Under the pieces are notes generated by a model. The model was not told the origin of the DNA and ran no database searches. It was given only the letters and a program-made list of their open reading frames with translations. A stretch of DNA of 64,000 bases. Source: Streptomyces albofaciens JCM 4342. GTDB taxonomy: Bacteria > Actinomycetota > Actinomycetes > Streptomycetales > Streptomycetaceae. The stretch is taken from positions 2,436,001 through 2,500,000 of the forward strand of contig NZ_PDCM01000002.1 in assembly GCF_008634025.1 (NCBI RefSeq), in the 5' to 3' direction. The translations under genes and the position numbers were made by a program. Position 1 is the first letter of the stretch, and each line of letters begins with the position of its first letter. This document shows positions 1 through 64,000 of the stretch, in pieces.

Positions 1-184
1 CGAGCTCGGTGGACAGTCCGGCCACGCGGCGCAGCGCGGCGCGCTCCGTACGGTCGTACTGCTCGCCGTCACGCTCTCCGTCGATCTCGTAACTCCAGGC
101 GACGTCCTCTTCCATCAGGGCGTCGGCCCGCAGGCTCTCGGAGAGGCGCTGTCGGTCCTGTGGAAGGGAAGAAGAGGAGGTCAT
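1..184 (-). CDS. hflX: HflX-type GTPase, N-terminal fragment (gene runs off the window)
   Basis: Reading the minus strand from an ATG at 184 gives a protein beginning MTSSSSLPQDRQ, with an acidic stretch (LMEEDVAWSYEIDGERDG) and then ERAALRRVAGLSTEL. This matches my memory of the start of Streptomyces HflX, a ribosome-associated GTPase that splits or rescues stalled 70S ribosomes. Only 61 codons are present, so the GTPase domain lies outside the window and cannot be checked. A GAGGAGG ribosome-binding site lies beyond the start only weakly. The call rests on the N-terminal signature and on synteny with the M1 peptidase, rshA and dapF. Confidence 0.7.
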   Translation of the reverse strand, partial: MTSSSSLPQDRQRLSESLRADALMEEDVAWSYEIDGERDGEQYDRTERAALRRVAGLSTEL

Positions 185-324
185 TTGATCCTTTGCATCG
201 TTGGAACGTTCCCGGACCGCGTCGGCCCCGGAACCTGCGTTCGTGACAACGTCCGGAGGGCCCGGGAAGATTCCCGGCCGCCCCGTCGTCGGCCAGACGA
301 TGGTCGCACGGCCGGTGGGAGCCG

Positions 325-2079
325 TCACGCGGGTTTTCCGTGCGCGGCCGCGGGCGGCGTCTTCGCGGGCCCGGCGGCCCGGGTCCCGCCGGGCTTCGCG
401 GGCTTGGCGGCGGGCCTGCCCGCGGGCTTCGCGCCGGGCTTCGCTTCGGGTTTCCGCGCGGGTGGGTGCGGGGTTTTGTAGGTGCTCTTCCAGTCCGGGT
501 GGCCCGGCATCGGCGGGGTCTTCGTGTCGTACAGCCAGCTGTGGAAGAAGCCGGTGAGGTCCTGGCCCGAGACGCGGGAGGCCAGCGCGACGAAGTCGGC
601 GGTGCCCGCGACGCCGTCCCGGTGCCGGGTCACCCAGGCGCGTTCCAGCCGGTCGAACGCGGCGTGCCCGATCTTGGCGCGCAGCGCGTACAGGACGAGC
701 GCGCTGCCGTCGTACATCACGGGCCGGAAGATGCCGGTCTTGTTGCCGGGGGCCGGCGGCTTCGGCGCGCCGGGCGGGCCGCCCTCGCGCCGCATCCGGT
801 CCGAGACGCTGTAGGCGCGGCGCGTGCGCTCGTCCATGGACCTCCTGGCGTGCTCGTGCGCGTACAGCTCCTCGTACCAGGTGGCGTGCGCCTCGTTGAG
901 CCAGGCGTCCGACCAGGTGCGCGGGGAGACGCTGTCGCCGAACCACTGGTGCGCCAGTTCGTGCACCATGATCGCTTCGATGTACCAGCGGGGGTACTGG
1001 CCGCCCGTGAACAGCCGCTCCTCGAAGAGGGAGAGGGTCTGGGTCTCCAGCTCGAAGCCGGTCTCGGCCTGCGCGAGCAGCACGCCGTACGCCTCGAAGG
1101 GGTAGCGGCCGACCTTCTTCTCCATCCAGGAGAGCTGGCCGGGCGTCTTGGCCAGCCACGGCTCCAGGCGCTTGCGGTCCGCGGCCGGTACGACGTCGCG
1201 CAGCGGCAGGCCGTGCGGCCCGGTGCGGCGGACGACCGCGGAGCGTCCGATGGAGACCTGGGCGACCTCGGTGGCCATGGGGTGGGCGGAGCGGTAGACC
1301 CAGGTGGTGGCGGGGACCGCCCGCGCCTGCCGGGCGTCGCGCCCGGTCCGCTTCCCGCCCGCGTCCGGCTCGGTCCGTACGGTGGCCGGGTGGCGCCCCG
1401 CCGGCAGCCCGCCGGCGACGACCGTCAGGCCCTTGGGCGCGGTGACGCGGAAGGTGTAGAGGGCCTTGTCCGACGGGTGGTCGTTGCACGGGAAGATCCG
1501 GTGCGCGGCGTCGACCTGGTTGGCCATGACCAGCCCGTCCCTCGTCCGCAGCCAGCCGTCCTCGCGGCCCTCGGCGCCCTTGCGGGGGCGCGGGTCGCTG
1601 GTGTGATGGACGACGATGCGCAGCGGGGTGCCGGGGCGGACGGTCCGGTGCGGCGTGACGATCAGGTCCTCGCCGCGCATGACGTGGGCCGCGCGCCGCC
1701 CGTCGACCTCGACGGAGCGGACGGTGCCGTGCGCGAAGTCGAGGTTGATGCGCTTCAGGCGGGCGGTGGCGCGTGCGGTGATCTTCGTGACGGCGTCCAG
1801 CGGCCGGTCGTTGCGGCCGGGGTAGGTCAGGGCGATGTCGTACGCGCGCACGTCGTAGCCGGGGTTGCCGAGGTGCGGGTAGAGCCGGTCGCCGACGCCG
1901 AGCGGCGCGGCGTCGGGCAGTCCCGCGGCGACCAGGGTGGCGGCGGCGAGCAGGCCGAGCGCGGCCCGGCGGCGGGCGGCCCCCGGGCGGGGGCGGGACG
2001 GGGTGCCTCCGGGGCCCCGGCCGGGGGTGGAGACGGGTCCGCCGGGGCCGGGGGCGGGGTGGTACGGGGAAAGCGGCAT
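325..2079 (-). CDS. secreted M1-family-like zinc metallopeptidase
   Basis: A 584-residue protein with a proline-rich start and a hydrophobic stretch (LGLLAAATLVAAGL, about residues 38-52) that looks like an export signal. The gluzincin zinc site is clear: HELAHQWFGD at about residue 370 and the third ligand in NEAHATW about 18 residues later. The exopeptidase GAMEN-type loop is replaced by GFELETQT just upstream, and a Tyr-containing VMYDGSALVLY follows, so the M1 fold is supported but aminopeptidase specificity is not assured. The last 50 or so residues are a Lys/Pro/Ala-rich tail, perhaps wall-associating. It likely degrades peptides outside the cell. It stands alone, downstream of a repeat array and rshA on the same strand. 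Confidence 0.85.
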   Translation of the reverse strand: MPLSPYHPAPGPGGPVSTPGRGPGGTPSRPRPGAARRRAALGLLAAATLVAAGLPDAAPLGVGDRLYPHLGNPGYDVRAYDIALTYPGRNDRPLDAVTKITARATARLKRINLDFAHGTVRSVEVDGRRAAHVMRGEDLIVTPHRTVRPGTPLRIVVHHTSDPRPRKGAEGREDGWLRTRDGLVMANQVDAAHRIFPCNDHPSDKALYTFRVTAPKGLTVVAGGLPAGRHPATVRTEPDAGGKRTGRDARQARAVPATTWVYRSAHPMATEVAQVSIGRSAVVRRTGPHGLPLRDVVPAADRKRLEPWLAKTPGQLSWMEKKVGRYPFEAYGVLLAQAETGFELETQTLSLFEERLFTGGQYPRWYIEAIMVHELAHQWFGDSVSPRTWSDAWLNEAHATWYEELYAHEHARRSMDERTRRAYSVSDRMRREGGPPGAPKPPAPGNKTGIFRPVMYDGSALVLYALRAKIGHAAFDRLERAWVTRHRDGVAGTADFVALASRVSGQDLTGFFHSWLYDTKTPPMPGHPDWKSTYKTPHPPARKPEAKPGAKPAGRPAAKPAKPGGTRAAGPAKTPPAAAHGKPA

Positions 2080-2204
2080 GACCCACCGCTACCAGCGCGG
2101 TGCCCCGGCCCGTGGCCGACGCGACAGTACGGCACCCGAACGAGGGCGGGCCGTACGTCCGTCGAGGCCGGAGGAGAACGGGTGTGCCGACCGCGCGCGG
2201 GACC

Positions 2205-2566
2205 GCGCGGGGCGGGCGCCTCGGAAACGCGCCGCCGTCGTCACCCGTACGCCGGGGCGAGCGCCCCTCAGGCGCGCCGCCGTCTCACCCGCATGCCGGG
2301 GCGGACGCCCCACAAGTACGCGCCGCCACCAACCACACGCCGGAGCGGACATCTCTCAGGCGCGCCGCCACCTTCAACCACACGCCGGAGCCGACGCCTC
2401 TCAAGTACGCGCCGCCACCATCACCCACCCACCACGGCGGACGCCCCTCAGGCACACCGCCACCATCAACCACATGACCGAGCGGACTCCTCTCAAGTAC
2501 GCACCGCCACCGTCAACCACCCACCCCGCAGCGCCCCCTCAAGAACGCGCCGCCATCGTCGACCGC
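2205..2566. repeat. degenerate 44-47 bp tandem array with two alternating unit types
   Basis: About eight head-to-tail units fill the gap between the M1 peptidase and rshA. Units built around CTCAGGCGCGCCGCC (about 44-45 bp) alternate with units built around CTCAAGTACGCGCCGCC (about 47 bp). Each unit begins with a variant of ACGCCGGAGCGGACGC and ends near CAACCAC. The last unit overlaps the 3' end of rshA: its CTCAAG supplies the rshA stop codon at 2539-2541. There are no unique spacers, so it is a decayed minisatellite and not a CRISPR. Confidence 0.8.
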
Positions 2567-4851
2567 GCGCGGCCCGCCCGCAGCACGTCGAAGACGCCCG
2601 GAACCTGCCGCATCGCCCGCATCAGGGACGGCAGCTTGGCCGCGTCCGGCAGGTGGAGGGTGTACGTGTGGCGCACCCGCTGTTCGCGGGGCGGCTCCAC
2701 GGCCGCGGCCACCACGGCGGCGCCCTCGGCGGCGATGACCTCCGTGAGGTCGGCGAGCAGGTGCGGCCGGGTGAAGGCTTCGGCGAGGAGGGTGACCCGG
2801 CAGCCTTGCGCGCGGTTGCCCGCGCCGCGCCAGCGGGCGCCGACCGGCTTCCGCCCGGAGGCGGCCATCCGGGCCACCACGGGGCACAGCACGCGGTGCA
2901 CGGTCACGATGCCACCCCGTACGGCGAAGCCGGTGACGTGGTCGGGCGGTACGGGGGTGCAGCAGCCCGCGAGCCGTACGGTCGCGTCGGGGAGGTCGGT
3001 GGACAGCCCGGCGGTGTCCGTTCCCCCGGGGCGGCCGGACGGCACGGCGGCCCCGGCGCCGCGCGCCCCACCGGCGCCACTCGGCGCGCCCGCCCCCACC
3101 GCGCTCTCGCCCGCCCCCGTTTCCGCCCCCGGGTGGGCGGCCAGCCAGCGCGAGATGGCGAGCCGGGCGGCCGGTGTACGGGTGTGGTCGAGCCAGTCCG
3201 GTGAGGGGCCGGCGGTGGAGTCCGAGGCCATGAGCAGGTGCAGGCTGTCGCCGTCGCACAGGACCGTGGAGAGGGTCGCGAGGCGGCCGTTGACGCGCGC
3301 GCCGATGCAGCTGTGCGCCCCTTCGCCGTACAGCGCGTACGCGGCGTCCACGCAGCTCGCGCCGGCGGGCAGGCCGACGGTGGCGGTGCCGTCCGTGCCC
3401 GTACGGGCGGCCCCCTGACCTGCCGGGCCGTCGTCGCCGAAGCCCCCTTCCGTACAGAAGACCGTGATCTCCCGGTCCTGGGCGAGGTCGGCGCGCAGCG
3501 AGGTCCAGAACGTGTCCGGGTCGGGGGTGGCGCGCTGCCACTCCAGGAGGCGGCACAGCCAGCCGGGCTGGGTCGGGTCCACCCGTTCCCCGTCCTCGGC
3601 GTCGCGGTCGCCCTCCGTGCCGCTCCCGGCCGGGCGCTCGGCCGCGGGGTCGGAGCCGTCCGCGGGGGCGTACGGGTTGCCCAGCGCGACCACCCCGGCC
3701 TCGGCGACGCGGTGCATGCGGTGCGTACGGATGAGCGTTTCCGCAATGGCGCCGTCCTCGTCCGTGACGGCGGTGTGCAGCGACTGGTACAGGTTGAACT
3801 TCGGCGCGGCGATGAAATCCTTGAACTCCGAGACCACCGGCGTGAAGCAGGTGTGCAGCTCGCCCAGGACCGCGTAGCAGTCGGCGTCCTCGGCGACGAG
3901 CACCAGCAGGCGGCCGAGGTCGGTGCCGGTGACCGTGCCGCGCGCGAGGCGCACGCGGTGCACGGATACCAAGTGCCGGGGCCGGACCAGGACTTCGGCG
4001 TCGATGTCGGCCTCGTCCAGGACGGCGCGCACCCGCTCGGCGATCGCGGCGAGGGGGTCCGGGCGGGTCGCGTGGGCGTGGACGAGGGCGCGGGTGGTGG
4101 CGTACTCCTCCGGGTGCAGGATCGCGAAGACCAGGTCCTCCAGCTCGCTCTTGAGGGCCTGCACGCCCAGCCGTTCGGCCAGCGGGATGAGCACGTCGCG
4201 GGTGACCTTGGCGATCCGGACCTGCTTCTCGGGGCGCATCACGCCGAGGGTGCGCATGTTGTGCAGCCGGTCGGCCAGCTTGATGGACATCACGCGGACG
4301 TCGTTGCCGGTGGCGACCAGCATCTTGCGGAAGGTCTCGGGCTCGGCGGCGGCGCCGTAGTCGACCTTCTCCAGCTTGGTCACGCCGTCGACCAGGTAGC
4401 AGACCTCCTTGCCGAACTCCGCGCCCACCTGATCGAGCGTCACATCGGTGTCCTCGACGGTGTCGTGGAGCAGGGAGGCGGTCAAGGTCGTGGTCTCGGC
4501 GCCCAGTTCGGCCAGGATCAGGGTCACCGCGAGCGGGTGGGTGATGTACGGCTCGCCGCTCTTGCGCAGTTGGCCGCGGTGCGAGGACTCGGCGAGCGCG
4601 TAGGCCCTGCTCAGGGTGTCCAGGTCGGCGTCCGGGTGGTGGGCGCGGTGCACCTTGGCGACGTGCTCCAGGGCGTCCGGCAGGCCGTCGCGGGGGGCCG
4701 GTCCCAGGAGCGCGGCCCGGCCGATCCGGCGCAGGCCGCGCAGCTCCAGACGGGGGCGGCCGCGCTTGCGGTGCGAGGCTTCGCCCAGATCGGGCGGGCC
4801 GGCCTGGACCGGCGCGACGGGATTACCAGGGTTCGTGGCCTCTGCGCTCAT
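2539..4851 (-). CDS. rshA: RelA/SpoT-family (p)ppGpp hydrolase/synthetase
   Basis: A 770-residue RSH protein. The order is HD hydrolase (THPLAVTLILAELG, then the HD pair in LLHDTVEDTDV, and LADRLHNMRTL, roughly residues 85-215), synthetase (FNLYQSLHTAV and the ETLIRTHRMH segment, about 290-390), TGS (about 430-520), and a C-terminal ACT-like domain (QGCRVTLLAEAFTRPHLLADL). Known RSH proteins make and degrade the alarmone ppGpp; rshA is the second Streptomyces RSH besides relA. The synthetase lacks the usual lysine of the YSIxxK motif (here LVSVHRV), so synthesis may be weak. The ATG at 4851 follows GGAGG by five bases and is preferred to the GTG two codons upstream. The stop codon falls inside a repeat unit. 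Confidence 0.9.
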   Translation of the reverse strand: MSAEATNPGNPVAPVQAGPPDLGEASHRKRGRPRLELRGLRRIGRAALLGPAPRDGLPDALEHVAKVHRAHHPDADLDTLSRAYALAESSHRGQLRKSGEPYITHPLAVTLILAELGAETTTLTASLLHDTVEDTDVTLDQVGAEFGKEVCYLVDGVTKLEKVDYGAAAEPETFRKMLVATGNDVRVMSIKLADRLHNMRTLGVMRPEKQVRIAKVTRDVLIPLAERLGVQALKSELEDLVFAILHPEEYATTRALVHAHATRPDPLAAIAERVRAVLDEADIDAEVLVRPRHLVSVHRVRLARGTVTGTDLGRLLVLVAEDADCYAVLGELHTCFTPVVSEFKDFIAAPKFNLYQSLHTAVTDEDGAIAETLIRTHRMHRVAEAGVVALGNPYAPADGSDPAAERPAGSGTEGDRDAEDGERVDPTQPGWLCRLLEWQRATPDPDTFWTSLRADLAQDREITVFCTEGGFGDDGPAGQGAARTGTDGTATVGLPAGASCVDAAYALYGEGAHSCIGARVNGRLATLSTVLCDGDSLHLLMASDSTAGPSPDWLDHTRTPAARLAISRWLAAHPGAETGAGESAVGAGAPSGAGGARGAGAAVPSGRPGGTDTAGLSTDLPDATVRLAGCCTPVPPDHVTGFAVRGGIVTVHRVLCPVVARMAASGRKPVGARWRGAGNRAQGCRVTLLAEAFTRPHLLADLTEVIAAEGAAVVAAAVEPPREQRVRHTYTLHLPDAAKLPSLMRAMRQVPGVFDVLRAGRARSTMAARS

Positions 4852-4992
4852 GGGCACCTCCGGCGGCGTCGACCGGCGGTCGGGCGCCCGCAGTCGGTCG
4901 CCCCGGGCCGGTGCTTGATGCTACCGAGCCCATCACGCAGCGCTGTCCCGCTCTCGCCCAGCGTGAACCGGATCACCCATTCGAGCGAAGTC

Positions 4993-5934
4993 TCAGTCGA
5001 GGGCCGTGACCAGCCACGCAGGGTCCAGCGTGCCGTGCGCGACGATCACCGCGGGGCCGGTCATCTCGACCGTGCCGTCCGGCAGCTCGGTGATCGACAG
5101 GCTGCCGCCGGGCAGGTCCACCCGGTAGGTGACGGGGCTGCCGGTGGCCGCGGGGTCGACGCCGTCCCGGCGGGCGGCGGCGACCGCGACGGCGCAGGCG
5201 CCGGTGCCGCAGGAGCGGGTCTCGCCGGCGCCGCGCTCGTGGACCCGCATCGCGACATGGCGGGGGCCGCGGTCGGCGACGAATTCGATGTTCACGCCGT
5301 GCGGGTATACGGAGGCTGGGCTGAACGGCGGGACGCCGTACAGGTCCCCGGCGTGGTCGAGGTCCTCGACGAAGGCGACGGCGTGGGGATTGCCCATGTT
5401 CACGTTGCGGGCGGGCCAGCTGCGGTCGCCGACCGTGACCGTCACGCCGTCGGGGAGCAGGGCGGCGCGGCCCATGGAGACCGTGACGTCGCCGTTGGCG
5501 GCCAGCCGCACCCGCTTGACGCCGGCCCGGGTGGCGATGGCGAACTCGCCCGCGCCGACCAGGCCGGCGTGCTGGAGGTAGCGGGCGAAGACGCGGACGC
5601 CGTTGCCGCACATCTCGGCCACGGAGCCGTCGCCGTTGCGGTAGTCCATGAACCACTCGGCCTCGGCGGCCTGGGCGCGGGCCGCCGGGTCGGCGGCGGA
5701 GCGCACCACGCGCAGCAGGCCGTCGCCGCCGACGCCGGCCCGGCGGTCGCAGATCCGCGCCACCGCTTCGGCGGACAGCTCCAGCACGCCGTCCGGGTCG
5801 GGGACGATCACGAAGTCGTTCTCCGTGCCGTGGCCCTTGAGGAAGGCGATGCCGCGGCCGGGACCGCCCGCGGCGGCCGACGCGGTGTCCACTGCGGTCC
5901 CCGTGGCCTGGGCGGTTCCCTGTGCGTTGGTCAT
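4993..5934 (-). CDS. dapF: diaminopimelate epimerase
   Basis: A 313-residue DapF, converting LL- to meso-diaminopimelate for lysine and peptidoglycan (Streptomyces walls carry LL-DAP, so here mainly for lysine). The two catalytic cysteines are visible in the mirror-image motifs MCGNGVRVF (about residue 100) and SCGTGACAVAVAA (about residue 240). The substrate-binding KGHGTENDFV start and the GNPHAV motif are also present. The first roughly 25 residues are an Ala/Thr/Gly-rich extension, so an internal start is possible. It is monocistronic-looking, between rshA and a small membrane protein on the same strand. Confidence 0.95.
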   Translation of the reverse strand: MTNAQGTAQATGTAVDTASAAAGGPGRGIAFLKGHGTENDFVIVPDPDGVLELSAEAVARICDRRAGVGGDGLLRVVRSAADPAARAQAAEAEWFMDYRNGDGSVAEMCGNGVRVFARYLQHAGLVGAGEFAIATRAGVKRVRLAANGDVTVSMGRAALLPDGVTVTVGDRSWPARNVNMGNPHAVAFVEDLDHAGDLYGVPPFSPASVYPHGVNIEFVADRGPRHVAMRVHERGAGETRSCGTGACAVAVAAARRDGVDPAATGSPVTYRVDLPGGSLSITELPDGTVEMTGPAVIVAHGTLDPAWLVTALD

Positions 5935-5988
5935 GTCTGCATCGTACGGCCCGGCAGTGACAGCCTGCTTCCCAGCCCCGGCCGGGCA

Positions 5989-6004
5989 CCGGCACCGGTG
6001 CCGG
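5989..6004. terminator. 16-bp perfect palindrome between dapF and the next gene
   Basis: CCGGCACCGGTGCCGG is a perfect palindrome inside a run of CCGGCA repeats, just downstream of the stop codon of the minus-strand gene at 6020. It could end that transcript, but it lacks a T tract and is short, so this is only a possibility. Confidence 0.3.
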
Positions 6005-6019
6005 CACCGGCACCGGCAG

Positions 6020-6583
6020 TCAGTGCAGCCGGGCGACCCGCCATACGGCCAGCAGGGCGAGGACGGCCACGACCGCGGCGTACGCGAGGACGACCCGCCA
6101 GTCCGGGCGGCGGCCGGAGCCGCGGGCGGGCAGGCCGGGCCAGGTGTGGCCGACCCGGCGGGCGGCCATCATGCCCCAGCCGGCGGCGCAGCCGAACAGC
6201 AGCAGGCCGAGCATGGAGATCACCGCGCCGCCGTCGCCGCCGAACTCGAAGGCCAGCGGGAAGGCGAACATCAGCGAGCCGAGGGCGGCGAGGCCCACGA
6301 TGGGCGCCAGCTGCCAGATGCGCAGCCGGCGCGGCGGACGCAGCTCACGGAAGGACTCGCCGCCCTCCACGGCCTGCTCGGGGGCGTCCGTGCCGTCCAG
6401 GGACGCCGGGCGTACCGGTTCGCCCAGCGGGTCGGGCCCGCCGGCGGACCGCTCCGCGGCGGCCCCGTCGGGACCGAAGGGCCCGGGTCCGCCGTGGGTG
6501 GGCGACTCCGTCGCGTCCCGCTGTCCGTCGCCCCGACCGTCCGGTTGCTGCGGTCTGTTGCGAGGGCCGGCCTCCATCGCCAC
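6020..6583 (-). CDS. small integral membrane protein of unknown function
   Basis: A 187-residue protein. The first 85 residues are hydrophilic and rich in Gly, Pro and Asp. Three to four hydrophobic segments follow (IWQLAPIVGLAALGSLMFAFPLA, VISMLGLLLFGCAAGWGMM, VVLAYAAVVAVLALLAVW) and the protein ends WRVARLH. I do not recognise a named family. The start is ambiguous: the GTG at 6583 lies four bases after GGGAGG, while the ATG two codons later is ten bases away. Its position between dapF and miaA appears conserved in Streptomyces from memory. Function unknown. Confidence 0.7.
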   Translation of the reverse strand: MAMEAGPRNRPQQPDGRGDGQRDATESPTHGGPGPFGPDGAAAERSAGGPDPLGEPVRPASLDGTDAPEQAVEGGESFRELRPPRRLRIWQLAPIVGLAALGSLMFAFPLAFEFGGDGGAVISMLGLLLFGCAAGWGMMAARRVGHTWPGLPARGSGRRPDWRVVLAYAAVVAVLALLAVWRVARLH

Positions 6584-6685
6584 GCGCCCTCCCCACTGCT
6601 GACTGCACGCCTCGATCGAAGGTCGATGATGACACGCTCCCGGGGGCCCGGATGACGGGCGGAGCGTCCCGATGCCATGACGTGA

Positions 6686-7624
6686 TCAGGCTGTGACCGG
6701 GGGCGCGACCAACGCCAGCGCCCGTTCCGGGAGTTCCGCCCGGTCCGCGGCGGCACCGCTGAGCCAGTGGACCCGGGGGTCCCGGCGGAACCAGGAGTCC
6801 TGGCGGCGCGCGAAGCGCTTGGTGGCCCGGACCGTTTCGTCCCGTGCCTCCTGTTCCGTGCACTCCCCCGCGAGCTGGGCGAGCACCTGCTGGTAGCCGA
6901 GGGCCCGGGAGGCGGTACGGCCCTCGCGCAGCCCCTCGCCCTCCAGCCGCCGCACCTCGTCCACCAGGCCCTCCTCCCACATCCGGTCCACCCGGCGGGC
7001 GATGCGCTCGTCCAGCTCGGGGCGGGCCACGTCGACGCCGATCTGGACGGTGTCGTAGACCGCCTCGTGTCCCGGGAGGTTGGCGGTGAAGGGGCGTCCG
7101 GTGATCTCGATGACCTCCAGGGCGCGCACGATGCGGCGCCCGTTGCTCGCCAGGATGGCGCGGGCGGCCTCGGGGTCGGCGGCGGCGAGCCGGGCGTGCA
7201 GGGCGCCGCTGCCCTGCTCGGCCAGCTCGGCCTCCAGGCGGGCCCGCACCTCGGGGTCGGTCCCGGGGAAGTCGAGGGCGTCGATGGCACCGCGTACGTA
7301 CAGGCCGGAGCCGCCCACGAGGACGGGCGTGCGGCCCTCGGCGAGCAGCCGGTCGATCTCGGCGCGAGCCAGCCGCTGGTACTCGGCGACGTTCGCCGCG
7401 CGGGTGACGTCCCAGATGTCCAGGAGGTGGTGCGGGACGCCCTGGCGCTCGGGCACCGTCAGCTTGGCGGTGCCGATGTCCATTCCGCGGTAGAGCTGCA
7501 TGGAGTCGGCGTTGACGACCTCGCCGCCGAGGTGGCGGGCGAGGGCTACGCCCAGATCGGACTTTCCGGCCGCGGTGGGACCGACGACGGCGATGACCCG
7601 GGGTGCGGGAACTGCGGTGTTCAC
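6686..7624 (-). CDS. miaA: tRNA dimethylallyltransferase
   Basis: A 312-residue enzyme that transfers the dimethylallyl group to N6 of A37 in tRNAs reading U-initial codons; MiaB, encoded nearby, then methylthiolates it. Motifs: P-loop GPTAAGKSDLG near the N-terminus, DSMQLYRGMDIGTAK, VGGSGLYVRGAID, NGRRIVRALEV, and the C-terminal RRQDSWFRRD tRNA-binding segment. The GTG at 7624 places the P-loop at the usual distance from the N-terminus; the reading frame continues upstream for hundreds of bases but has no coding character. In Streptomyces this modification affects decoding by the UUA-reading bldA tRNA and hence development (known from the literature). Confidence 0.95.
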   Translation of the reverse strand: MNTAVPAPRVIAVVGPTAAGKSDLGVALARHLGGEVVNADSMQLYRGMDIGTAKLTVPERQGVPHHLLDIWDVTRAANVAEYQRLARAEIDRLLAEGRTPVLVGGSGLYVRGAIDALDFPGTDPEVRARLEAELAEQGSGALHARLAAADPEAARAILASNGRRIVRALEVIEITGRPFTANLPGHEAVYDTVQIGVDVARPELDERIARRVDRMWEEGLVDEVRRLEGEGLREGRTASRALGYQQVLAQLAGECTEQEARDETVRATKRFARRQDSWFRRDPRVHWLSGAAADRAELPERALALVAPPVTA

Positions 7625-7808
7625 CGGCCCAGTCTCGCAAACCCGCGGGCCTGATCTCGAACGAGCGACGTGACGGCTCGCCTCCGTGTTCGTTGCCTGA
7701 TGCGAGGTTCCGGCCGCCGGTTCACGGACCGGAGCCCGCGGGCGGCGCAATGGGACGCTCCGGGCGCCCCGGGATTTCGCCCGCACGAGTAACGTATGGA
7801 GTGGAGAA

Positions 7809-8078
7809 ATGGGCGTGTTTTCACGGTTTCGTCGCCGTAAGGACGAAGCGTCGACGGAGGAGGCCGCCGCCACGACGGTGACGGCGGAGGGCGACGAGTC
7901 GGCGGGCCGCTCCACCGAGGCCGCCGCGCAGGCGGAGCAGGAGGGGGCGGGTACGGACGCGACCCCGTCCGCGGAAGAGGCCGGTGAGGCCGCTGCCGCC
8001 GAGGGTGTCGAGATCCCCAAGCAGCAGTCGGCCGAGGAGGCCGCCGACAGCGAGGCCGGGGAAGGCGCCCGCAAGTAG
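7809..8078 (+). CDS. small acidic protein of unknown function
   Basis: An 89-residue protein. It starts with a basic, aromatic patch (MGVFSRFRRRKDEAS) and continues as a low-complexity Ala/Glu/Gly/Thr-rich acidic tail. No structured domain is apparent; it is probably disordered, with the N-terminal basic patch able to touch membrane or nucleic acid. Similar Streptomyces proteins are, from memory, left as hypothetical or loosely labelled gliding-motility proteins; I would not use that name. It is divergent from miaA, and the 184-bp gap must hold both promoters. The antitoxin-like gene follows 26 bp downstream, so the two are probably co-transcribed. Confidence 0.6.
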   Translation: MGVFSRFRRRKDEASTEEAAATTVTAEGDESAGRSTEAAAQAEQEGAGTDATPSAEEAGEAAAAEGVEIPKQQSAEEAADSEAGEGARK

Positions 8079-8104
8079 GACGCGGTGGGCGGGGAAGGTG
8101 GCCC

Positions 8105-8362
8105 ATGGGCCTGCTGGACAACCTCAAGAGCACGTCCGGTCCGCTCAGGGACCGGGCCGGTGATCTCGCGCAGCAGCACGGGGACCGGATCGAGCAGGGC
8201 CTCGACAGGGCCGCACGGGCGGTCGACGAGAAGACCGGGGGCAGGCACAGCCGTCAGGCCGGGACCGGCGCCGGCAAGGCGAAGGACGCCCTGGGCCGGA
8301 CGGCCGGGGAACCCCGCCGGCCCGACGGCGGCGGCCCCGGCTCGCGGGGCCCGGCTTCCTGA
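8105..8362 (+). CDS. MT0933-like antitoxin-family protein without a visible toxin
   Basis: An 85-residue protein beginning MGLLDNLKSTSGPLRDRAGD, with the helical pattern GDRIEQGLDRAARAVDEKTG. This is typical of the MT0933/Rv0909-type antitoxin family (family assignment by recognition). A GGAAGGTGG ribosome-binding site precedes the ATG. The last 30 residues are Gly/Pro/Arg-rich. Classical partners are small ribonuclease or cyclase-like toxins, but no adjacent ORF looks like one, so it may be a solitary regulator or a domesticated homologue. A strong hairpin follows 41 bp after the stop codon. Confidence 0.7.
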   Translation: MGLLDNLKSTSGPLRDRAGDLAQQHGDRIEQGLDRAARAVDEKTGGRHSRQAGTGAGKAKDALGRTAGEPRRPDGGGPGSRGPAS

Positions 8363-8403
8363 GGCTGCCACCGGATCCTGGGCCGGACGGCCCGCACGGC
8401 GCA

Positions 8404-8438
8404 CGACGGCCGCGGAGCGACGCGCTCCGCGGCCGTCG
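8404..8438 (+). terminator. perfect 16-bp stem hairpin after the antitoxin-like gene
   Basis: CGACGGCCGCGGAGCG pairs perfectly with CGCTCCGCGGCCGTCG across a 3-base loop (ACG). There is no T tract, which is normal for Streptomyces terminators. It likely ends the 7809-8362 transcript. Confidence 0.75.
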
Positions 8439-8450
8439 GCGTGTACCCGG

Positions 8451-8588
8451 GCGCCCGTGCGCGGATCACGCTCCACGGCGCTTCCGTACGCCCTACGACA
8501 GCGCAGCTCCTACCGCCGGGGCGCCCGTGTGCGGACGACGCCCCACAGCGCTTTCGTACCCCTACGACAGCGCCGCTCCTACGGTTGA
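8451..8588. repeat. two about 70-bp direct repeats in a 305-bp non-coding gap
   Basis: Unit one (8451-8520) and unit two (8521-about 8588) both run GCGCCCGTG, a GCGGA..ACG block, CCACGGCGCTT-like, CCGTACG-like, CCTACGACAGCGC and GCTCCTAC, with about 80 percent identity by eye. From about 8584 to 8660 a second motif, GAACCGCTACCG, recurs about four times. No gene is visible in 8363-8667. Confidence 0.7.
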
Positions 8589-8667
8589 GCCGCTACCGAA
8601 CCGCTCCGGCACCGAACCGCTCCCACAACCGAACCGCTACCGCCGCCCCCCGGCAACCGAGCCGCCC

Positions 8668-9378
8668 TCACGACCAGGCCGCCACGAAATACCCCACCCC
8701 GTAGGGAGCCTCCTCGCGCAGCAGCTCGCCGCGCAGCCCGGCGCCCTCCGCGGCGCCCGCCAGGACCTGCCAGCAAACCCGCCCCGACGCCTTCAGCTCG
8801 CTCGCCAGCTCCGCGTCCAGACCGGCCAGGGCCTCGGTGTCCGCGGCCCCCAGAGCGCGCGCCACGGCCGCGTCGAAGGCCTCGGCCCGCTCGTCGTAGT
8901 AACCCGGCGCCTTCACCGTCCGGCAAGCGCTGCCGTCGCCCATGACCAGCAGGGCGACCCGCTCCGCCGACGCCGCGATCTCCCGGCCGACCTGCGCGCA
9001 GCGGTCGCCGGCCAGCGGCTCCCCGACGCCCAGCCCCTCGACCGGCGCGTCCGCCCAGTCCGTACGGGCCAGCAGCCAGGCGCCGACCGACAGCGACGGC
9101 GGCAGCGGCCGCTCCGGGGGTGTCTCGGCGGCACCCAGGCTCACGTCCAGGTCCACGCCGAAGCCGCGGAAGGAGCCCACCGCGCCCTGTCCGTGCGGTC
9201 CGCGGCCCGCCTGTTCGGCGGGGCCGACGACGACCAGCCGGTCCGGCCGGGCCGCGGCGAGCACGCCGACCGCGTCGAGCGCGGCGGCCCGCAGGCCGTC
9301 CAGCTCGGGTGCGGCTCCGGAGGCGACTTCCGGGACGAGGACCGGCGGACACGGGCAGACGGCGGCGGCGACAAGCAT
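8668..9378 (-). CDS. LigB/MEMO-like protein (class III extradiol dioxygenase B-subunit fold)
   Basis: A 236-residue protein starting MLVAAAVCPCPPVLVPEVA, with alternating hydrophobic strands (DRLVVVGPAEQAG, SVGAWLL, VALLVMGDGSACRT). This matches the actinobacterial group annotated as class III extradiol dioxygenase subunit B-like; the name reflects fold, not proven chemistry. The start at 9378 is chosen because homologues begin at this MLVAAAV; the longer frame to 9432 adds uncharacteristic sequence. The usual His-rich metal site of true dioxygenases is not obvious. Its conserved place between miaA and miaB suggests a housekeeping role that I cannot specify. Confidence 0.7.
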   Translation of the reverse strand: MLVAAAVCPCPPVLVPEVASGAAPELDGLRAAALDAVGVLAAARPDRLVVVGPAEQAGRGPHGQGAVGSFRGFGVDLDVSLGAAETPPERPLPPSLSVGAWLLARTDWADAPVEGLGVGEPLAGDRCAQVGREIAASAERVALLVMGDGSACRTVKAPGYYDERAEAFDAAVARALGAADTEALAGLDAELASELKASGRVCWQVLAGAAEGAGLRGELLREEAPYGVGYFVAAWS

Positions 9379-9526
9379 GGCTGGAACCCTAGCAAGGCGG
9401 CCGTACGGGACCCGGCAGCTCGTGCCGGGCACAATACGGCCGCCTGCCCGGGAGCCCGTGCCGGGCGCGTACGGGCGCCTTCCGGACGGCCCGTGGCTGC
9501 CCGCGTCCGCCGCCCCGCCCGGTCCG

Positions 9527-11011
9527 TCAGTCGCAGCCGCAGCCCGCGGCCGGGGCCGGGCTAGGCGCCGGGGCGCCGATCGTCGGCAGGCCCAGCATGA
9601 CGCCCGCCGGCTTGGCGGCCGGGGCGGCGTTGCGCTTCTCCCAGGCGTCGCCCGCGCGCGTACGGCGGACGGCCTGGACGGGGCCCTCGGCGAGCAGGTG
9701 GTGCGGGGCGGCGTAGGTGATCTCGACGGTCACCATGTCGCCGGGGCGCACCGGCTCCTCGGGGCGGGTGAAGTGCACCAGGCGGTTGTCGGGCGCGCGG
9801 CCGGACAGGCGGCGCGTGGCGTCGTCCTTGCGCCCCTCGCCCTCGGCGACCATGACCTCCAGGGTGCGGCCGACCTGCTTCTTGTTCTCCTCCCAGGAGA
9901 TCTCCTCCTGGAGGGCGACCAGCCGCTCGTAGCGCGCCTGGACGACCTCCTTGGGGATCTGGCCGTCCATCTCGGCGGCCGGGGTGCCCGGGCGCTTGGA
10001 GTACTGGAAGGTGAAGGCCTGCGCGAAGCGGGACTCGCGGACGACGTGGAGAGTCTGCTCGAAGTCCTCCTCGGTCTCGCCGGGGAAGCCGACGATGATG
10101 TCCGTGGAGATGGCGGCGTCCGGCATCGCGGCGCGCACCTTCTCGATGATGCCGAGGAAGCGCTCCTGGCGGTACGAGCGGCGCATCGCCTTCAGGACGG
10201 TGTCCGAGCCGGACTGCAGCGGCATGTGGAGCTGCGGCATCACGTTGGGCGTCTCGGCCATGGCGGCGATCACGTCGTCGGTGAAGTCGCGGGGGTGCGG
10301 CGAGGTGAAGCGGACCCGCTCCAGGCCCTCGATCTTCCCGCAGGCGCGCAGCAGCTTGCTGAACGCCTCGCGGTCGCCGATGTCGGAGCCGTAGGCGTTG
10401 ACGTTCTGGCCGAGCAGGGTGATCTCGGAGACGCCCTCGTCGACCAGTGCCTCGATCTCGGCGAGGATGTCGCCGGGGCGGCGGTCCTTCTCCTTGCCGC
10501 GCAGGGCGGGCACGATGCAGAAGGTGCAGGTGTTGTTGCAGCCGACCGAGATGGAGACCCACGCCGCGTAGGCGCTCTCGCGGCGGGTGGGCAGGGTGGA
10601 GGGGAACGCCTCCAGCGACTCGGCGATCTCCACCTGGGCCTCTTCCTGGACGCGGGCGCGCTCCAGGAGGACCGGCAGTTTGCCGATGTTGTGCGTCCCG
10701 AAGACCACGTCGACCCAGGGGGCCTTCTTGACGATGGTGTCGCGGTCCTTCTGGGCCAGGCAGCCGCCGACGGCGATCTGCATGCCCGGGCGCGCGGCCT
10801 TCTTGGGCGCGAGCTGGCCGAGGTTGCCGTAGAGCCGGTTGTCGGCGTTCTCCCGCACCGCGCAGGTGTTGAAGACGACGACATCGGCCCCTTCGGCGTC
10901 CTTGGGCGCAGGGACGTATCCGGCGTCCTCCAGCAGGCCCGAGAGCCGCTCGGAGTCGTGGACGTTCATCTGGCACCCGTAGGTGCGCACCTCGTATGTC
11001 TTCGCACTCAT
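9527..11011 (-). CDS. miaB: tRNA-2-methylthio-N6-dimethylallyladenosine synthase
   Basis: A 494-residue radical-SAM methylthiotransferase that completes ms2i6A37 after MiaA. The N-terminal UPF0004 domain starts [12 protein letters not shown] (first auxiliary-cluster Cys), with further Cys in NTCAVREN and VGGCLAQ. The radical SAM CxxxCxxC is in [15 protein letters not shown] at about residue 158. A C-terminal TRAM domain includes [17 protein letters not shown] and [16 protein letters not shown]. About 30 extra residues end in AAGCGCD, a Cys-rich tail beyond the TRAM domain. ATG at 11011; divergent from the TAXI gene. Confidence 0.95.
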
Positions 11012-11088
11012 CTCAATCGACCAGGGTACGTGTTCCCACCGACACCTCGCCCCTCCCGTTCCGGGTACGGGACTGGCAGGATCCCGCC

Positions 11089-12087
11089 ATGGTTTCCGTA
11101 CTCCCCCGCACCGGCGGCCGCCGGGCGCTGCTCGCGGCCGCCGCCGCGCTGGTCGCGCTGGGTCTGCTGCTGTGGTGGCTGCTGCCGCTGGGCGGCCCGC
11201 CCACGCCGTCCGGGCAGGTGACGCTGACGACCGGGGTGCGGTCCGGGGTGTACGCGCGGTACGGCGAGCTGCTCAAGCAGGATCTGGGCCGGGACCTGCC
11301 GCGGGTCGACGTACGGCTGGTGAACAGCGCGGGATCGCTGGACAACCTGGACCAACTGGCGAACGGCCACGCCCAGTTCGGGATAGCGACCGCGGACGCG
11401 GTGGCCGAGCAGCAGCGCCTCCACCCGGGGGCGGGAGCCCGGCTGCGGGCCTGCGCGCGGCTGTACGACGACTACATCGCGCTGGTGGTACCGGCCGGCT
11501 CCCCCGTCCGCTCGGCCCGGGACCTGCGAGGGCTACGGGTCGGCGTGGGCGGGGACGGCTCGGGCGTCCAGCTGGTCACCCGGCATCTGCTGAAGGCGGC
11601 CGGGGTGGATTTCGGCCAGGACATCGAGGCGGTGCGGGTCGGCATCGACCGGATGCCGAAGCTGCTGGAGGAGAAGGAGCTGGACGCCTTCTTCTGGTCG
11701 GGCGGGCTGCCCACCTCGGCCGTGCAGCAGGTGGCCCGGCGGATGCCGGTACGGCTCGTCCAGCTCGGCGACCTGGTCCCGGCGCTGCACCGGCAGGGCG
11801 AGACGTCCCGCCACTACCGGGCGGCCGTGATGCCGGCCGACGCCTATCCGCAGGTGCAGAACGGGCAGGCGATCAAGACGGTCGCGGTCGCGAATCTGCT
11901 GGTGACCACCGACCGCGAGGACCCGGTTCTGGTCGAGGCGATCACCCGGACCGTCATAAGGAGCCGGGACCGGATCGGCACGGAGGTGCACGCCGCGCAG
12001 AAGGTGGATCTGCGGACCGCGGTGTTCACCGATCCGCTGCCGCTGCACGAGGGCGCGCGGCGGTACTACGTGTCGGAGAAGCCGTAG
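11089..12087 (+). CDS. TAXI-family TRAP-type solute-binding protein
   Basis: A 332-residue protein. A basic start followed by [22 protein letters not shown] is a signal anchor or signal peptide. The mature part shows the TAXI pattern: [48 protein letters not shown], and [24 protein letters not shown] proteins bind small solutes (glutamate and similar) for TRAP transporters, but no TRAP permease lies nearby, so it may be an orphan receptor serving signalling. The ATG at 11089 has AGGA seven bases before it. It is divergent from miaB and convergent with the DEAD-box helicase. Confidence 0.8.
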
Positions 12088-12322
12088 GGACGCGTACGGA
12101 CGCCCGCCGGACGAGCCGTACGGAACGGTAACGCCGGACGAGCCGTGCGGAATACCCGGAGCCGTACGGACGCCCGCCGGACAAGCCGTACGGACGCGCC
12201 GTGCAGACCGGCGCGGGGCACGTGCAGGCGCGGGGCACGTGCAGGCGCGCGCCGCACAAGCCGTGCGGACCGGCGCCGCTGCGGGTGGCGTACGGACGCC
12301 GGCAAAACCCATGACCGCCCGG
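12088..12322. repeat. intergenic array of GCCGTACGGACGCCCGCCGGA-like units
   Basis: After the TAXI stop codon, variants of GAGCCGTACGGACGCC and CGCCGGACGAGCC recur about six times to about 12200. Two copies of GGCGCGGGGCACGTGCA follow near 12213-12245, then looser copies. No ORF with coding character is present. It fills the 277-bp convergent gap. Confidence 0.55.
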
Positions 12323-12324
12323 CG

Positions 12325-12357
12325 CGGGGCGCGTACGGGCAGCCCGTGCGCGCCCCG
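12325..12357. terminator. 15-bp stem hairpin at the 3' end of the DEAD-box gene
   Basis: CGGGGCGCGTACGGG pairs with CCCGTGCGCGCCCCG (one T-G wobble) around a CAG loop. It lies eight bases past the helicase stop codon, so it likely terminates the helicase and may also stop transcription from the TAXI gene. Confidence 0.7.
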
Positions 12358-12364
12358 GCGCGCG

Positions 12365-13816
12365 TCAGGACTGGGGCGTCCGCGGGGTGCGCGGTCCCTT
12401 CGGGCCGCGGGCGGGGCGCCGGGCCGGGCGGGCGCCGTTCGCGGCGCCCGCCGCGCTGCCCGCCGAGCCGCCGGAGCCACCGGAGCCGCCCCGGCGCGGA
12501 CGCCGCCGCCGTCCGCCGCCACCGCCGGCGCCCGTCGTCTTCGGCCGCTCCTGCTGCGCGGGCACGTCGAGCACCACCGGCTGTCCGGACGGGCTCCGCG
12601 CGCCCGTGATGCGTATCAGTTCGCTGTCGCCCGGCCGGACCCGTGCCGTACCGGGGGTGATCTTCGCGCGGGCCATCAGCCGGCTCATGTCCCGGCGCTG
12701 GCCGGGCGTGACCAGGGTGACGACGGTGCCGGACTCGCCGGCCCGCGCGGTCCGGCCGCCGCGGTGCAGATAGTCCTTGGCCTCGGTCGGCGGGTCGACG
12801 TTGACCACCAGGTCGAGGCCGTCGATGTGGATGCCGCGGGCGGCGACGTTGGTGGCGATCAGCGCGGTGGCCCGGCCGGTGCGGAACTGCTCCAGGGTGC
12901 GGGTGCGCTGCGGCTGGGACTTGCCGCCGTGCAGCGCCGCGGCCCGTACACCCTGGGACAGCAGGTGCTTGGTGAGCCGGTCGGCGCCGCGCTTGGTGTC
13001 CACGAACATGATCACGCGGCCGTCGCGGGCGGCGATCTCGGTCGCGGCGGCACGCTTGTCGGTGTCCTCCACGTACAGCACGTGGTGCTCCATGGTGGTG
13101 ACCGTCGCGGCCGACGGGTCCACGGAGTGGGTGACGGGGTCGGTCAGGAACCGGCGGACGAGCTTGTCGACGTTGCGGTCCAGCGTCGCGGAGAACAGCA
13201 TCCGCTGGCCGTCCGGGTCGACCTTCTCCATCAGGCGGGTGACCTGCGGCAGAAAGCCCATGTCGGTCATCTGGTCGGCCTCGTCCAGGACCGTGACGGC
13301 GACCTGGGCGAGGGTGCAGGCGCGGCGGTCCAGCAGGTCGGCGAGCCGGCCCGGGGTGGCGACCAGGATCTCGGCGCCCTTGCGCAGCGCGGCGATCTGG
13401 CGGTTGATCGAGGTGCCGCCGACGACCGTGGTGGTACGCAGGCCCACCGCCGCGGCGTACGGGGCGAGCGCCTCGGTGACCTGGGTGGCCAGTTCGCGGG
13501 TGGGCACCAGTACCAGCGCCAGCGGGCTCTTGCTCTCGGCGCGGCGTCCGGCCGTACGGCTGAGCATCGCCAGCCCGAAGGCGAGGGTCTTGCCGGAGCC
13601 GGTCCGGCCGCGGCCCAGGACGTCCCGGCCCGCGAGGGTGGCGGGCAGCGTCGCGGCCTGGATGGGGAACGGCTCGGTGACGCCCTGCGCGCGCAGCGCG
13701 GTCTGGAGGGCCGGTGCCAGCGGCAGCTCGTCGAAGGAGACGGCGGGCGGCTGGGGTGACGTCCGCGCGGACGTCTTCGGTGCGGCGCTCTGTCGCGGTG
13801 CGGTCGCTCGGGTCAC
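12365..13816 (-). CDS. DEAD-box ATP-dependent RNA helicase
   Basis: A 483-residue superfamily 2 helicase. The Q-motif region is PFPIQAATLPATLAGRDVLG. Motif I is GRTGSGKT, Ia is PTRELATQV, Ib is ATPGRL, II is DEAD in VLDEADQMTDMGF, III is SAT, and VI is HRGGRTARAG. The C-terminal about 80 residues are Gly/Arg-rich (RRRRPRRGGSGGSGGSAG), an RNA-binding tail. It probably unwinds structured RNA, as cold-shock helicases do, and the cold-shock gene lies just upstream on the same strand. GTG start at 13816 with AAGGG six bases before it. Confidence 0.92.
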   Translation of the reverse strand: MTRATAPRQSAAPKTSARTSPQPPAVSFDELPLAPALQTALRAQGVTEPFPIQAATLPATLAGRDVLGRGRTGSGKTLAFGLAMLSRTAGRRAESKSPLALVLVPTRELATQVTEALAPYAAAVGLRTTTVVGGTSINRQIAALRKGAEILVATPGRLADLLDRRACTLAQVAVTVLDEADQMTDMGFLPQVTRLMEKVDPDGQRMLFSATLDRNVDKLVRRFLTDPVTHSVDPSAATVTTMEHHVLYVEDTDKRAAATEIAARDGRVIMFVDTKRGADRLTKHLLSQGVRAAALHGGKSQPQRTRTLEQFRTGRATALIATNVAARGIHIDGLDLVVNVDPPTEAKDYLHRGGRTARAGESGTVVTLVTPGQRRDMSRLMARAKITPGTARVRPGDSELIRITGARSPSGQPVVLDVPAQQERPKTTGAGGGGGRRRRPRRGGSGGSGGSAGSAAGAANGARPARRPARGPKGPRTPRTPQS

Positions 13817-13924
13817 TGAAAGCCCTTCTGTGGCGGGGAGGGTGCCGTGCGGTCTCGGGACCGCGGGTACGGGTGTGCGCCCGCGGGCCGTACGGCCGAC
13901 GGCGCGTACGGACGCGTACGCATA

Positions 13925-13962
13925 CGGACGGGGCCCGCACCGGCCGGTGCGGGCCCCGTCCG
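13925..13962 (-). terminator. 38-bp perfect palindrome downstream of the cold-shock gene
   Basis: Nineteen bases (CGGACGGGGCCCGCACCGG) are followed at once by their exact reverse complement. It lies 12 bp past the cspA stop codon and 109 bp before the helicase start codon. As RNA it forms a very stable hairpin, so it should terminate the short csp transcript or protect its 3' end. Being perfectly symmetric, it works on either strand. Confidence 0.8.
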
Positions 13963-13974
13963 CGGACGCGCGCG

Positions 13975-14178
13975 TCAGGCGGGGATGATGTTCTCCGCCT
14001 GCGGGCCCTTCGGGCCCTGGGTCACGTCGAAGTTGACCTTCTGGCCTTCCAGGAGCTCACGGAAGCCCTGGGCCTGAATGTTCGAGTAGTGGGCGAAGAC
14101 GTCGGGGCCGCCGCCGTCCTGCTCGATGAAGCCGAAGCCCTTTTCCGAGTTGAACCACTTCACGGTGCCGGTGGCCAT
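13975..14178 (-). CDS. CspA-family cold-shock RNA chaperone
   Basis: A 67-residue single-domain cold-shock protein. The RNP1 motif [11 protein letters not shown] and the RNP2-like VFAHYS are intact, with the start [14 protein letters not shown] and the end [10 protein letters not shown], all typical of Streptomyces Csp. It binds single-stranded RNA and melts secondary structure. The ATG at 14178 follows AAGGAGAAAAAC. The frame continues upstream without coding character. A long leader with a hairpin precedes it and a 38-bp palindrome follows it. Confidence 0.97.
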
Positions 14179-14345
14179 GTTTTTCTCCTTCTGGAGGCGC
14201 AAACCGGAGACCGCACTGCGCGGCCTCCACGTCGCCGAGATGATCGCCACACACCGGATGAAGGTCCGGAAAACAAGGAACGCCCGGGGCTTCAGCCTCC
14301 GGGCGCGCACAAAGTTCATGGGTACCACAACTGCAACGTCTTCAA
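14179..14345 (-). promoter_or_regulatory. long 5' leader of the cold-shock gene with an attenuator-like hairpin
   Basis: The leader contains a 7-bp stem (CGCCCGG at 14281-14287 with CCGGGCG at 14299-14305). On the coding strand the hairpin is followed by TTCCTTGTTTTCC, an unusually T-rich run for this genome. Csp genes are commonly controlled through long structured leaders; here the hairpin plus T tract could act as a terminator/anti-terminator or as an mRNA-stability element. The exact transcription start is not visible. Confidence 0.45.
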
Positions 14346-14403
14346 CGGTAGCACACGTCCGCGCCGGCGGCCGGTGGCGCGGGACGGCGCCCGGCGCGGG
14401 CGG

Positions 14404-15816
14404 TCAGGGCGCGGTGCGCGGCAGGTCCACGGTCACCTCCAGCCCGTGCGGCCGGTGGGGCGCGAAGGAGAGGGTGGCGCCCCCGGCGGCCAGCAACGCG
14501 CGGGTGATCGACAGGCCCAGGCCGGAACCGGAGACGTTCTGGTGGCGTCCGCTGCGCCAGAAGCGGTCGCCGATACGGGCCAGTTCGTCCTCGGTGAGGC
14601 CGGGCCCGTGGTCGCGGACGGTGATCCGTACGCGTTCGCCGTCCGGTGCCACGCCGACGGTGACCCGCTCCCCGGCGGGCGTGAACTTCAGGGCGTTGTC
14701 GACCAGTGCGTCCAGGGCGCTGGAGAGGGCGACCGGGTCCGCCCAGCCCGTGACGGCCCGCTGCCCCTCGTAGGACAGCAGCACCCCCTTGTCGTCGGCC
14801 AGCGGGCGCCAGGAGTCGACGCGTTCGGCGGCCAGCGCGGCGACGTCGGTGAGCTGGAGGTCGGCGGCGGCGTGTTCGGCGAGCGCCAGGTCCAGCAGGT
14901 CGTCCAGGACCCGGGCGAGGCGCTTGCCCTCCGTACGGACGGAGGCGATCTCCGGGTTGCCGTCGGGGAGCTCCAGGGCGAGCAGCTCGATGCGCAGCAG
15001 CAGCGCGGAGAGCGGGTTGCGCAGCTGGTGGGAGGCGTCGGCGACGAAGGCGCGCTGCTGCTCCAGCACGTCTTCGACGTTGTCGGCCATCTCGTTGAAC
15101 GAGCGGGCCAGGCGGCGCAGTTCCGGCGGTCCGGAGGCCGGGGCGACCCGGGAGTTCATCCGGCCGGTCGCGATGTCGTGGCTCACCGCGTCCAGGATGC
15201 GCACCGGGCGCAGCACCCAGCCGGTGAGCCGGAAGGCGGCGGCCACCGCGACGAGCATGGCCAGGAACTCCCCGGCCGCGATCAGCAGCCAGCCGTGCAG
15301 GATGCGCGAGCGCATCCGCCCGGTGGGCGAGTCGGTGAAGACCACGGCCACCACGTCGCCGTCCCGGATGACGGGCGAGGCGACGGGGATGCGGCCGCCG
15401 CTCTCCCAGGGCAGGATCTGGCGGGGGTCGTGGCTGCGGCGGCCCGCCAGCGCTTCGCTGAAGGCCCGCGCGCCCTCCCCCTCCTCCGGTACGCGCCAGC
15501 CGGCGGGAGCCGCCGCCATGGGCGTCCCGTCGCGGAAGAAGACGCCCGCGCGGATGCCGTACAGCTCGTGGTAGCGCCGCAGCTCGGCGCCGAGCATGGA
15601 CTGCCGCTCGTCCTCCTCGTCGGGGGTTCCGCGGCCGGCGCCGGGGCGGGCGGTGACGTACTGCGCCAGGGAGGCGAAGCGCGCCGCGTCGTCGATCCGG
15701 TCGACGACCACCCGCTGCTGTTCGACGGTGGCGGTGATGCCGGCGAGCGGGAAGCCGAGCGCGAGCAGCACGCCGGCCAGCAGGACGATCAGGAGCGGGA
15801 GGAGTCGGGTGCGCAC
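14404..15816 (-). CDS. sensor histidine kinase (HAMP, HisKA, HATPase)
   Basis: A 470-residue membrane kinase. TM1 at the N-terminus (LLPLLIVLLAGVLLALGFPL), an extracytoplasmic region of about 150 residues, TM2 (LLIAAGEFLAMLVAVAAAF), and HAMP (GWVLRPVRILDAVSHDIATG) follow in order. The phosphoacceptor His is in ASHQLRNPLSALLLR at about residue 255. The ATP-binding domain has VDNALKFTP (N box), RDHGPGL (G1) and GSGLGLSI (G2). It phosphorylates the response regulator encoded 18 bp upstream in the same operon. The stimulus is unknown. GTG start. HK and RR lie close to the divergent gluABCD operon. Confidence 0.93.
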   Translation of the reverse strand: MRTRLLPLLIVLLAGVLLALGFPLAGITATVEQQRVVVDRIDDAARFASLAQYVTARPGAGRGTPDEEDERQSMLGAELRRYHELYGIRAGVFFRDGTPMAAAPAGWRVPEEGEGARAFSEALAGRRSHDPRQILPWESGGRIPVASPVIRDGDVVAVVFTDSPTGRMRSRILHGWLLIAAGEFLAMLVAVAAAFRLTGWVLRPVRILDAVSHDIATGRMNSRVAPASGPPELRRLARSFNEMADNVEDVLEQQRAFVADASHQLRNPLSALLLRIELLALELPDGNPEIASVRTEGKRLARVLDDLLDLALAEHAAADLQLTDVAALAAERVDSWRPLADDKGVLLSYEGQRAVTGWADPVALSSALDALVDNALKFTPAGERVTVGVAPDGERVRITVRDHGPGLTEDELARIGDRFWRSGRHQNVSGSGLGLSITRALLAAGGATLSFAPHRPHGLEVTVDLPRTAP

Positions 15817-15834
15817 GGTGCGGTGCCGGGGCCG

Positions 15835-16575
15835 TCAGGAGGCGGGGCCGGCCGGTGACACGGCGGCGGGCGGCGCCACGAGCCGGTAGCCGACCCCGCG
15901 CACCGTCTCGATCAGCGCGGGCATGCCCAGCTTCGCGCGCAGCGAGGCGATGTGCACCTCCAGCGTCCGGCCGGTCCCCTCCCAGCTGGTGCGCCACACC
16001 TCGCTGATGATCTGCTCCCGCCGGAAGACCACGCCGGGCCGCTGCGCGAGCAGGGCGAGCAGGTCGAACTCCTTGCGGGTGAGCGGTACGGCGGCGCCGC
16101 CCACGGCCACCTGGCGGGTGGGCAGTTCGATGGTGACGGCGCCCAGCCGCAGCGCCTCGCGCGGCGTGCCCTCGGTGGCGGGCGGCTCGCCGCCGGGGGA
16201 CGGCGCGGAGGTGCGGCGCCGGCTGACGGCGTGGATACGGGCGAGCAGTTCGCCGGTGTCGTACGGCTTGACCACGTAGTCGTCCGCACCGAGGTTCAGG
16301 CCGTGGATCCGCGAGCGTACGTCCGCCCGCGCGGTCACCATGATCACCGGGGTGGCGCTGATGCGCCGGATCCGGCCACAGACCTCGAAGCCGTCCTGGT
16401 CGGGCAGGCCGAGGTCGAGCAGGACCACCCCGAAGGGGTCCCGGTCGCCGGGGAGCAGGGCCTGCAGCGCCTCCTCGCCGCTGCGCGCGTGGCTGACGTC
16501 GAAGCCGTGCCGGGACAGCACCGCGGACAGGGCGGCCGCGACATGGTCGTCGTCCTCCACGAGCAGCAGCCGCAC
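15835..16575 (-). CDS. OmpR-family response regulator
   Basis: A 246-residue protein. The receiver domain starts VRLLLVEDDDHVAAAL, with phospho-Asp in VVLLDLGLPDQDG, Thr in MVTARAD, and Lys in YVVKPYDTGEL. The C-terminal winged helix includes LTRKEFDLLALLAQRPG and RTLEVHIASLRAKLG, then VRGVGYRLV, typical of OmpR/PhoB. The GTG at 16575 is chosen because GAGGAGGGG lies six bases upstream. Operon RR-HK. Transcription factors of this kind often control the neighbouring gene, and gluA starts 339 bp away in the opposite direction; that link is inference. Confidence 0.93.
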   Translation of the reverse strand: MRLLLVEDDDHVAAALSAVLSRHGFDVSHARSGEEALQALLPGDRDPFGVVLLDLGLPDQDGFEVCGRIRRISATPVIMVTARADVRSRIHGLNLGADDYVVKPYDTGELLARIHAVSRRRTSAPSPGGEPPATEGTPREALRLGAVTIELPTRQVAVGGAAVPLTRKEFDLLALLAQRPGVVFRREQIISEVWRTSWEGTGRTLEVHIASLRAKLGMPALIETVRGVGYRLVAPPAAVSPAGPAS

Positions 16576-16914
16576 CGGCCCCCTCCTCACGCTTGTCCGC
16601 CCCGGCAGCGCATATCTGGACGTGCGGGCGCATAGGTGTACGTCCGCACGCGGGCGCGTACGGGGTCGGGCCGCCCGCGGGGCGGCCAAAAGGCATCTAC
16701 GGCGATGGACGGCACGCGCGTCAAGGGGGTATTCCCGGAGGGGCGGTTCCGTTATGCAGCCGGTACACCGGGCGCCGGGGCCGCGCGCCCCGTTCACGCC
16801 GCGTGTCGCACCGCGGCCGTATCGTTATGCTCAAATCCCGCTCAGATGTGATGACGCTGGTCGCGGGGCGTCATTAGGGTCCTCCCCAACCGAGGAGGAC
16901 GGAGCTGTACGCCG
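16576..16914. promoter_or_regulatory. divergent control region between the two-component operon and gluABCD, with an inverted repeat
   Basis: A 339-bp gene-free gap. A dyad, ATGACGC (16851-16857) and GCGTCAT (16868-16874), spaced by 10 bp, lies 41 bp before the gluA start codon. A strong GAGGAGG site follows at about 16892. The AT-richer TATCGTTATGCTCAAATC stretch just upstream of the dyad is the best promoter candidate for gluA. The dyad would overlap the early transcribed region, as a repressor operator does. No regulator can be assigned. Confidence 0.45.
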
Positions 16915-17700
16915 ATGAGCGAAGTATCGGTGACCAAGAGCGACAAGGGTCCCGCACCGGCGGGTGACCCGCTGGTCGTGCTGGACAACGTGAACAAGCA
17001 CTTCGGCGCGCTGCACGTGCTCCAGGACATCGACCTGACCATCCGGCGCGGTGAGGTGGTCGTGGTGATCGGACCCTCCGGGTCCGGCAAATCGACCCTG
17101 TGCCGCACGATCAACCGGCTGGAGACCGTCGACTCCGGTTCCATAGCGATCGACGGCAAGCCGCTGCCGCAGGAGGGGCGCGAGCTGGCCCGGCTCCGCG
17201 CCGACGTGGGCATGGTCTTCCAGTCCTTCAACCTCTTCGCGCACAAGACGGTGCTGGAGAACGTGATGCTGGGCCAGACCAAGGTCCGCCGCACGGACAA
17301 GAAGGCGGCCGAGGAGAAGGCCCGGGCCCTGCTGGACCGGGTGGGGGTCGGCACCCAGGCGGACAAGTACCCCGCCCAGCTGTCCGGTGGGCAGCAGCAG
17401 CGGGTGGCGATCGCCCGGGCCCTGGCGATGGACCCGAAGGTCATGCTTTTCGACGAGCCGACCTCCGCCCTCGACCCGGAGATGATCAACGAGGTGCTGG
17501 AGGTCATGCAGCAGCTCGCCCGGGACGGCATGACGATGGTCGTGGTCACCCACGAGATGGGCTTCGCCCGCTCGGCGGCCAACCGCGTCGTCTTCATGGC
17601 GGACGGCCGGATCGTCGAAGAGGCCGAGCCGAACCAGTTCTTCAACAACCCGCGCAGCGACCGGGCCAAGGACTTCCTCTCGAAGATCCTCCACCACTGA
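16915..17700 (+). CDS. gluA: glutamate ABC transporter ATP-binding protein
   Basis: A 261-residue polar-amino-acid ABC ATPase that drives GluBCD glutamate uptake at the inner face of the membrane. Walker A is [11 protein letters not shown]-loop is VFQSFNLF, signature is [15 protein letters not shown], Walker B is [13 protein letters not shown], and the H-loop is in [11 protein letters not shown] 20-residue N-terminal extension precedes the fold. The ATG at 16915 has GAGGAGGACGGAG upstream. It is first in the operon, followed 55 bp later by gluB. Confidence 0.93.
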
Positions 17701-17755
17701 CCCCGCGGCCGGTCATCATGATTGCCAACTTCCGCTGAACCGAAGGATGTTCACC

Positions 17756-18664
17756 ATGAGGATTCGTAAGACGGCCGCGGCGGGTGCGGTGGTGCTCGCG
17801 CTGGCGGCGACGGCGACCGCATGCGGCGGCGAGTCGGGCACGGCCGGCGACAAGGCGTCCGGCGGCGAGGTCTACAGCGGGACGTACCCGGTCAACGACA
17901 AGGCGAAGGTCGACTCGCCGGCCTGGAAGGAAGCCAAGAAGGCCGGGAAGATCACCATCGGCGCCAAGGCCGACCAGCCCTACCTCGGCTTCCAGGACAC
18001 CACCGGCAAGCGCACCGGCTTCGACATCGAGATCGCCAAGATGATCGCCGCCGAACTGGGCTTCTCCGAGAAGCAGATCGAGTTCAAGACGGTCGACTCC
18101 AACGTCCGTGAGACCGCGATCTCCAAGGGCCAGGTCGACTACTACGTCGGCACGTACACGATCAACGACGAGCGCAAGAAGCAGATCGACTTCGCGGGCC
18201 CGTACTACACCGCGGGCGCGGACCTCCTGGTGCGCAGGGACGACAAGTCCATCACCGGGCCGGACACCGTCAAGGGCAAGAAGGTCTGCTCGATCGTCGG
18301 CTCCACCCCGCTCCAGGAGATCAAGAAGCCGAAGTACGGGGCGACCACCACCGAACTGGCCAAGTACTCGCTGTGCGTCAAGCAGCTCCTCGACGGCCAG
18401 GTGGACGCGGTCACCACGGACGACGCGATCCTCAAGGGCTACGCGGCCGAGCGGCCCTCGAAGCTGCGGGTCGTCGGCAAGCCGTTCACCAAGGAGCCGT
18501 ACGGCGTCGGCCTGCGGAAGGGTGACAAGGCCCTGCGGGACGCGATCACCGACGCGCTGGAGAAGCACATCAAGAACGGCGACTACAAGAAGGCGTACGA
18601 AGGCACCCTCGGCAAGTCCGGGACCAGCTTCGTCGCGCCGTCGACGCCGCTGCCGCGCGACTGA
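17756..18664 (+). CDS. gluB: glutamate-binding lipoprotein of the ABC transporter
   Basis: A 302-residue periplasmic-binding-protein family 3 receptor. The lipoprotein signal is MRIRKTAAAGAVVLALAATATACGG, with the lipid-modified Cys in TATACGG at residue 23. The mature domain shows the SBP pattern (KITIGAKADQPYLGF, TGFDIEIAKMIAAELG, VDYYVGTYTINDERKK, FAGPYYTAGADLLV). It captures glutamate outside the membrane and delivers it to GluCD. Start at 17756: GAAGGA lies eight bases before this ATG, while the ATG at 17747 overlaps the site. A strong hairpin follows the gene, which probably makes gluB mRNA more abundant than gluCD. Confidence 0.92.
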   Translation: MRIRKTAAAGAVVLALAATATACGGESGTAGDKASGGEVYSGTYPVNDKAKVDSPAWKEAKKAGKITIGAKADQPYLGFQDTTGKRTGFDIEIAKMIAAELGFSEKQIEFKTVDSNVRETAISKGQVDYYVGTYTINDERKKQIDFAGPYYTAGADLLVRRDDKSITGPDTVKGKKVCSIVGSTPLQEIKKPKYGATTTELAKYSLCVKQLLDGQVDAVTTDDAILKGYAAERPSKLRVVGKPFTKEPYGVGLRKGDKALRDAITDALEKHIKNGDYKKAYEGTLGKSGTSFVAPSTPLPRD

Positions 18665-18694
18665 TCCAGGTCGCATCACACCGGTCCGCCGCCG

Positions 18695-18733
18695 CACGCC
18701 CCGTACGCCGCCTCGGCGGGCGTACGGGGCGTG
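18695..18733 (+). terminator. intra-operon hairpin between gluB and gluC
   Basis: CACGCCCCGTACGCC pairs exactly with GGCGTACGGGGCGTG (15 bp); nine bases lie between, of which several pair further. It lies 30 bp past the gluB stop codon in a 267-bp gap. It is likely an attenuator or mRNA stabiliser that gives more binding protein than permease, a common arrangement in ABC uptake operons. Confidence 0.7.
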
Positions 18734-18931
18734 GGTGCCTGAGGAACCGCGCGCCGGGGCGCCCGTGCGCACGCGGGCGCGGGCCTTCCCCGCGCCCCCG
18801 GGCAGCCACCTCTACGCGGCGTACGGAAGCGTCCGCGGGCCGGACCGTTCCCGTACCCGCGCGCCGGGCCCGCCCCGCGCCGGGCCGTCCACCCGTCCGC
18901 CGCTGACCCCGACCGCTACCGCGGAGAACCC

Positions 18932-19579
18932 ATGAACGTACTCCTCGACTACCTACCCGAGTTCCGCAAGGGGTTCCTCGGAACCGTGTCGCTGACCGCG
19001 GCCAGCGCGGCGCTCGCCATCCTGCTGGGCCTCCTCATAGCCGGTTTCCGGGTCTCGCCCGTGCCCCCGCTGCGCGCCTTCGGGACGGCCTGGGTGACGC
19101 TGCTGCGCAACACCCCGCTCACCCTGCTGTTCCTGGTCGCCTTCTTCGTCGTCCCGCAGGTCCTCTTCCCGGGCACCAGCCCGTTCGTCCTGGCCACCCT
19201 GGCGCTCGGCTTCTACACGTCCTCGTTCGTCTGCGAGGCCGTGCGCTCCGGCATCAACACGGTGCCACTGGGCCAGGCGGAGGCGGCGCGCAGCATCGGC
19301 ATGACCTTCATCCAGACGCTGCGCCTGATCGTCCTCCCGCAGGCCACCCGCACCGTGCTGCCGCCGCTGAGCAGCATCCTGATCGCGCTCACCAAGAACT
19401 CGGCCATCGCGGGCGCCTTCAGCAACACCGAGCTGTTCAACGTCTCCAAGCTGCTCAACGACCAGGGCCGGCCGATCGGCTGGATCTTCCTCTGGATCGC
19501 CCTCGCCTACCTGATCATCACGTTCGCCATCAGCGGCATCTTCCGGCTGCTGGAGCGCCGCCTGGAGGTGGCCCGATGA
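18932..19579 (+). CDS. gluC: glutamate ABC transporter permease 1
   Basis: A 215-residue HisM/GlnP-type permease with about five membrane helices. The EAA-type coupling loop is visible as GQAEAARSIGMTFIQTLRLIVLPQA. The N-terminus MNVLLDYLPEFRKGFLGTV is typical of the family. It forms the channel with GluD. ATG follows GGAGA. The last codons overlap gluD (ATGA at 19576-19579), indicating translational coupling. Confidence 0.93.
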   Translation: MNVLLDYLPEFRKGFLGTVSLTAASAALAILLGLLIAGFRVSPVPPLRAFGTAWVTLLRNTPLTLLFLVAFFVVPQVLFPGTSPFVLATLALGFYTSSFVCEAVRSGINTVPLGQAEAARSIGMTFIQTLRLIVLPQATRTVLPPLSSILIALTKNSAIAGAFSNTELFNVSKLLNDQGRPIGWIFLWIALAYLIITFAISGIFRLLERRLEVAR

Positions 19580-20544
19580 CCAGCGTCCTCTACGACGCCC
19601 CGGGGCCCAAGGCCAAGATCCGCAACCGCGTCTACACGGTCGTGGGCGCGCTCGCCGTCGTCGGCCTGCTCGTCTTCGTCGCGCTGCGGCTGGCCGGCAA
19701 GGGCCAGTTCGAGCCGGAGATGTGGAACATCTTCAACAACGCGGGCGTACGGACCAACATCCGCAACGGCGTCCTGACGACCCTCCAGGTCTTCGCGGTG
19801 GCCGCGGTGCTCTCCCTCGCGCTCGGCGTGCTGCTCGCGGTCGCCCGGCTCTCCGACCACAAGCCGGTGCGCTGGCTGGCGACCGGCTTCATCGAGGTGT
19901 TCCGGGCCGTCCCGCTGCTGATCACGATCTACGCCCTGTGGGTGATCCTGCTCTCCTACAAGGAGGAGCTGGGGCTGACCGGTGACACCCCGCAGTTCTG
20001 GGCACTGGTCGTGGGCCTGACCGTCTACAACGGCGCGGTGCAGGCGGAGGTGCTGCGCGCCGGCATCAACGCGGTGCCCCGGGGGCAGCGCGAGGCGGCG
20101 TACGCGCTCGGCATGAGCAAGACGCAGGTCATGACGACGGTGCTGATGCCGCAGGCCATCCGGGCGATGCTGCCGACGATCATCAGCCAGCTGGTGGTGA
20201 CCCTCAAGGACACCTCGCTCGGCTACGTGATCACCTTCGAGGAGCTGCTGTACACGATCCAGCAGATGGCCAGCACCATCGTCGTCAACGACGAGAACCC
20301 GTACGTGCCGATGATCATCGTCGCCGGCGCGATCTACGTGGCGATGTGTCTGGCGCTGTCCGCGCTGGCCACCTGGATCGAGCGGCGCGGCCGGCGGGCC
20401 AAGACCGGCATCGCGGTGGCCGGGGCGGGCGAGCCGGTCACCGCGTCGGACGCGCTGGAAGGCGCCGACGGCACGCCCGGCGGCCCGGTCGACACCCGGC
20501 GGCCGCCGGACGTCATCTCGGGCGGGGGCGGCGCCGGTACCTGA
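19576..20544 (+). CDS. gluD: glutamate ABC transporter permease 2
   Basis: A 322-residue permease, longer than GluC. An extra N-terminal helix is followed by the usual five, with the coupling loop RGQREAAYALGMSKTQVMTTVLMPQA. The C-terminal about 50 residues are hydrophilic and low-complexity. It pairs with GluC; coupled start by the ATGA overlap. It ends the operon, followed by a hairpin. Confidence 0.93.
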   Translation: MTSVLYDAPGPKAKIRNRVYTVVGALAVVGLLVFVALRLAGKGQFEPEMWNIFNNAGVRTNIRNGVLTTLQVFAVAAVLSLALGVLLAVARLSDHKPVRWLATGFIEVFRAVPLLITIYALWVILLSYKEELGLTGDTPQFWALVVGLTVYNGAVQAEVLRAGINAVPRGQREAAYALGMSKTQVMTTVLMPQAIRAMLPTIISQLVVTLKDTSLGYVITFEELLYTIQQMASTIVVNDENPYVPMIIVAGAIYVAMCLALSALATWIERRGRRAKTGIAVAGAGEPVTASDALEGADGTPGGPVDTRRPPDVISGGGGAGT

Positions 20545-20562
20545 CGGCGTGACACCTCGGAC

Positions 20563-20592
20563 GGGGGCAGTGCCGCGCGCGCCGCTGCCCCC
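20563..20592 (+). terminator. terminator of gluABCD
   Basis: GGGGGCAG (20563-20570) pairs with CTGCCCCC (20585-20592) around a 14-base GC-rich loop, 18 bp after the gluD stop codon. Confidence 0.7.
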
Positions 20593-20707
20593 GTCACTTG
20601 ACGCGGGCGCCCGCAGTGGGTTGCATACGCTGTGTGATCGCGCACCGGGCTCCAACTGCCAGTTCCCGTACGTCCCGTAAGTATCCGCGCACCGGGGTGG
20701 CCACGCC

Positions 20708-22933
20708 GTGGACCCGGTGATCGTCGTCGGGGCCGGCCCGGTCGGCCTCGCGCTCTCCCTCTCCCTCGCCCGCCTCGGCGTACCGTGCGTCGTCCTGGAC
20801 GAGGCCCCCGGCGCCGCCGATCCGCGGCCCGCCCGCACGGTCGTCCTGCGCCCCGACACCACCGCGTTCCTGACCCGGCTGGGCTGCGGCCCCGCCCTGG
20901 AGTCGGCGGGCGCCCGCTGGACGGCCTGGCGCGCGGTGCGCCGACGGCGCCTGCTGGAACGGGTCGAGTTCGGCCCCGAGAACCCTTCCCCCCTGCACGT
21001 GCCGCAGCACGCGCTGACCCGGGCGCTGCGCACCGCGCTCGCGGGTGAGCCCCTGGCGCGGATCGTCGCGGGCAGCCGGCTCGACGAACTGAAGCAGGAC
21101 GCGTACGGCGTCAGCGCCCACACCCGCGGGCCCAACGGTGCCTGGTGGCGGGCCAGTTACCTGGTCGGTTGCGACGGTCCGCGCTCGACGGTCCGCAAGC
21201 TGCTGGAGGTGCGCTTCCCCGGCCGCACGGCGGTCGAGCGGCATGCGGTGGCGGCGCTGCGTACGGAACTCCCCTGGCCCGGCGAGGCGTTGCTGCACCG
21301 CTCGCCCGCGCGGCAGGGCGGCGGCGGGTCCGGCGGCGAGGTGACGGCCCGGCCGCTGCCCGGCGGGCTGTGGCGGCTGGACTGGCTGCTGCCGCCCGGC
21401 CGGGACCTGGTCACCCCGGACGCGCTGGTGGCCCGGATCCGCGACTCGCTGGCGGTGTGGACCGCCGAAGCGGCGGCGGGGAACGGGCCGTGGGCCGGGT
21501 CCGGGGCCCAGGCGGGTTCGCGCGCCCCCGCGGGCCCCGGCGATCCGCGCGTGCCGGCCGTACCGCCGTACGAACTCCTCGACACCGGCGTGCACACGGT
21601 GCACCACCGCCTGGCGCGGCGCTGGCGGCGCGGGCGGGCCTTCCTCGCGGGGGACGCCGCGCACCTGCTCGGCGCGCTCGGCACACAGGGCCTGGACGAG
21701 GGGCTGCGGGACGCCGAGAACCTCGCGTGGAAGCTGGCGCTGGCCTGGCACCAGGGCGCTTCGGAGGCCCTCCTGGACAGCTACCAGACAGAGCGCCGGG
21801 GCGCGGTGACGGCCCGGCTGCGCGCGGCCGACCGGGCGCTGCCGCTGCTGCGCGACGGCGAGCGGGGCGGCCGGTGGCGAGCGGTGCTCCCGGGAGCGGC
21901 CCGCGGCCACACGGCGATGCTCACCGACGGCCACTTGGGGCGCGGCCCGCTCGGCGCGCCCCCGGCGTACGCCCGCTCTCCCCTGGCCCCGGTCACCGAC
22001 CCGGCGGGGACGCTGCCGGTGGCCACACCGGTCGGCGCGCCGGTCGTGGACGTACCGGTGACGGCACCGGACGGGGCCGAGGTACCGCTGCGCTCGCGGC
22101 TGGGCCGGGGGCTGCTGGTGGTGCTGGTCGCGCCGGGCACGGGCGTGTGGGAGCGGCGGCACTGGAAGTCGGCGGGCCTGATGCCCCGGCTGTCGAAGGC
22201 GGCGGAGGCCCTGCCGATGCGCGCCGAGGTGCTGGTCGCCGAGGCCTATCCGGGCGCGGTGGCACACACCGTCCTGGTCGTACGCCCCGACGGGCACCTG
22301 GTCGCGGCGATGGGCGGCGTACGCCCGGCGGAGCTCTACGCGTGCGCGGACGCGGTGCGGGGCGGGGAGCCCGGTGCGGGCGCGCCGGGTTCGGCCGGAG
22401 CGGGTGCGGGTGTGGGTCCGGGTGTGGGTGTGGGTCCGGGTCCGGGTGTGGGTCCGGGTCCGGGTGTGGGTCCGGGTCCGGGTGTGGATGCGGGTGCGGG
22501 TGCGGGTGGGAGCGATACCGGGGAGCGGTCTCGTACGGACGATGAAAGGGTGCGTCCGGGTACGCGCCAGGAGGCCGCTCCGGATGCGCGTCCGGAGCCG
22601 TACCTGGAGCGGCAACCGGAACCGTATCCGGAACAGCGACCGGAGCCGTATCAGGAGCGGCGACCGGACCCCTATCCGGAGCGGCGACCGGAGTCATGTC
22701 CGGATGCACGGTCGGAATCCCACCCGGTACCGCGCCTGGAACCGCACTCGGCCCGGCGGCCGGAATCCCGCCCCTCCGGCGGGCCGCACCCCGTCGACGG
22801 CCCGTTTCCCCAGGCGGGCGGGGAGGTCCCGGGGGGCGCGCCGGGCGACGTGCCGAGCGACGTGCCGCAGGAAGTACCCGGCGATGTGCCGGAGGGCGTG
22901 TCCGAGGCCCAGGTCCGTTCGGCCGGCGGTTGA
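20708..22933 (+). CDS. FAD-dependent aromatic-type monooxygenase with a long repetitive C-terminal tail
   Basis: A 741-residue class A flavoprotein hydroxylase. The FAD-binding Rossmann start is VIVVGAGPVGLALSLSLARLG, with VGCDGPRSTVRKLL (DG motif) and FLAGDAAHLLGALGTQGLDEG (GD motif). A thioredoxin-like C-terminal domain spans about residues 440-555 (LLVVLVAPGTGVWER...). It should hydroxylate an aromatic or polyketide-like substrate using NAD(P)H and O2; the substrate is unknown. About 185 further residues are low-complexity: Gly-Val-Gly-Pro repeats, then RPEPYPER-type octapeptides, then DVP repeats. GTG start at 20708 after GGGGTGG. Monocistronic, just after gluD. Confidence 0.85.
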   Translation: MDPVIVVGAGPVGLALSLSLARLGVPCVVLDEAPGAADPRPARTVVLRPDTTAFLTRLGCGPALESAGARWTAWRAVRRRRLLERVEFGPENPSPLHVPQHALTRALRTALAGEPLARIVAGSRLDELKQDAYGVSAHTRGPNGAWWRASYLVGCDGPRSTVRKLLEVRFPGRTAVERHAVAALRTELPWPGEALLHRSPARQGGGGSGGEVTARPLPGGLWRLDWLLPPGRDLVTPDALVARIRDSLAVWTAEAAAGNGPWAGSGAQAGSRAPAGPGDPRVPAVPPYELLDTGVHTVHHRLARRWRRGRAFLAGDAAHLLGALGTQGLDEGLRDAENLAWKLALAWHQGASEALLDSYQTERRGAVTARLRAADRALPLLRDGERGGRWRAVLPGAARGHTAMLTDGHLGRGPLGAPPAYARSPLAPVTDPAGTLPVATPVGAPVVDVPVTAPDGAEVPLRSRLGRGLLVVLVAPGTGVWERRHWKSAGLMPRLSKAAEALPMRAEVLVAEAYPGAVAHTVLVVRPDGHLVAAMGGVRPAELYACADAVRGGEPGAGAPGSAGAGAGVGPGVGVGPGPGVGPGPGVGPGPGVDAGAGAGGSDTGERSRTDDERVRPGTRQEAAPDARPEPYLERQPEPYPEQRPEPYQERRPDPYPERRPESCPDARSESHPVPRLEPHSARRPESRPSGGPHPVDGPFPQAGGEVPGGAPGDVPSDVPQEVPGDVPEGVSEAQVRSAGG
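22402..22507 (+). repeat. in-gene GGTGTGGGTCCGGGTCCG-type array coding Gly-Val-Gly-Pro repeats
   Basis: Hexanucleotide-based units (GGTGTG, GGTCCG, GGTGCG) repeat without breaking the frame in the monooxygenase gene, giving VGPGPG-type peptide. It is a microsatellite expansion of the tail, prone to length change. Confidence 0.8.
22578..22700 (+). repeat. in-gene 24-bp repeats coding RPEPYPER octapeptides
   Basis: Variants of CGACCGGAGCCGTATCCGGAGCGG recur about five times in frame, giving EPYLERQP, EPYPEQRP, EPYQERRP, DPYPERRP and a decayed copy. The peptide is highly charged, proline-rich and likely extended. Confidence 0.75.
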
Positions 22934-23131
22934 CCCTGTGGGAAACGCCGTGCTTGACTCCGGAACGTGACGGAGAGCGGTTCGCGATTCTGGCGGAGGG
23001 TCCACCTGGACCTGGTCCGCTACGCGGGCTGCGTGTGTCGTCCGTCCTGTTGATCCGCATCCATGCCCCCGCGCGCCGCCGCGTTCCCGCTGACCGCGCG
23101 CGTCTCTTCGCGATCACTCAGGACGGTTCCT

Positions 23132-23683
23132 GTGCCCGATGTACGCACCCCTGCGCGCCCGCGCCCGCGCCCTGCCGCCACCGGCGGCCCCGGCCCCGGC
23201 CCCGCCGAACTCCTCGACTTCGTCCGCCGTACCGCCGCCGACGCCCCGCTCGTCGCCTCCCTCCCGCTCGACCCCGAAGGCCGCACCTGGATCCGCCTGG
23301 AAGGGCCCGGTGGCAGCGAGGCGTGGCTGATCGGCTGGCCGCCCGGTACGGGTACCGGCTGGCACGACCACGGCGGCTCGCACGGCGCGTTCGCCGCCGC
23401 CACCGGCGAGCTGACCGAGCAGTCGCTCGCCGCCCAACTGCCCACGGAGGGCTGGAGGACGCTGGAACTGGCGGACGGCGTGGACCGGCAGCGGACGCTG
23501 GCCGACGGCCGCGGCCGCGCCTTCGGCCCGCACCACGTCCACCAGGTGCTCAACCTCTCCCCCGACGCCCACGCCGTCTCGGTGCACGCCTACTACCCGC
23601 CGCTGCCGCTGATGCGCCGCTACAGCCGCACCGGTCCGGTCCTGCGCCTCGAAGAGGTCGAGCACCCGGAGGACTGGCGGTGA
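23132..23683 (+). CDS. cysteine dioxygenase (cupin type I CDO)
   Basis: A 183-residue cupin iron enzyme that oxidises L-cysteine to cysteine sulfinate. The metal-binding cupin motif 1 is GWHDHGGSHGAF (two His) and the third His is in FGPHHVHQVLN; the conserved SVHAYYPPL follows. A Pro/Ala-rich N-terminus precedes LLDFVRRTAADAPLVASLPLD. The GTG at 23132 has AGGACGG five bases upstream; an ATG at 23063 would add 23 atypical residues. The GTGA overlap with the rhodanese gene implies translational coupling. Together they handle cysteine sulfur: the sulfinate yields sulfite, which rhodaneses can process. Confidence 0.88.
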   Translation: MPDVRTPARPRPRPAATGGPGPGPAELLDFVRRTAADAPLVASLPLDPEGRTWIRLEGPGGSEAWLIGWPPGTGTGWHDHGGSHGAFAAATGELTEQSLAAQLPTEGWRTLELADGVDRQRTLADGRGRAFGPHHVHQVLNLSPDAHAVSVHAYYPPLPLMRRYSRTGPVLRLEEVEHPEDWR

Positions 23684-24057
23684 GCGCCGTCGACGCGCTT
23701 CTGGAGGCGGCGCGCGCCGGGCTCGACCGGGTGACGCCGCACCGGGCCGCGGAGGTCCAGCGGGACGGCGGGCTCCTGGTGGACATCCGTTACGCGGAAC
23801 TGCGCGAACGCGACGGCACCATCCCGGGCGCGCTGATCGTCGAGCGCAACGAACTGGAATGGCGCCTGGACCCCACGGGCGCCCACCGCGCCCCGGAAGC
23901 CACCGGTCACGACCTGCCGGTCGTGGTCGTCTGCAACGAGGGCTACGCGTCGAGCCTCGCGGCCGTGTCCCTGCGGCAGCTGGGCCTGTACCGGGCCACT
24001 GATCTGGTGGGCGGCTTCCAGGCGTGGCGAGCGGCCGGGCTGCCGGTGCGGGAGTGA
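23680..24057 (+). CDS. single-domain rhodanese-like sulfurtransferase
   Basis: A 125-residue rhodanese-homology domain. VDIRYAELRERDGTIPGALIVE is the N-terminal half. The catalytic Cys loop is CNEGYAS, in VVVVCNEGYASSLAA. VGGFQAWRAAGLPV is the C-terminal hallmark. It can move sulfane sulfur to a thiophilic acceptor. The GTG start overlaps the stop codon of the cysteine dioxygenase gene (GTGA), so the two proteins are made together. Confidence 0.9.
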   Translation: MSAVDALLEAARAGLDRVTPHRAAEVQRDGGLLVDIRYAELRERDGTIPGALIVERNELEWRLDPTGAHRAPEATGHDLPVVVVCNEGYASSLAAVSLRQLGLYRATDLVGGFQAWRAAGLPVRE

Positions 24058-24107
24058 GGGAGCACCGGAGTGCGGGGTCGGCGGGTCCGCCTGGGGGCGG
24101 GCCCGCC

Positions 24108-24215
24108 GGCCCGGCGCAGTCGTCCGGCCCGGCGCAGTCGTCCGGTCCGGGGTGGTCGTCCGGTCTACCGCAGTCGTCCAGCCCCGCCCAGTCGTCCGTT
24201 CCAGCGCAGTCGTCC
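24108..24215. repeat. six perfectly phased 18-bp tandem repeats
   Basis: Six units of GGCCCGGCGCAGTCGTCC (first two identical, later ones diverged, all keeping GTCGTCC) run head to tail and end ten bases before the lipase stop codon. The gap lies between convergent genes, so the array is in both 3' regions. On the minus strand the units read as six codons (DDCAGP-like), but there is no start and no gene. Confidence 0.85.
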
Positions 24216-24225
24216 GGTCCCCCGC

Positions 24226-25662
24226 TTAGGGCCGAACGGTGTCGAACTGCCGCACCACCAGGGGCAGTGCCGCGCGAACCGTCCCGTTGTGGTCGAGGTC
24301 CCCGACGTCCGTGAGCCGGTTCACGGCTCCGTTGGCGGTCAGCCGGCGCTGACAGTACCGGGCGTTCTCGAAGGCCACGTCCTTGTCGCCCGTGGCGTGG
24401 TACAGGTGCACCGGTACGTCCGGGTGCCAGTCGCAGGTGGTGTCCAGGGCGTTCAGCCGCTGCCGCAGCTCCCCCGTGGGGTTGCGGATGGTGTCGAGGA
24501 ATTCCGGGGTGAACAGTTCCTTGGAGGTCGTCGGCAGGGCGGCGGCTATCTCGGACGCCTTGTGGTCGCCGTCGAAGAGGGCTTCCACCGTCTGGTCGTA
24601 CGGGGCGCGGAACGCCTGCCCCGGTGTGTCGTACAGGCCGTACAGCCGGTTCCACGCGGTCGCGAAGTACGCCAGGTAGAGCGACGACCGGACCACCTTG
24701 TCGTCCGCCGCGGCGGCCTCGAAGGCGCTCAGGTCGAAGGGCCCGGCGACCGGCGCGAGCGCACCCAGGCGGAAGTACGGGTCGGCGCCCTGCTGAAGGG
24801 CCCGCCCGACCATCATGGTGGCGGGCCCGCCCTGGGAGAAACCGCTGACCAGGACATGTCTGTCCAGGGTGCGGCGGTCCTGCCGGGCGAACGCGCGGGC
24901 CGCACGCAGCGCGTCGACCGAGGCCGTGACGGTCGCCTTCGGGTCGCCGTACGGATGAGGGCCGGGGCCCACGCCGAGGCCGAGGTAGTCCGGCGCGGAC
25001 ACGGCCCGGCCGGTGGAGGCGAAGAGCAGGGCCGCGGCCCGGTCGGTGGACGCGCCGTGTACCGAGGCCACGTCGCCCCGGTACACGGTCGTGCCGTGCA
25101 GCCAGGACACGACCTGGAGATCACGCTTGCCGTGCGTGGGCACGGCGAACAGCTGGCTGGCCGTGGTGGGCCGGCCGTCGACACCGCGGGTGCGGTAGAC
25201 GACGCGGTGGGCCCGTACGCCGTAGCGGACCTGGGCCGCGTCGATGCCGGCCTTCTCCAGACGGGCCGCGACCTGCTTCGCGTCCAGGTCGGCGACGAGG
25301 GTGGCCGAAACGACGGAACCCGCGCCCGGGCGCCGCCCGGGCGCGGCCGGGGTGGGGTGGGTGGAATGAGAGGTCGGCTGGGAGGCGGAGTGAGAGGTGG
25401 GCTGGTAGGCGGAATGGGAGGTGGCGTACCAGGGGCCGGACAGGGCATCAGGTCCGTCCGCCCGCGCCGTCACGGCTGTCGTGGTGGCTGCCGTGGCGGC
25501 TGCCGTGGCGGCTGTCAGCGTTGCCGGACGCATCGCTGCCGAAGCCGGAGCTGCTGCCAAGGCCGGCGCCGTTGCCGTGACCAGTACGACCGCGGCGCAG
25601 CCCGACGCGAGGGCGGCGGTGCCCGGCGGGATGGACCGGCCACGGAATCGGTGAAAGATCAT
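24226..25662 (-). CDS. secreted lipase/esterase of the LIP (secretory lipase) family
   Basis: A 478-residue alpha/beta hydrolase. The signal peptide spans about residues 1-40 (GTAALASGCAAVVLVTATAPALAAAPASA), followed by a His/Ser/Thr-rich linker (PTSHSASQPTSHS). The nucleophile elbow is GFSQGGPA, the catalytic Asp likely lies in HATGDKDVAFENAR, and the His in VGDLDHNGTVRAAL. The pattern, including VVSWLHGTTVYRGDVAS and APDYLGLGVG, fits the lipase family PF03583. It hydrolyses esters outside the cell. ATG at 25662; the frame remains open upstream through the 42-bp repeats, but the signal peptide argues for this start. Followed by the 18-bp array. Confidence 0.88.
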   Translation of the reverse strand: MIFHRFRGRSIPPGTAALASGCAAVVLVTATAPALAAAPASAAMRPATLTAATAAATAATTTAVTARADGPDALSGPWYATSHSAYQPTSHSASQPTSHSTHPTPAAPGRRPGAGSVVSATLVADLDAKQVAARLEKAGIDAAQVRYGVRAHRVVYRTRGVDGRPTTASQLFAVPTHGKRDLQVVSWLHGTTVYRGDVASVHGASTDRAAALLFASTGRAVSAPDYLGLGVGPGPHPYGDPKATVTASVDALRAARAFARQDRRTLDRHVLVSGFSQGGPATMMVGRALQQGADPYFRLGALAPVAGPFDLSAFEAAAADDKVVRSSLYLAYFATAWNRLYGLYDTPGQAFRAPYDQTVEALFDGDHKASEIAAALPTTSKELFTPEFLDTIRNPTGELRQRLNALDTTCDWHPDVPVHLYHATGDKDVAFENARYCQRRLTANGAVNRLTDVGDLDHNGTVRAALPLVVRQFDTVRP

Positions 25663-25740
25663 GGCCTGAACTCTGCCGCGCACGACAGGTACGGCACATT
25701 GCGGCCAACCTCCGTCCCGGCAGGGGGTTTTCCCCCGGGC

Positions 25741-25866
25741 GGAGCCTCCGCTTCCCCCCGGTACAGACGGCCGTCCCGGTCCGGAGCCCCCGCTTCCCCC
25801 CGGATACAGACGTCCGCCCGGTCCCGAGTCTCCGCTTGCCCCGGATACAGACATCTTCCCGGTACG
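25741..25866. repeat. three phased 42-bp tandem repeats upstream of the lipase
   Basis: Units at 25741-25782, 25783-25824 and 25825-25866 share GGAGCCTCCGCTTCCCCCCG, GATACAGACG and CCCGGTCC blocks at about 80-90 percent identity by eye. A looser fourth copy follows. They lie in the 257-bp gap between recX and the lipase, within the likely lipase promoter region. Confidence 0.75.
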
Positions 25867-25919
25867 GGCGGACACGCATCTCCCCGCTGCGGGTGGACAC
25901 GCCTCTGCCCTCTACCCCC

Positions 25920-26609
25920 TTACACCTCCGGCAGCTGATACCCCAACAGCTCCGGGTCCTCGCCCTCCTCCTCCAGTGCCTGTCGGACCACACGCAGGGC
26001 CAGCCCTTCGGCATAGCCCTTACGGGCCAGCATGCCCGCGAGGCGGCGGATGCGCTTTCCCCGGTCCAGGCCGCGGGTCGTCCGGAGCTTGCGGTCGACC
26101 AGTTCGCGGGCCGTGCGCTCCTCCTGCTCGGAGTCCAGCTGCCCGAGGGCCTCGTCGACCGTCGCCGCGTCGACGCCTTTCGTACGGAGCTCGCGGGCGA
26201 GCGCGCGGCGGGCCAGGCCGCGGCTGTGGTGCCGGGACTCCACCCAGGCGTCCGCGAACTTCGCGTCGTCGATCAGCCCCACCTCCTCGAAGCGGGACAG
26301 CACCTCCTGCGCCGCCTCCTCGGGGATGCCCCGCTCGCGCAGGGCGTCCTCCAGCTGCTTGCGTGTGCGCGCGGACCCGGTGAGCAGGCGCAGGCAGATG
26401 GCCCGCGCCTGCTCCTCGGGCGTACGCGGCGGTCCCGCCTCGGCCCTCGACGAGGAGGGACCACCGCCGTCCTTGCGTTTCCCACGGTTGTCGGCACCGA
26501 CGGCGGTGCCGCCGCCGTTCCGGCCGGCGTCGTCACGTCCCCCGCCGTGAGCGACGCCGTCACCATGGCCGTAGCCGCGGTCCTCGGGCCATTCCGTTCG
26601 CCGCGTCAC
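25920..26609 (-). CDS. recX: regulatory protein RecX
   Basis: A 229-residue RecX, which binds RecA filaments and limits recombination. The first about 60 residues are a glycine-rich, disordered extension (GYGHGDGVAHGGGRDD). Three RecX triple-helix repeats follow: ARAICLRLLTGSARTRKQLEDAL, then GLIDDAKFADAWVESR and RGLARRALARELRTKGVD, then RIRRLAGMLARKGY. GTG start at 26609, six bases after the recA stop codon, so it is co-transcribed with recA. Confidence 0.93.
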   Translation of the reverse strand: MTRRTEWPEDRGYGHGDGVAHGGGRDDAGRNGGGTAVGADNRGKRKDGGGPSSSRAEAGPPRTPEEQARAICLRLLTGSARTRKQLEDALRERGIPEEAAQEVLSRFEEVGLIDDAKFADAWVESRHHSRGLARRALARELRTKGVDAATVDEALGQLDSEQEERTARELVDRKLRTTRGLDRGKRIRRLAGMLARKGYAEGLALRVVRQALEEEGEDPELLGYQLPEV

Positions 26610-26615
26610 GATGGA

Positions 26616-27746
<1,131 letters not shown>

Positions 27747-27886
27747 GGCTTCCACCCGGTTTGCTTGAGTCGATCGCTTCACGTCCATGACGCTAACGCC
27801 TGCCACTGACAATGCGCCCGGACCCGGCTCCGGCCTGTGGATAACTCCCGGGAACTCGGGCAGAAACACGGGTCGGACGTCTCATA

Positions 27887-27913
27887 AGAATAGACGTTCG
27901 ATTTTGGTGTCAA
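27887..27913 (-). promoter_or_regulatory. recA promoter with SOS (LexA/Cheo-type) box
   Basis: On the recA strand, TTGACA (27908-27913) is followed by a LexA-type sequence GAACGTCTATTCT (27887-27899). Its left half matches GAAC exactly and its right half is a degenerate GTTC. TATTCT inside it, 15 bp from TTGACA, or TTCTTA, 17 bp away, could be the -10 region. Streptomyces recA promoters are known to carry a GAACATCCATTC-type box. LexA bound here would cover the promoter. Confidence 0.7.
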
Positions 27914-27990
27914 GCGCACCCCGCGCGACTCGCCGCCCTGCCCCTGGCCCGGCTGCTGCCGAAGGCGGCACTGGAGGGGCGGTAAGCGGC

Positions 27991-28056
27991 GGCAGGAAGC
28001 GGCAGGAGGCGGCAGGGGCGGCAGGGGCGGCAGGGGCGGCAAGGGGCGGCAAGGGC
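27991..28056. repeat. GGCAGGGGC-type 9-10 bp tandem repeats in the recA upstream gap
   Basis: About seven short units (GGCAGGAAGC, GGCAGGAGGC, then GGCAGGGGC three times, GGCAAGGGGC, GGCAAGGGC) run head to tail, with looser GTAAGG copies to 28110. Together with the promoter they fill the 439-bp gap 27747-28185, which shows no gene. Confidence 0.7.
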
Positions 28057-28185
28057 ACCGTAAGGAGCGGCGAGGGCGGCAAGAGGCCGTAAGGGACCGT
28101 AAGGACGTGCGCGGCTGAGGGCAGCCGGGCGGAGCCGACGGCAGGTGGCCTGCTCCGCCCGCTCTCCCACTCGTCCTTGCTCGCC

Positions 28186-29484
28186 TTACTCGCCCTTGCC
28201 GCCCGTGCCCCGCTCATCCCCGTCTCCGCCGTCCCCGCCGCGGCCACCGGCGCTCCCGCCTTCCCCGTCCCCGTCCCCGTCTCCGCGCCCCTCCAACGGC
28301 GCGGTCGGCGGGTCGTCGTGCAGGGACCGGCGCAGCCGGCGCAGGGCCGAGGAGGCGCGCCGGCGCCGGCCGCCGCCCATCACCCGTACCTCGTCCGTGA
28401 CGTCGTACCGCTTCACGTACGCCCCGAGGAACGCCTGCAGCGTCGCGGTCGCCGGGATGGCGATCAGCGCGCCGACCGCGCCCATCAGCGCCGTGCCGGC
28501 GATCACCGAGCCGAAGGCGACGGCCGGGTGGATGTCCACGGTCCTGGCGGTGATGCGCGGCTGGAGCAGGTAGTTCTCGAACTGCTGGTAGATCACGACG
28601 AAGGCGAAGACCCACAGCGCGTACCAGGGGTCGACGGTGAAGGCGAGCAGGATCGGCAGCGCGCCCGCGAGGTAGGTGCCGATGGTCGGGATGAACTGGG
28701 AGACCAGCCCGACCCACATGCCGAGCGCGGGGGCGTACGGGACGCCCAGGATCTCCAGCAGGACGTAGTGCGCGATGCCCGAGATGAGCGCCATCAGGCC
28801 GCGCGAGTACAGATAGCCGCCGGTCTTGGCGACCGCGATCTCCCAGGCGCGCAGCACCTCGGTCTGCCGGGACGGCGGCAGGACCGAGCACAGGGCGCGG
28901 CGCAGCCGGGGGCCGTCGGCGGCGAAGTAGAAGGAGAACAGCGCGACCGTCAGCAGGTTGAACAGGCTGCCCAGGACGGTCGCGGAGACGGCGAGCACAT
29001 TGTTGGCGCTGTCCTGGACGTACTTCTGCAGCCAGTCCGATCTGAGCAGGTTGTTCTGTACCTCGACCCGCGAGAGGTGGCTGTGGAAGGTGCTGTTGAT
29101 CCAGCTGATCACCGAGTCCAGGTACTGCGGGAACTCCTGGACCATGGTGGCGATCTGGCCCGCGAGCATCGACCCGAGGAGCGCGAAGAACCCCGCGGCC
29201 CCGACGAGTATGCCGAGGAAGACCAGGCCGGTCGCGGCCCCGCGCCGCATGCCCCGGGCCGCCATCCAGTCCACGGCCGGCTCGACGGCCAGGGCGAGGA
29301 AGAAGGCGATGAGCACGTTCAGCAGCAGCGCGATGAGCTGGTGGAACGCCCAGCTGGCAAGCTGGAAACAGGCCACGAGGGCGAGCGCCAGCACCATGGC
29401 GCGGGGCAGCCACCGCGGCATCCGCGCGGCCGGGCCGTCGGGTCTCGGGTCGTCGTGGCTGGTGGGATTCTCGGTCGCTGGCAC
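28186..29484 (-). CDS. AI-2E family transporter (polytopic permease)
   Basis: A 432-residue PF01594-type membrane protein. About eight hydrophobic helices are seen (for example AMVLALALVACFQLASW, LLLNVLIAFFLALAV, GLVFLGILVGAAGFFAL). The family core appears near YVLLEILGVPYAPALGMWVGLVSQFIP and YQQFENYLLQPRI. Members export autoinducer-2 or act as Na+/H+ antiporters, so the substrate is open. The last 40 residues are a Gly/Asp-rich repeat tail. The GTG at 29484 (VPATENPTSHDD) is preferred over the longer frame. Confidence 0.85.
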   Translation of the reverse strand: MPATENPTSHDDPRPDGPAARMPRWLPRAMVLALALVACFQLASWAFHQLIALLLNVLIAFFLALAVEPAVDWMAARGMRRGAATGLVFLGILVGAAGFFALLGSMLAGQIATMVQEFPQYLDSVISWINSTFHSHLSRVEVQNNLLRSDWLQKYVQDSANNVLAVSATVLGSLFNLLTVALFSFYFAADGPRLRRALCSVLPPSRQTEVLRAWEIAVAKTGGYLYSRGLMALISGIAHYVLLEILGVPYAPALGMWVGLVSQFIPTIGTYLAGALPILLAFTVDPWYALWVFAFVVIYQQFENYLLQPRITARTVDIHPAVAFGSVIAGTALMGAVGALIAIPATATLQAFLGAYVKRYDVTDEVRVMGGGRRRRASSALRRLRRSLHDDPPTAPLEGRGDGDGDGEGGSAGGRGGDGGDGDERGTGGKGE

Positions 29485-29606
29485 GGCCCAAGTGTCGCGC
29501 ACGGCTCTGACAAGTCCCGCTCTGCCCCGCGCGGCACGGCTGTCCGCCCCCGCCCGGCTCGTCCGTGCGGGTCCCTCCCGTCCCGCCGCCCCGTGGGCCG
29601 TCCGTG

Positions 29607-29801
29607 TCAGCGCTTGTCGTACGGGACGTCCATGGTCGTGCAGACGACCCGCCAGACGTCCTTCGCCTCCCACCCCGCGGCCAGCGCCTCGTGGACGGTC
29701 CGCCCGCCGAGCCCGGACATCACATGATCACGCGCGAAGGAGTCGGCGTAGGACGCGCCGAAGTGCTCCGCCATCCGCTCCCAGAAGACCGTCAACCGCA
29801 T
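29607..29801 (-). CDS. DUF3046 family protein
   Basis: A 64-residue protein, MRLTVFWERMAEHFG..., with HVMSGLGGRTVHEALAAGW and the end TMDVPYDKR. It matches the actinobacterial DUF3046 family usually found near recA. It is fully helical-looking with no catalytic signature. Function unknown. Confidence 0.85.
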   Translation of the reverse strand: MRLTVFWERMAEHFGASYADSFARDHVMSGLGGRTVHEALAAGWEAKDVWRVVCTTMDVPYDKR

Positions 29802-29880
29802 GCCTCCAGTATCCCGCCCCTGAGAGTGCAGCCGTGCCCGCGTCGGTGCCGGGCCGCCGCTTCGGCCCTACCGTCGGTCC

Positions 29881-30810
29881 ATGGCGGAAAACGGAGCACC
29901 ACAGCCGACCTCACTGGCGCGTGCCGAGCGCTTCATCTGGCTCACTGCCCGGGTGCTCGAACAGCGCCGCTTCGCGTACCACTTCCTGGGCGGGAGTGCG
30001 GACGGCGTCGAGGCCGCGCTCGCCGCGTACGCCAATCCGGACGGTGGTTACGGGCACGCCCTGGAGCCCGACCTGCGCGGCCCGGTCAGCCAGCCGCTGC
30101 ACACCGCGCACGCCTTGTACGTCCTCGACCGCATCGGGCGCTGCGGCGGTCAGCGGGCCGAACGGATCTGCCGCTATCTGACCGAGGTGTCCACCGTGCA
30201 GGGGGCGCTGCCCGCGCTGCACCCCTCGTTGCGCGGCTATCCGGCCGCCCCCTGGCTGCCGGTGCTCGACGACCCGCCGAGCGCTCTGCTGGCCACCGGG
30301 CCCGTCGTGGGTCTGCTGCACCGCAACGAGGTGTGGCACGCCTGGCTGTTCCGGGCCACGGACTTCTGCTGGCAGGCGGTGGAGTCCCTGGAGAGGACCC
30401 ATCCGTACGAGGTCGAGGCGGCCCTCGCGTTCCTGGAGGGCGCGCCGGACCGGCCGCGCGCCGAGGCCGCCGCGCGGCGCCTGGGGTCCCTGGTGCGCGC
30501 GCAGCGGCTGGTCCTCCTGGAGCCGGAGCAGGCGGCCCGTACACCGGTGCCGGCCGGTTACGCGCCCGGTGAGCACCACTTCGCGTACGACTACGCGGCC
30601 GCGCCGGACTCGCTCGCCCGCCGCTGGTTCACGGACGCCGAGACGGACCGGGCGCTGGACCACCTCGCCGCCCTCCAGCGGGAGGACGGCGGCTGGCCCG
30701 TGAACTGGCGCACGTGGGCCCCGGGCACCGCACTGGAATGCCGCCCGATGGTGACGCTCAAGGCGCTGCTGACGCTGCGCGCCTACGGGCGCCTCACCGG
30801 CCGGCAGTGA
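29881..30810 (+). CDS. prenyltransferase/squalene-cyclase-like alpha-toroid protein of unknown function
   Basis: A 309-residue protein with two recognisable QW-type helix repeats: YANPDGGYGHALEPDLR near the N-terminus and LQREDGGWPVNWRTW near the C-terminus. This resembles the alpha/alpha-barrel of terpene cyclases and prenyltransferases. The DxDD acid motif of squalene cyclases is not seen, so it is unlikely to be an active cyclase. It stands alone, divergent from the DUF3046 gene. Function unknown. Confidence 0.65.
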   Translation: MAENGAPQPTSLARAERFIWLTARVLEQRRFAYHFLGGSADGVEAALAAYANPDGGYGHALEPDLRGPVSQPLHTAHALYVLDRIGRCGGQRAERICRYLTEVSTVQGALPALHPSLRGYPAAPWLPVLDDPPSALLATGPVVGLLHRNEVWHAWLFRATDFCWQAVESLERTHPYEVEAALAFLEGAPDRPRAEAAARRLGSLVRAQRLVLLEPEQAARTPVPAGYAPGEHHFAYDYAAAPDSLARRWFTDAETDRALDHLAALQREDGGWPVNWRTWAPGTALECRPMVTLKALLTLRAYGRLTGRQ

Positions 30811-30841
30811 CCGCGGCCGGACGCCCGGTCACGCCCCGCCG

Positions 30842-31150
30842 TCACCCGCCCAGCGCTCGCACGCCCGCCGTCACCACCACCGCGACCGCCACGACCAGCA
30901 GGAACGGTGCGCGCAGCAGCAGGGCGACCACCGCCGCGCCGACGCCCGCCACCTTGGCGTCCAGCAGCAGGTGGTGTCCGTCGCTGAAGGTCTCCTGCGC
31001 GGTGAGCGCGGCGAGCAGGGCCACCGGCAGCAGGGCGGCCAGACGCTGGACGAGCGGCCGTTCCAGGGCGCCCGCGGGCACCAGGAGGCCGAGGTACTTC
31101 ACCAGGTAGCAGCCGACGGCGGTGACGCCGATCGCGATCCAGACGTTCAT
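30842..31150 (-). CDS. azlD: AzlD-family branched-chain amino acid exporter subunit
   Basis: A 102-residue membrane protein with three to four helices (VWIAIGVTAVGCYLVKYLGLLVP, LAALLPVALLAALTAQE, PFLLVVAVAVVVTAGVRAL), the small partner of AzlC in exporting branched-chain amino acids. Its ATG overlaps the azlC stop codon (ATGA at 31147-31150), so the pair is translationally coupled. Confidence 0.88.
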   Translation of the reverse strand: MNVWIAIGVTAVGCYLVKYLGLLVPAGALERPLVQRLAALLPVALLAALTAQETFSDGHHLLLDAKVAGVGAAVVALLLRAPFLLVVAVAVVVTAGVRALGG

Positions 31151-32010
31151 CGTGCGTCCGCCTCTCGTGTGCTCTTGTCCGTCTCCGGGGTGCTCGCTTC
31201 GCCGCCGGTACGTGAACGGGCCCGGCGGCCCTCCGCCCAGAGGACGGCCGGTGCGGCCAGCGCCGCCACGAGGACCGGTGCGCCCGCCGGCAGCAGCGGC
31301 AGCGTGACCAGGAGGAGTACGGCCCCGAGACCCGCCGCCGCCCGTTCCGCCGCCGTCTTGAGCATGGGTCCGAGCAGCGCCACGAAGACCGCGGGCCCGG
31401 CCGCGTCCAGTCCCCAGGCGGCCGTGTCGCCCATGGCCTCGGCTCCCATGGCTCCGGCGAGGGTGGTGAGGTTCCACAGGGCGTACAGGCTCAGTCCGGT
31501 GACCGTGAAGCCCAGGCGCGCGCTGCGCCGGTCGGGCTGGGCCAGGGCGACGGCCGAGGTCTCGTCGATGACCCAGTGGGCGGCGAACGGTCTGACCGCC
31601 GCCCGGTAGCCGAGGAGGCCGGACAGGCGCAGCCCGTAGAAGGCGTTGCGGGTGCCGAGGAAGAACGCCCCGGCCGCCGCGGTGAACGGGTTGCCGCCCG
31701 CGGCCAGCGCGCCGACCAGCGCGAACTGCGAGGCGCCGGTGAAGACCAGCAGGCTCAGGGCGCACGCCTGGAACACCGTGAGCCCCGCGCCGGACGCGGT
31801 CACCCCGAAGGCGAAACCGGACAGCCCGACGGCGACACCGACGCCGAGCGCGTCCCTGACGACCGCGGAACGGGGTCTGGTTCCGGCGGGGGGCGCCGGG
31901 CTCGGTATGTGTTCCGTGCGCGGTACCGGCTCGGCTCGCGGTATCGGCTGGTCGGGTTCTGCGTGTCCTGATGGCCGTGTCGTTTCCGGATGTTCCGTTT
32001 GCTGTGCCAC
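31147..32010 (-). CDS. azlC: AzlC-family branched-chain amino acid exporter subunit
   Basis: A 287-residue permease. The first 50 residues are Pro/Glu/His-rich and hydrophilic. The AzlC pattern is GFAFGVTASGAGLTVFQACALSLLVFTGASQFALVG, AFFLGTRNAFYGLRL and HWVIDETSAVAL. It forms a two-component exporter with AzlD. GTG start at 32010, only 10 bp past the stop codon of the AraC-type regulator gene, so regulator, azlC and azlD likely form one operon. Confidence 0.9.
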   Translation of the reverse strand: MAQQTEHPETTRPSGHAEPDQPIPRAEPVPRTEHIPSPAPPAGTRPRSAVVRDALGVGVAVGLSGFAFGVTASGAGLTVFQACALSLLVFTGASQFALVGALAAGGNPFTAAAGAFFLGTRNAFYGLRLSGLLGYRAAVRPFAAHWVIDETSAVALAQPDRRSARLGFTVTGLSLYALWNLTTLAGAMGAEAMGDTAAWGLDAAGPAVFVALLGPMLKTAAERAAAGLGAVLLLVTLPLLPAGAPVLVAALAAPAVLWAEGRRARSRTGGEASTPETDKSTREADAR

Positions 32011-32020
32011 GTTCGGGACC

Positions 32021-32983
32021 TTAGGAAGGCACCGTCCCGGCGGTCTTGTACGTTCTTGCGCCGCCCGCCCGCTCGCGCCGGTACGCGCCCGGCGGTACGC
32101 CCACGATGCGGGTGAAGTGCCGGTTCAGGTGCGGCTGGTCGGTGAAGCCGACGGCGACGGCGGCCTCGGCGGGCGCCGTACCGGCCTCCAGGAGCCGGCG
32201 CGCGCGGCGTACGCGGGCGTCGGTGAGCCAGGCGTGCGGCGGCATTCCGTACGCGTTCTTGAAGGCCCGCAGCAGGGCGAACGGGCTGGTGCCCAGTTCC
32301 CGTGCCAGGTGCTCCAGGGAGGGCGGCGATATGAGCCGGGATTCCAGGAGGGCTCTGGCGTGTTCGGCGGTGCGCGCCCCGGCCGCGGCGGGAATACGGG
32401 CCGGCAGCGGGCCGCCGTGGCGCCGCAGCAGCCGGGCGATCACGACGCGCAGCAGGCTGTCGGCGGCCAGCGCGTTGCCCTCCTCGGCGGCACGGTGCAC
32501 GCCGTTGACCAGGCGTACGGCTTCCGGGTCGGCCACGAAGGCCTCGGTGAAACCGGCGGTGCCGGCCAGGCCGGTCGTCTCGGCGGCGATGTCGGCGACG
32601 AGCTGCCGGGCGGGGTAGAGCGTGGAATAGGCCCAGCCCTCGGGTGCGCCGGCCTGCGCGGTGTGCGGCACCTCCGGGTTGATCATGATGATGCCGCCGT
32701 GCCCGGCGTCCACGGCGCCGTCCGGCAGTCCGACCCGCTCGACACCGCCGGTGACGGCGCCCAGGACGTAGCCCTCGTGGGAGTGGCGGGGGAAGGCGTG
32801 CCGGACATAGCGGGCGCGCAGCAGGTCCAGGCCGGGCAGCCCGGCGTACTGCCAGTGCCGGGCCCACTCACCGCCCTTCCGGGCCGAGGGAGTCGTCGTC
32901 GGGTCCCCGCCGGCCCGGGCCTCCGTGTCCGGCGCCGCCGCGCCGTCCGGGCCGCGCGCGTCCCCCGTCCCGCTGCCGATCAT
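32021..32983 (-). CDS. AraC-family regulator with cupin sensor, operon with azlCD
   Basis: A 320-residue protein. An N-terminal cupin-like domain (about residues 50-170; FPRHSHEGYVLGAVTGG, then GGIIMINPEVPHTAQ) is followed by the C-terminal double HTH of AraC: SLEHLARELGTSPFALLRAFKNAYG and AVAVGFTDQPHLNRHFTRIVGVPPGAYRRE. The ATG at 32983 is preferred over a longer frame to 33058. It probably senses an amino acid or analogue and controls azlCD, inferred from operon placement. Confidence 0.88.
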   Translation of the reverse strand: MIGSGTGDARGPDGAAAPDTEARAGGDPTTTPSARKGGEWARHWQYAGLPGLDLLRARYVRHAFPRHSHEGYVLGAVTGGVERVGLPDGAVDAGHGGIIMINPEVPHTAQAGAPEGWAYSTLYPARQLVADIAAETTGLAGTAGFTEAFVADPEAVRLVNGVHRAAEEGNALAADSLLRVVIARLLRRHGGPLPARIPAAAGARTAEHARALLESRLISPPSLEHLARELGTSPFALLRAFKNAYGMPPHAWLTDARVRRARRLLEAGTAPAEAAVAVGFTDQPHLNRHFTRIVGVPPGAYRRERAGGARTYKTAGTVPS

Positions 32984-33115
32984 GGCGCCATTGTGCTCCG
33001 GCGTGGCCCGCCACCGCCCGGGCGTCCGGGTCGTGGACGGTGCGGCCGCCGACATCACCGCTGGTGAGAGGCGGGACGCCGCCGATTGTCAGTGGTCCGT
33101 TGCACGATGGGGGAC

Positions 33116-36100
33116 ATGGCCACGGCAGCGCTCGACTCGTTCTCCCCCGCGACCCGCGACTGGTTCACGGGGGCGTTCCGCGCGCCCACCGCCGCGCAGG
33201 AGGGCGCCTGGCGGGCCATCGGCGCGGGGTCGGACGTGCTGGTGGTCGCGCCGACCGGCTCCGGCAAGACCCTGGCCGCCTTCCTCGCCTCGCTCGACCG
33301 GCTCGCGAGCGTCCCGCCGCCCGCCGAGCCGAAGAAGCGCTGCCGCGTGCTGTACGTCTCCCCGCTGAAGGCCCTCGCGGTCGACGTCGAGCGCAACCTG
33401 CGCAGCCCGCTCACCGGCATCCGCCAGGAATCCGTCCGCCAGGGGCTGCCCGAGCCCGACATCCGGGTGGGCATCCGCTCCGGCGACACCCCGGCCGCCG
33501 AGCGCCGCGCGATCGCCACCCGGCCGCCGGACATCCTCATCACCACCCCCGAGTCGCTGTTCCTCATGCTCACCTCCTCGGCCCGGGAGGCACTCGAAGG
33601 CGTCGAGACGGTGATCGTGGACGAGGTGCACGCCGTCGCGGGCACGAAGCGCGGCGCCCACCTCGCGCTCTCCCTGGAGCGGCTGGACCACCTGCTGGAG
33701 CGCCCGGCCCGCCGTATCGGACTGTCGGCGACGGTGCGCCCGGTGGAGGAGGTCGCCCGGTATCTGTCACCGCAGCGCCGGGTGGAGATCGTCCAGCCGC
33801 CGTCCGGCAAGGAGTTCGACCTGTCGGTCGTGGTTCCCGTGGAAGACCTGGGCGAGCTGGGCGGCTCCCCCGTCCAGGAGGGCGACACCGGCGAGAAGCC
33901 CTCCATCTGGCCGCATGTCGAGGAGAAGATCGCCGACCTGGTGCAGGCCCACCGCTCGACGATCGTCTTCGCCAACTCCCGCCGTCTCGCCGAGCGCCTG
34001 TGCAACCGGCTGAACGAGATCGCCTACGAACGCGCCACCGGCGAGGCGCTGCCCGAGGACCACTCCCCCGCCGAGCTGATGGCCGAGTCGGGCGCCGCCA
34101 AGGGGGCGCCCGCGCTGCTGGCCCGCGCCCACCACGGCTCGGTGTCCAAGGAGCAGCGCGCCCAGGTGGAGGAGGACCTGAAGGCGGGCCGGCTGCCGGC
34201 CGTGGTCGCCACGTCCAGCCTGGAGCTGGGTATCGACATGGGCGCGGTCGACCTGGTCGTGCAGGTCGAGTCCCCGCCGTCGGTCGCCTCCGGCCTCCAG
34301 CGGGTCGGCCGCGCGGGCCACCAGGTCGGCGCGGTGTCCCGGGGCGTGGTCTTCCCCAAGTACCGCGGCGACCTGGTGCAGGCCGCGGTCGTCACGGAAC
34401 GGATGCGGGCGGGCTCCATCGAGTCGCTGCGCGTCCCGGCCAACCCGCTGGACGTGCTGGCCCAGCAGCTGGTCGCGATGGTGTCGATGGACACCTGGGA
34501 CGTGACGGAGCTGCTGGCCCTGGTCCGCCGCTCCGCCTCCTTCGCGTCGCTGCCCGAGTCGGCGTTCAACGGCGTCCTGGACATGCTCGCGGGCCGCTAT
34601 CCGTCCGACGCCTTCGCCGAGCTGCGCCCCCGGGTCGTGTGGGACCGGGTGGCGCAGACGGTCACCGGCCGCCCCGGCGCGCAGCGGCTGGCCGTCACGT
34701 CCGGCGGCACGATCCCCGACCGGGGCCTCTTCGGTGTCTTCCTCGCCGGTGCCGACCCGAAGAAGGGAGGCGGCCGGGTCGGGGAGCTGGACGAGGAGAT
34801 GGTCTACGAGTCCCGCGTCGGCGATGTCTTCACGCTCGGTACGACCTCCTGGCGCATCGAGGACATCACCCGCGACCGGGTGCTGGTCTCCCCCGCCCCC
34901 GGGGTCCCCGGCCGGCTGCCCTTCTGGAAGGGCGACCAGCTCGGCCGCCCCCTCGAACTGGGCCGCGCCCTGGGCGCGTTCCTCCGCGAGATCGGCTCGC
35001 TCGACCCGGAGGCCGCCCGCGCGCGGCTGGCCGCCGCCGGACTGGACGACTGGGCGACGGGCAACGTCCTGTCGTACCTCGCCGAGCAGAAGCAGAGCTG
35101 CGGCCATGTGCCGGACGACCGCACGATCGTCGTCGAGCGCTTCCGCGACGAGCTGGGCGACTGGCGGGTGGTGGTGCACTCCCCGTTCGGCGCGCAGGTG
35201 CACGCCCCCTGGGCGCTGGCCCTCGGCGCCCGCCTCGCCGAGCGCTACGGCATGGACGCGCAGGTCATGCACGCCGACGACGGCATCGTGCTGCGCCTGC
35301 CGGACGCCGACCTGATGGGCCTGGACCTGCTCGACAGCGACACCGGCGACTTCGACCCGGCGGCCCGCGGCATGGAGTACGACCCCGAGCAGTCCCCGGT
35401 GGGCGCCGCCGACGTGGTCTTCGACAAGGGCGAGGTCGACCAGGTCGTCACGGACCAGGTGGGCGGCTCGGCCCTGTTCGCCTCCCGGTTCCGCGAGTGC
35501 GCGGCCCGCGCCCTGCTGCTGCCCCGCCGCAACCCCGGCAAGCGCACGCCCCTGTGGCAGCAGCGCCAGCGCGCCTCCCAGCTCCTCCAGGTGGCGGGCG
35601 AGTTCGGGTCGTTCCCGATCGTGCTGGAGGCCGTCCGCGAATGCCTCCAGGACGTCTTCGACGTACCGGGCCTGACGGAGCTGATGGGCGACATCGAGGC
35701 CCGCCGGGTCCGCCTCGTCGAGGTCACCACGCCCGAGCCGTCCCCCTTCGCCCGCTCCCTGCTGTTCGGCTATGTGGCCCAGTTCCTGTACGAGGGCGAC
35801 TCCCCGCTCGCCGAGCGCCGGGCCGCCGCCCTCTCCCTGGACTCCCGGCTGCTGGCCGAGCTGCTCGGCCAGGCCGAGCTGCGCGAACTGCTCGACGCCG
35901 ATGTCCTGGCCGAGCTGGAGAGCGAGCTGCAGTGGCGGACGGAGGACCGCCGGGTCAAGGACGCCGAGGGCGTCGCCGACCTGCTGCGGATGCTCGGCCC
36001 GCTCACCGACGCCGAGTTGTCCGAGCGCGGCGCCGATCCCGCGTGGGTACGGGAGCTGGCGTCGGCCCGCCGGGCCATCACCGTCCGCATCGCGGGCCAG

Positions 36101-37879
36101 GACCACTGGGCCGCCGTCGAGGACGCGGGCCGACTGCGCGACGCCCTGGGCACGGCTCTGCCCGTGGGTGTCCCCGAGTCCTTCACCGAGCCCGTCAAGG
36201 ACCCCCTCGGCGACCTCCTGTCCCGATATGCCCGTACGCACGGTCCGTTCACCTCCGACCAGGCCGCCGCCCGCTTCGGCCTCGGCACGGCCGTCACGGA
36301 CGGCGCACTGCAACGGCTGGCCTCAGCAGGCCGCGTGGTCCAGGGCGAATTCCACCCCTCCGGAATCGGCCAGGAATGGTGCGACGCCCAAGTCCTCCGC
36401 CGCCTGCGCCGCCGCTCCCTGGCCGCGCTCCGGCACGAGCTGGAGCCCGTACCGCCCGCCGCCCTGGCGTCCTTCCTCCCGCAGTGGCAGCAGGTCGGGC
36501 CCCTGACGCCCAAGGCGCCGTACGGAGCGGGGGCACAGCGCGGCGGGTCGTACGGTCTGCGCGGCATCGACGGCGTGGTCCGCGCCGTCGAGCAGTTGCA
36601 GGGCGCGGCCGTGCCCGCCTCCGCCCTCGAAAAGCTGGTGCTGCCCTCCCGCGTCGGCGACTACGCCCCGGCGCTCCTTGACGAGCTGACCTCCACCGGC
36701 GAGGTGCTGTGGGCCGGCGCGGGCGCGCTCCCCGGCAAGGACGGCTGGATCTCCCTCTACCTCGCCGACACCGCTCCGCTGCTCCTGCCGCCACCGCACC
36801 CGCTGGAGCTGTCCCCCCTGCACCAGTCCGTCCTCCAGGCCCTCGCCCCCGGCTACGGCCTCTTCTTCCGCCAGCTCGCCGACCAGGTCCGCGCCACCAC
36901 CCACCCCGAGTGCACCGACCCGCAACTCGCCGACGTCCTGTGGGACCTGGCCTGGTCCGGCCGGCTCACCAACGACACCCTCGCCCCGCTGCGCGCGCTC
37001 CTCGGCTCCGGGCGTACGTCCGGTTCCACCGCCCACCGGGCCAAGCGCGCAGTCCCCCGCGGCCGGTACGGCACCCTGACCGCGGCCACCGGCCGCACCG
37101 GCCGCCCCACCGCCTCCCGGTCCGGGCCGCCGACCGTCGCCGGCCGCTGGTCCCTGCTCCCCGCCCCCGAACCGGAGCCCACCCACCGCGCCCACGCCCT
37201 GGCACGCACGCTCCTGGACCGGCACGGCGTCGTCACCCGCGGCGCCGTCGCCGCCGAGGGGGTCGAGGGCGGCTTCTCGGCCGCGTACCGGGTCCTGGCC
37301 GCCTTCGAGGAGACCGGCCAGGCCCGGCGCGGCTATGTGGTCGAGGGGCTGGGCGCCGCGCAGTTCGCCATGGACGGCGCGGTCGACCGGCTGCGCGCGG
37401 TCAACACCAGCCGGGAGCGCACCGCCGACGAGTATCCCCAGGAGGCCCCGGGCGGCCGCCGTACGACCGGGCCGCAGCGGGCGCTGGTCCTCGCCGCCGC
37501 CGACCCGGCGAACGCGTACGGAGCCGCCCTGTCCTGGCCCGAGCCGCCGGACGGCTCGACCCACAAGCCGGGCCGCAAGGCGGGCTCCCTCGTCGTCCTC
37601 GTCGACGGCGAGCTGACGCTTTACATGGAGCGCGGCGGCAAAACCCTGCTGGCATGGGCGCAGTCCGGTGAAGCGGGCACCTCCGACCCCGGCTCCCCCG
37701 CAGGTACGCGCCTGCGGCTCGCCCTCGAAGCGCTCGCCGACGCCGCGCGGGCCGGCGCCCTCGGCACGATCACCGTGGAGCGCGTCAACGGAGCCGCGGC
37801 CCTCACCGCCCCGCTCGCCCCTGCCCTGGAGGCAGCCGGCTTCCATCCCACGCCAAGGGGGTTCCGACTGCGTCCTTGA
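33116..37879 (+). CDS. lhr: Lhr-like large ATP-dependent helicase
   Basis: A 1587-residue superfamily 2 helicase. Motif I is APTGSGKTLAAF, Ia YVSPLKALAVDVERN, II DEVH (VIVDEVHAVAGTKRGAHLAL), III SAT in GLSATVRPVEEV, IV IVFANSRRLAERL, V TSSLELGIDMG and VI QRVGRAGHQ. The Lhr core (about 1-850) is followed by a long C-terminal extension (SQWQ-like and DEAD_assoc regions) reaching the full length typical of Lhr-L. It unwinds RNA:DNA hybrids and acts in DNA repair. The ATG at 33116 follows GGGGGAC. The nei gene starts 48 bp downstream, consistent with a repair operon. Confidence 0.92.
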   Translation: MATAALDSFSPATRDWFTGAFRAPTAAQEGAWRAIGAGSDVLVVAPTGSGKTLAAFLASLDRLASVPPPAEPKKRCRVLYVSPLKALAVDVERNLRSPLTGIRQESVRQGLPEPDIRVGIRSGDTPAAERRAIATRPPDILITTPESLFLMLTSSAREALEGVETVIVDEVHAVAGTKRGAHLALSLERLDHLLERPARRIGLSATVRPVEEVARYLSPQRRVEIVQPPSGKEFDLSVVVPVEDLGELGGSPVQEGDTGEKPSIWPHVEEKIADLVQAHRSTIVFANSRRLAERLCNRLNEIAYERATGEALPEDHSPAELMAESGAAKGAPALLARAHHGSVSKEQRAQVEEDLKAGRLPAVVATSSLELGIDMGAVDLVVQVESPPSVASGLQRVGRAGHQVGAVSRGVVFPKYRGDLVQAAVVTERMRAGSIESLRVPANPLDVLAQQLVAMVSMDTWDVTELLALVRRSASFASLPESAFNGVLDMLAGRYPSDAFAELRPRVVWDRVAQTVTGRPGAQRLAVTSGGTIPDRGLFGVFLAGADPKKGGGRVGELDEEMVYESRVGDVFTLGTTSWRIEDITRDRVLVSPAPGVPGRLPFWKGDQLGRPLELGRALGAFLREIGSLDPEAARARLAAAGLDDWATGNVLSYLAEQKQSCGHVPDDRTIVVERFRDELGDWRVVVHSPFGAQVHAPWALALGARLAERYGMDAQVMHADDGIVLRLPDADLMGLDLLDSDTGDFDPAARGMEYDPEQSPVGAADVVFDKGEVDQVVTDQVGGSALFASRFRECAARALLLPRRNPGKRTPLWQQRQRASQLLQVAGEFGSFPIVLEAVRECLQDVFDVPGLTELMGDIEARRVRLVEVTTPEPSPFARSLLFGYVAQFLYEGDSPLAERRAAALSLDSRLLAELLGQAELRELLDADVLAELESELQWRTEDRRVKDAEGVADLLRMLGPLTDAELSERGADPAWVRELASARRAITVRIAGQDHWAAVEDAGRLRDALGTALPVGVPESFTEPVKDPLGDLLSRYARTHGPFTSDQAAARFGLGTAVTDGALQRLASAGRVVQGEFHPSGIGQEWCDAQVLRRLRRRSLAALRHELEPVPPAALASFLPQWQQVGPLTPKAPYGAGAQRGGSYGLRGIDGVVRAVEQLQGAAVPASALEKLVLPSRVGDYAPALLDELTSTGEVLWAGAGALPGKDGWISLYLADTAPLLLPPPHPLELSPLHQSVLQALAPGYGLFFRQLADQVRATTHPECTDPQLADVLWDLAWSGRLTNDTLAPLRALLGSGRTSGSTAHRAKRAVPRGRYGTLTAATGRTGRPTASRSGPPTVAGRWSLLPAPEPEPTHRAHALARTLLDRHGVVTRGAVAAEGVEGGFSAAYRVLAAFEETGQARRGYVVEGLGAAQFAMDGAVDRLRAVNTSRERTADEYPQEAPGGRRTTGPQRALVLAAADPANAYGAALSWPEPPDGSTHKPGRKAGSLVVLVDGELTLYMERGGKTLLAWAQSGEAGTSDPGSPAGTRLRLALEALADAARAGALGTITVERVNGAAALTAPLAPALEAAGFHPTPRGFRLRP

Positions 37880-37927
37880 GGAGCGGCCGACCGGCGGGCT
37901 TCGGCCCGCCCCCGGCACAATGGCCCC

Positions 37928-38749
37928 ATGCCCGAAGGCGACACCGTCTGGCGCACCGCCCGCCGCCTCCACGAAGCGCTGGCCGGCAAGCAGCTGACCC
38001 GGACCGACCTGCGCGTGCCCAAGCTCGCCACCACCGATCTGGCCGGCCGTACGGTCCTGGAGGTGGTCCCGCGCGGCAAGCACCTCCTCACCCGGGTCGA
38101 GGGCGGCCTGACCCTCCACTCACACCTGCGCATGGACGGCGCCTGGAAGATCTACACCCCGGCCGAGCGCTGGCGCGGCGGCCCCGGCCACCAGATCCGC
38201 GCGGTCCTCGCCACGGCCGACCGCACCGCCGTCGGCTACCGCCTGCCCGTACTGGAACTCCTGCGCACCGCCGACGAGAGCGACGCCGTGGGCCACCTGG
38301 GCCCGGACCTGCTGGGCCCCGACTGGGACGCGGACGAGGCGCTGCGGCGCCTGCTCGCCGACCCCGCCCGCCCGCTCGGCGAGGCGCTGCTCGACCAGCG
38401 GAACCTGGCCGGCATCGGCAATGTCTTCAAGTGCGAGCTGTGCTTCCTGCTGCGGGCGTCCCCGTGGCTGCCCATCGGCCGGCTGCCCGCTCCGGAGCGC
38501 GCGACCACCCTCGCGAAGAAGCTCCTGGAGGCCAACAAGGACCGCCTCGCCCGCGTCACGACACCGAGTGCCCGCCCGGACCGCCGCCAGTGGGTGTACG
38601 GCCGCGGCGGCCGCCCGTGCTTCCGCTGCGGCACACCGATCCGTACGGGAGAACAAGGCCCGGCTACCCAGGAACGCGTCACCTACTGGTGCCCCGCCTG
38701 CCAGCCGGAGGACGCGGACACGCCAACGCCCACTGCGCCGACCGGGTGA
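37928..38749 (+). CDS. nei: endonuclease VIII-type DNA glycosylase (Nei/Nei2)
   Basis: A 273-residue Fpg/Nei glycosylase that removes oxidised pyrimidines and cuts the abasic site. The catalytic PEGDTVWRTARRL N-terminus carries Pro2 and Glu3; the HTH region includes LLDQRNLAGIGNVFKCE. The zinc finger is CFRCGTPIRTGEQGPATQ with CPACQ at the end. Initiator Met removal would expose the Pro2 nucleophile. Co-directional and 48 bp after lhr. Confidence 0.93.
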   Translation: MPEGDTVWRTARRLHEALAGKQLTRTDLRVPKLATTDLAGRTVLEVVPRGKHLLTRVEGGLTLHSHLRMDGAWKIYTPAERWRGGPGHQIRAVLATADRTAVGYRLPVLELLRTADESDAVGHLGPDLLGPDWDADEALRRLLADPARPLGEALLDQRNLAGIGNVFKCELCFLLRASPWLPIGRLPAPERATTLAKKLLEANKDRLARVTTPSARPDRRQWVYGRGGRPCFRCGTPIRTGEQGPATQERVTYWCPACQPEDADTPTPTAPTG

Positions 38750-38838
38750 CTGCGAGACCCCACCGCCCCCGCTCCGTCGCTCCCATTCCACCGCCCCCGT
38801 TCCATCGCTCCCCCTCACCGCCCCGCCTCACCCCACCA

Positions 38839-39144
38839 TCACCTGCGCCACCGCCGCGCAGCCCTGGCGGCCGACTTGCTCAGCAGCCCCCTGGCGCGTC
38901 CGATCCCCCGGCCGCCCCCTTCACCGCTGCCCCTCCGCCCCGACTCCGCCCATGGCACGCAGTGCACCGGCAGCAGGCTCAGCCCCCAGCCCCCCGCCGC
39001 CACCGTCCCCTCGACGATCCCCGCCGTGCCCGGCCACAGCGTCAGCCTCAGCACGGCCCACCACCACAGCCCCCCGACCGCGGCCCCGGTCACCAGCCGG
39101 ACCGGGGATATGCCGAGCCGGGCGAAGAAGTCGTGCCTAGCCAT
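38839..39144 (-). CDS. small basic membrane-associated protein of unknown function
   Basis: A 101-residue protein, MARHDFFARLGISPVRLVTG..., with one or two hydrophobic segments (VTGAAVGGLWWWAVLRLTLW; GIVEGTVAAGGWGLSLLPV) and a strongly basic tail ending AARRWRR. The GGAGGAGGCAGCC site before the ATG strongly supports translation. No known domain. The convergent 89-bp gap to nei shows no clear terminator. Confidence 0.6.
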   Translation of the reverse strand: MARHDFFARLGISPVRLVTGAAVGGLWWWAVLRLTLWPGTAGIVEGTVAAGGWGLSLLPVHCVPWAESGRRGSGEGGGRGIGRARGLLSKSAARAARRWRR

Positions 39145-39467
39145 GGCTGCCTCCTCCGGTCGACGCTAGACGGGCGCGACCGTCCAACGGGAGGGCGCAC
39201 CGGGGCGCGACCGGCGCGAACGCGAACGGATCGACGGAGCCGTACATCCGGCCCCGTCCCCACCGATCTCGGTCTTCCCGGTATTTTCGCCCGGGGCCGC
39301 CCACCCCGCATCCAGACGGTCCCACGGCCGCGGCCCGCCCGCCCCCACCTCGTACACCAGCACGGCCCCGCATCTCCCCGGCCCGTCGCCCCGTGTCTCC
39401 TACGCTGCACTCAGTGATCACCGCCCGTCGGCGGCCACCGCCCGAGACGCACCGAACGGAGACCTCC
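39145..39467. other. 323-bp divergent gap with no gene
   Basis: Lies between the small membrane protein (minus) and the hemC paralogue (plus), so it must hold both promoters. I see no convincing -10/-35 pair, hairpin or repeat, only ordinary non-coding sequence. The AT-richer stretch near 39283-39292 (CGGTATTTTC) is the best place for a promoter. Confidence 0.4.
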
Positions 39468-40556
39468 GTGAGCGCCGATCCCCCCGCCCGCGAGCTGCGC
39501 ATCGGCACCCGTACGAGCCCCATGGCCCTCGCCCAGACCGCCCATGTCACCCGGCTGCTGCACGCGCTCGACCCGCGGCTGCGCATCGTGACCGTCCCGG
39601 TCCAGAGCGAGTCCGGCCTCTGGCACGGTGATCTGTCCGGCACCGGCGGCAAGGGCCTGTTCGTCAAGGCCCTGGACGCACGGCTGCAGAGCGGCGACAT
39701 CGACCTCGCGCTGCACTGCCTCAAGGACGTCCCCGGCGATGTGCCGCTCCGTGAAGGGCTGGTCGTCGCCGCGCATCTGGAGCGCGCCGACGTCCGGGAC
39801 GCGCTGGTCGTCCCCGAGCACTCGGGTGTGCGCCGCCTCGACGACCTGCCGCCCGGCGCCCGGATCGGCACCGCGTCCGTACGCCGCCGGGCCCAGCTCC
39901 TGCGGATCCGCCCCGACCTGCGGATCGTGCCCGTACGCGGCGCCGTCGGCACCCGCCTGGACCTCTTGGACGGCGGACGGGACGCACACGCGCAGATGCA
40001 TACGCAGACGCGGACGCAGACGCCGACGCAGAAGCACGCACAGACGCCTTCTCATACGCATGGACGCCCGCACGCGCATTCGCACCCGCCCGCGCACCCG
40101 CACGCCGAACTGGACGCGCTGGTCCTGGCCAGTGCCGGCCTGGCCCGGCTGGGCCTGACCCACCGGGCGACGCAGCTCTTCGAAGTGGACGAACTGCTGC
40201 CGGCCGTCGGCGCCGGCGTCCTGTCCCTGGAGTGCCGCCGTCACGACACCTCCCTCGCCGCGCTGCTGGAACAGCTCAACCACGAGCGCACGCTCACGGA
40301 GGCGACCGCCGAGCGCGTGATGCTCCAGGGGCTGCGCGGCCACTGCAACAGCCCCATCGCGGGGTACTGCGTCACCGGCCCCGGCGGGCGGCTCTCCTTG
40401 CGCGGCAAGGTCTTCTCCCCTGACGGCACCGCGTTCGCGCAGGTGCACCTGCACAGCGACGCGCCGCACGATCCGGCCGCGCTCGGCGCGCACGCCGCGA
40501 CCGAACTCCTCAGCCAGGGCGCCCGTGCGCTGATCGACACCGGGGCTCCGCTGTGA
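39468..40556 (+). CDS. hemC: hydroxymethylbilane synthase (porphobilinogen deaminase) paralogue with a His-rich insertion
   Basis: A 362-residue HemC-family protein polymerising four porphobilinogens into hydroxymethylbilane for haem/corrin. The family signs are IGTRTSPMALAQ, catalytic Asp in HCLKDVPGD, substrate-binding GTASVRRRAQL, VRGAVGTRLDLL and the dipyrromethane-cofactor Cys in RGHCNSPIAGYC. Residues about 173-212, between LLDGGRD and AELDALVLASAGLARLG, are an insertion with ten His, absent from ordinary HemC. GTG at 39468 follows CGGAGA. Streptomyces normally have another hemC in a hemACD cluster, so this is probably a paralogue (inference). Confidence 0.85.
   Translation: MSADPPARELRIGTRTSPMALAQTAHVTRLLHALDPRLRIVTVPVQSESGLWHGDLSGTGGKGLFVKALDARLQSGDIDLALHCLKDVPGDVPLREGLVVAAHLERADVRDALVVPEHSGVRRLDDLPPGARIGTASVRRRAQLLRIRPDLRIVPVRGAVGTRLDLLDGGRDAHAQMHTQTRTQTPTQKHAQTPSHTHGRPHAHSHPPAHPHAELDALVLASAGLARLGLTHRATQLFEVDELLPAVGAGVLSLECRRHDTSLAALLEQLNHERTLTEATAERVMLQGLRGHCNSPIAGYCVTGPGGRLSLRGKVFSPDGTAFAQVHLHSDAPHDPAALGAHAATELLSQGARALIDTGAPL
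39984..40103 (+). repeat. in-frame ACGCA-rich microsatellite in the hemC paralogue
   Basis: A 120-bp low-complexity stretch built of variants of ACGCAGACGC and CGCACGCGCA (for example CAGACGCGGACGCAGACGCC). It is inserted in frame and codes 40 residues rich in His, Thr and Gln. Its AC/GC-rich repeat origin is plain; slippage would change length in multiples of mixed size. Confidence 0.75.
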
Positions 40557-40738
40557 CTCTTCGCCGCGGGCGCCCGCCGCGCATTCCGTACGCCGCACGC
40601 AATTCCTCTCCTTTCCCGGCGGGCTGCGGCATCGCCAACCACCGTGCGATCACCGGGAAATGACGGCCAGGACGACCGCAGGACGCCAACCCGACCCCGA
40701 CGCCGAGGCCCTTCACACACAGGCGTACGCTCCCGATC

Positions 40739-41248
40739 ATGGAGGGGCGTGAAGCGCTTCGGCGCCGCATTCGTATCTGGTTGATTGTTTTCATCGTCGG
40801 TCTCGTGCTGAGCGGACTGACGGCTTTTCCGCTCGTCACCGAAATCCGGTGGGCCGATGAACTGCTGCGCTCCGACGCGTCGCCGATCGCCGACCGGCTG
40901 CCGGGACTGGCGGAGTGGATCGGCAGGGCCCGGGAGGGGCTGGAGGCCACCGACGCGAAGTATCCGTTCATGCTGTACGGAACGGACTGGCTGGCGTTCG
41001 CCCACCTGGTCATCGCGGTGGCGTTCTACGGCCCGTTCCGGGATCCGGTGCGCAACATCTGGGTCATCGACTTCGGTGTCATCGCGTGTGCGGGAATCAT
41101 TCCACTGGCCCTCATCTGCGGCCCGATACGCGGAATTCCCTTCTACTGGCAGCTGATCGACATGTCGTTCGGCGTCTTCGGCGTCATTCCGCTGCTGGTG
41201 GTACGCCGTATGATCAAACGGCTGGAAGCGTACGAACTCGCGGCCTGA
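40739..41248 (+). CDS. integral membrane protein of unknown function
   Basis: A 169-residue protein with about four helices (IWLIVFIVGLVLSGLTAFPLVTEI, FAHLVIAVAFYGPF, WVIDFGVIACAGIIPLALICG, LIDMSFGVFGVIPLLVVRRM) and a short external loop. Base composition is clearly less GC-rich than the neighbours (AATTCC, TTTTCATC stretches), which fits a more recent acquisition or membrane-protein bias. No known domain. Confidence 0.8.
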   Translation: MEGREALRRRIRIWLIVFIVGLVLSGLTAFPLVTEIRWADELLRSDASPIADRLPGLAEWIGRAREGLEATDAKYPFMLYGTDWLAFAHLVIAVAFYGPFRDPVRNIWVIDFGVIACAGIIPLALICGPIRGIPFYWQLIDMSFGVFGVIPLLVVRRMIKRLEAYELAA

Positions 41249-41280
41249 ACCGACACGTTCACGCATTCAAAACGCCGTGA

Positions 41281-41370
41281 GCCCTGAAAGCGTGAACCCT
41301 GAACGCGCAAAACCCGCACGCGCGAAACCCGCACGCGTGAATCCTGAACCCGCGAAACCTGCCCGCGTGA
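41281..41370. repeat. six phased 15-bp tandem repeats
   Basis: Units of AACCCGCACGCGTGA type run head to tail at exactly 15 bp, from GCCCTGAAAGCGTGA to AACCTGCCCGCGTGA. They lie after the stop codon of the membrane protein and just before a terminator. On the plus strand they read as pentapeptides (KPARA, KPARV), but no ribosome-binding site or stop-bounded gene is evident. Confidence 0.85.
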
Positions 41371-41385
41371 ACGCCAAAACGAAGA

Positions 41386-41419
41386 ACGTCCTCTCCCCGG
41401 CACCCCGGGAAGAGGACGT
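41386..41419. terminator. 15-bp stem bidirectional terminator
   Basis: ACGTCCTCTCCCCGG pairs with CCGGGAAGAGGACGT (one C-A mismatch) around CACC. It sits between the converging membrane-protein and PPOX genes and is the likely stop for both. Confidence 0.75.
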
Positions 41420-41449
41420 CCACGCGTCGGGCCTTCCGTACGCCACCGA

Positions 41450-41869
41450 TCAGCCGGCCTGGTTGCTGTCCTTGTGGCTGCCCCAGCCGTGCCAGCGGTC
41501 GATCTCGATCCAGGCGCTGACGCGAGCGCGGTCACGCTGCGGGTAGGAATCGCCGAGATAGTGCCGGGCCAGCCGGTCGATGTCCTTGAGGCCCTCGTCG
41601 TCGCGGAACTCGGTGACGCGGCCGATGAGGCTGATGTGGGTGTACCAGCTGTCCCCGTCGAGGACGGTGAGTGTCACCCGGGGGTCGTTGCGCAGGTGCT
41701 GCAGGCGCCTACGGCCCTCGTCCATGTTGACCAGCACGCGGCCGTCGTCCCAGAGGTACCAGGTCGCCGTGGAGACGGGCTGGCCGTCCGACCGCAGGGT
41801 CGTGATGACCGACGGGTTGGGCTTCTCCAGCATCGCGACCGCCTCGCGCGGCAGCGGGGGTTTCGACAT
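41450..41869 (-). CDS. PPOX-class, probable F420-dependent oxidoreductase
   Basis: A 139-residue split-barrel protein of the pyridoxamine 5'-phosphate oxidase-like, F420-binding type. NPSVITTLRSDGQPVSTATWYLWDDGRVLVNMD is the fold's N-terminal barrel signature, with DPRVTLTVLDGDSWYTHISLIGRVTEF and a WIEIDRWHGW end. Such enzymes reduce substrates using F420H2. ATG at 41869 follows AAGGAGTGCCCGCT, a good site. Substrate unknown. Confidence 0.85.
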   Translation of the reverse strand: MSKPPLPREAVAMLEKPNPSVITTLRSDGQPVSTATWYLWDDGRVLVNMDEGRRRLQHLRNDPRVTLTVLDGDSWYTHISLIGRVTEFRDDEGLKDIDRLARHYLGDSYPQRDRARVSAWIEIDRWHGWGSHKDSNQAG

Positions 41870-42166
41870 AGCGGGCACTCCTTCGTACGTTGCTGATGCG
41901 GCGTTCGTTTCTCCAACATGATCGTCCGCCTGCCGCCTTCCCGGACCACGGACACGCCACTCCGGCACACCCGCCGCACGGGGCGGACGGCGGCGCTCCG
42001 GTCAACCGGGTACCCGGCCGCGCACCCTCCGCACCGGCGCGATGACGGCGCACGCCGACCGCTCCCGGAACGATCACACGCGCCGGTGCGCGGGACATGC
42101 GCCCTCGCACCGGAGCCGTACGCTCCGCTAGCGTCCGCAACGCCCACCGCGACCACCGGGGGAGCC

Positions 42167-42265
42167 ATGGACGTGAAGCACCGGAGCCCGATCGGCGATG
42201 ACGGGCAGCAGCCGGGCCGGCCGGTTCCACCACCCGCGCCCCGGCCCGAGCCGGACGAGGGGTGA
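42167..42265 (+). CDS. 32-residue peptide ORF coupled to the methyltransferase gene; possible RiPP precursor
   Basis: MDVKHRSPIGDDGQQPGR and a Pro/Glu/Arg-rich end (about PPPAPRPEPDEG). The ATG has GGGGGAGCC immediately upstream, an excellent ribosome-binding site, and the TGA overlaps the methyltransferase GTG (42262-42265). It carries an Asp-Asp-Gly, the favoured site of aspartimide formation, and a second Asp-Glu-Gly near the end. It has no Cys, so it is not a lanthipeptide-type precursor. Alternatives: a leader peptide that couples translation of the methyltransferase, with no product of its own. No homologue is recognised. Confidence 0.55.
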   Translation: MDVKHRSPIGDDGQQPGRPVPPPAPRPEPDEG

Positions 42266-43458
42266 CCCCCACGTCCTCCCCCGCCCCTTCCCCTGCCTCC
42301 TCTCCCTTCCCCTCGTTGCTTCCCTCCCCCAAAACCCTCCTCGCCCAAGTAGCCGACACCCTCGGCCACCCGGTCGCCCCGTCCGGGGCCGACGCCGTAC
42401 GCGCGGTGCCCCGCGACCGGTCCCTGCCGGACCGGATCCGGCTCCGGGACGGAAACGGGGGCTATGCGCTCTGCGACCGCGCGGTGGAGCCGGAGCGCTG
42501 GGGTGCGGCGGCGTTCAGCGACGCGCCGCTCGTGACGCGGATCAAGGAGGACGCCGACGGGTTCCAGGAGCCCACGTCGTCGGCCTCCGCGCCCGCCACG
42601 GTGCTGCGCATGCTGGAGGAGGCCGGGATCGCCGACGGGCAGCGGGTGCTGGAGACCGGGACCGGGACCGGGTACCACGCCGCGCTGCTCGCCCACCGGC
42701 TCGGGGACGGTCATGTGGTGAGCGTCGAGATCGATTCCGCGCTCGCCGACACCGCCCGCGCCGCCCTCAAGACCGCGGGGCGCACGCCCACCGTCGTCAC
42801 CGGCGACGGAGCGCTGGGCCACGCCGCTGCCGCCCCGTACGACCGGATCATCGCCACCTGCTCCGTACGGGCCGTCCCCGCGGCCTGGCTCGCGCAGACG
42901 CGGCCCGGTGCCCGCCTCGTCGTACCGTGGAGCACCAGCTGGATCACGTACGGCACGCTGGTCCTGACCCGCCGCCCGGACGGCACCGCCGACGGCCGGT
43001 TCGGGGGCTACGGCTCGTACATGGTGATGCGCGGCCAGCGGGCGGAGACGGTCCTCGACCGCGATCTCGTGCGCGACGGGCAGCGGCCCGGCCGGTCCGA
43101 AACGGCGCTCTCTCCGTGGGCCGTGGCGGGCGGCGACCTCGACGCGCGGTTCGCCGTCGGTCTTCGGGTGCCCGATGTGCGGCATTCCTGGGACACCGCG
43201 ACGGACGAGGTACACACCCGCCTCTGGCCGGCCGACGACGCCGCGACGTCATGGGCGTCCGTGGACCACGACGGTCGGCGGACCGCCGCCTTTTCCGTAC
43301 GGCAGCACGGGCCGCGCCGCCTCTGGGACGAGGTGGCCGCGGCCCACCGGCAATGGATCCGCGCGGGCGGGCCCCGCGTCGCCGGCCACGGCCTGGCCGT
43401 CACCGCCGACGGACACGAGGTGCGGGTTCAGGGGCGTCGGCCGCCCCCGGGAGGCTGA
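42262..43458 (+). CDS. protein-L-isoaspartate O-methyltransferase (PIMT) homologue, long form
   Basis: A 398-residue SAM methyltransferase. Motif I is VLETGTGTGYHAALLAHRLG, post I is VVSVEID, motif II is PYDRIIATCSV, motif III is RPGARLVVPW; the PIMT substrate loop is EPTSSASAP. Ordinary PIMT is about 215 residues; the extra about 170 C-terminal residues (from about 230) match my memory of PIMTs tied to RiPP maturation (graspetide, lanthipeptide, lasso and imiditide clusters). GTG start overlaps the upstream 32-codon ORF. It should methylate an Asp carboxylate of a peptide, giving an ester or aspartimide. No ATP-grasp or lanthionine enzyme is nearby. Confidence 0.88.
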   Translation: MTPTSSPAPSPASSPFPSLLPSPKTLLAQVADTLGHPVAPSGADAVRAVPRDRSLPDRIRLRDGNGGYALCDRAVEPERWGAAAFSDAPLVTRIKEDADGFQEPTSSASAPATVLRMLEEAGIADGQRVLETGTGTGYHAALLAHRLGDGHVVSVEIDSALADTARAALKTAGRTPTVVTGDGALGHAAAAPYDRIIATCSVRAVPAAWLAQTRPGARLVVPWSTSWITYGTLVLTRRPDGTADGRFGGYGSYMVMRGQRAETVLDRDLVRDGQRPGRSETALSPWAVAGGDLDARFAVGLRVPDVRHSWDTATDEVHTRLWPADDAATSWASVDHDGRRTAAFSVRQHGPRRLWDEVAAAHRQWIRAGGPRVAGHGLAVTADGHEVRVQGRRPPPGG

Positions 43459-43465
43459 ACAGCGA

Positions 43466-43494
43466 AGCGCCCCCCGGCCTCGCCAGGGGGCGCT
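43466..43494. terminator. 9-bp stem bidirectional terminator between the PIMT gene and dps
   Basis: AGCGCCCCC pairs perfectly with GGGGGCGCT around an 11-base loop. It lies 8 bp after the PIMT stop codon and 25 bp before the dps stop codon, so it serves both converging transcripts. Confidence 0.8.
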
Positions 43495-43518
43495 GATCCA
43501 GCCGTACGGCGCGACCGC

Positions 43519-43989
43519 TCAGGCGGACTCCGCCTGGAACATCCAGTGGTGCTTCTCAAGGTCGGCGGTCAGGCCGATGAGGATGTCCTGGGACACCGGG
43601 TCGGGCTCGTCCGTCACACGGATGCGCTCGCGCATCCGGGCGATCACCGCGCCGAGCGCGTCGGTCACGACCCGGACGACCTCCGCGTCCTTGATCCAGC
43701 CGTCCTGCACCGTGTCGATGCCGCTGGTCTTCGCGACCGTCTCGGCCCGCCCGTCCGGCGATACGCCGATCGCCGAGGCGCGCTCGGCGACCGTGTCGGC
43801 GTACGCACGCGCCGTGTCCACGACATCGTCGAGCTGGAGGTGTACGGAGCGGAACCGCGGGCCGATGATGTTCCAGTGGACCTGCTTCGCCACGAGCGAG
43901 AGATCCACCAGGTCGACGAGGGCTCCCTGCAGTGCGTCCCCGACCACCTTGCGGTCGTCGTCGGACAGCGTGCTCTTGACGACAGACAT
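43519..43989 (-). CDS. dpsB: Dps-family ferritin-like DNA-protection protein
   Basis: A 156-residue Dps protein that stores iron and compacts DNA under stress. The dinuclear ferroxidase site is in VAKQVHWNIIGPRFRSVHLQLDDVVD (His, then Asp/Glu of the second helix). The C-terminal helix ends LTADLEKHHWMFQAESA. S. coelicolor has three Dps proteins, and the one at SCO5756 (dpsB) sits in this neighbourhood; the symbol follows that synteny from memory. ATG at 43989, preceded by AAGAAGGAG. A SigB-type promoter lies about 75 bp upstream. Confidence 0.9.
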   Translation of the reverse strand: MSVVKSTLSDDDRKVVGDALQGALVDLVDLSLVAKQVHWNIIGPRFRSVHLQLDDVVDTARAYADTVAERASAIGVSPDGRAETVAKTSGIDTVQDGWIKDAEVVRVVTDALGAVIARMRERIRVTDEPDPVSQDILIGLTADLEKHHWMFQAESA

Positions 43990-44063
43990 CCATTACTCCT
44001 TCTTGGGCGATTTGTTCCGCTTCGCCCTGCGTTCACAAGATTGATCCTGTCTGTACGGATCGG

Positions 44064-44088
44064 GTACCCCGTCGCACCGCGGTAATGC
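44064..44088 (-). promoter_or_regulatory. SigB-type stress promoter for dps
   Basis: On the dps strand, GCAT (44085-44088) is followed by a 15-bp spacer and GGGTAC (44064-44069). This fits the known SigB-family consensus GNNT N14-16 GGGTAY. Transcription would start near 44057, giving a leader of about 70 bases before the ATG. The OsaC/OsaAB system at 52-61 kb is known to act on SigB, so a shared regulon is plausible. Matching by eye only. Confidence 0.5.
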
Positions 44089-44161
44089 CTGGCCACCGCC
44101 AAGTGAGGACGGAAGTCCCGCCGCCCGGCCCCGTCCGGCCTGGCCGGAGGCCCCGGGGAAG

Positions 44162-44201
44162 CCCTGAGCCCCGCCCGGCGGCTGCCGGACGGGGCTCAGG
44201 G
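44162..44201 (-). terminator. terminator of clgR
   Basis: CCCTGAGCCCCG plus CCGGC pair with GCCGG plus CGGGGCTCAGGG (17 bp of stem, one C/A mismatch) around GGCT. It lies 111 bp past the clgR stop codon. The rest of the 323-bp gap 43990-44312 holds the dps promoter and leader and shows no gene. Confidence 0.75.
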
Positions 44202-44312
44202 AAGTCATGTGGGCGCTCGGTCGGCGCCTGAGGAGGGAGGAGGGAGGGAGTGCGGCGACCACCACGACGGGCGGCTCATGGCTGCCGGACGGATCCGGCG
44301 GACGTGACGGGC

Positions 44313-44696
44313 TCAGGCCGCGACGACGTCGACCGCCTCCGCGGGGGCCTTGATCGTCACGCGGTCCTCGGGGACACCGGCCAGCGAGGTCACGGACACC
44401 GAGTTCAGCTTGGGGCGGACCGGTGCGGGCACCGGGTCGCTCGCGGCCGCGGAGCGGGCCAGCTCGGCGAGCGCCAGCTCGTCGCTGACCTCGCGCATCA
44501 GCTCGGACATGCGCACATCCAGCGCGTCGCAGATCGCCGAGAGCAGTTCGGAAGAGGCTTCCTTCTGTCCCCGCTCGACCTCGGACAAGTAGCCGAGCGA
44601 CACCCGGGCGGAGGAGGAGACCTCGCGCAGGGTGCGGCCCTGGCGCTGACGCTGTCGGCGCAGCACGTCACCCAGCAGGCGACGAAGCAGAATCAT
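44313..44696 (-). CDS. clgR: XRE-type regulator ClgR of Clp protease genes
   Basis: A 127-residue protein. The XRE HTH is [26 protein letters not shown] (about residues 22-48), followed by an acidic helix ([19 protein letters not shown]). ClgR activates clp and lon genes and is itself degraded by ClpP1P2; the C-terminal Ala-Ala (here VDVVAA) is the known degradation tag. ATG at 44696. It is encoded 109 bp after cinA on the same strand and may be co-transcribed with it. Confidence 0.88.
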
Positions 44697-44775
44697 CGCT
44701 GGCTCCCTCCTCGGACCTCGGATCCGGATCCTTCTCGCCCCACCGTACCGCCTCGGGCGTCGGCCGTGCGGGGCG

Positions 44776-44793
44776 TGAGTTCGTGTTCACTCA
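44776..44793 (-). promoter_or_regulatory. candidate operator dyad upstream of clgR
   Basis: TGAGT (44776-44780) and ACTCA (44789-44793) form an inverted repeat with an 8-bp spacer, about 80 bp before the clgR start codon in the cinA-clgR gap. ClgR is known to regulate itself, but this is not a clear match to its published box, so the link is weak. Confidence 0.25.
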
Positions 44794-44805
44794 GGGCTGT
44801 AAACA

Positions 44806-45390
44806 TCAAAATTCCCCCCGTTGTTCCGTATCCTGTGCCGCCGCATTCTCTGTCAGTTCGCTCACCAGCAGCGCCAGTGCCGCCGCCACCGTGTCCCGGC
44901 GGATCCGCTCGCGGCCGCCGGTCAGTGTGAGCCGTCGTACACCGCCCGCGTCGCCCGGCCCGGAGACCGCGACGAAGACCGTGCCCACGGGCTGTCCGTC
45001 CTGGGGGTCGGGGCCGGCAACCCCTGTAGTGGCGATACCCCAGTGGGCGCCCAGCACACGCCGTACACCACGGGCCATCCGGCGGGCAACTTCCGCGTCC
45101 ACGGCTCCGCGGGCGTCCAGCAGCGCGCCGTCCACGCCCAGGACGTCCCGCTTGAGCGCGGTCGCGTACGCCGTCACCGAACCCCGGAAGACCCGGGAGG
45201 CTCCGGGTACCCCGGTGAGCGCCCCGGATACCAGGCCGCCCGTCAGCGATTCGGCCACCGCCAGGCTCTCCCCGCGCGCCGCGAGCACGTCGAGCGCCCG
45301 CGCGGCCACGGCCGTCACCGCGGCTGCCGCGCCCGGGAAGTCCTCGGAGGCCGCCTCCGGTGCGGGATCAGCGGGCATTTCCACAGCCAC
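44806..45390 (-). CDS. cinA: CinA C-terminal domain protein, nicotinamide-nucleotide amidase type
   Basis: A 194-residue protein of the CinA C-terminal (PncC) family, which deamidates NMN to nicotinic acid mononucleotide. Motifs: LAVAESLTGGLVSGALTGVPG (family signature), TGVAGPDPQDGQPVGTVFVAV, RERIRRDTVAAALALL. It lacks the N-terminal MoaB-like domain of full CinA, as usual in actinobacteria. The GTG at 45390 and the ATG at 45378 are both possible. It follows pgsA by 87 bp in the same direction. Confidence 0.88.
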   Translation of the reverse strand: MAVEMPADPAPEAASEDFPGAAAAVTAVAARALDVLAARGESLAVAESLTGGLVSGALTGVPGASRVFRGSVTAYATALKRDVLGVDGALLDARGAVDAEVARRMARGVRRVLGAHWGIATTGVAGPDPQDGQPVGTVFVAVSGPGDAGGVRRLTLTGGRERIRRDTVAAALALLVSELTENAAAQDTEQRGEF

Positions 45391-45477
45391 TTCGGAAGGT
45401 CGCTCCCGGGCCCGTCGGCGATGCCGACGCCGGGGCCGGGCCCGCCACGGGCACTACCGGAAGAGGAGCCACCGGCC

Positions 45478-46278
45478 TCACCGTGCGGAGTCCCCGTCGT
45501 CCCGGGTCCGCGGCGCGGCCTCGGACCGCCCCTCGGCCCGCGCCGAGCTCCCGGCGGGCTCGCCGCCGCGCGCCTCCGCGGTGCTCCCGGCGGGCTCCCC
45601 GTCGCGTACCGCGTGCGCCTCCGCGGCCGCCCTGGCCCGCTCCTGCGCCTGTACCGCACGCGCCTCGGCCAGCCCGGCCCGCCGCAGGACGACCGCCTGC
45701 CGTACGTAGTCCAGTCCGGTCACGACGGTCAGCACCACGGCCACCGCCATCACCCACCACCGGAACGTCGCCAGCGGCCCGTTCAGCAGGAGGACGTACA
45801 TGCCCACGGCGGTGCCCTGCGCGAGCGTCTTGATCTTCCCGCCGCGGCTGGCGGGGATGACCCCGTGTCTGATCACCCAGAACCGCATCAGCGTGATGCC
45901 CAGCTCGCGGAAGAGGATGACGCCGGTCACCCACCACGAGAGGTCGTCCAGCACGGACAGGCAGATCAGCGCCGCTCCCATGATCGCTTTGTCCGCGATC
46001 GGGTCGGCGATCTTGCCGAAGTCCGTGACCAGGTTGTACTGGCGCGCGAGATGGCCGTCGAACAGGTCGGTGATCATGGCGATGGCGAAGGCGGCCCAGG
46101 CGAACGAGCGCCAGGCCGGGTCGTAGCCGTCGCCGTGCATCAGCAGCAGCACGAAGGCCGGTACGAGCAGCAGCCGCACCATGGTCAGGACGTTGGCGAT
46201 GTTCCACAGCCCGGCCGTCCGGACGGCCGGCGCCGGGCGGTGGTGCCCACCGGCCGCGGAAGCCGGGACTCCGGTCAT
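45478..46278 (-). CDS. pgsA: CDP-diacylglycerol-glycerol-3-phosphate 3-phosphatidyltransferase
   Basis: A 266-residue CDP-alcohol phosphatidyltransferase making phosphatidylglycerol phosphate. The family motif D-x2-DG-x2-AR-x8-G-x3-D-x3-D is complete in [26 protein letters not shown]. About six membrane helices follow. A charged Ala/Glu/Arg-rich tail of about 65 residues ([18 protein letters not shown] and repeats of GGEPAGS) is unusual. Its ATG overlaps the rimO stop codon (ATGA at 46275-46278). Confidence 0.92.
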
Positions 46279-47765
46279 CTGCCCGCCTCCTCAGAACACG
46301 GCACGCCGTCCACCGACAGCACCTCGGCCACCAGGTCGACGCCTTCACTCGCCACGGCCTTTGCTTCGACCATACGTCCCGGCGCAAGGTCGAGTGAGGT
46401 CCGCAGCAGGGTCACGCCGTCGGTCTCGGGCGCCTGGTGCGCGGCCCGGCCCACGACCCCGTCCTCCTCGTCGACGCTGTCCACCAGGACGGTCAGGGTC
46501 TCCCCGAGGCGCTCCTCGGCGCGCTGCGCGGTCAGCTCCTCGGCCAGCCGCGAGATGCGCGCGAGGCGTTCGGCGACCTCGTCCGGGTCCACCTTGCCGT
46601 CGTACGTGGCCGCCTCGGTGCCGTCCTCGTCCGAGTAACCGAACACACCGATCGCGTCCAGTCGCGCCCCGGTCAGGAAGCGCTCCAGCTCGGCCACGTC
46701 CTCCTCGGTCTCACCGGGGAAGCCGACGATGAAGTTCGAGCGGGCGCCGGCCTGCGGCGCCTTCGCACGGATCTGCTCCAGCAGGCCCAGGAAGCGGTCG
46801 GTGTCGCCGAAGCGCCGCATCGCGCGCAGCACGCCCGGGGCCGAGTGCTGGAAGGACAGGTCGAAGTACGGGGCGACCTTCTCCGTCTGCGTCAGCACGT
46901 CGATCAGGCCCGGCCGCATCTCGGCGGGCTGGAGGTAGCTGACCCGGATCCGCTCCAGGCCGTCGACGGCCGCCAGCTCCGGCAGCAGCGTCTCCAGCAG
47001 GCGGATGTCGCCCAGGTCCTTGCCGTAGGAGGTGTTGTTCTCGGAGACCAGCATGATCTCCTTCACCCCCTGCTCCGCCAGCCAGCGCGTCTCGCCGAGC
47101 ACGTCGGAGGGGCGGCGCGAGATGAAGGAACCGCGGAAGGACGGGATGGCGCAGAAGGAGCAGCGGCGGTCGCAGCCGGAGGCCAGCTTCACGGAGGCCA
47201 CCGGGCTGTTGCCCAGCCGCCGGCGGAGCGGGGCGCGCGGCCCGGAGGCGGGCGCGACCCCCTCGGGCAGGTCCTCGGGGGCCGAGGCCAGAGCGTCCCC
47301 GTGGCCGGGCAGCGCCACACCGGCGGCGTCCTGCCGCTCGGCCGGGCTGATCGGCAGCAGCTTGCGGCGGTCGCGCGGAGCGTGGGCCTCGACATTGCCG
47401 CCGCTCAGGATCGTCCGCAGCCGGTCGGAGATGTCGGTGTAGTCGTCAAAGCCGAGCACGCCGTCGGCCTCCGGCAGGGCCTCGGCCAGCTCCTTGCCGT
47501 ACCGCTCGGCCATGCAGCCGACGGCCACCACGGCCTGGGTGCGGCCGTGGTCCTTCAGATCGTTGGCCTCCAGCAGGGCATCGACGGAGTCCTTCTTGGC
47601 GGCCTCGACGAATCCGCAGGTGTTGACGACGGCGACATCGGCATCGGCGGCTTCCTCGACGAGCTCCCAGCCGTCCGCTGCCAGGCGGCCTGCGAGCTCC
47701 TCCGAGTCCACCTCGTTACGGGCGCAGCCAAGGGTGACAAGGGCGACGGTACGGCGTTCGGGCAT
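46275..47765 (-). CDS. rimO: ribosomal protein S12 methylthiotransferase RimO
   Basis: A 496-residue radical-SAM enzyme that methylthiolates Asp89 of ribosomal protein S12. UPF0004 Cys are in [34 protein letters not shown]. The radical SAM triad is [17 protein letters not shown] at about residue 200, and a TRAM domain ends the protein. An inserted Pro/Ala-rich region before the radical SAM motif is present. It shares ancestry with miaB at 9.5 kb. ATG at 47765. Confidence 0.95.
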
Positions 47766-47867
47766 GGAGTCAGCCTACTTTGTCCCGGCAGCCCCTATCG
47801 CTGCCAGGGTTGCCCCGCTCCGTCCGGCGCCCCGGCCCGGGCCGCCCGGCCTCCGTGGCGTGCCTGG

Positions 47868-48683
47868 TCAGCCCGCCTGCGGGCCTGCCGAGTAGCTCAG
47901 CCGCTCGACCGCTCCCTTGTCGCCGACCTTCTCGATCTCCTTGCCGTTGACGAACAGCTGCACGACCCCGGCGTTCCCGACGACCAGGTCGATGCGCTTC
48001 TTGTCCGTGAAGGTCTTGGACTCGCCCTGCTTGAGCAGGCCGTCCTCCAGCAGGCGGCCGTTGGCGTCCTTGGCGGAGATCCAGCTCTGCCCGTCCTTCG
48101 CGGTGATCTTGACGGTGACCCGGTCCTTCGGCACGCCCGCGACGGCGCTCTCCGAGACGCCCGGCCCGGGCACGGTGGTGGGCCTCGGCTTCTTGCCGGA
48201 CTTGCCGGCGGCGGGCTTCGTCGGCTGCACCGGCGCCACGGTGTTGTCGCCCTCGGCGACAGCGCTCCCCTTGCCGCCGCCGCTGAAGAGGGTGAAGCCC
48301 ACGAACCCGACGACCGCGACGATGGCCGCGACCATCGCCGCGGTCCAGTTCGGGCGGCCCCGCTCGGGCCGGATGCGCTCGGCCTCGAAGAGCGGCGCGG
48401 CGGGCGTCGGCTCGGGCCGGCCGCCGCGGTCCCCGTCGAACCGGGCGATCAGCGGTTCCGGGTCGAGACCGACGGCGCGGGCGAGCGTGCGGATGTGTCC
48501 CCGTGCGTAGACGTCGCCGCCGCAGCGCGAGAAGTCGTCCTGCTCGATGCCGTGGACGAGGGGCACCCGCACCCGCGTCGTGGCACTGACCTCCTCGACG
48601 GTCAGTCCTGCGGCGATACGGGCCTGCTGGAGGGCGCGGCCGATGGAGGGCCGGTCGTCTTCGGGGGAGTTGCCGATGGACAC
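47868..48683 (-). CDS. RodZ-like membrane protein with cytoplasmic HTH
   Basis: A 271-residue protein. The N-terminal HTH (SIGRALQQARIAAGLTVEEVS, then TRVRVPLVHGIEQDDFSRCG and YARGHIRTLARAVGLD) is followed by a single TM (MVAAIVAVVGFVGFTLFS, about residue 120), a Thr/Pro-rich linker and an extracytoplasmic DUF4115 domain (DRVTVKITAKDGQSWISAKD). In rods RodZ links MreB to the wall; in Streptomyces its role is less settled. GTG start. On the same strand as ftsK, after a gap of about 350 bp. Confidence 0.82.
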   Translation of the reverse strand: MSIGNSPEDDRPSIGRALQQARIAAGLTVEEVSATTRVRVPLVHGIEQDDFSRCGGDVYARGHIRTLARAVGLDPEPLIARFDGDRGGRPEPTPAAPLFEAERIRPERGRPNWTAAMVAAIVAVVGFVGFTLFSGGGKGSAVAEGDNTVAPVQPTKPAAGKSGKKPRPTTVPGPGVSESAVAGVPKDRVTVKITAKDGQSWISAKDANGRLLEDGLLKQGESKTFTDKKRIDLVVGNAGVVQLFVNGKEIEKVGDKGAVERLSYSAGPQAG

Positions 48684-48980
48684 GGGGGCGCCTTTCGAGC
48701 GTGAGCCACCTGCTGGAGGTTCAGTCTAGGGGTGTACCGAAAGGGTCGGGCAAGCGGAAGAGCGGACTTTGTACGCCATCAGAAGGCCACGTGAGGCCGC
48801 CGGACGCCCGGTCCGGCTCCCGATGGTGCAGCATCCTCCCACCACCTCCCTCAACTTGACGTAGCGACGGGAGAAACGGTTGCTTACGCTCTTCGACGAG
48901 CCAACCGAATCCCTCGTACGAGTGGTCCGGGAGCGTGGCCCCTGGACTTCCTCCGCCGTCGCCCGCCGAGCGGACGGGCC
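48684..48980. other. 297-bp gap between ftsK and the RodZ-like gene, no convincing gene
   Basis: Holds the promoter of the RodZ-like gene (minus strand) and the ftsK 3' region. A TTG-initiated frame from 48880 (MLTLFDEPTESLVRVV) has GGGAG six bases before it but weak codon bias and would overlap ftsK, so I do not call it. No repeat array is seen here, unlike most gaps in this window. Confidence 0.5.
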
Positions 48981-49011
48981 CCGGGAGCGCCGCCCGGCGG
49001 GCGGCCCCCGG
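48981..49011 (-). terminator. terminator of ftsK
   Basis: CCGCCC (48990-48995) pairs with GGGCGG (48999-49004) around GGC, extended on both sides by G/C pairs out to CCGGG/CCCGG with two single-base bulges. It lies 22 bp past the ftsK stop codon. Confidence 0.6.
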
Positions 49012-49033
49012 GCACCGCCCGGCCGACGGCCTC

Positions 49034-51823
49034 TTACGAAGGCGTCTCCCCCCGGATCACGGCCAGTACGCCTTCCAGTTCGTCCGGCTTCACCAGGACG
49101 TCGCGCGCCTTCGACCCCTCACTCGGCCCGACGATGTTGCGCGACTCCATCAGGTCCATCAGCCGCCCGGCCTTGGCGAAGCCGACGCGCAGCTTGCGCT
49201 GGAGCATGGACGTGGACCCGAACTGGGTGGAGACCACCAGCTCCGCGGCCTGGCACAGCAGGTCCAGGTCGTCGCCGATGTCCTCGTCGATCTCCTTCTT
49301 CTTGGCCGTGCCGACCGTCACGTCGTCCCGGAAGACCGGCGCCATCTGGTCCTTGCAGTGCTGGACGACCTGCTGGACCTCGTCCTCCTGGACGAACGCG
49401 CCCTGCATGCGCACCGGCTTGGTCGCGCCCATCGGCAGGAACAGGCTGTCGCCCTTGCCGATGAGCTTCTCCGCGCCGGGCTGGTCGAGGATGACCCGGC
49501 TGTCGGCGAGCGAGGAGGTCGCGAACGCCAGCCGGGACGGCACGTTCGCCTTGATCAGACCGGTGACGACGTCCACCGACGGGCGCTGGGTGGCCAGCAC
49601 CAGGTGGATGCCGGCGGCGCGGGCGAGCTGGGTGATGCGGACGATGGAGTCCTCCACGTCCCGCGGCGCGACCATCATCAGGTCCGCCAGCTCGTCCACG
49701 ATCACGAGCAGGTACGGATACGGCGACAGCTCGCGCTCGCTGCCCTCCGGCGGCTTGAGCTTGCCGCTGCGCACGGCGGCGTTGAAGTCGTCGATGTGGC
49801 GGTAGCCGTACGCCGCCAGGTCGTCGTAGCGCAGGTCCATCTCGCGCACGACCCACTGCAGGGCCTCGGCGGCCTTCTTGGGGTTGGTGATGATCGGGGT
49901 GATCAGGTGCGGGATGCCCTCGTACGCGGTCAGCTCGACGCGCTTGGGGTCGACCAGCACCATCCGCACCTCGTCGGGGGTGGCGCGCGCCATCACCGAG
50001 GTGATCAGGCAGTTGATGCAGGACGACTTCCCGGAGCCGGTGGCGCCCGCGACGAGGATGTGCGGCATCCGCGCCAGGTTGGCGGAGACGTACCCGCCCT
50101 CGACGTCCTTGCCGAGGCCGACCAGCAGCGGGTGGTCCTCGCCCACCGACTCGGCCGAGCGCAGCACGTCGCCGAGGTTGACCATCTCCCGGTCGCTGTT
50201 GGGGATCTCGATGCCGACCGCGGACTTGCCGGGGATCGGGCTGATGATCCGCACGTCCGGGCTGGCGACGGCGTACGCGATGTTCTTGGCCAGCGCGGTG
50301 ATCTTCTCGACCTTGACCGCGGGGCCCAGCTCGATCTCGTACCGGGTGACCGTCGGGCCGCGGGTGAAGCCGGTGACCGCCGCGTCGACCTTGAACTCCT
50401 GGAAGACGGTGGTCAGCGACTCCACGACGGCGTCGTTGGCGGCGCTGCGGGTCTTGCCGGGGCCGCCGCGGGTGAGCAGGTCCAGCGACGGCAGGGAGTA
50501 GGTGATGTCGTTGGACAGCAGCAGCTGCTCGGCCCGCGAGGGCAGCTCCCCGGACGGCTCCGGCGCGGACTTCGTGAAGTCCGGCACCGGGCCCGAGGGC
50601 CGGTCCGCGCCGCTCTGTCCGGCGTCGCGGGCGGGCGGCACCGAGCCGCTGTCGGGCTGCCGCCCGGACGTGTCCTGCGTGTCGTCGCGCTCGCCGGAGA
50701 TGCCGCTGCTCAGGCCGGCGACCAGCGGCGAGGGCTGTACGCCGTGCAGCACGGCGCCGTCGAGCGAGGCGGCGGCAGCGGCGGCCACGTCCACCGCGTC
50801 CATGGGCCGGTCGGCGGGCTGGAGGGGCGCACGGCGGCCGCGGCGGCGCTTGGCCAGCGCCGCCTCCTCCATGACGTCCGGGTCGTCGAGGGGGTCCGGC
50901 TCAGGCGTCGCGCGCCGGACGCCGCGCCGCGGCTGCTCGCGCCAGTCGTCGGCGTACGGCTCCTCGGCCACCGGCTCGGGCTCGTACACCTCGACCAGGC
51001 CCAGCCGGGCGCCGAGCTGGCGCAGCCGCTGCGGGATGGCGTTGACGGGGGTGGCGGTGACGACCAGCAGGCCGAAGACGGTGAGCAGCACCAGCAGCGC
51101 CACCGCCAGGGTCTGGCCGACGGTGAAGATCAGCGGTTTGGACGCGGCCCAGCCGACATAGCCGCCGGCGTCCTGTACGGCCGCTATGCCGTCGCCCCGG
51201 CCCGGCGATCCGCAGGCCATGGCGACCTGTCCGAGGATGCCGATGACCAGCGCGGACAGACCGATCACGATGCGTCCGTTGGCCTCCGGCTTCTCCGGGT
51301 GCCGGATCAGGCGCAGCGCGATCCCGCCGAGCAGGATCGGCACGACCAGGTCGAGGCGGCCGAAGGCGCCGGTGATCAGCAGCTCGACGAGGTCGCCGAC
51401 CGGGCCGTCGAGGTTGGACCAGGTGCCGGCCGCGATGACCAGCGCGAGGGCGAGGAGCAGCAGCGACAGCCCGTCCTTGCGGTGCGCGGGGTCGAGGTTC
51501 TTCGCGCCGCGCCCGACGCCGCGGAACATCGCGCCGACGGCGTGCGCCAGCCCGAGCCAGCAGGCCCGCGCCAGGCGGTAGACGCCGCCGGTGGGCGACG
51601 GGGCCGGCTTGGGCGGCGCCTTCTTGGCGGCGGCCTTCTTCGCCGGCGCGCGCTTGGCCGGGGCGGTCTTCTTGGCGGGCGCCCGCTTGGCCGGAGCCGG
51701 CGCCTTCTTCGCCGGTGCTTTCTTCGCGGCGGCCTTCTTGGCGGCGCCCCCGGGCTGTCCGGCGCGCTGCTTCGAGGGGCCCGCCGTGCTCTGGGAACCC
51801 TTGCCGGACGTACGTGAGGCCAT
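49034..51823 (-). CDS. ftsK: FtsK/SpoIIIE DNA translocase
   Basis: A 929-residue chromosome translocase acting at septa, in Streptomyces important for clearing DNA from sporulation septa. N-terminus: a histone-H1-like Lys/Ala/Pro repeat (AKKAPAKKAPAPAKRAPAKK) up to about residue 80, then about four membrane helices (for example LIVIGLSALVIGILGQVAMAC). A long linker is followed by the motor with VSVDPKRVELTAYEGIPHL-like segment, Walker A GATGSGKSS and Walker B LLVIVDELADLMM. The gamma winged helix is RKLRVGFAKAGRLMDLMESR. ATG at 51823; the frame continues upstream without coding character. Confidence 0.96.
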   Translation of the reverse strand: MASRTSGKGSQSTAGPSKQRAGQPGGAAKKAAAKKAPAKKAPAPAKRAPAKKTAPAKRAPAKKAAAKKAPPKPAPSPTGGVYRLARACWLGLAHAVGAMFRGVGRGAKNLDPAHRKDGLSLLLLALALVIAAGTWSNLDGPVGDLVELLITGAFGRLDLVVPILLGGIALRLIRHPEKPEANGRIVIGLSALVIGILGQVAMACGSPGRGDGIAAVQDAGGYVGWAASKPLIFTVGQTLAVALLVLLTVFGLLVVTATPVNAIPQRLRQLGARLGLVEVYEPEPVAEEPYADDWREQPRRGVRRATPEPDPLDDPDVMEEAALAKRRRGRRAPLQPADRPMDAVDVAAAAAASLDGAVLHGVQPSPLVAGLSSGISGERDDTQDTSGRQPDSGSVPPARDAGQSGADRPSGPVPDFTKSAPEPSGELPSRAEQLLLSNDITYSLPSLDLLTRGGPGKTRSAANDAVVESLTTVFQEFKVDAAVTGFTRGPTVTRYEIELGPAVKVEKITALAKNIAYAVASPDVRIISPIPGKSAVGIEIPNSDREMVNLGDVLRSAESVGEDHPLLVGLGKDVEGGYVSANLARMPHILVAGATGSGKSSCINCLITSVMARATPDEVRMVLVDPKRVELTAYEGIPHLITPIITNPKKAAEALQWVVREMDLRYDDLAAYGYRHIDDFNAAVRSGKLKPPEGSERELSPYPYLLVIVDELADLMMVAPRDVEDSIVRITQLARAAGIHLVLATQRPSVDVVTGLIKANVPSRLAFATSSLADSRVILDQPGAEKLIGKGDSLFLPMGATKPVRMQGAFVQEDEVQQVVQHCKDQMAPVFRDDVTVGTAKKKEIDEDIGDDLDLLCQAAELVVSTQFGSTSMLQRKLRVGFAKAGRLMDLMESRNIVGPSEGSKARDVLVKPDELEGVLAVIRGETPS

Positions 51824-52018
51824 GGTGACGAGATTACAGGCGACGGCCACAGTGACACGAGCGCTCGGGCCTTCACCCATTCGTGTCGCGCCCCGGGGCC
51901 GGGCACTTCGCTCCGGTGAACGGCGAAGCGAGCCGTATGCAGGGCTGATGACGGCGCATCAGGCCCCGCCGCGGCCCGGCAAGGCCCACGGGCCGTCAGC
52001 ACCGCCGCACAGCGCCGC

Positions 52019-52681
52019 TCAGGCGGCTCCGTTGCCCGTGCCGGGCTCCAGGGCGTCCAGCGCCCGCCGCAGGCCGGTCAGCTTGCGCTCCAGATGCGCC
52101 GCGGTCGCGATGGCCGCCGCGTCCGCCGACTCGTCGAGCTGCTTGGACAGCGCCTCGGCCTGCTCCTCCACGGCCGCGAGCCGGGCGGAGAGTTCGGCGA
52201 GCAGCCCCACGGGCTCCTTGGCCGACTCGTCCGCCGCCGCGCGGCCGCTCTCCAGCTGGAGGCGCAGCAGCGTCGCCTGCTCCCGCAGTTGACAGTTCTT
52301 CATGTACAGCTCGACGAAGACCGAGACCTTGGCGCGCAGCACCCACGGGTCGAACGGCTTGGAGATGTAGTCGACCGCGCCCGCGGCGTAACCGCGGAAG
52401 GTGTGGTGCGGGCCGTGGTTGATGGCGGTGAGGAAGATGATCGGGATGTCGCGGGTACGCTCGCGCCGCTTGATGTGCGCGGCCGTCTCGAACCCGTCCA
52501 TACCCGGCATCTGCACATCGAGCAGAATCACCGCGAAATCGTCGGTGAGCAGTGCCTTGAGCGCTTCCTCCCCGGACGATGCCCGCACCAGTGTCTGATC
52601 GAGCGCGGAGAGGATCGCCTCCAGCGCCAGCAGATTCTCCGGCCGGTCATCGACCAGGAGGATCTTGGCCTTCTGCACCAT
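52019..52681 (-). CDS. osaB: response regulator OsaB (receiver plus coiled-coil output)
   Basis: A 220-residue protein. The receiver has [19 protein letters not shown], phospho-Asp in [13 protein letters not shown], Thr in FLTAINHG and Lys in YISKPFDPW. No DNA-binding domain follows; instead there is a helical, coiled-coil region ([37 protein letters not shown]). The neighbour osaA and synteny with SCO5748-5749 support the OsaB name. OsaB is needed for osmoadaptation and for erecting aerial hyphae under high salt (literature). ATG at 52681 follows GGAGG. Confidence 0.88.
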
Positions 52682-52808
52682 GGCCCGTCCTCCTCGCCCC
52701 GGCAATGAACCGGACGCCGCCCCAGGGGACGGCTCTGTCATGCCGCCCGTCCTTGTGCCGGTCATCGTAGCCGCACCCCGCCTGTCGCCACACCCTGTCA
52801 CCGCGATG

Positions 52809-52837
52809 TCACTGTGCACGTAGCACAAACGCAGTGA
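52809..52837 (-). promoter_or_regulatory. nested inverted repeat upstream of osaB
   Basis: TCACTG (52809-52814) and CAGTGA (52832-52837) flank a smaller GTGC/GCAC pair (52814-52817, 52823-52826). It lies about 130 bp before the osaB start codon, a plausible operator or structured leader. Confidence 0.4.
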
Positions 52838-52845
52838 GAGACCAG

Positions 52846-52911
52846 AAGGTTCCCCGAATACCGCGCTCCCACACGTGGCCGGCCACACTGAGTCAACATG
52901 CGGGGAACCTT
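52846..52911 (-). promoter_or_regulatory. long-range 11-bp stem with inner palindrome between osaA and osaB
   Basis: AAGGTTCCCCG (52846-52856) and CGGGGAACCTT (52901-52911) are exact inverted repeats around 44 bases. The loop holds GTGGCCGGCCAC (52875-52886), a 12-bp perfect palindrome. Read on the operon strand this makes a stem topped by a hairpin, 24 bp after the osaA stop codon. It could separate osaB from osaA expression. Confidence 0.6.
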
Positions 52912-52934
52912 ACGAGCCTCATTTGACGAACGTG

Positions 52935-55900
52935 TCACCGCCTGCGCATCCATTGCTCCATCACCGTCAGCAGGTGGTCGGTGTCCACCGGCTTGGTCAC
53001 GTAGTCGGAGGCGCCGGACTCGATGCTCTTCTCCCGGTCGCCCTTCATCGCCTTCGCGGTCAGCGCGATGATCGGCAGCCCGGCGAACTGCGGCATGCGC
53101 CGGATCGCGGCCGTGGTCGCGTAGCCGTCCATCTCCGGCATCATGATGTCCATCAGGACCAGCACCACGTCGTCGTGCTGCTCCAGGACCTCGATGCCCT
53201 CCCGGCCGTTCTCCGCGTACAGCACGGACAGCCCGTTCTGCTCCAGCACGCTGGTGAGCGCGAAGACGTTGCGGATGTCGTCGTCGACGATCAGCACCTT
53301 CTCGCCGTGGAAGCCGCCGTCGAAGCCGGGCGAGACCAGGTCCTGGCCGTTGCCGATCCAGGGCTCCTCGGCGGGCGCCCGCGGGGGCTCCTCGGCCTGC
53401 TGCGGTGCCTCCGGCGGCGCGGGCGCGGGCGGCAGCTCCGGCCGCGGCCCCTCGGTGGCCACCGGGCGCCGGCGCCGCCTGGGCCCCGGACCGCTGCCCC
53501 GGGAGGGCGCCACACCGGGCTGTGCGCCCTCCTCGGCGGCCTCCCGGCCGAGCTCCGCGTCCCGCGCCTCGGCGTCCATGGCGAGCCCGCCCGCGACCAG
53601 TTGCGGGTAGCCCTGCGGCGGCAGCCCGCCCGGGTTGTGCGGCAGGTAGAGCGTGAAGGTGGAGCCGCGGCCCGGCTCACTGGCGGCGTGGATCTCGCCG
53701 CCGAGCAGCCGCGCGATCTCCCGGCTGATGGACAGGCCGAGGCCGGTGCCGCCGTACTTGCGGCTGGTCGTGCCGTCCGCCTGCTTGAACGCCTCGAAGA
53801 TCACCCGCATCTTGCTGGACGCGATACCGATGCCGGTGTCCGTCACGGAGAACGCGATCATGTCGGCGTCCGCGTCGCGCAGCGCGCCGTGCTCCAGCAG
53901 GTGTTCGCGGATGTCCGTCGGCACATCGTCGCCGGCCGGCCGGATGACCAGCTCCACGGCGCCGCTGTCGGTGAACTTCACCGCGTTGGCCAGCAGGTTG
54001 CGCAGCACCTGGAGCAGCCGCTGCTCGTCGGTGTGCAGCGTGGCGGGCAGCTCCGGGGAGACCCGTACGGAGAAGTCCAGGCCCTTCTCCGCGGTCAGCG
54101 GCCGGAAGGTGGCCTCCACGTAGTCGACGAGCTGGACCAGCGCGATGCGCGTCGGGCTGACGTCCATCTTGCCGGCCTCGACCTTCGACAGGTCCAGGAT
54201 GTCGTTGATCAGCTGGAGCAGGTCGGAGCCGGCGCCGTGGATGGTCTCGGCGAATTCGACCTGCTTCGGGGAGAGGTTCCCCTCGGCGTTGTCGGCGAGC
54301 AACTTGGCGAGGATCAGCAGCGAGTTGAGCGGGGTGCGCAGCTCGTGCGACATGTTCGCCAGGAATTCCGACTTGTAGCGCATCGAGACGGCCAGCTGCT
54401 CGGCGCGCTCCTCCAGGACCTGCCGCGCCTCCTCGATCTCGGTGTTCTTCACCTCGATGTCGCGGTTCTGCGCGCGCAGTTGCTCGGCCTTCTCCTCCAG
54501 CTCGGAGTTGGACAGCTCCAGCGCCTTCTGGCGGCTCTCCAATTCGCCCGAGCGCTCCTTGAGTTGCTCGGTCAGCTCCTGCGACTGCTTGAGCAGCATC
54601 TCGGTCTTGGTGTTGACGGAGATGGTGTTGACGCTGGTCGCGATCATCTCCGCGATCTGGCTGAGGAAGTCCTTCTGGATCTGGGTGAACGGCTGGAAGG
54701 AGGCCAGCTCGATCACGCCGAGCACCTTGTCCTCGAAGAGCACCGGCAGCACGATCACATTGGCCGGCGGGGCCTCGCCGAGCCCGGAGGCGATCTTCAG
54801 ATAGCCGGAGGGCACGTTCTCCACCAGGATCGTGCGCTTCTCGGCCGCCGCCGTGCCGATCAGGGTCTCCCCCGGCCGGAACGTCGTCGGCATGGTGCCC
54901 ATCGAGTAGCCGTAGGAGCCCATCAGCCGCAGCTCGTAGGCGCCCGGCTCACCCCCGTCCGCGCCGATCTCGTTGCTGTCGCCGGGCTGCGCGGCGAGGA
55001 AGAACGCGCCGTGCTGCGCGGAGACCGCCGGGGACAGCTCGCTCATGATGAGCGTGGCCACGTCCTTGAGGTCGCGGCGCCCCTGCATCAGACCGGAGAT
55101 GCGGGCCAGGTTGCCCTTGAGCCAGTCCTGCTCCTCGTTGGCGAGGGTGGTCTCGCGGAGCGTGGCGATCATCGTGTTGACGTTGTCCTGGAGCTCCAGG
55201 ATCTCGCCCGCCGCGTCCACGTCGATGCGGACGTTGTGGTCGCCGAGGGTCACCGCGGCGGCGACGGCGGCGATCGCCCGCACCTGGCGGGTCAGGTTGC
55301 CCGCCATCTCGTTCACCGACTCCGTCAGGTCCTTCCAGGTGCCGGCCACGCCGCGGACCTGCGCCTGGCCGCCGAGCTGGCCTTCCGTGCCCACTTCGCG
55401 GGCGACCCGGGTGACCTGCTCGGCGAAGGAGGAGAGCTGGTCGACCATCGTGTTGATGGTCGTCTTCAGGGCCAGGATCTCGCCCCGCGCGTCGATGTCG
55501 ATCTTCTTGGTCAGGTCGCCCTTGGCGATGGCGGTGGTGACCATGGCGATGTTGCGCACCTGGCCGGTCAGGTTGTTCGCCATCGAGTTCACGGACTCGG
55601 TGAGGTCCTTCCACGTACCGGCGACGCCGGGTACGCGGGCCTGGCCGCCCAGGATGCCGTCGGTGCCCACCTCACGGGCCACCCGGGTGACCTCGTCGGC
55701 GAACGACGACAGGGTCGTGACCATCGTGTTGACCGTGTCGGCGAGCTGCGCGACCTCGCCGCGCGCCTCGACCGTGACCTTCTTGGTCAGGTCGCCGTTG
55801 GCGACCGCCGCGGAGACCTGGGAGATGTTGCGCACCTGGATGGTCAGGTTGTTGGCCATCAGGTTGACGTTGTCGCTGAGGTCCTTCCAGATGCCGGTGA

Positions 55901-58445
55901 CGCCCGGGACCCGGGCCTGGCCGCCCAGCTGGCCTTCCGTACCGACCTCACGGGCGACCCGCGTCACCTGTTCGGCGAACAGCGAGAGCTGGTCGACCAT
56001 CGTGTTCACGGTCGTGACCAGTTCGAGGATCTCGCCCTTGGCGTCGACGGTGATCTTCTTCGAGAGGTCGCCGCGCGCGACCGCGGTGGTCACCTCGCCG
56101 ATGCTGCGCACCTGGGACGTCAGGTTGTTCGCCATGAAGTTGACGGACTGGGTGAGGTCCTTCCACGTGCCGCTGACGCCCTGGACCTCGGCCTGGCCGC
56201 CGAGGATGCCCTCGGTGCCCACCTCGCGGGCCACCCGGGTGACCTGCTCGGCGAAGTTCGAGAGCTGGTCCACCATGGTGTTGAGGGTGTTCTTCAGCTC
56301 CAGGATCTCGCCCCGGGCGTCCACGTCGATCTTCTGGGACAGGTCGCCGCGCGCCACCGCCGTCGCGACCTGCGCGATGTTGCGGACCTGGGCGGTCAGG
56401 TTGCCGGCCATGCCGTTCACCGAGTCGGTCAGGTCCCGCCAGACGCCCGCGACGCCCGGCACCTGCGCCTGGCCGCCGAGCCTGCCGTCCGTACCGACCT
56501 CGCGGGCCACCCTGGTGACCTGCTCGGCGAAGGCCGAGAGCTGGTCGACCATCGTGTTGATGGTGTTCTTCAGCTCCAGGATCTCGCCGCGCGCGTCCAC
56601 GTCGATCTTCTGCGACAGGTCGCCGCGCGCCACCGCCGTCGTCACCTGGGCGATCTGCCGCACCTGGGAGGTGAGGTTGCCCGCCATGAAGTTGACGGAG
56701 TCGGTCAGTTCCTTCCACGTGCCGCTGACGCCGTCCACCCGGGCCTGACCGCCGAGCCGGCCCTCCGTGCCCACGTCCCGCGCCATCCGGGTGACCTGGT
56801 CGGCGAACGAGGACAGCTGGTCCACCATGGTGTTCACGGTGTTCTTCAGCTGGAGCATCTCGCCGGAGACGTCGACGGTGACCTTCTGCGACAGATCGCC
56901 GTTGGCCACCGCCGTGGTCACCTGCGCGATGTTGCGGACCTGTCCGGTCAGGTTGCGGAAGGCGGTGTTGACGGAGTCGGTCAGGTCCTTCCACGTACCG
57001 GCAGCGCCCGGAACCGCCGCCTGACCGCCCAGCTCGCCCTCGACGCCGATCTCCCGCGCGACCCGCGTCACCTCGGCGCCGAACGACGACAGCTGGTCGA
57101 CCATCGTGTTCACGGTGTTCTTCAGTTCGAGCATCTCGCCCGCGACGTCGACCGTGACCTTCTGCGACAGGTCACCGTTGGCGACCGCGGTCGTCACCTG
57201 GGCGATGTCGCGCACCTGCCCGGTCAGGTTGCGGAAGGCGTTGTTCACCGAGTCGGTGAGGTCCTTCCAGGTGCCCGCCGCGCCCGGCACCTGCGCCTGC
57301 CCGCCGAGCTGGCCCTCGGCGCCGACCTCGTTGGCGACCCGGGTGACCTCGTCCGCGAAGGTACGCAGCGTCTCGGTCATCGTGTTGATCGTGTCGGCGA
57401 GCTGCGCGACCTCGCCGCGCGCGCTGACCGTGACCTTCTGGGACAGATCGCCGTTGGCCACCGCCGTGGTCACCTGCGCGATTCCGCGCACCTGCGCCGT
57501 GAGGTTCCCGGCCATCAGGTTGACCGAGTCGGTGAGGTCCTTCCAGACCCCCGCGACACCCGGCACCTGCGCCTGGCCGCCCAGCTCGCCTTCCGTACCG
57601 ACCTCACGGGCGACCCGCGTCACCTCGGAGGCGAAGGACGAGAGCTGGTCCACCATCGTGTTGACGGTGTTCTTCAGCTCCAGCATCTCGCCGGCGACGT
57701 GGACGGTCACCTTGCGTGACAGATCGCCCTTGGCGACGGCGGTGGTGACGAGAGCGATGTCACGCACCTGCGCGGTCAGCCGGGACGCCATCGTGTTCAC
57801 CGACTCGGTCAGGTCCTTCCAGGACCCGGACATGCCGCGCACCCGGGCCTGCCCGCCGAGCTTGCCCTCCGTACCGACCTCGCTGGCGACCCGCGTCACC
57901 TCGTCGGTGAAGGCCGACAGCTGGTCCACCAGGCCGTTGACGGTGCGGCCCACCTTCAGGAACTCACCGCGCAGCGGATGCGCCGAACTGTCGTCCGACC
58001 CGCGCGAGCGCAGGTCCATCCGCTGTTCCAGGTCGCCCTCGGACACCGCGGAGAGCACCCGGCCCACCTCGGAGACCGGCCGTACGAGATCGTCGACCAG
58101 GGCGTTCGAGGCGTCGATGGCGGCGGCCCAGGAGCCCTCGCAGGCGCCTGCCTCCAGGCGTTCCGTGAGTTTTCCCTCACGGCCGACGACCCGGCGCACC
58201 CGCGCCAGCTCTCCCGTCAGGTGCAGATTGCGGTCCGCCACCTCGTTGAAAACAGCGGCGATCTCCGACATCGTCCCGTCGCCGGAGACCGTCAGCCGCT
58301 TACGGAAATTCCCGTCCCGCATCGAGACGAGAGCAGCCAGCAGCCGGTTCAGCGCAGCCGTATCCACCTCAGTCGTCCCGTTGCTCCGGGAACGTCCGCC
58401 TTTCGCGCGCGTGCTCGTGCCCCGCGCCGCTGCGCCAGACTCCAC
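52935..58445 (-). CDS. osaA: hybrid histidine kinase OsaA with a long poly-HAMP array
   Basis: An 1836-residue soluble hybrid kinase of the Nik1/group III type, sensing osmotic or envelope stress. About ten near-identical HAMP-type units ([18 protein letters not shown], then GxWKDLT, SVNxMAxNLTxQV, GDLSxKVTV), each about 92 residues, fill about residues 165-1110, after two more divergent units. A GAF-like domain follows to about 1285, then a coiled coil, HisKA ([14 protein letters not shown], His near 1367), an HATPase, and a C-terminal receiver ([14 protein letters not shown]). GTG start after GGGAGGG. It phosphorylates OsaB. Confidence 0.9.
55250..57960 (-). repeat. about ten tandem about 276-bp coding repeats (HAMP units) in osaA
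   Basis: The GGQA codons recur at spacings of about 276 bp (near 55371, 55645, 55921, 56197, 56472, 56748, 57022, 57300, 57576, 57852), each 92 codons apart. DNA identity between neighbours is very high, unlike the other multidomain genes here, so unequal recombination between units is possible and the copy number may vary between strains. Confidence 0.85.
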
Positions 58446-58703
58446 CGTGTCCCTCCCGCAGGGTCGACCGTTCTACCCGGGCCTTCTCTTTGAGCTTGCC
58501 CAGTGTTTCACCATGGCCCAACCAGGCCATAACAGTTCGGCAGCATCGCATATCGTCCCGGGCACGTTCCGGGCGGAAACACACGTGACCGGCATCCGCA
58601 CGCGCGGCGAAGGTAAGTAACCTGGCATCCGGCTGTCCACCCGCCCTGGCCGTCCAGCACGGGCAGTGGGCGAGCACACCAGGCTTTTCGGAGGGGCGCC
58701 GCC
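58446..58703. promoter_or_regulatory. divergent osaA-osaC control region
   Basis: The 258-bp gap must hold both promoters. The strands carry GGGAGGG before osaA and GGAGGGGC before osaC as ribosome-binding sites. I find no exact GTTT...GGGTAY SigB site; AAGGTAAGTAACC near 58608 is the nearest to one and is weak. No gene is visible. Confidence 0.4.
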
Positions 58704-61376
58704 ATGGTGGGAGAGCAGATCACCGACACACGCATGAGGAGACCAGTGATCACCGCGCGGGCCGCTGCCACGTTCGAGCCGGTCGGCCGCTCGGTCGCCA
58801 CCGCCCGCGCCTTTGTGCGGGACACCCTCCAGGGCTGGGGCCACGGCGACATCGTCGACGACGCCGTCGTCCTGACCAGCGAACTGGTCACCAACGCCGT
58901 CGTCCACGCGGGCACCGCCGCCGACGTACTGTGCCTGCGCACGGACGGCGGGGTGCGCATCGAGGTCGCGGACCGCTATCCGGAGCGGGAGATCCCCCTG
59001 CAGAACACCGGCCGCGCGTTCGCCCATCCGGACCGCGAGGGCGGCCGCGGGCTGCTGCTGTGCGGCGCGCTGGCCAGCCGCTGGGGCGTGGAGTACACCG
59101 CCTCGCAGAAGCACGTCTGGTTCCAGCTCGACCTGCCCGAACGCCCGGCCGGCACCCGCACGGCGGGCCCCGCGCTGCCCGTGGACGCGCTGCCGGTCGC
59201 CGACAGCCGGGTCCGCGTCGCGGTCGTCCAGGTCGACCGCGGCGGATGCATCAGCTTCTGGAACGAGGACGCGCGCGACCTGTTCGCGTACGAGCCCGAG
59301 CAGGTCGTCGGCAAGCCCCTCACCGACTTCGCGGCCTGGCCGCACACCCCCGGCACCGGCACCGGCATCGCCGAGGCGCTGGTGCTGTCCCGGTGGGAGG
59401 GCTCGTACGGCATACGGGGCGCGGACGGCCGGGTCGTCCCGGTGTACGCCTCCCACCTGCGCGTCCGCGACGCCGACGGGGAGCCGTACACGGTCTGCCT
59501 CCTGGTGCGCGACCACGAGCGCGCCGTCCTGCAGAGCCCGCCGCGCACCCCCGCCCCCGACCAGGCGGCCCAGCCGCCCGAGGGCCGCGGCCCCGCCGAC
59601 CCGTTCGAGGTCTTCATCGGCTCGCCCGCCCCCGACGACCTGGACGGCCTGCTCCAGCGCACGGTCGAGCGCGCCCGCGACATGCTCGACGGCGATGCCG
59701 CGTACCTCCTGCTGGCCACCGACGACGAGACCGAGCTGGAGGTGCGCGCCTCCACCGGCCTGCCCTCGGCCCGCCAGCGCTTCGCCCGGGTCCCGGTCGA
59801 GGCGGGCTCCGGGCGGTACGGCTCCGCCCGCATGCCGGCCGTCCACGAGGACCTGACCGCCGTGCCGGGTGCCGTCCCCCTGCTCTCCGGTACGGGCATG
59901 CGCTCGGTCGTCACGGTCCCCCTGAAGGTCGAGGGCCGGCTGACCGGCTCCCTGGGCGTCGCCGCCGAGGCCCCCGGCCGCTACACGAACGAGGAGGCCC
60001 TGCGCCTCCAGTTCGCCGCCGACCGCATCGCGCTGGCCGTCGAGCGGGCCCGCCTGACCGAGCTCGAACGGCTGCGCCGCGGCTCCCTCTCCTTCCTCGT
60101 CGAGGCCTCCGACCTGCTCGCCGGCACCCTCGACCGGGACCAGACGCTGGCCCTGATGGCCCAGATGACGGTCCCCACCCTCGCCACCTGGTGCGCCGTC
60201 TACACCGTCGCGGACCAGGCGTCCGAGCCGGAGCTGTCCTACGTACTGCACGAGGACGAGGACCGCATCGACGGCCTCAAGTCGCTCCTGATGAAGGTCG
60301 ACCCGCCGGAGCCGGTGCCCACGCCCGGCGCCCGCCTGTGGAACGCGCCCACCGACGCCGCCCATGACGCGGCCCTGCGCACCTCGCTGCGCAGCCTGGG
60401 CCTCGGCGAGTCCGCCCGCCCCTCCAAGGGCCCCGGCGCCAGCCTCGCCACCGCCTCCGCGGTCGGCGGCGAGACCGTCGTCCTGCCCCTGGTGGCGCGG
60501 AACCGCGTCATCGGCATGCTCACCCTGGGCAAGCCCAGCGAGGAGCACTTCCGCCAGGAGATCCTGGAGCTCGCCGAGGACCTCTCCCGGCGGGCCGCCC
60601 TGGCCCTGGACAACGCGCGCCTGTACTCGGAGCGCACGGCCATCAGCCAGTCCCTCCAGCGCAGCCTGCTGCCCCCGGAGCTGCCCGAGGTGCCGGGCGT
60701 GGAGGTCGAGGTCATCTACCGCGCGGCCGGCGAGGGCAACGAGGTCGGCGGTGACTTCTACGACCTGTTCCCCATCCGGGACGGCGCGTACGGCTTCGCC
60801 ATCGGCGACGTCTGCGGTACGGGCCCGGAGGCCGCGGCCGTCACCGGTCTGGCCCGGCACGCGCTGCGGCTGCTCGCCCGCGAGGGCTTCGGCGGCCCCG
60901 CCGTCCTGGAGCGGCTGAACGCCGCGATCCTCGACGAGGGCGCCCGCAGCCGCTTCCTGACCCTCCTGTACGGCGAGCTGTGGCCGCAGCGCGACGGCAG
61001 CGCCGTCCTGAAGGTCGTCTGCGCGGGCCATCCGCTGCCGCTGCGCCTGCGCCAGGACGGCACGGTCGAGCCGGCCGCCGAGCCGCAGCCGCTGCTCGGC
61101 GTCATGGACGACCTGGAGCTGTACGAGCAGACCGTCACCCTCGACCCGGGCGATGTGCTGCTGTGCGTCACCGACGGCGTCACCGAGCGCCGCGAGGGCA
61201 CCCGGATGCTGGGCGACGACGGTCTGACGGACGTACTGACGACCTGTACGGGGCTGACCGCGGGCGCGGTGGCCGCCCGCATTCTGCGGGCGGTGGAGCG
61301 GTTCGCCGCGGAGCCCGCGTCCGACGACATGGCCATTCTCGCCATGCGGGTTCCCGAGGTCTCGCACGAAGCGTGA
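58704..61376 (+). CDS. osaC: OsaC multidomain anti-sigma/phosphatase regulator
   Basis: An 890-residue protein. An RsbW-like ATPase/kinase domain is at about residues 25-145 (DDAVVLTSELVTNAVVHAG, N box; GGRGLLLCGALASRWGV, G box). A PAS domain (VDRGGCISFWNEDARDLFAYEPEQVVGKP) follows at about 165-270. One or two GAF domains span about 300-640, and a PP2C/SpoIIE phosphatase is at about 660-885 (EVIYRAAGEGNEVGGDFYDLF, DVCGTGPEAAAVTGLARHAL, TDGVTERREG). In S. coelicolor OsaC returns SigB to baseline after osmotic shock (literature). ATG follows GGAGGGGCGCCGCC. Divergent from osaA. Confidence 0.93.
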   Translation: MVGEQITDTRMRRPVITARAAATFEPVGRSVATARAFVRDTLQGWGHGDIVDDAVVLTSELVTNAVVHAGTAADVLCLRTDGGVRIEVADRYPEREIPLQNTGRAFAHPDREGGRGLLLCGALASRWGVEYTASQKHVWFQLDLPERPAGTRTAGPALPVDALPVADSRVRVAVVQVDRGGCISFWNEDARDLFAYEPEQVVGKPLTDFAAWPHTPGTGTGIAEALVLSRWEGSYGIRGADGRVVPVYASHLRVRDADGEPYTVCLLVRDHERAVLQSPPRTPAPDQAAQPPEGRGPADPFEVFIGSPAPDDLDGLLQRTVERARDMLDGDAAYLLLATDDETELEVRASTGLPSARQRFARVPVEAGSGRYGSARMPAVHEDLTAVPGAVPLLSGTGMRSVVTVPLKVEGRLTGSLGVAAEAPGRYTNEEALRLQFAADRIALAVERARLTELERLRRGSLSFLVEASDLLAGTLDRDQTLALMAQMTVPTLATWCAVYTVADQASEPELSYVLHEDEDRIDGLKSLLMKVDPPEPVPTPGARLWNAPTDAAHDAALRTSLRSLGLGESARPSKGPGASLATASAVGGETVVLPLVARNRVIGMLTLGKPSEEHFRQEILELAEDLSRRAALALDNARLYSERTAISQSLQRSLLPPELPEVPGVEVEVIYRAAGEGNEVGGDFYDLFPIRDGAYGFAIGDVCGTGPEAAAVTGLARHALRLLAREGFGGPAVLERLNAAILDEGARSRFLTLLYGELWPQRDGSAVLKVVCAGHPLPLRLRQDGTVEPAAEPQPLLGVMDDLELYEQTVTLDPGDVLLCVTDGVTERREGTRMLGDDGLTDVLTTCTGLTAGAVAARILRAVERFAAEPASDDMAILAMRVPEVSHEA

Positions 61377-61428
61377 CCCCGGGGCCCGTCGGGCCGCCCC
61401 TTCCGCGTACTCCTTCTCCGTAAACGAA

Positions 61429-61458
61429 AAAGGCCCCCGCCGTCAGGCGGGGGCCTTT
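61429..61458 (+). terminator. strong terminator after osaC
   Basis: AAAGGCCCCCGCC pairs perfectly (13 bp) with GGCGGGGGCCTTT around a GTCA loop, 52 bp after the osaC stop codon. It is the textbook A-stem-T form and so works on both strands; it also shields the tRNA gene behind it. Confidence 0.95.
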
Positions 61459-61462
61459 CCTC

Positions 61463-61538
61463 TGGAGCCCCAATACGGAATCGAACCGTAGACCTTCTCC
61501 TTACCATGGAGACGCTCTGCCGACTGAGCTATTGGGGC
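61463..61538 (-). tRNA. tRNA-Thr (anticodon GGT)
   Basis: A 76-base cloverleaf on the minus strand, starting GCCCCAATAGCTCAGTCGG. The acceptor GCCCCAA pairs with TTGGGGC, and the anticodon stem TCTCC/GGAGA holds loop ATGGTAA, giving GGT (reads ACC). The T arm GGTTCGATTCC is regular. CCA is encoded at the 3' end after the T discriminator. Located just after the osaC terminator. Confidence 0.95.
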
Positions 61539-61637
61539 GCGGCAACAGAATAGAGCATACATGATCTCTTCCGATAACCCGAAATCGCGTGCCGCGGGCT
61601 TCGAGGGACTCGCCCCGTCCCGCGGCAAAAGGGATTT

Positions 61638-62324
61638 TCAGAACGCCGGTTGCAGCAGTCCGCCCAGCGCGTTGCACGCCGCGACCAGCCGCTGCAACTC
61701 CCGTCGTGAGAGTTCGGTCCGTACCGGCAGCGCCAGCGTCTCGTCCACGGCGCGCTCGGTCTGCGGCAGGTACACGTCCCGTCGCAGCCGTGGCATCCGG
61801 TAGACGGGTGCCTGTACGGGCACGCGGCAGGCGACGCCGCGCGAGCGCAGCGCCCGGGCGAACGCGTCCCGGTCGGGGCGTCCGTTTCCGGGGACGCGCA
61901 CCACGTACTGCTCGTACGTGTGGCCCACGGCGGCCGGTGGCGTCGCCACGCCGGTGAGCCGTCCGTCGAGGTAGGCGGCGCGTTCCCGGCGTCGCCGGAC
62001 CTCTTCCGGGTCCGCGAGCCCGGCGCCGGGCTCGTTCTCGGCGACGACCAGCAGCCCGTGCCGCTGTCCGGTCTCGCGGATCCAGCCCATGTCCGCCGGC
62101 CGCCCGAAGCGGTGTACGGCGACGACGGCCGCCGTGCGCGGGGTGACCGCGTCGGCCACCGCGGCCGGGTCGAGGCAGTAGCTGTCCGCGTCGACGTCGG
62201 CGAAGACCGGCAGCGCGCCCAGCTCCACGACCGCCTCGGCGACCTCCGGGTTCCCGTACGCCGGCACCACGACCTCGTCGCCTTCGCGGACACCGGCCGA
62301 CCTGAGCGTTCCCACTGTCCCCAT
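61638..62324 (-). CDS. DegT/DnrJ-family aminotransferase-like protein lacking the PLP-lysine region
   Basis: A 228-residue protein. It keeps recognisable pieces of the family: GVREGDEVVVPAYGNPEVAEAVVELGALPVFADVDADSYCLDPAAV, then VVAVHRFGRPADMGWI and LLVVAENEPGAG. It then jumps to RERAAYLDGRLTGV and GHTYEQYVVRVPG, YRMPRL and a C-terminal end. True members (about 370 residues) have an N-terminal segment and a central GxxSxxxxK that binds PLP; both are missing here. It is thus probably catalytically dead or broken, though the frame is intact and AAGGA precedes the ATG. Confidence 0.75.
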   Translation of the reverse strand: MGTVGTLRSAGVREGDEVVVPAYGNPEVAEAVVELGALPVFADVDADSYCLDPAAVADAVTPRTAAVVAVHRFGRPADMGWIRETGQRHGLLVVAENEPGAGLADPEEVRRRRERAAYLDGRLTGVATPPAAVGHTYEQYVVRVPGNGRPDRDAFARALRSRGVACRVPVQAPVYRMPRLRRDVYLPQTERAVDETLALPVRTELSRRELQRLVAACNALGGLLQPAF

Positions 62325-62392
62325 GCCGCGGATCCTTGCCACATGAAGTGAACATGAAGTAACACGATGGTCTGCGCGGTGGAAACAAAAAA

Positions 62393-62430
62393 GCTCCGGT
62401 CCCTGAACCAGAAGGCTCAGGGACCGGAGC
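62393..62430 (-). terminator. rRNA operon terminator
   Basis: GCTCCGGTCCCTGA pairs perfectly (14 bp) with TCAGGGACCGGAGC around a 10-base loop; A/T-rich bases flank both sides. It sits about 12 bp past the 3' end of 5S rRNA on the operon strand. Confidence 0.93.
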
Positions 62431-62441
62431 GGAAAAATTGT

Positions 62442-62558
62442 TCGGCGGCGTCCTACTCTCCCACAGGGTCCCCCCTGCAGTACCATCGGCGCTGAAAGGC
62501 TTAGCTTCCGGGTTCGGAATGTAACCGGGCGTTTCCCTAACGCTATGACCACCGAAAC
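62442..62558 (-). rRNA. rrf: 5S ribosomal RNA
   Basis: Read on the minus strand, the gene begins GTTTCGGTGGTCATAGCG and contains CCCGGTTACATTCCGAACC and AAGCTAAGCC, the conserved 5S core. It ends near GGACGCCGCCGAAC. The length of about 117 bases is right for 5S. It is separated from 23S by a 76-bp spacer. Confidence 0.95.
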
Positions 62559-62634
62559 ACTATGAAGATAACAACCCATGCCGGCAAGGCGAGTTCGTTA
62601 CTTCAGAACAAACACAGTGGACGCGAGCAACTGA

Positions 62635-64000
<1,366 letters not shown>

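Follow-up and report, generated by a model that had tools for sequence, protein, structure and literature searches.

The window analysed here, a stretch of 64,000 nucleotides from Streptomyces albofaciens JCM 4342, contains a short open reading frame followed on the same strand by the gene for a PIMT-homologous O-methyltransferase (PAMT), with a stop-start overlap between the two (Table 1). A preliminary description of the DNA had reported a 32-codon ORF that overlaps a 398-residue PIMT homologue by GTGA and encodes Asp-Asp-Gly, and all of this is present. The ribosome-binding site had also been called excellent, which is an overstatement: the GGAG is 2 nt from ATG 42167 and better placed, at 8 nt, for the in-frame GTG 42173. 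On account of this spacing, either codon may be the start, giving 32 or 30 residues. The composition of the peptide is 28.1% proline, 12.5% glycine and 12.5% aspartate, and its C-terminus reads DEG, whereas K or R is the last residue in 22 of 30 relatives.

Table 1. Features of the peptide-methyltransferase locus, in window coordinates.
Feature	Position	Strand	Remarks
Shine-Dalgarno-like GGGGGAG	42158..42164	+	2 nt 5' of ATG 42167, 8 nt 5' of GTG 42173
Precursor peptide ORF	42167..42265	+	MDVKHRSPIGDDGQQPGRPVPPPAPRPEPDEG, 32 aa, ATG 42167 to TGA 42265; coding conservation
Alternative in-frame start of precursor ORF	42173		GTG; gives 30 aa
Asp12-Gly13 codons, predicted aspartimide/isoaspartate site	42200..42205	+	Asp-Gly in 49/49 distinct relatives
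GTGA stop-start overlap of precursor and PAMT ORFs	42262..42265	+	Translational coupling
PIMT-homologous O-methyltransferase (PAMT)	42262..43458	+	398 aa, GTG start; PF01135 and TIGR04188 matches
ETGTGTGYHA, presumed SAM-binding motif region	42652..42681	+	Residues 131-140; E131, G133 and G137 invariant in 20 aligned enzymes
C-terminal domain	43090..43437	+	Residues ~277-392; separate from catalytic domain in predicted model
WIRAGGP, WXXXGXP motif of RiPP-associated PIMT homologues	43354..43374	+	Residues 365-371
Hairpin between methyltransferase and convergent dps gene	43466..43494	+	Strong, z -2.39; no T-tract

The long PIMT with an extra C-terminal domain that had been claimed was confirmed: a PCMT/PIMT domain (PF01135, E 5.6e-27) spans residues 97-224, and the predicted model has a separate second domain folded as strand-helix-four strands-helix plus two strands. 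Both domains align with T. maritima PIMT (1DL5), a 317-residue protein named a repair-type PIMT in the PDB, for which we know of no precursor partner. The housekeeping repair PIMT (Pcm), in contrast, has about 215 residues and lacks a C-terminal domain, and the window enzyme scores below the PIMT cut-offs (TIGR00080, 85.7 versus 159 bits; NF001453, 92.6 versus 188). Strict WXXXGXP within the last 90 residues was found in 74/93 related enzymes overall and in 23/29 of those with the window's class of precursor (class A, or KHRSP class).

The peptide is not confined to this genome. Searching 392 Streptomyces genomes with the peptide alone gave at least 19 places at E <1e-3; among the 19 listed, 14 are directly 5' of the enzyme, three represent an enzyme-less relic (G279, G197, G258), one is an unrelated frame (G073; L046, E 4.2e-4), and one, G166:C138, was counted in neither the linked nor the enzyme-less group. 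The fifteenth enzyme-linked copy, in G133 (E 0.026), was also found by the enzyme search (L008). At least 15 of the 392 genomes, the window's genome included, accordingly have the peptide in front of this type of enzyme, and a few percent of Streptomyces species carry the two-gene cassette. A scan of GTDB species genomes for KHRSP-[I/V/M]-GDDG returned 28 matches, of which 27 are from actinomycetes (26 titled Streptomyces and one Streptosporangium; two share one genome). The match in a Bacteroidia MAG (L069), with neither enzyme nor Pro-rich tail, was taken as chance. The methyltransferase is downstream in 22 of the 27 actinomycete matches, counting one with a broken frame (L079), one matched only in its C-terminal part (L080) and two cut by the sequence end (L081 and L089). 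At the peptide level, a profile search of 5.8 billion proteins yielded 16 peptides, all with DDG.

In the 19-codon core of 15 enzyme-linked copies, none of them found through the motif pattern, pN/pS was 0.175 in the peptide frame, while the two alternative frames gave 1.56 and 4.10. The peptide frame is under purifying selection and, since it also recurs 5' of the same enzyme, the ORF is more than a chance occurrence. Conservation of the short ORF upstream of this PIMT type was thus observed in many Streptomyces species.

Members of the family follow the pattern H-x-x-P-x-x-[D/S]-D-G-x-[Q/K]-P-x-[R/K]-P. Asp-Gly is present in 30/30 enzyme-linked copies, 15 of which were found by a pattern demanding DDG and 15 not, and in 16/16 database peptides. 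These two sets were pooled with seven further peptides and compared from the first His onward, so that alternative starts of a single peptide were counted once; this left 49 distinct peptides (35 seen without the motif pattern). All 49 contain [D/S]-D-G-x-[Q/K]-P-x-[R/K]-P and 47 contain DDG; the two exceptions, found through the enzyme only, read PSDG and are from Embleya sp. NBC_00896 (L159) and another genus of the same family (L175). Precursors of classes E, F and G (see below) have SDG or GDG in 11/11 cases. The Asp-Gly pair, which might have varied freely among relatives, is hence invariant in this set, and since it is kept while the preceding Asp becomes Ser or Gly, Asp12 (codon 42200-42202), before Gly13, is the predicted modified residue. 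In one enzyme-less relic (L043) the motif has changed to GDQG.

Type I pamtides, or imiditides, are two-gene clusters that pair a linear Gly/Pro/Asp-rich precursor with a PAMT bearing a C-terminal domain; 1414 cases are published, and the products of SpaA and NmaA comprise methyl ester, aspartimide, and unmodified-mass or hydrolysed species (PMC10787088, PMC13001092). Compared by description, the window locus resembles SpaA-SpaM of Streptomyces sparsogenes and NmaA-NmaM of Nonomuraea maritima in having two genes only, in its short linear precursor, which is Gly/Pro/Asp-rich and has a single conserved Asp, and in its PIMT homologue with a C-terminal domain and WXXXGXP, a motif described for RiPP-associated PIMT homologues (PMC13001092). 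The precursor is located directly 5' of the PAMT with no other primary modification enzyme, its conserved Asp is beside a conserved Pro/Gly, the C-terminal extension of the enzyme exceeds 100 residues with strand-helix-four strands-helix in the predicted model, and WXXXGXP is near the enzyme C-terminus. By these defining features the locus is best filed as a type I pamtide/imiditide, in a 'KHRSP' subfamily.

There are also differences from the type I systems as described. The window precursor is shorter (32 versus ~45 residues) and richer in proline (28% versus a published mean of 16.8%), its core reads KHRSP-[I/V]-G-DDG-x-QP-x-RP (SpaA and NmaA being known by description), and the predicted target is followed by Gly, not by His as in NmaA. 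A conserved charged precursor C-terminus is a type I trait that is uncertain here: the family mostly ends in K or R, whereas the window peptide has an acidic end. Type II pamtides, or cysimiditides (FcaA-FcaM), are likewise described as two-gene clusters with a PAMT and a conserved Asp (Asp-Gly in FcaA), but their two CXXCXGXG motifs are absent here; none of the 30 KHRSP peptides examined contains Cys, and a zinc-ribbon hairpin is therefore not present in them. The string KHRSPIGDDG was absent from open-access full text. Figures, supplements and the authors' dataset lay outside that text search, and the KHRSP subfamily may for this reason already be counted among the cases in the published pamtide dataset.

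The imiditide-like candidate of the preliminary description is thus supported by the conserved pairing, the coding selection, the invariant Asp-Gly, the two-gene layout, the C-terminal domain and WXXXGXP. We consider it highly probable that the two genes together make up a self-contained RiPP cassette of the type I pamtide/imiditide class, in which Asp12 is converted to aspartimide and then mainly to isoaspartate. Pairing, coupling, coding conservation, the invariance of Asp12-Gly13, the predicted two-domain PIMT fold and the lack of another maturase among the neighbours are observed; the chemistry from Asp12 to a ring in this proline-rich peptide is probable by analogy. The 32-residue peptide would be the substrate of the downstream PAMT, which may recognise the linear peptide through its C-terminal domain and, with SAM, would methylate the side-chain carboxylate of Asp12, as judged from SpaA/SpaM and NmaA/NmaM. 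Attack by the Gly13 backbone nitrogen would then displace methanol and close the aspartimide, which would hydrolyse mainly to isoaspartate.

The surroundings of the cassette are housekeeping-like in the window: Lhr helicase, an Fpg-like protein, porphobilinogen deaminase, PPOX, Dps, HTH, CinA, CDP-alcohol phosphatidyltransferase, UPF0004/radical SAM and RodZ-like proteins. As had been claimed, there is no other maturase among the nearby ORFs that were scanned (ten plus two). The only radical-SAM protein among them (46275-47765) has UPF0004-Radical_SAM-TRAM architecture, which we take to be of the housekeeping RimO/MiaB type. A terminator after the enzyme had been proposed, and a strong hairpin does lie there (Table 1), but a scan for T-tract terminators did not detect one at that place. 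At gathering score, nothing in Rfam matched the locus. A clean empty site was not encountered: the PPOX gene was detected in 13/61 genomes at the thresholds used, and adjoins dps only in G000 (the window's genome) and G047.

Flanks of 27 class A loci were compared through the calls of a custom ORF finder, 44 of them listed and 30 scanned with Pfam. Ten of the 30 had no match, and the remainder included AnmK, phage sheath, PIG-L, SDR, alcohol dehydrogenase, GH38, glyoxalase, subtilisin inhibitor, GNAT and two transposase families, with DUF397, beta-lactamase and alpha/beta hydrolase families occurring twice each. In an all-against-all clustering of neighbours, with flanks of unequal length, the most recurrent clusters reached 4/30 distinct class A enzymes. 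One is transporter-like as judged by eye, and the other is of HTH-DUF5753 type (L016, L039/L095, L074 and L083), with one member confirmed by Pfam. The locus is largely a free-standing cassette. DUF6879 genes, of which one representative was confirmed by Pfam, occur near 14/94 distinct pamtide-type enzymes, none of class A; pamtide-type loci near HTH-DUF5753 or DUF6879 genes include L014, L016, L023, L074, L098, L114 and L116. KHRSP or related pairs are also found on large plasmid records (L077, L158, L159 and L160) of Streptomyces nigrescens SNP1, Streptomyces sp. NBC_00158 and 3211, and Embleya NBC_00896, and the peptide is missing from the PLSDB gene tables, themselves incomplete, shown for L158 and L160.

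With no protease, transporter or immunity gene recurring beyond 4/30 of the class A loci examined, the pair could instead be a reversible protein-methylation or regulatory module, in which an intracellular small protein is switched at Asp12 between ester, imide and isoAsp. The HTH-DUF5753-type cluster near 27/94 distinct pamtide-type enzymes of all classes (4/30 in class A) fits such a module, but no target is indicated and HTH-DUF5753 regulators are abundant in Streptomyces. We regard this alternative as unlikely.

The short ORF might also be a translational-coupling leader that sets methyltransferase expression and whose amino-acid sequence is irrelevant, as the stop-start overlap in the window would allow. 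A GTGA or TTGA overlap between peptide and enzyme is found in 11/30 family members, but 19/30 have no overlap, the amino-acid sequence is strongly conserved with free synonymous change, and related peptides turn up amid changing gene neighbours, on plasmids and outside Streptomyces. The leader-only reading, which the preliminary description had offered as its alternative, was rejected because of the in-frame pN/pS (0.18) and has hardly any chance of being correct.

Upstream ORFs were examined for the best 70 enzyme matches from 150 genomes. A small Gly/Pro/Asp-rich ORF was found upstream in 64 of these 70 Streptomyces enzymes, falling into seven recurrent precursor classes (6 A, 11 B, 21 C, 15 D, 4 E, 3 F and 4 G), with labels set by hand for L029, L101 (partial precursor), L119 and L133 within the 70 and for L044, L034/L080, L047 and L048 outside them. 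No such ORF was found at L003, L009, L017, L108, L128 and L134. Peptide-found and motif-found loci were included in a tree of 93 enzymes, made by a quick method with SH-aLRT support only and midpoint rooting; L081 (83 aa) was dropped, and L079 was retained with its broken frame and long branch. On this tree the class labels need 11 changes, as compared with a shuffled mean of 55.5 (0/200 as low), and class A makes up 29/31 rows of one supported group. An enzyme-profile search of 150 genomes of the host's family, with upstream regions read by eye, gave 30 loci: A-type precursors at the window, L162, L167, L170 and L175, an E-type at L182, and class B or other classes at most of the rest. Each enzyme clade thus has, for the most part, a precursor class of its own.

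Were the enzyme a general isoaspartyl repair PIMT with an extended tail, encoded next to an unrelated conserved small protein, the PF01135 domain would be accounted for, and T. maritima PIMT likewise has a C-terminal domain; the link between precursor class and enzyme phylogeny, and the Gly/Pro/Asp-rich ORF directly 5' of 64/70 related enzymes, make this most improbable.

Some observations speak against the proposed RiPP cassette. Among the 70, intact peptide is present for 6/8 enzymes of the class A group and absent for 2/8. The two exceptions, L003 with a tail resembling precursor only and L009 with none found, both have open enzyme frames, and a peptide search of their genomes gave nothing convincing elsewhere (best E 0.29 in G063 and 0.61 in G097). 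Enzyme-less peptide copies exist as well. Seven (L040, L041, L043, L073, L075, L086 and L087), some of which may be one genome present in two collections, share one closely similar recombined relic, in which the first half of a KHRSP precursor is joined within the proline run to a decayed ORF in another frame, judged by eye to be a carbamoyltransferase. Four of the five actinomycete motif matches without enzyme share this relic, and an eighth enzyme-less copy, L088, stands alone. The relic was rejected as a new architecture and treated as a decayed recombinant. The enzyme frame is broken in L079/L038, and only the C-terminal part was matched in L080/L034. Finally, the window peptide has its DEG tail, although C-terminal residues mattered for SpaA (PMC10787088).

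The window's genome holds three precursor classes (A, C and G), with further pamtide-type pairs on its other contig at C1:2237795-2238841 (L105, class C, NPQDDSDSGNKHGGGGSDEGGNTNDGQGPAEGR) and C1:1178720-1179781 (L114, class G, KKGGDDSGRPDTSDSDGHRDRPPGPTKPYEPPKG). At C1:67154-69429 (L136, L066 and L067) a graspetide-type ATP-grasp (TIGR04187, 384.9 bits, above cut-off) precedes a methyltransferase-like ORF that was hit as two separate fragments. In another genome (G072), the PAMT homologue L134, without pamtide precursor, is directly 3' of an ORF with an ATP-grasp-like end (by eye), perhaps a graspetide cluster. The window enzyme shows near full-length homology to the graspimiditide methyltransferase TgmC (TIGR04188, 304 bits), and it might be an orphan of that type acting on a graspetide made elsewhere, for which the TIGR04187 ATP-grasp on the other contig could be a source. 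However, the score is below the curated cut-off of 380, the locus has no ATP-grasp partner, neither ATP-grasp match of the genome is on the window's contig, the graspetide locus has its own adjoining methyltransferase-like ORF (C1:68386-69429), and the window enzyme has a conserved peptide of its own, to which it is coupled. There is very little probability left for this explanation.

How a PAMT would select its precursor in such cassettes was approached through charge. Matching of tail and C-terminal-domain charges did not hold up as a correlation (Spearman -0.36, p 0.07, n=26; L081 and L089, cut, and L034 and L038, with broken or partial enzyme, left out). In a post hoc split, the C-terminal-domain charge was >=0 in 3/8 acidic-tail pairs versus 0/18 others (Fisher p 0.02); because it was post hoc and includes sister lineages, this is a lead only. 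The domain of the window enzyme has a charge of +1, as against -1 to -11 in the 18 pairs with non-acidic tails. It is a tentative and rather doubtful idea that Streptomyces carry several PAMT-precursor pairs next to one another, kept orthogonal through electrostatic matching of tail and C-terminal domain, with a charge-swapped pair in the window. If true, the window would combine an acidic tail with a neutral/basic domain, in contrast to the common basic tail with an acidic domain.

The KHRSP pair provides a conserved and minimal (30-32 residues) substrate-enzyme pair for a RiPP class whose role is called an open question in a published review (PMC13001092), with Asp12 named as the single candidate modification site. 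PAMT-precursor pairs occur commonly in Streptomyces, and some genomes have several. As precursor class stays largely constant within an enzyme clade, class swaps could reveal the basis of specificity.
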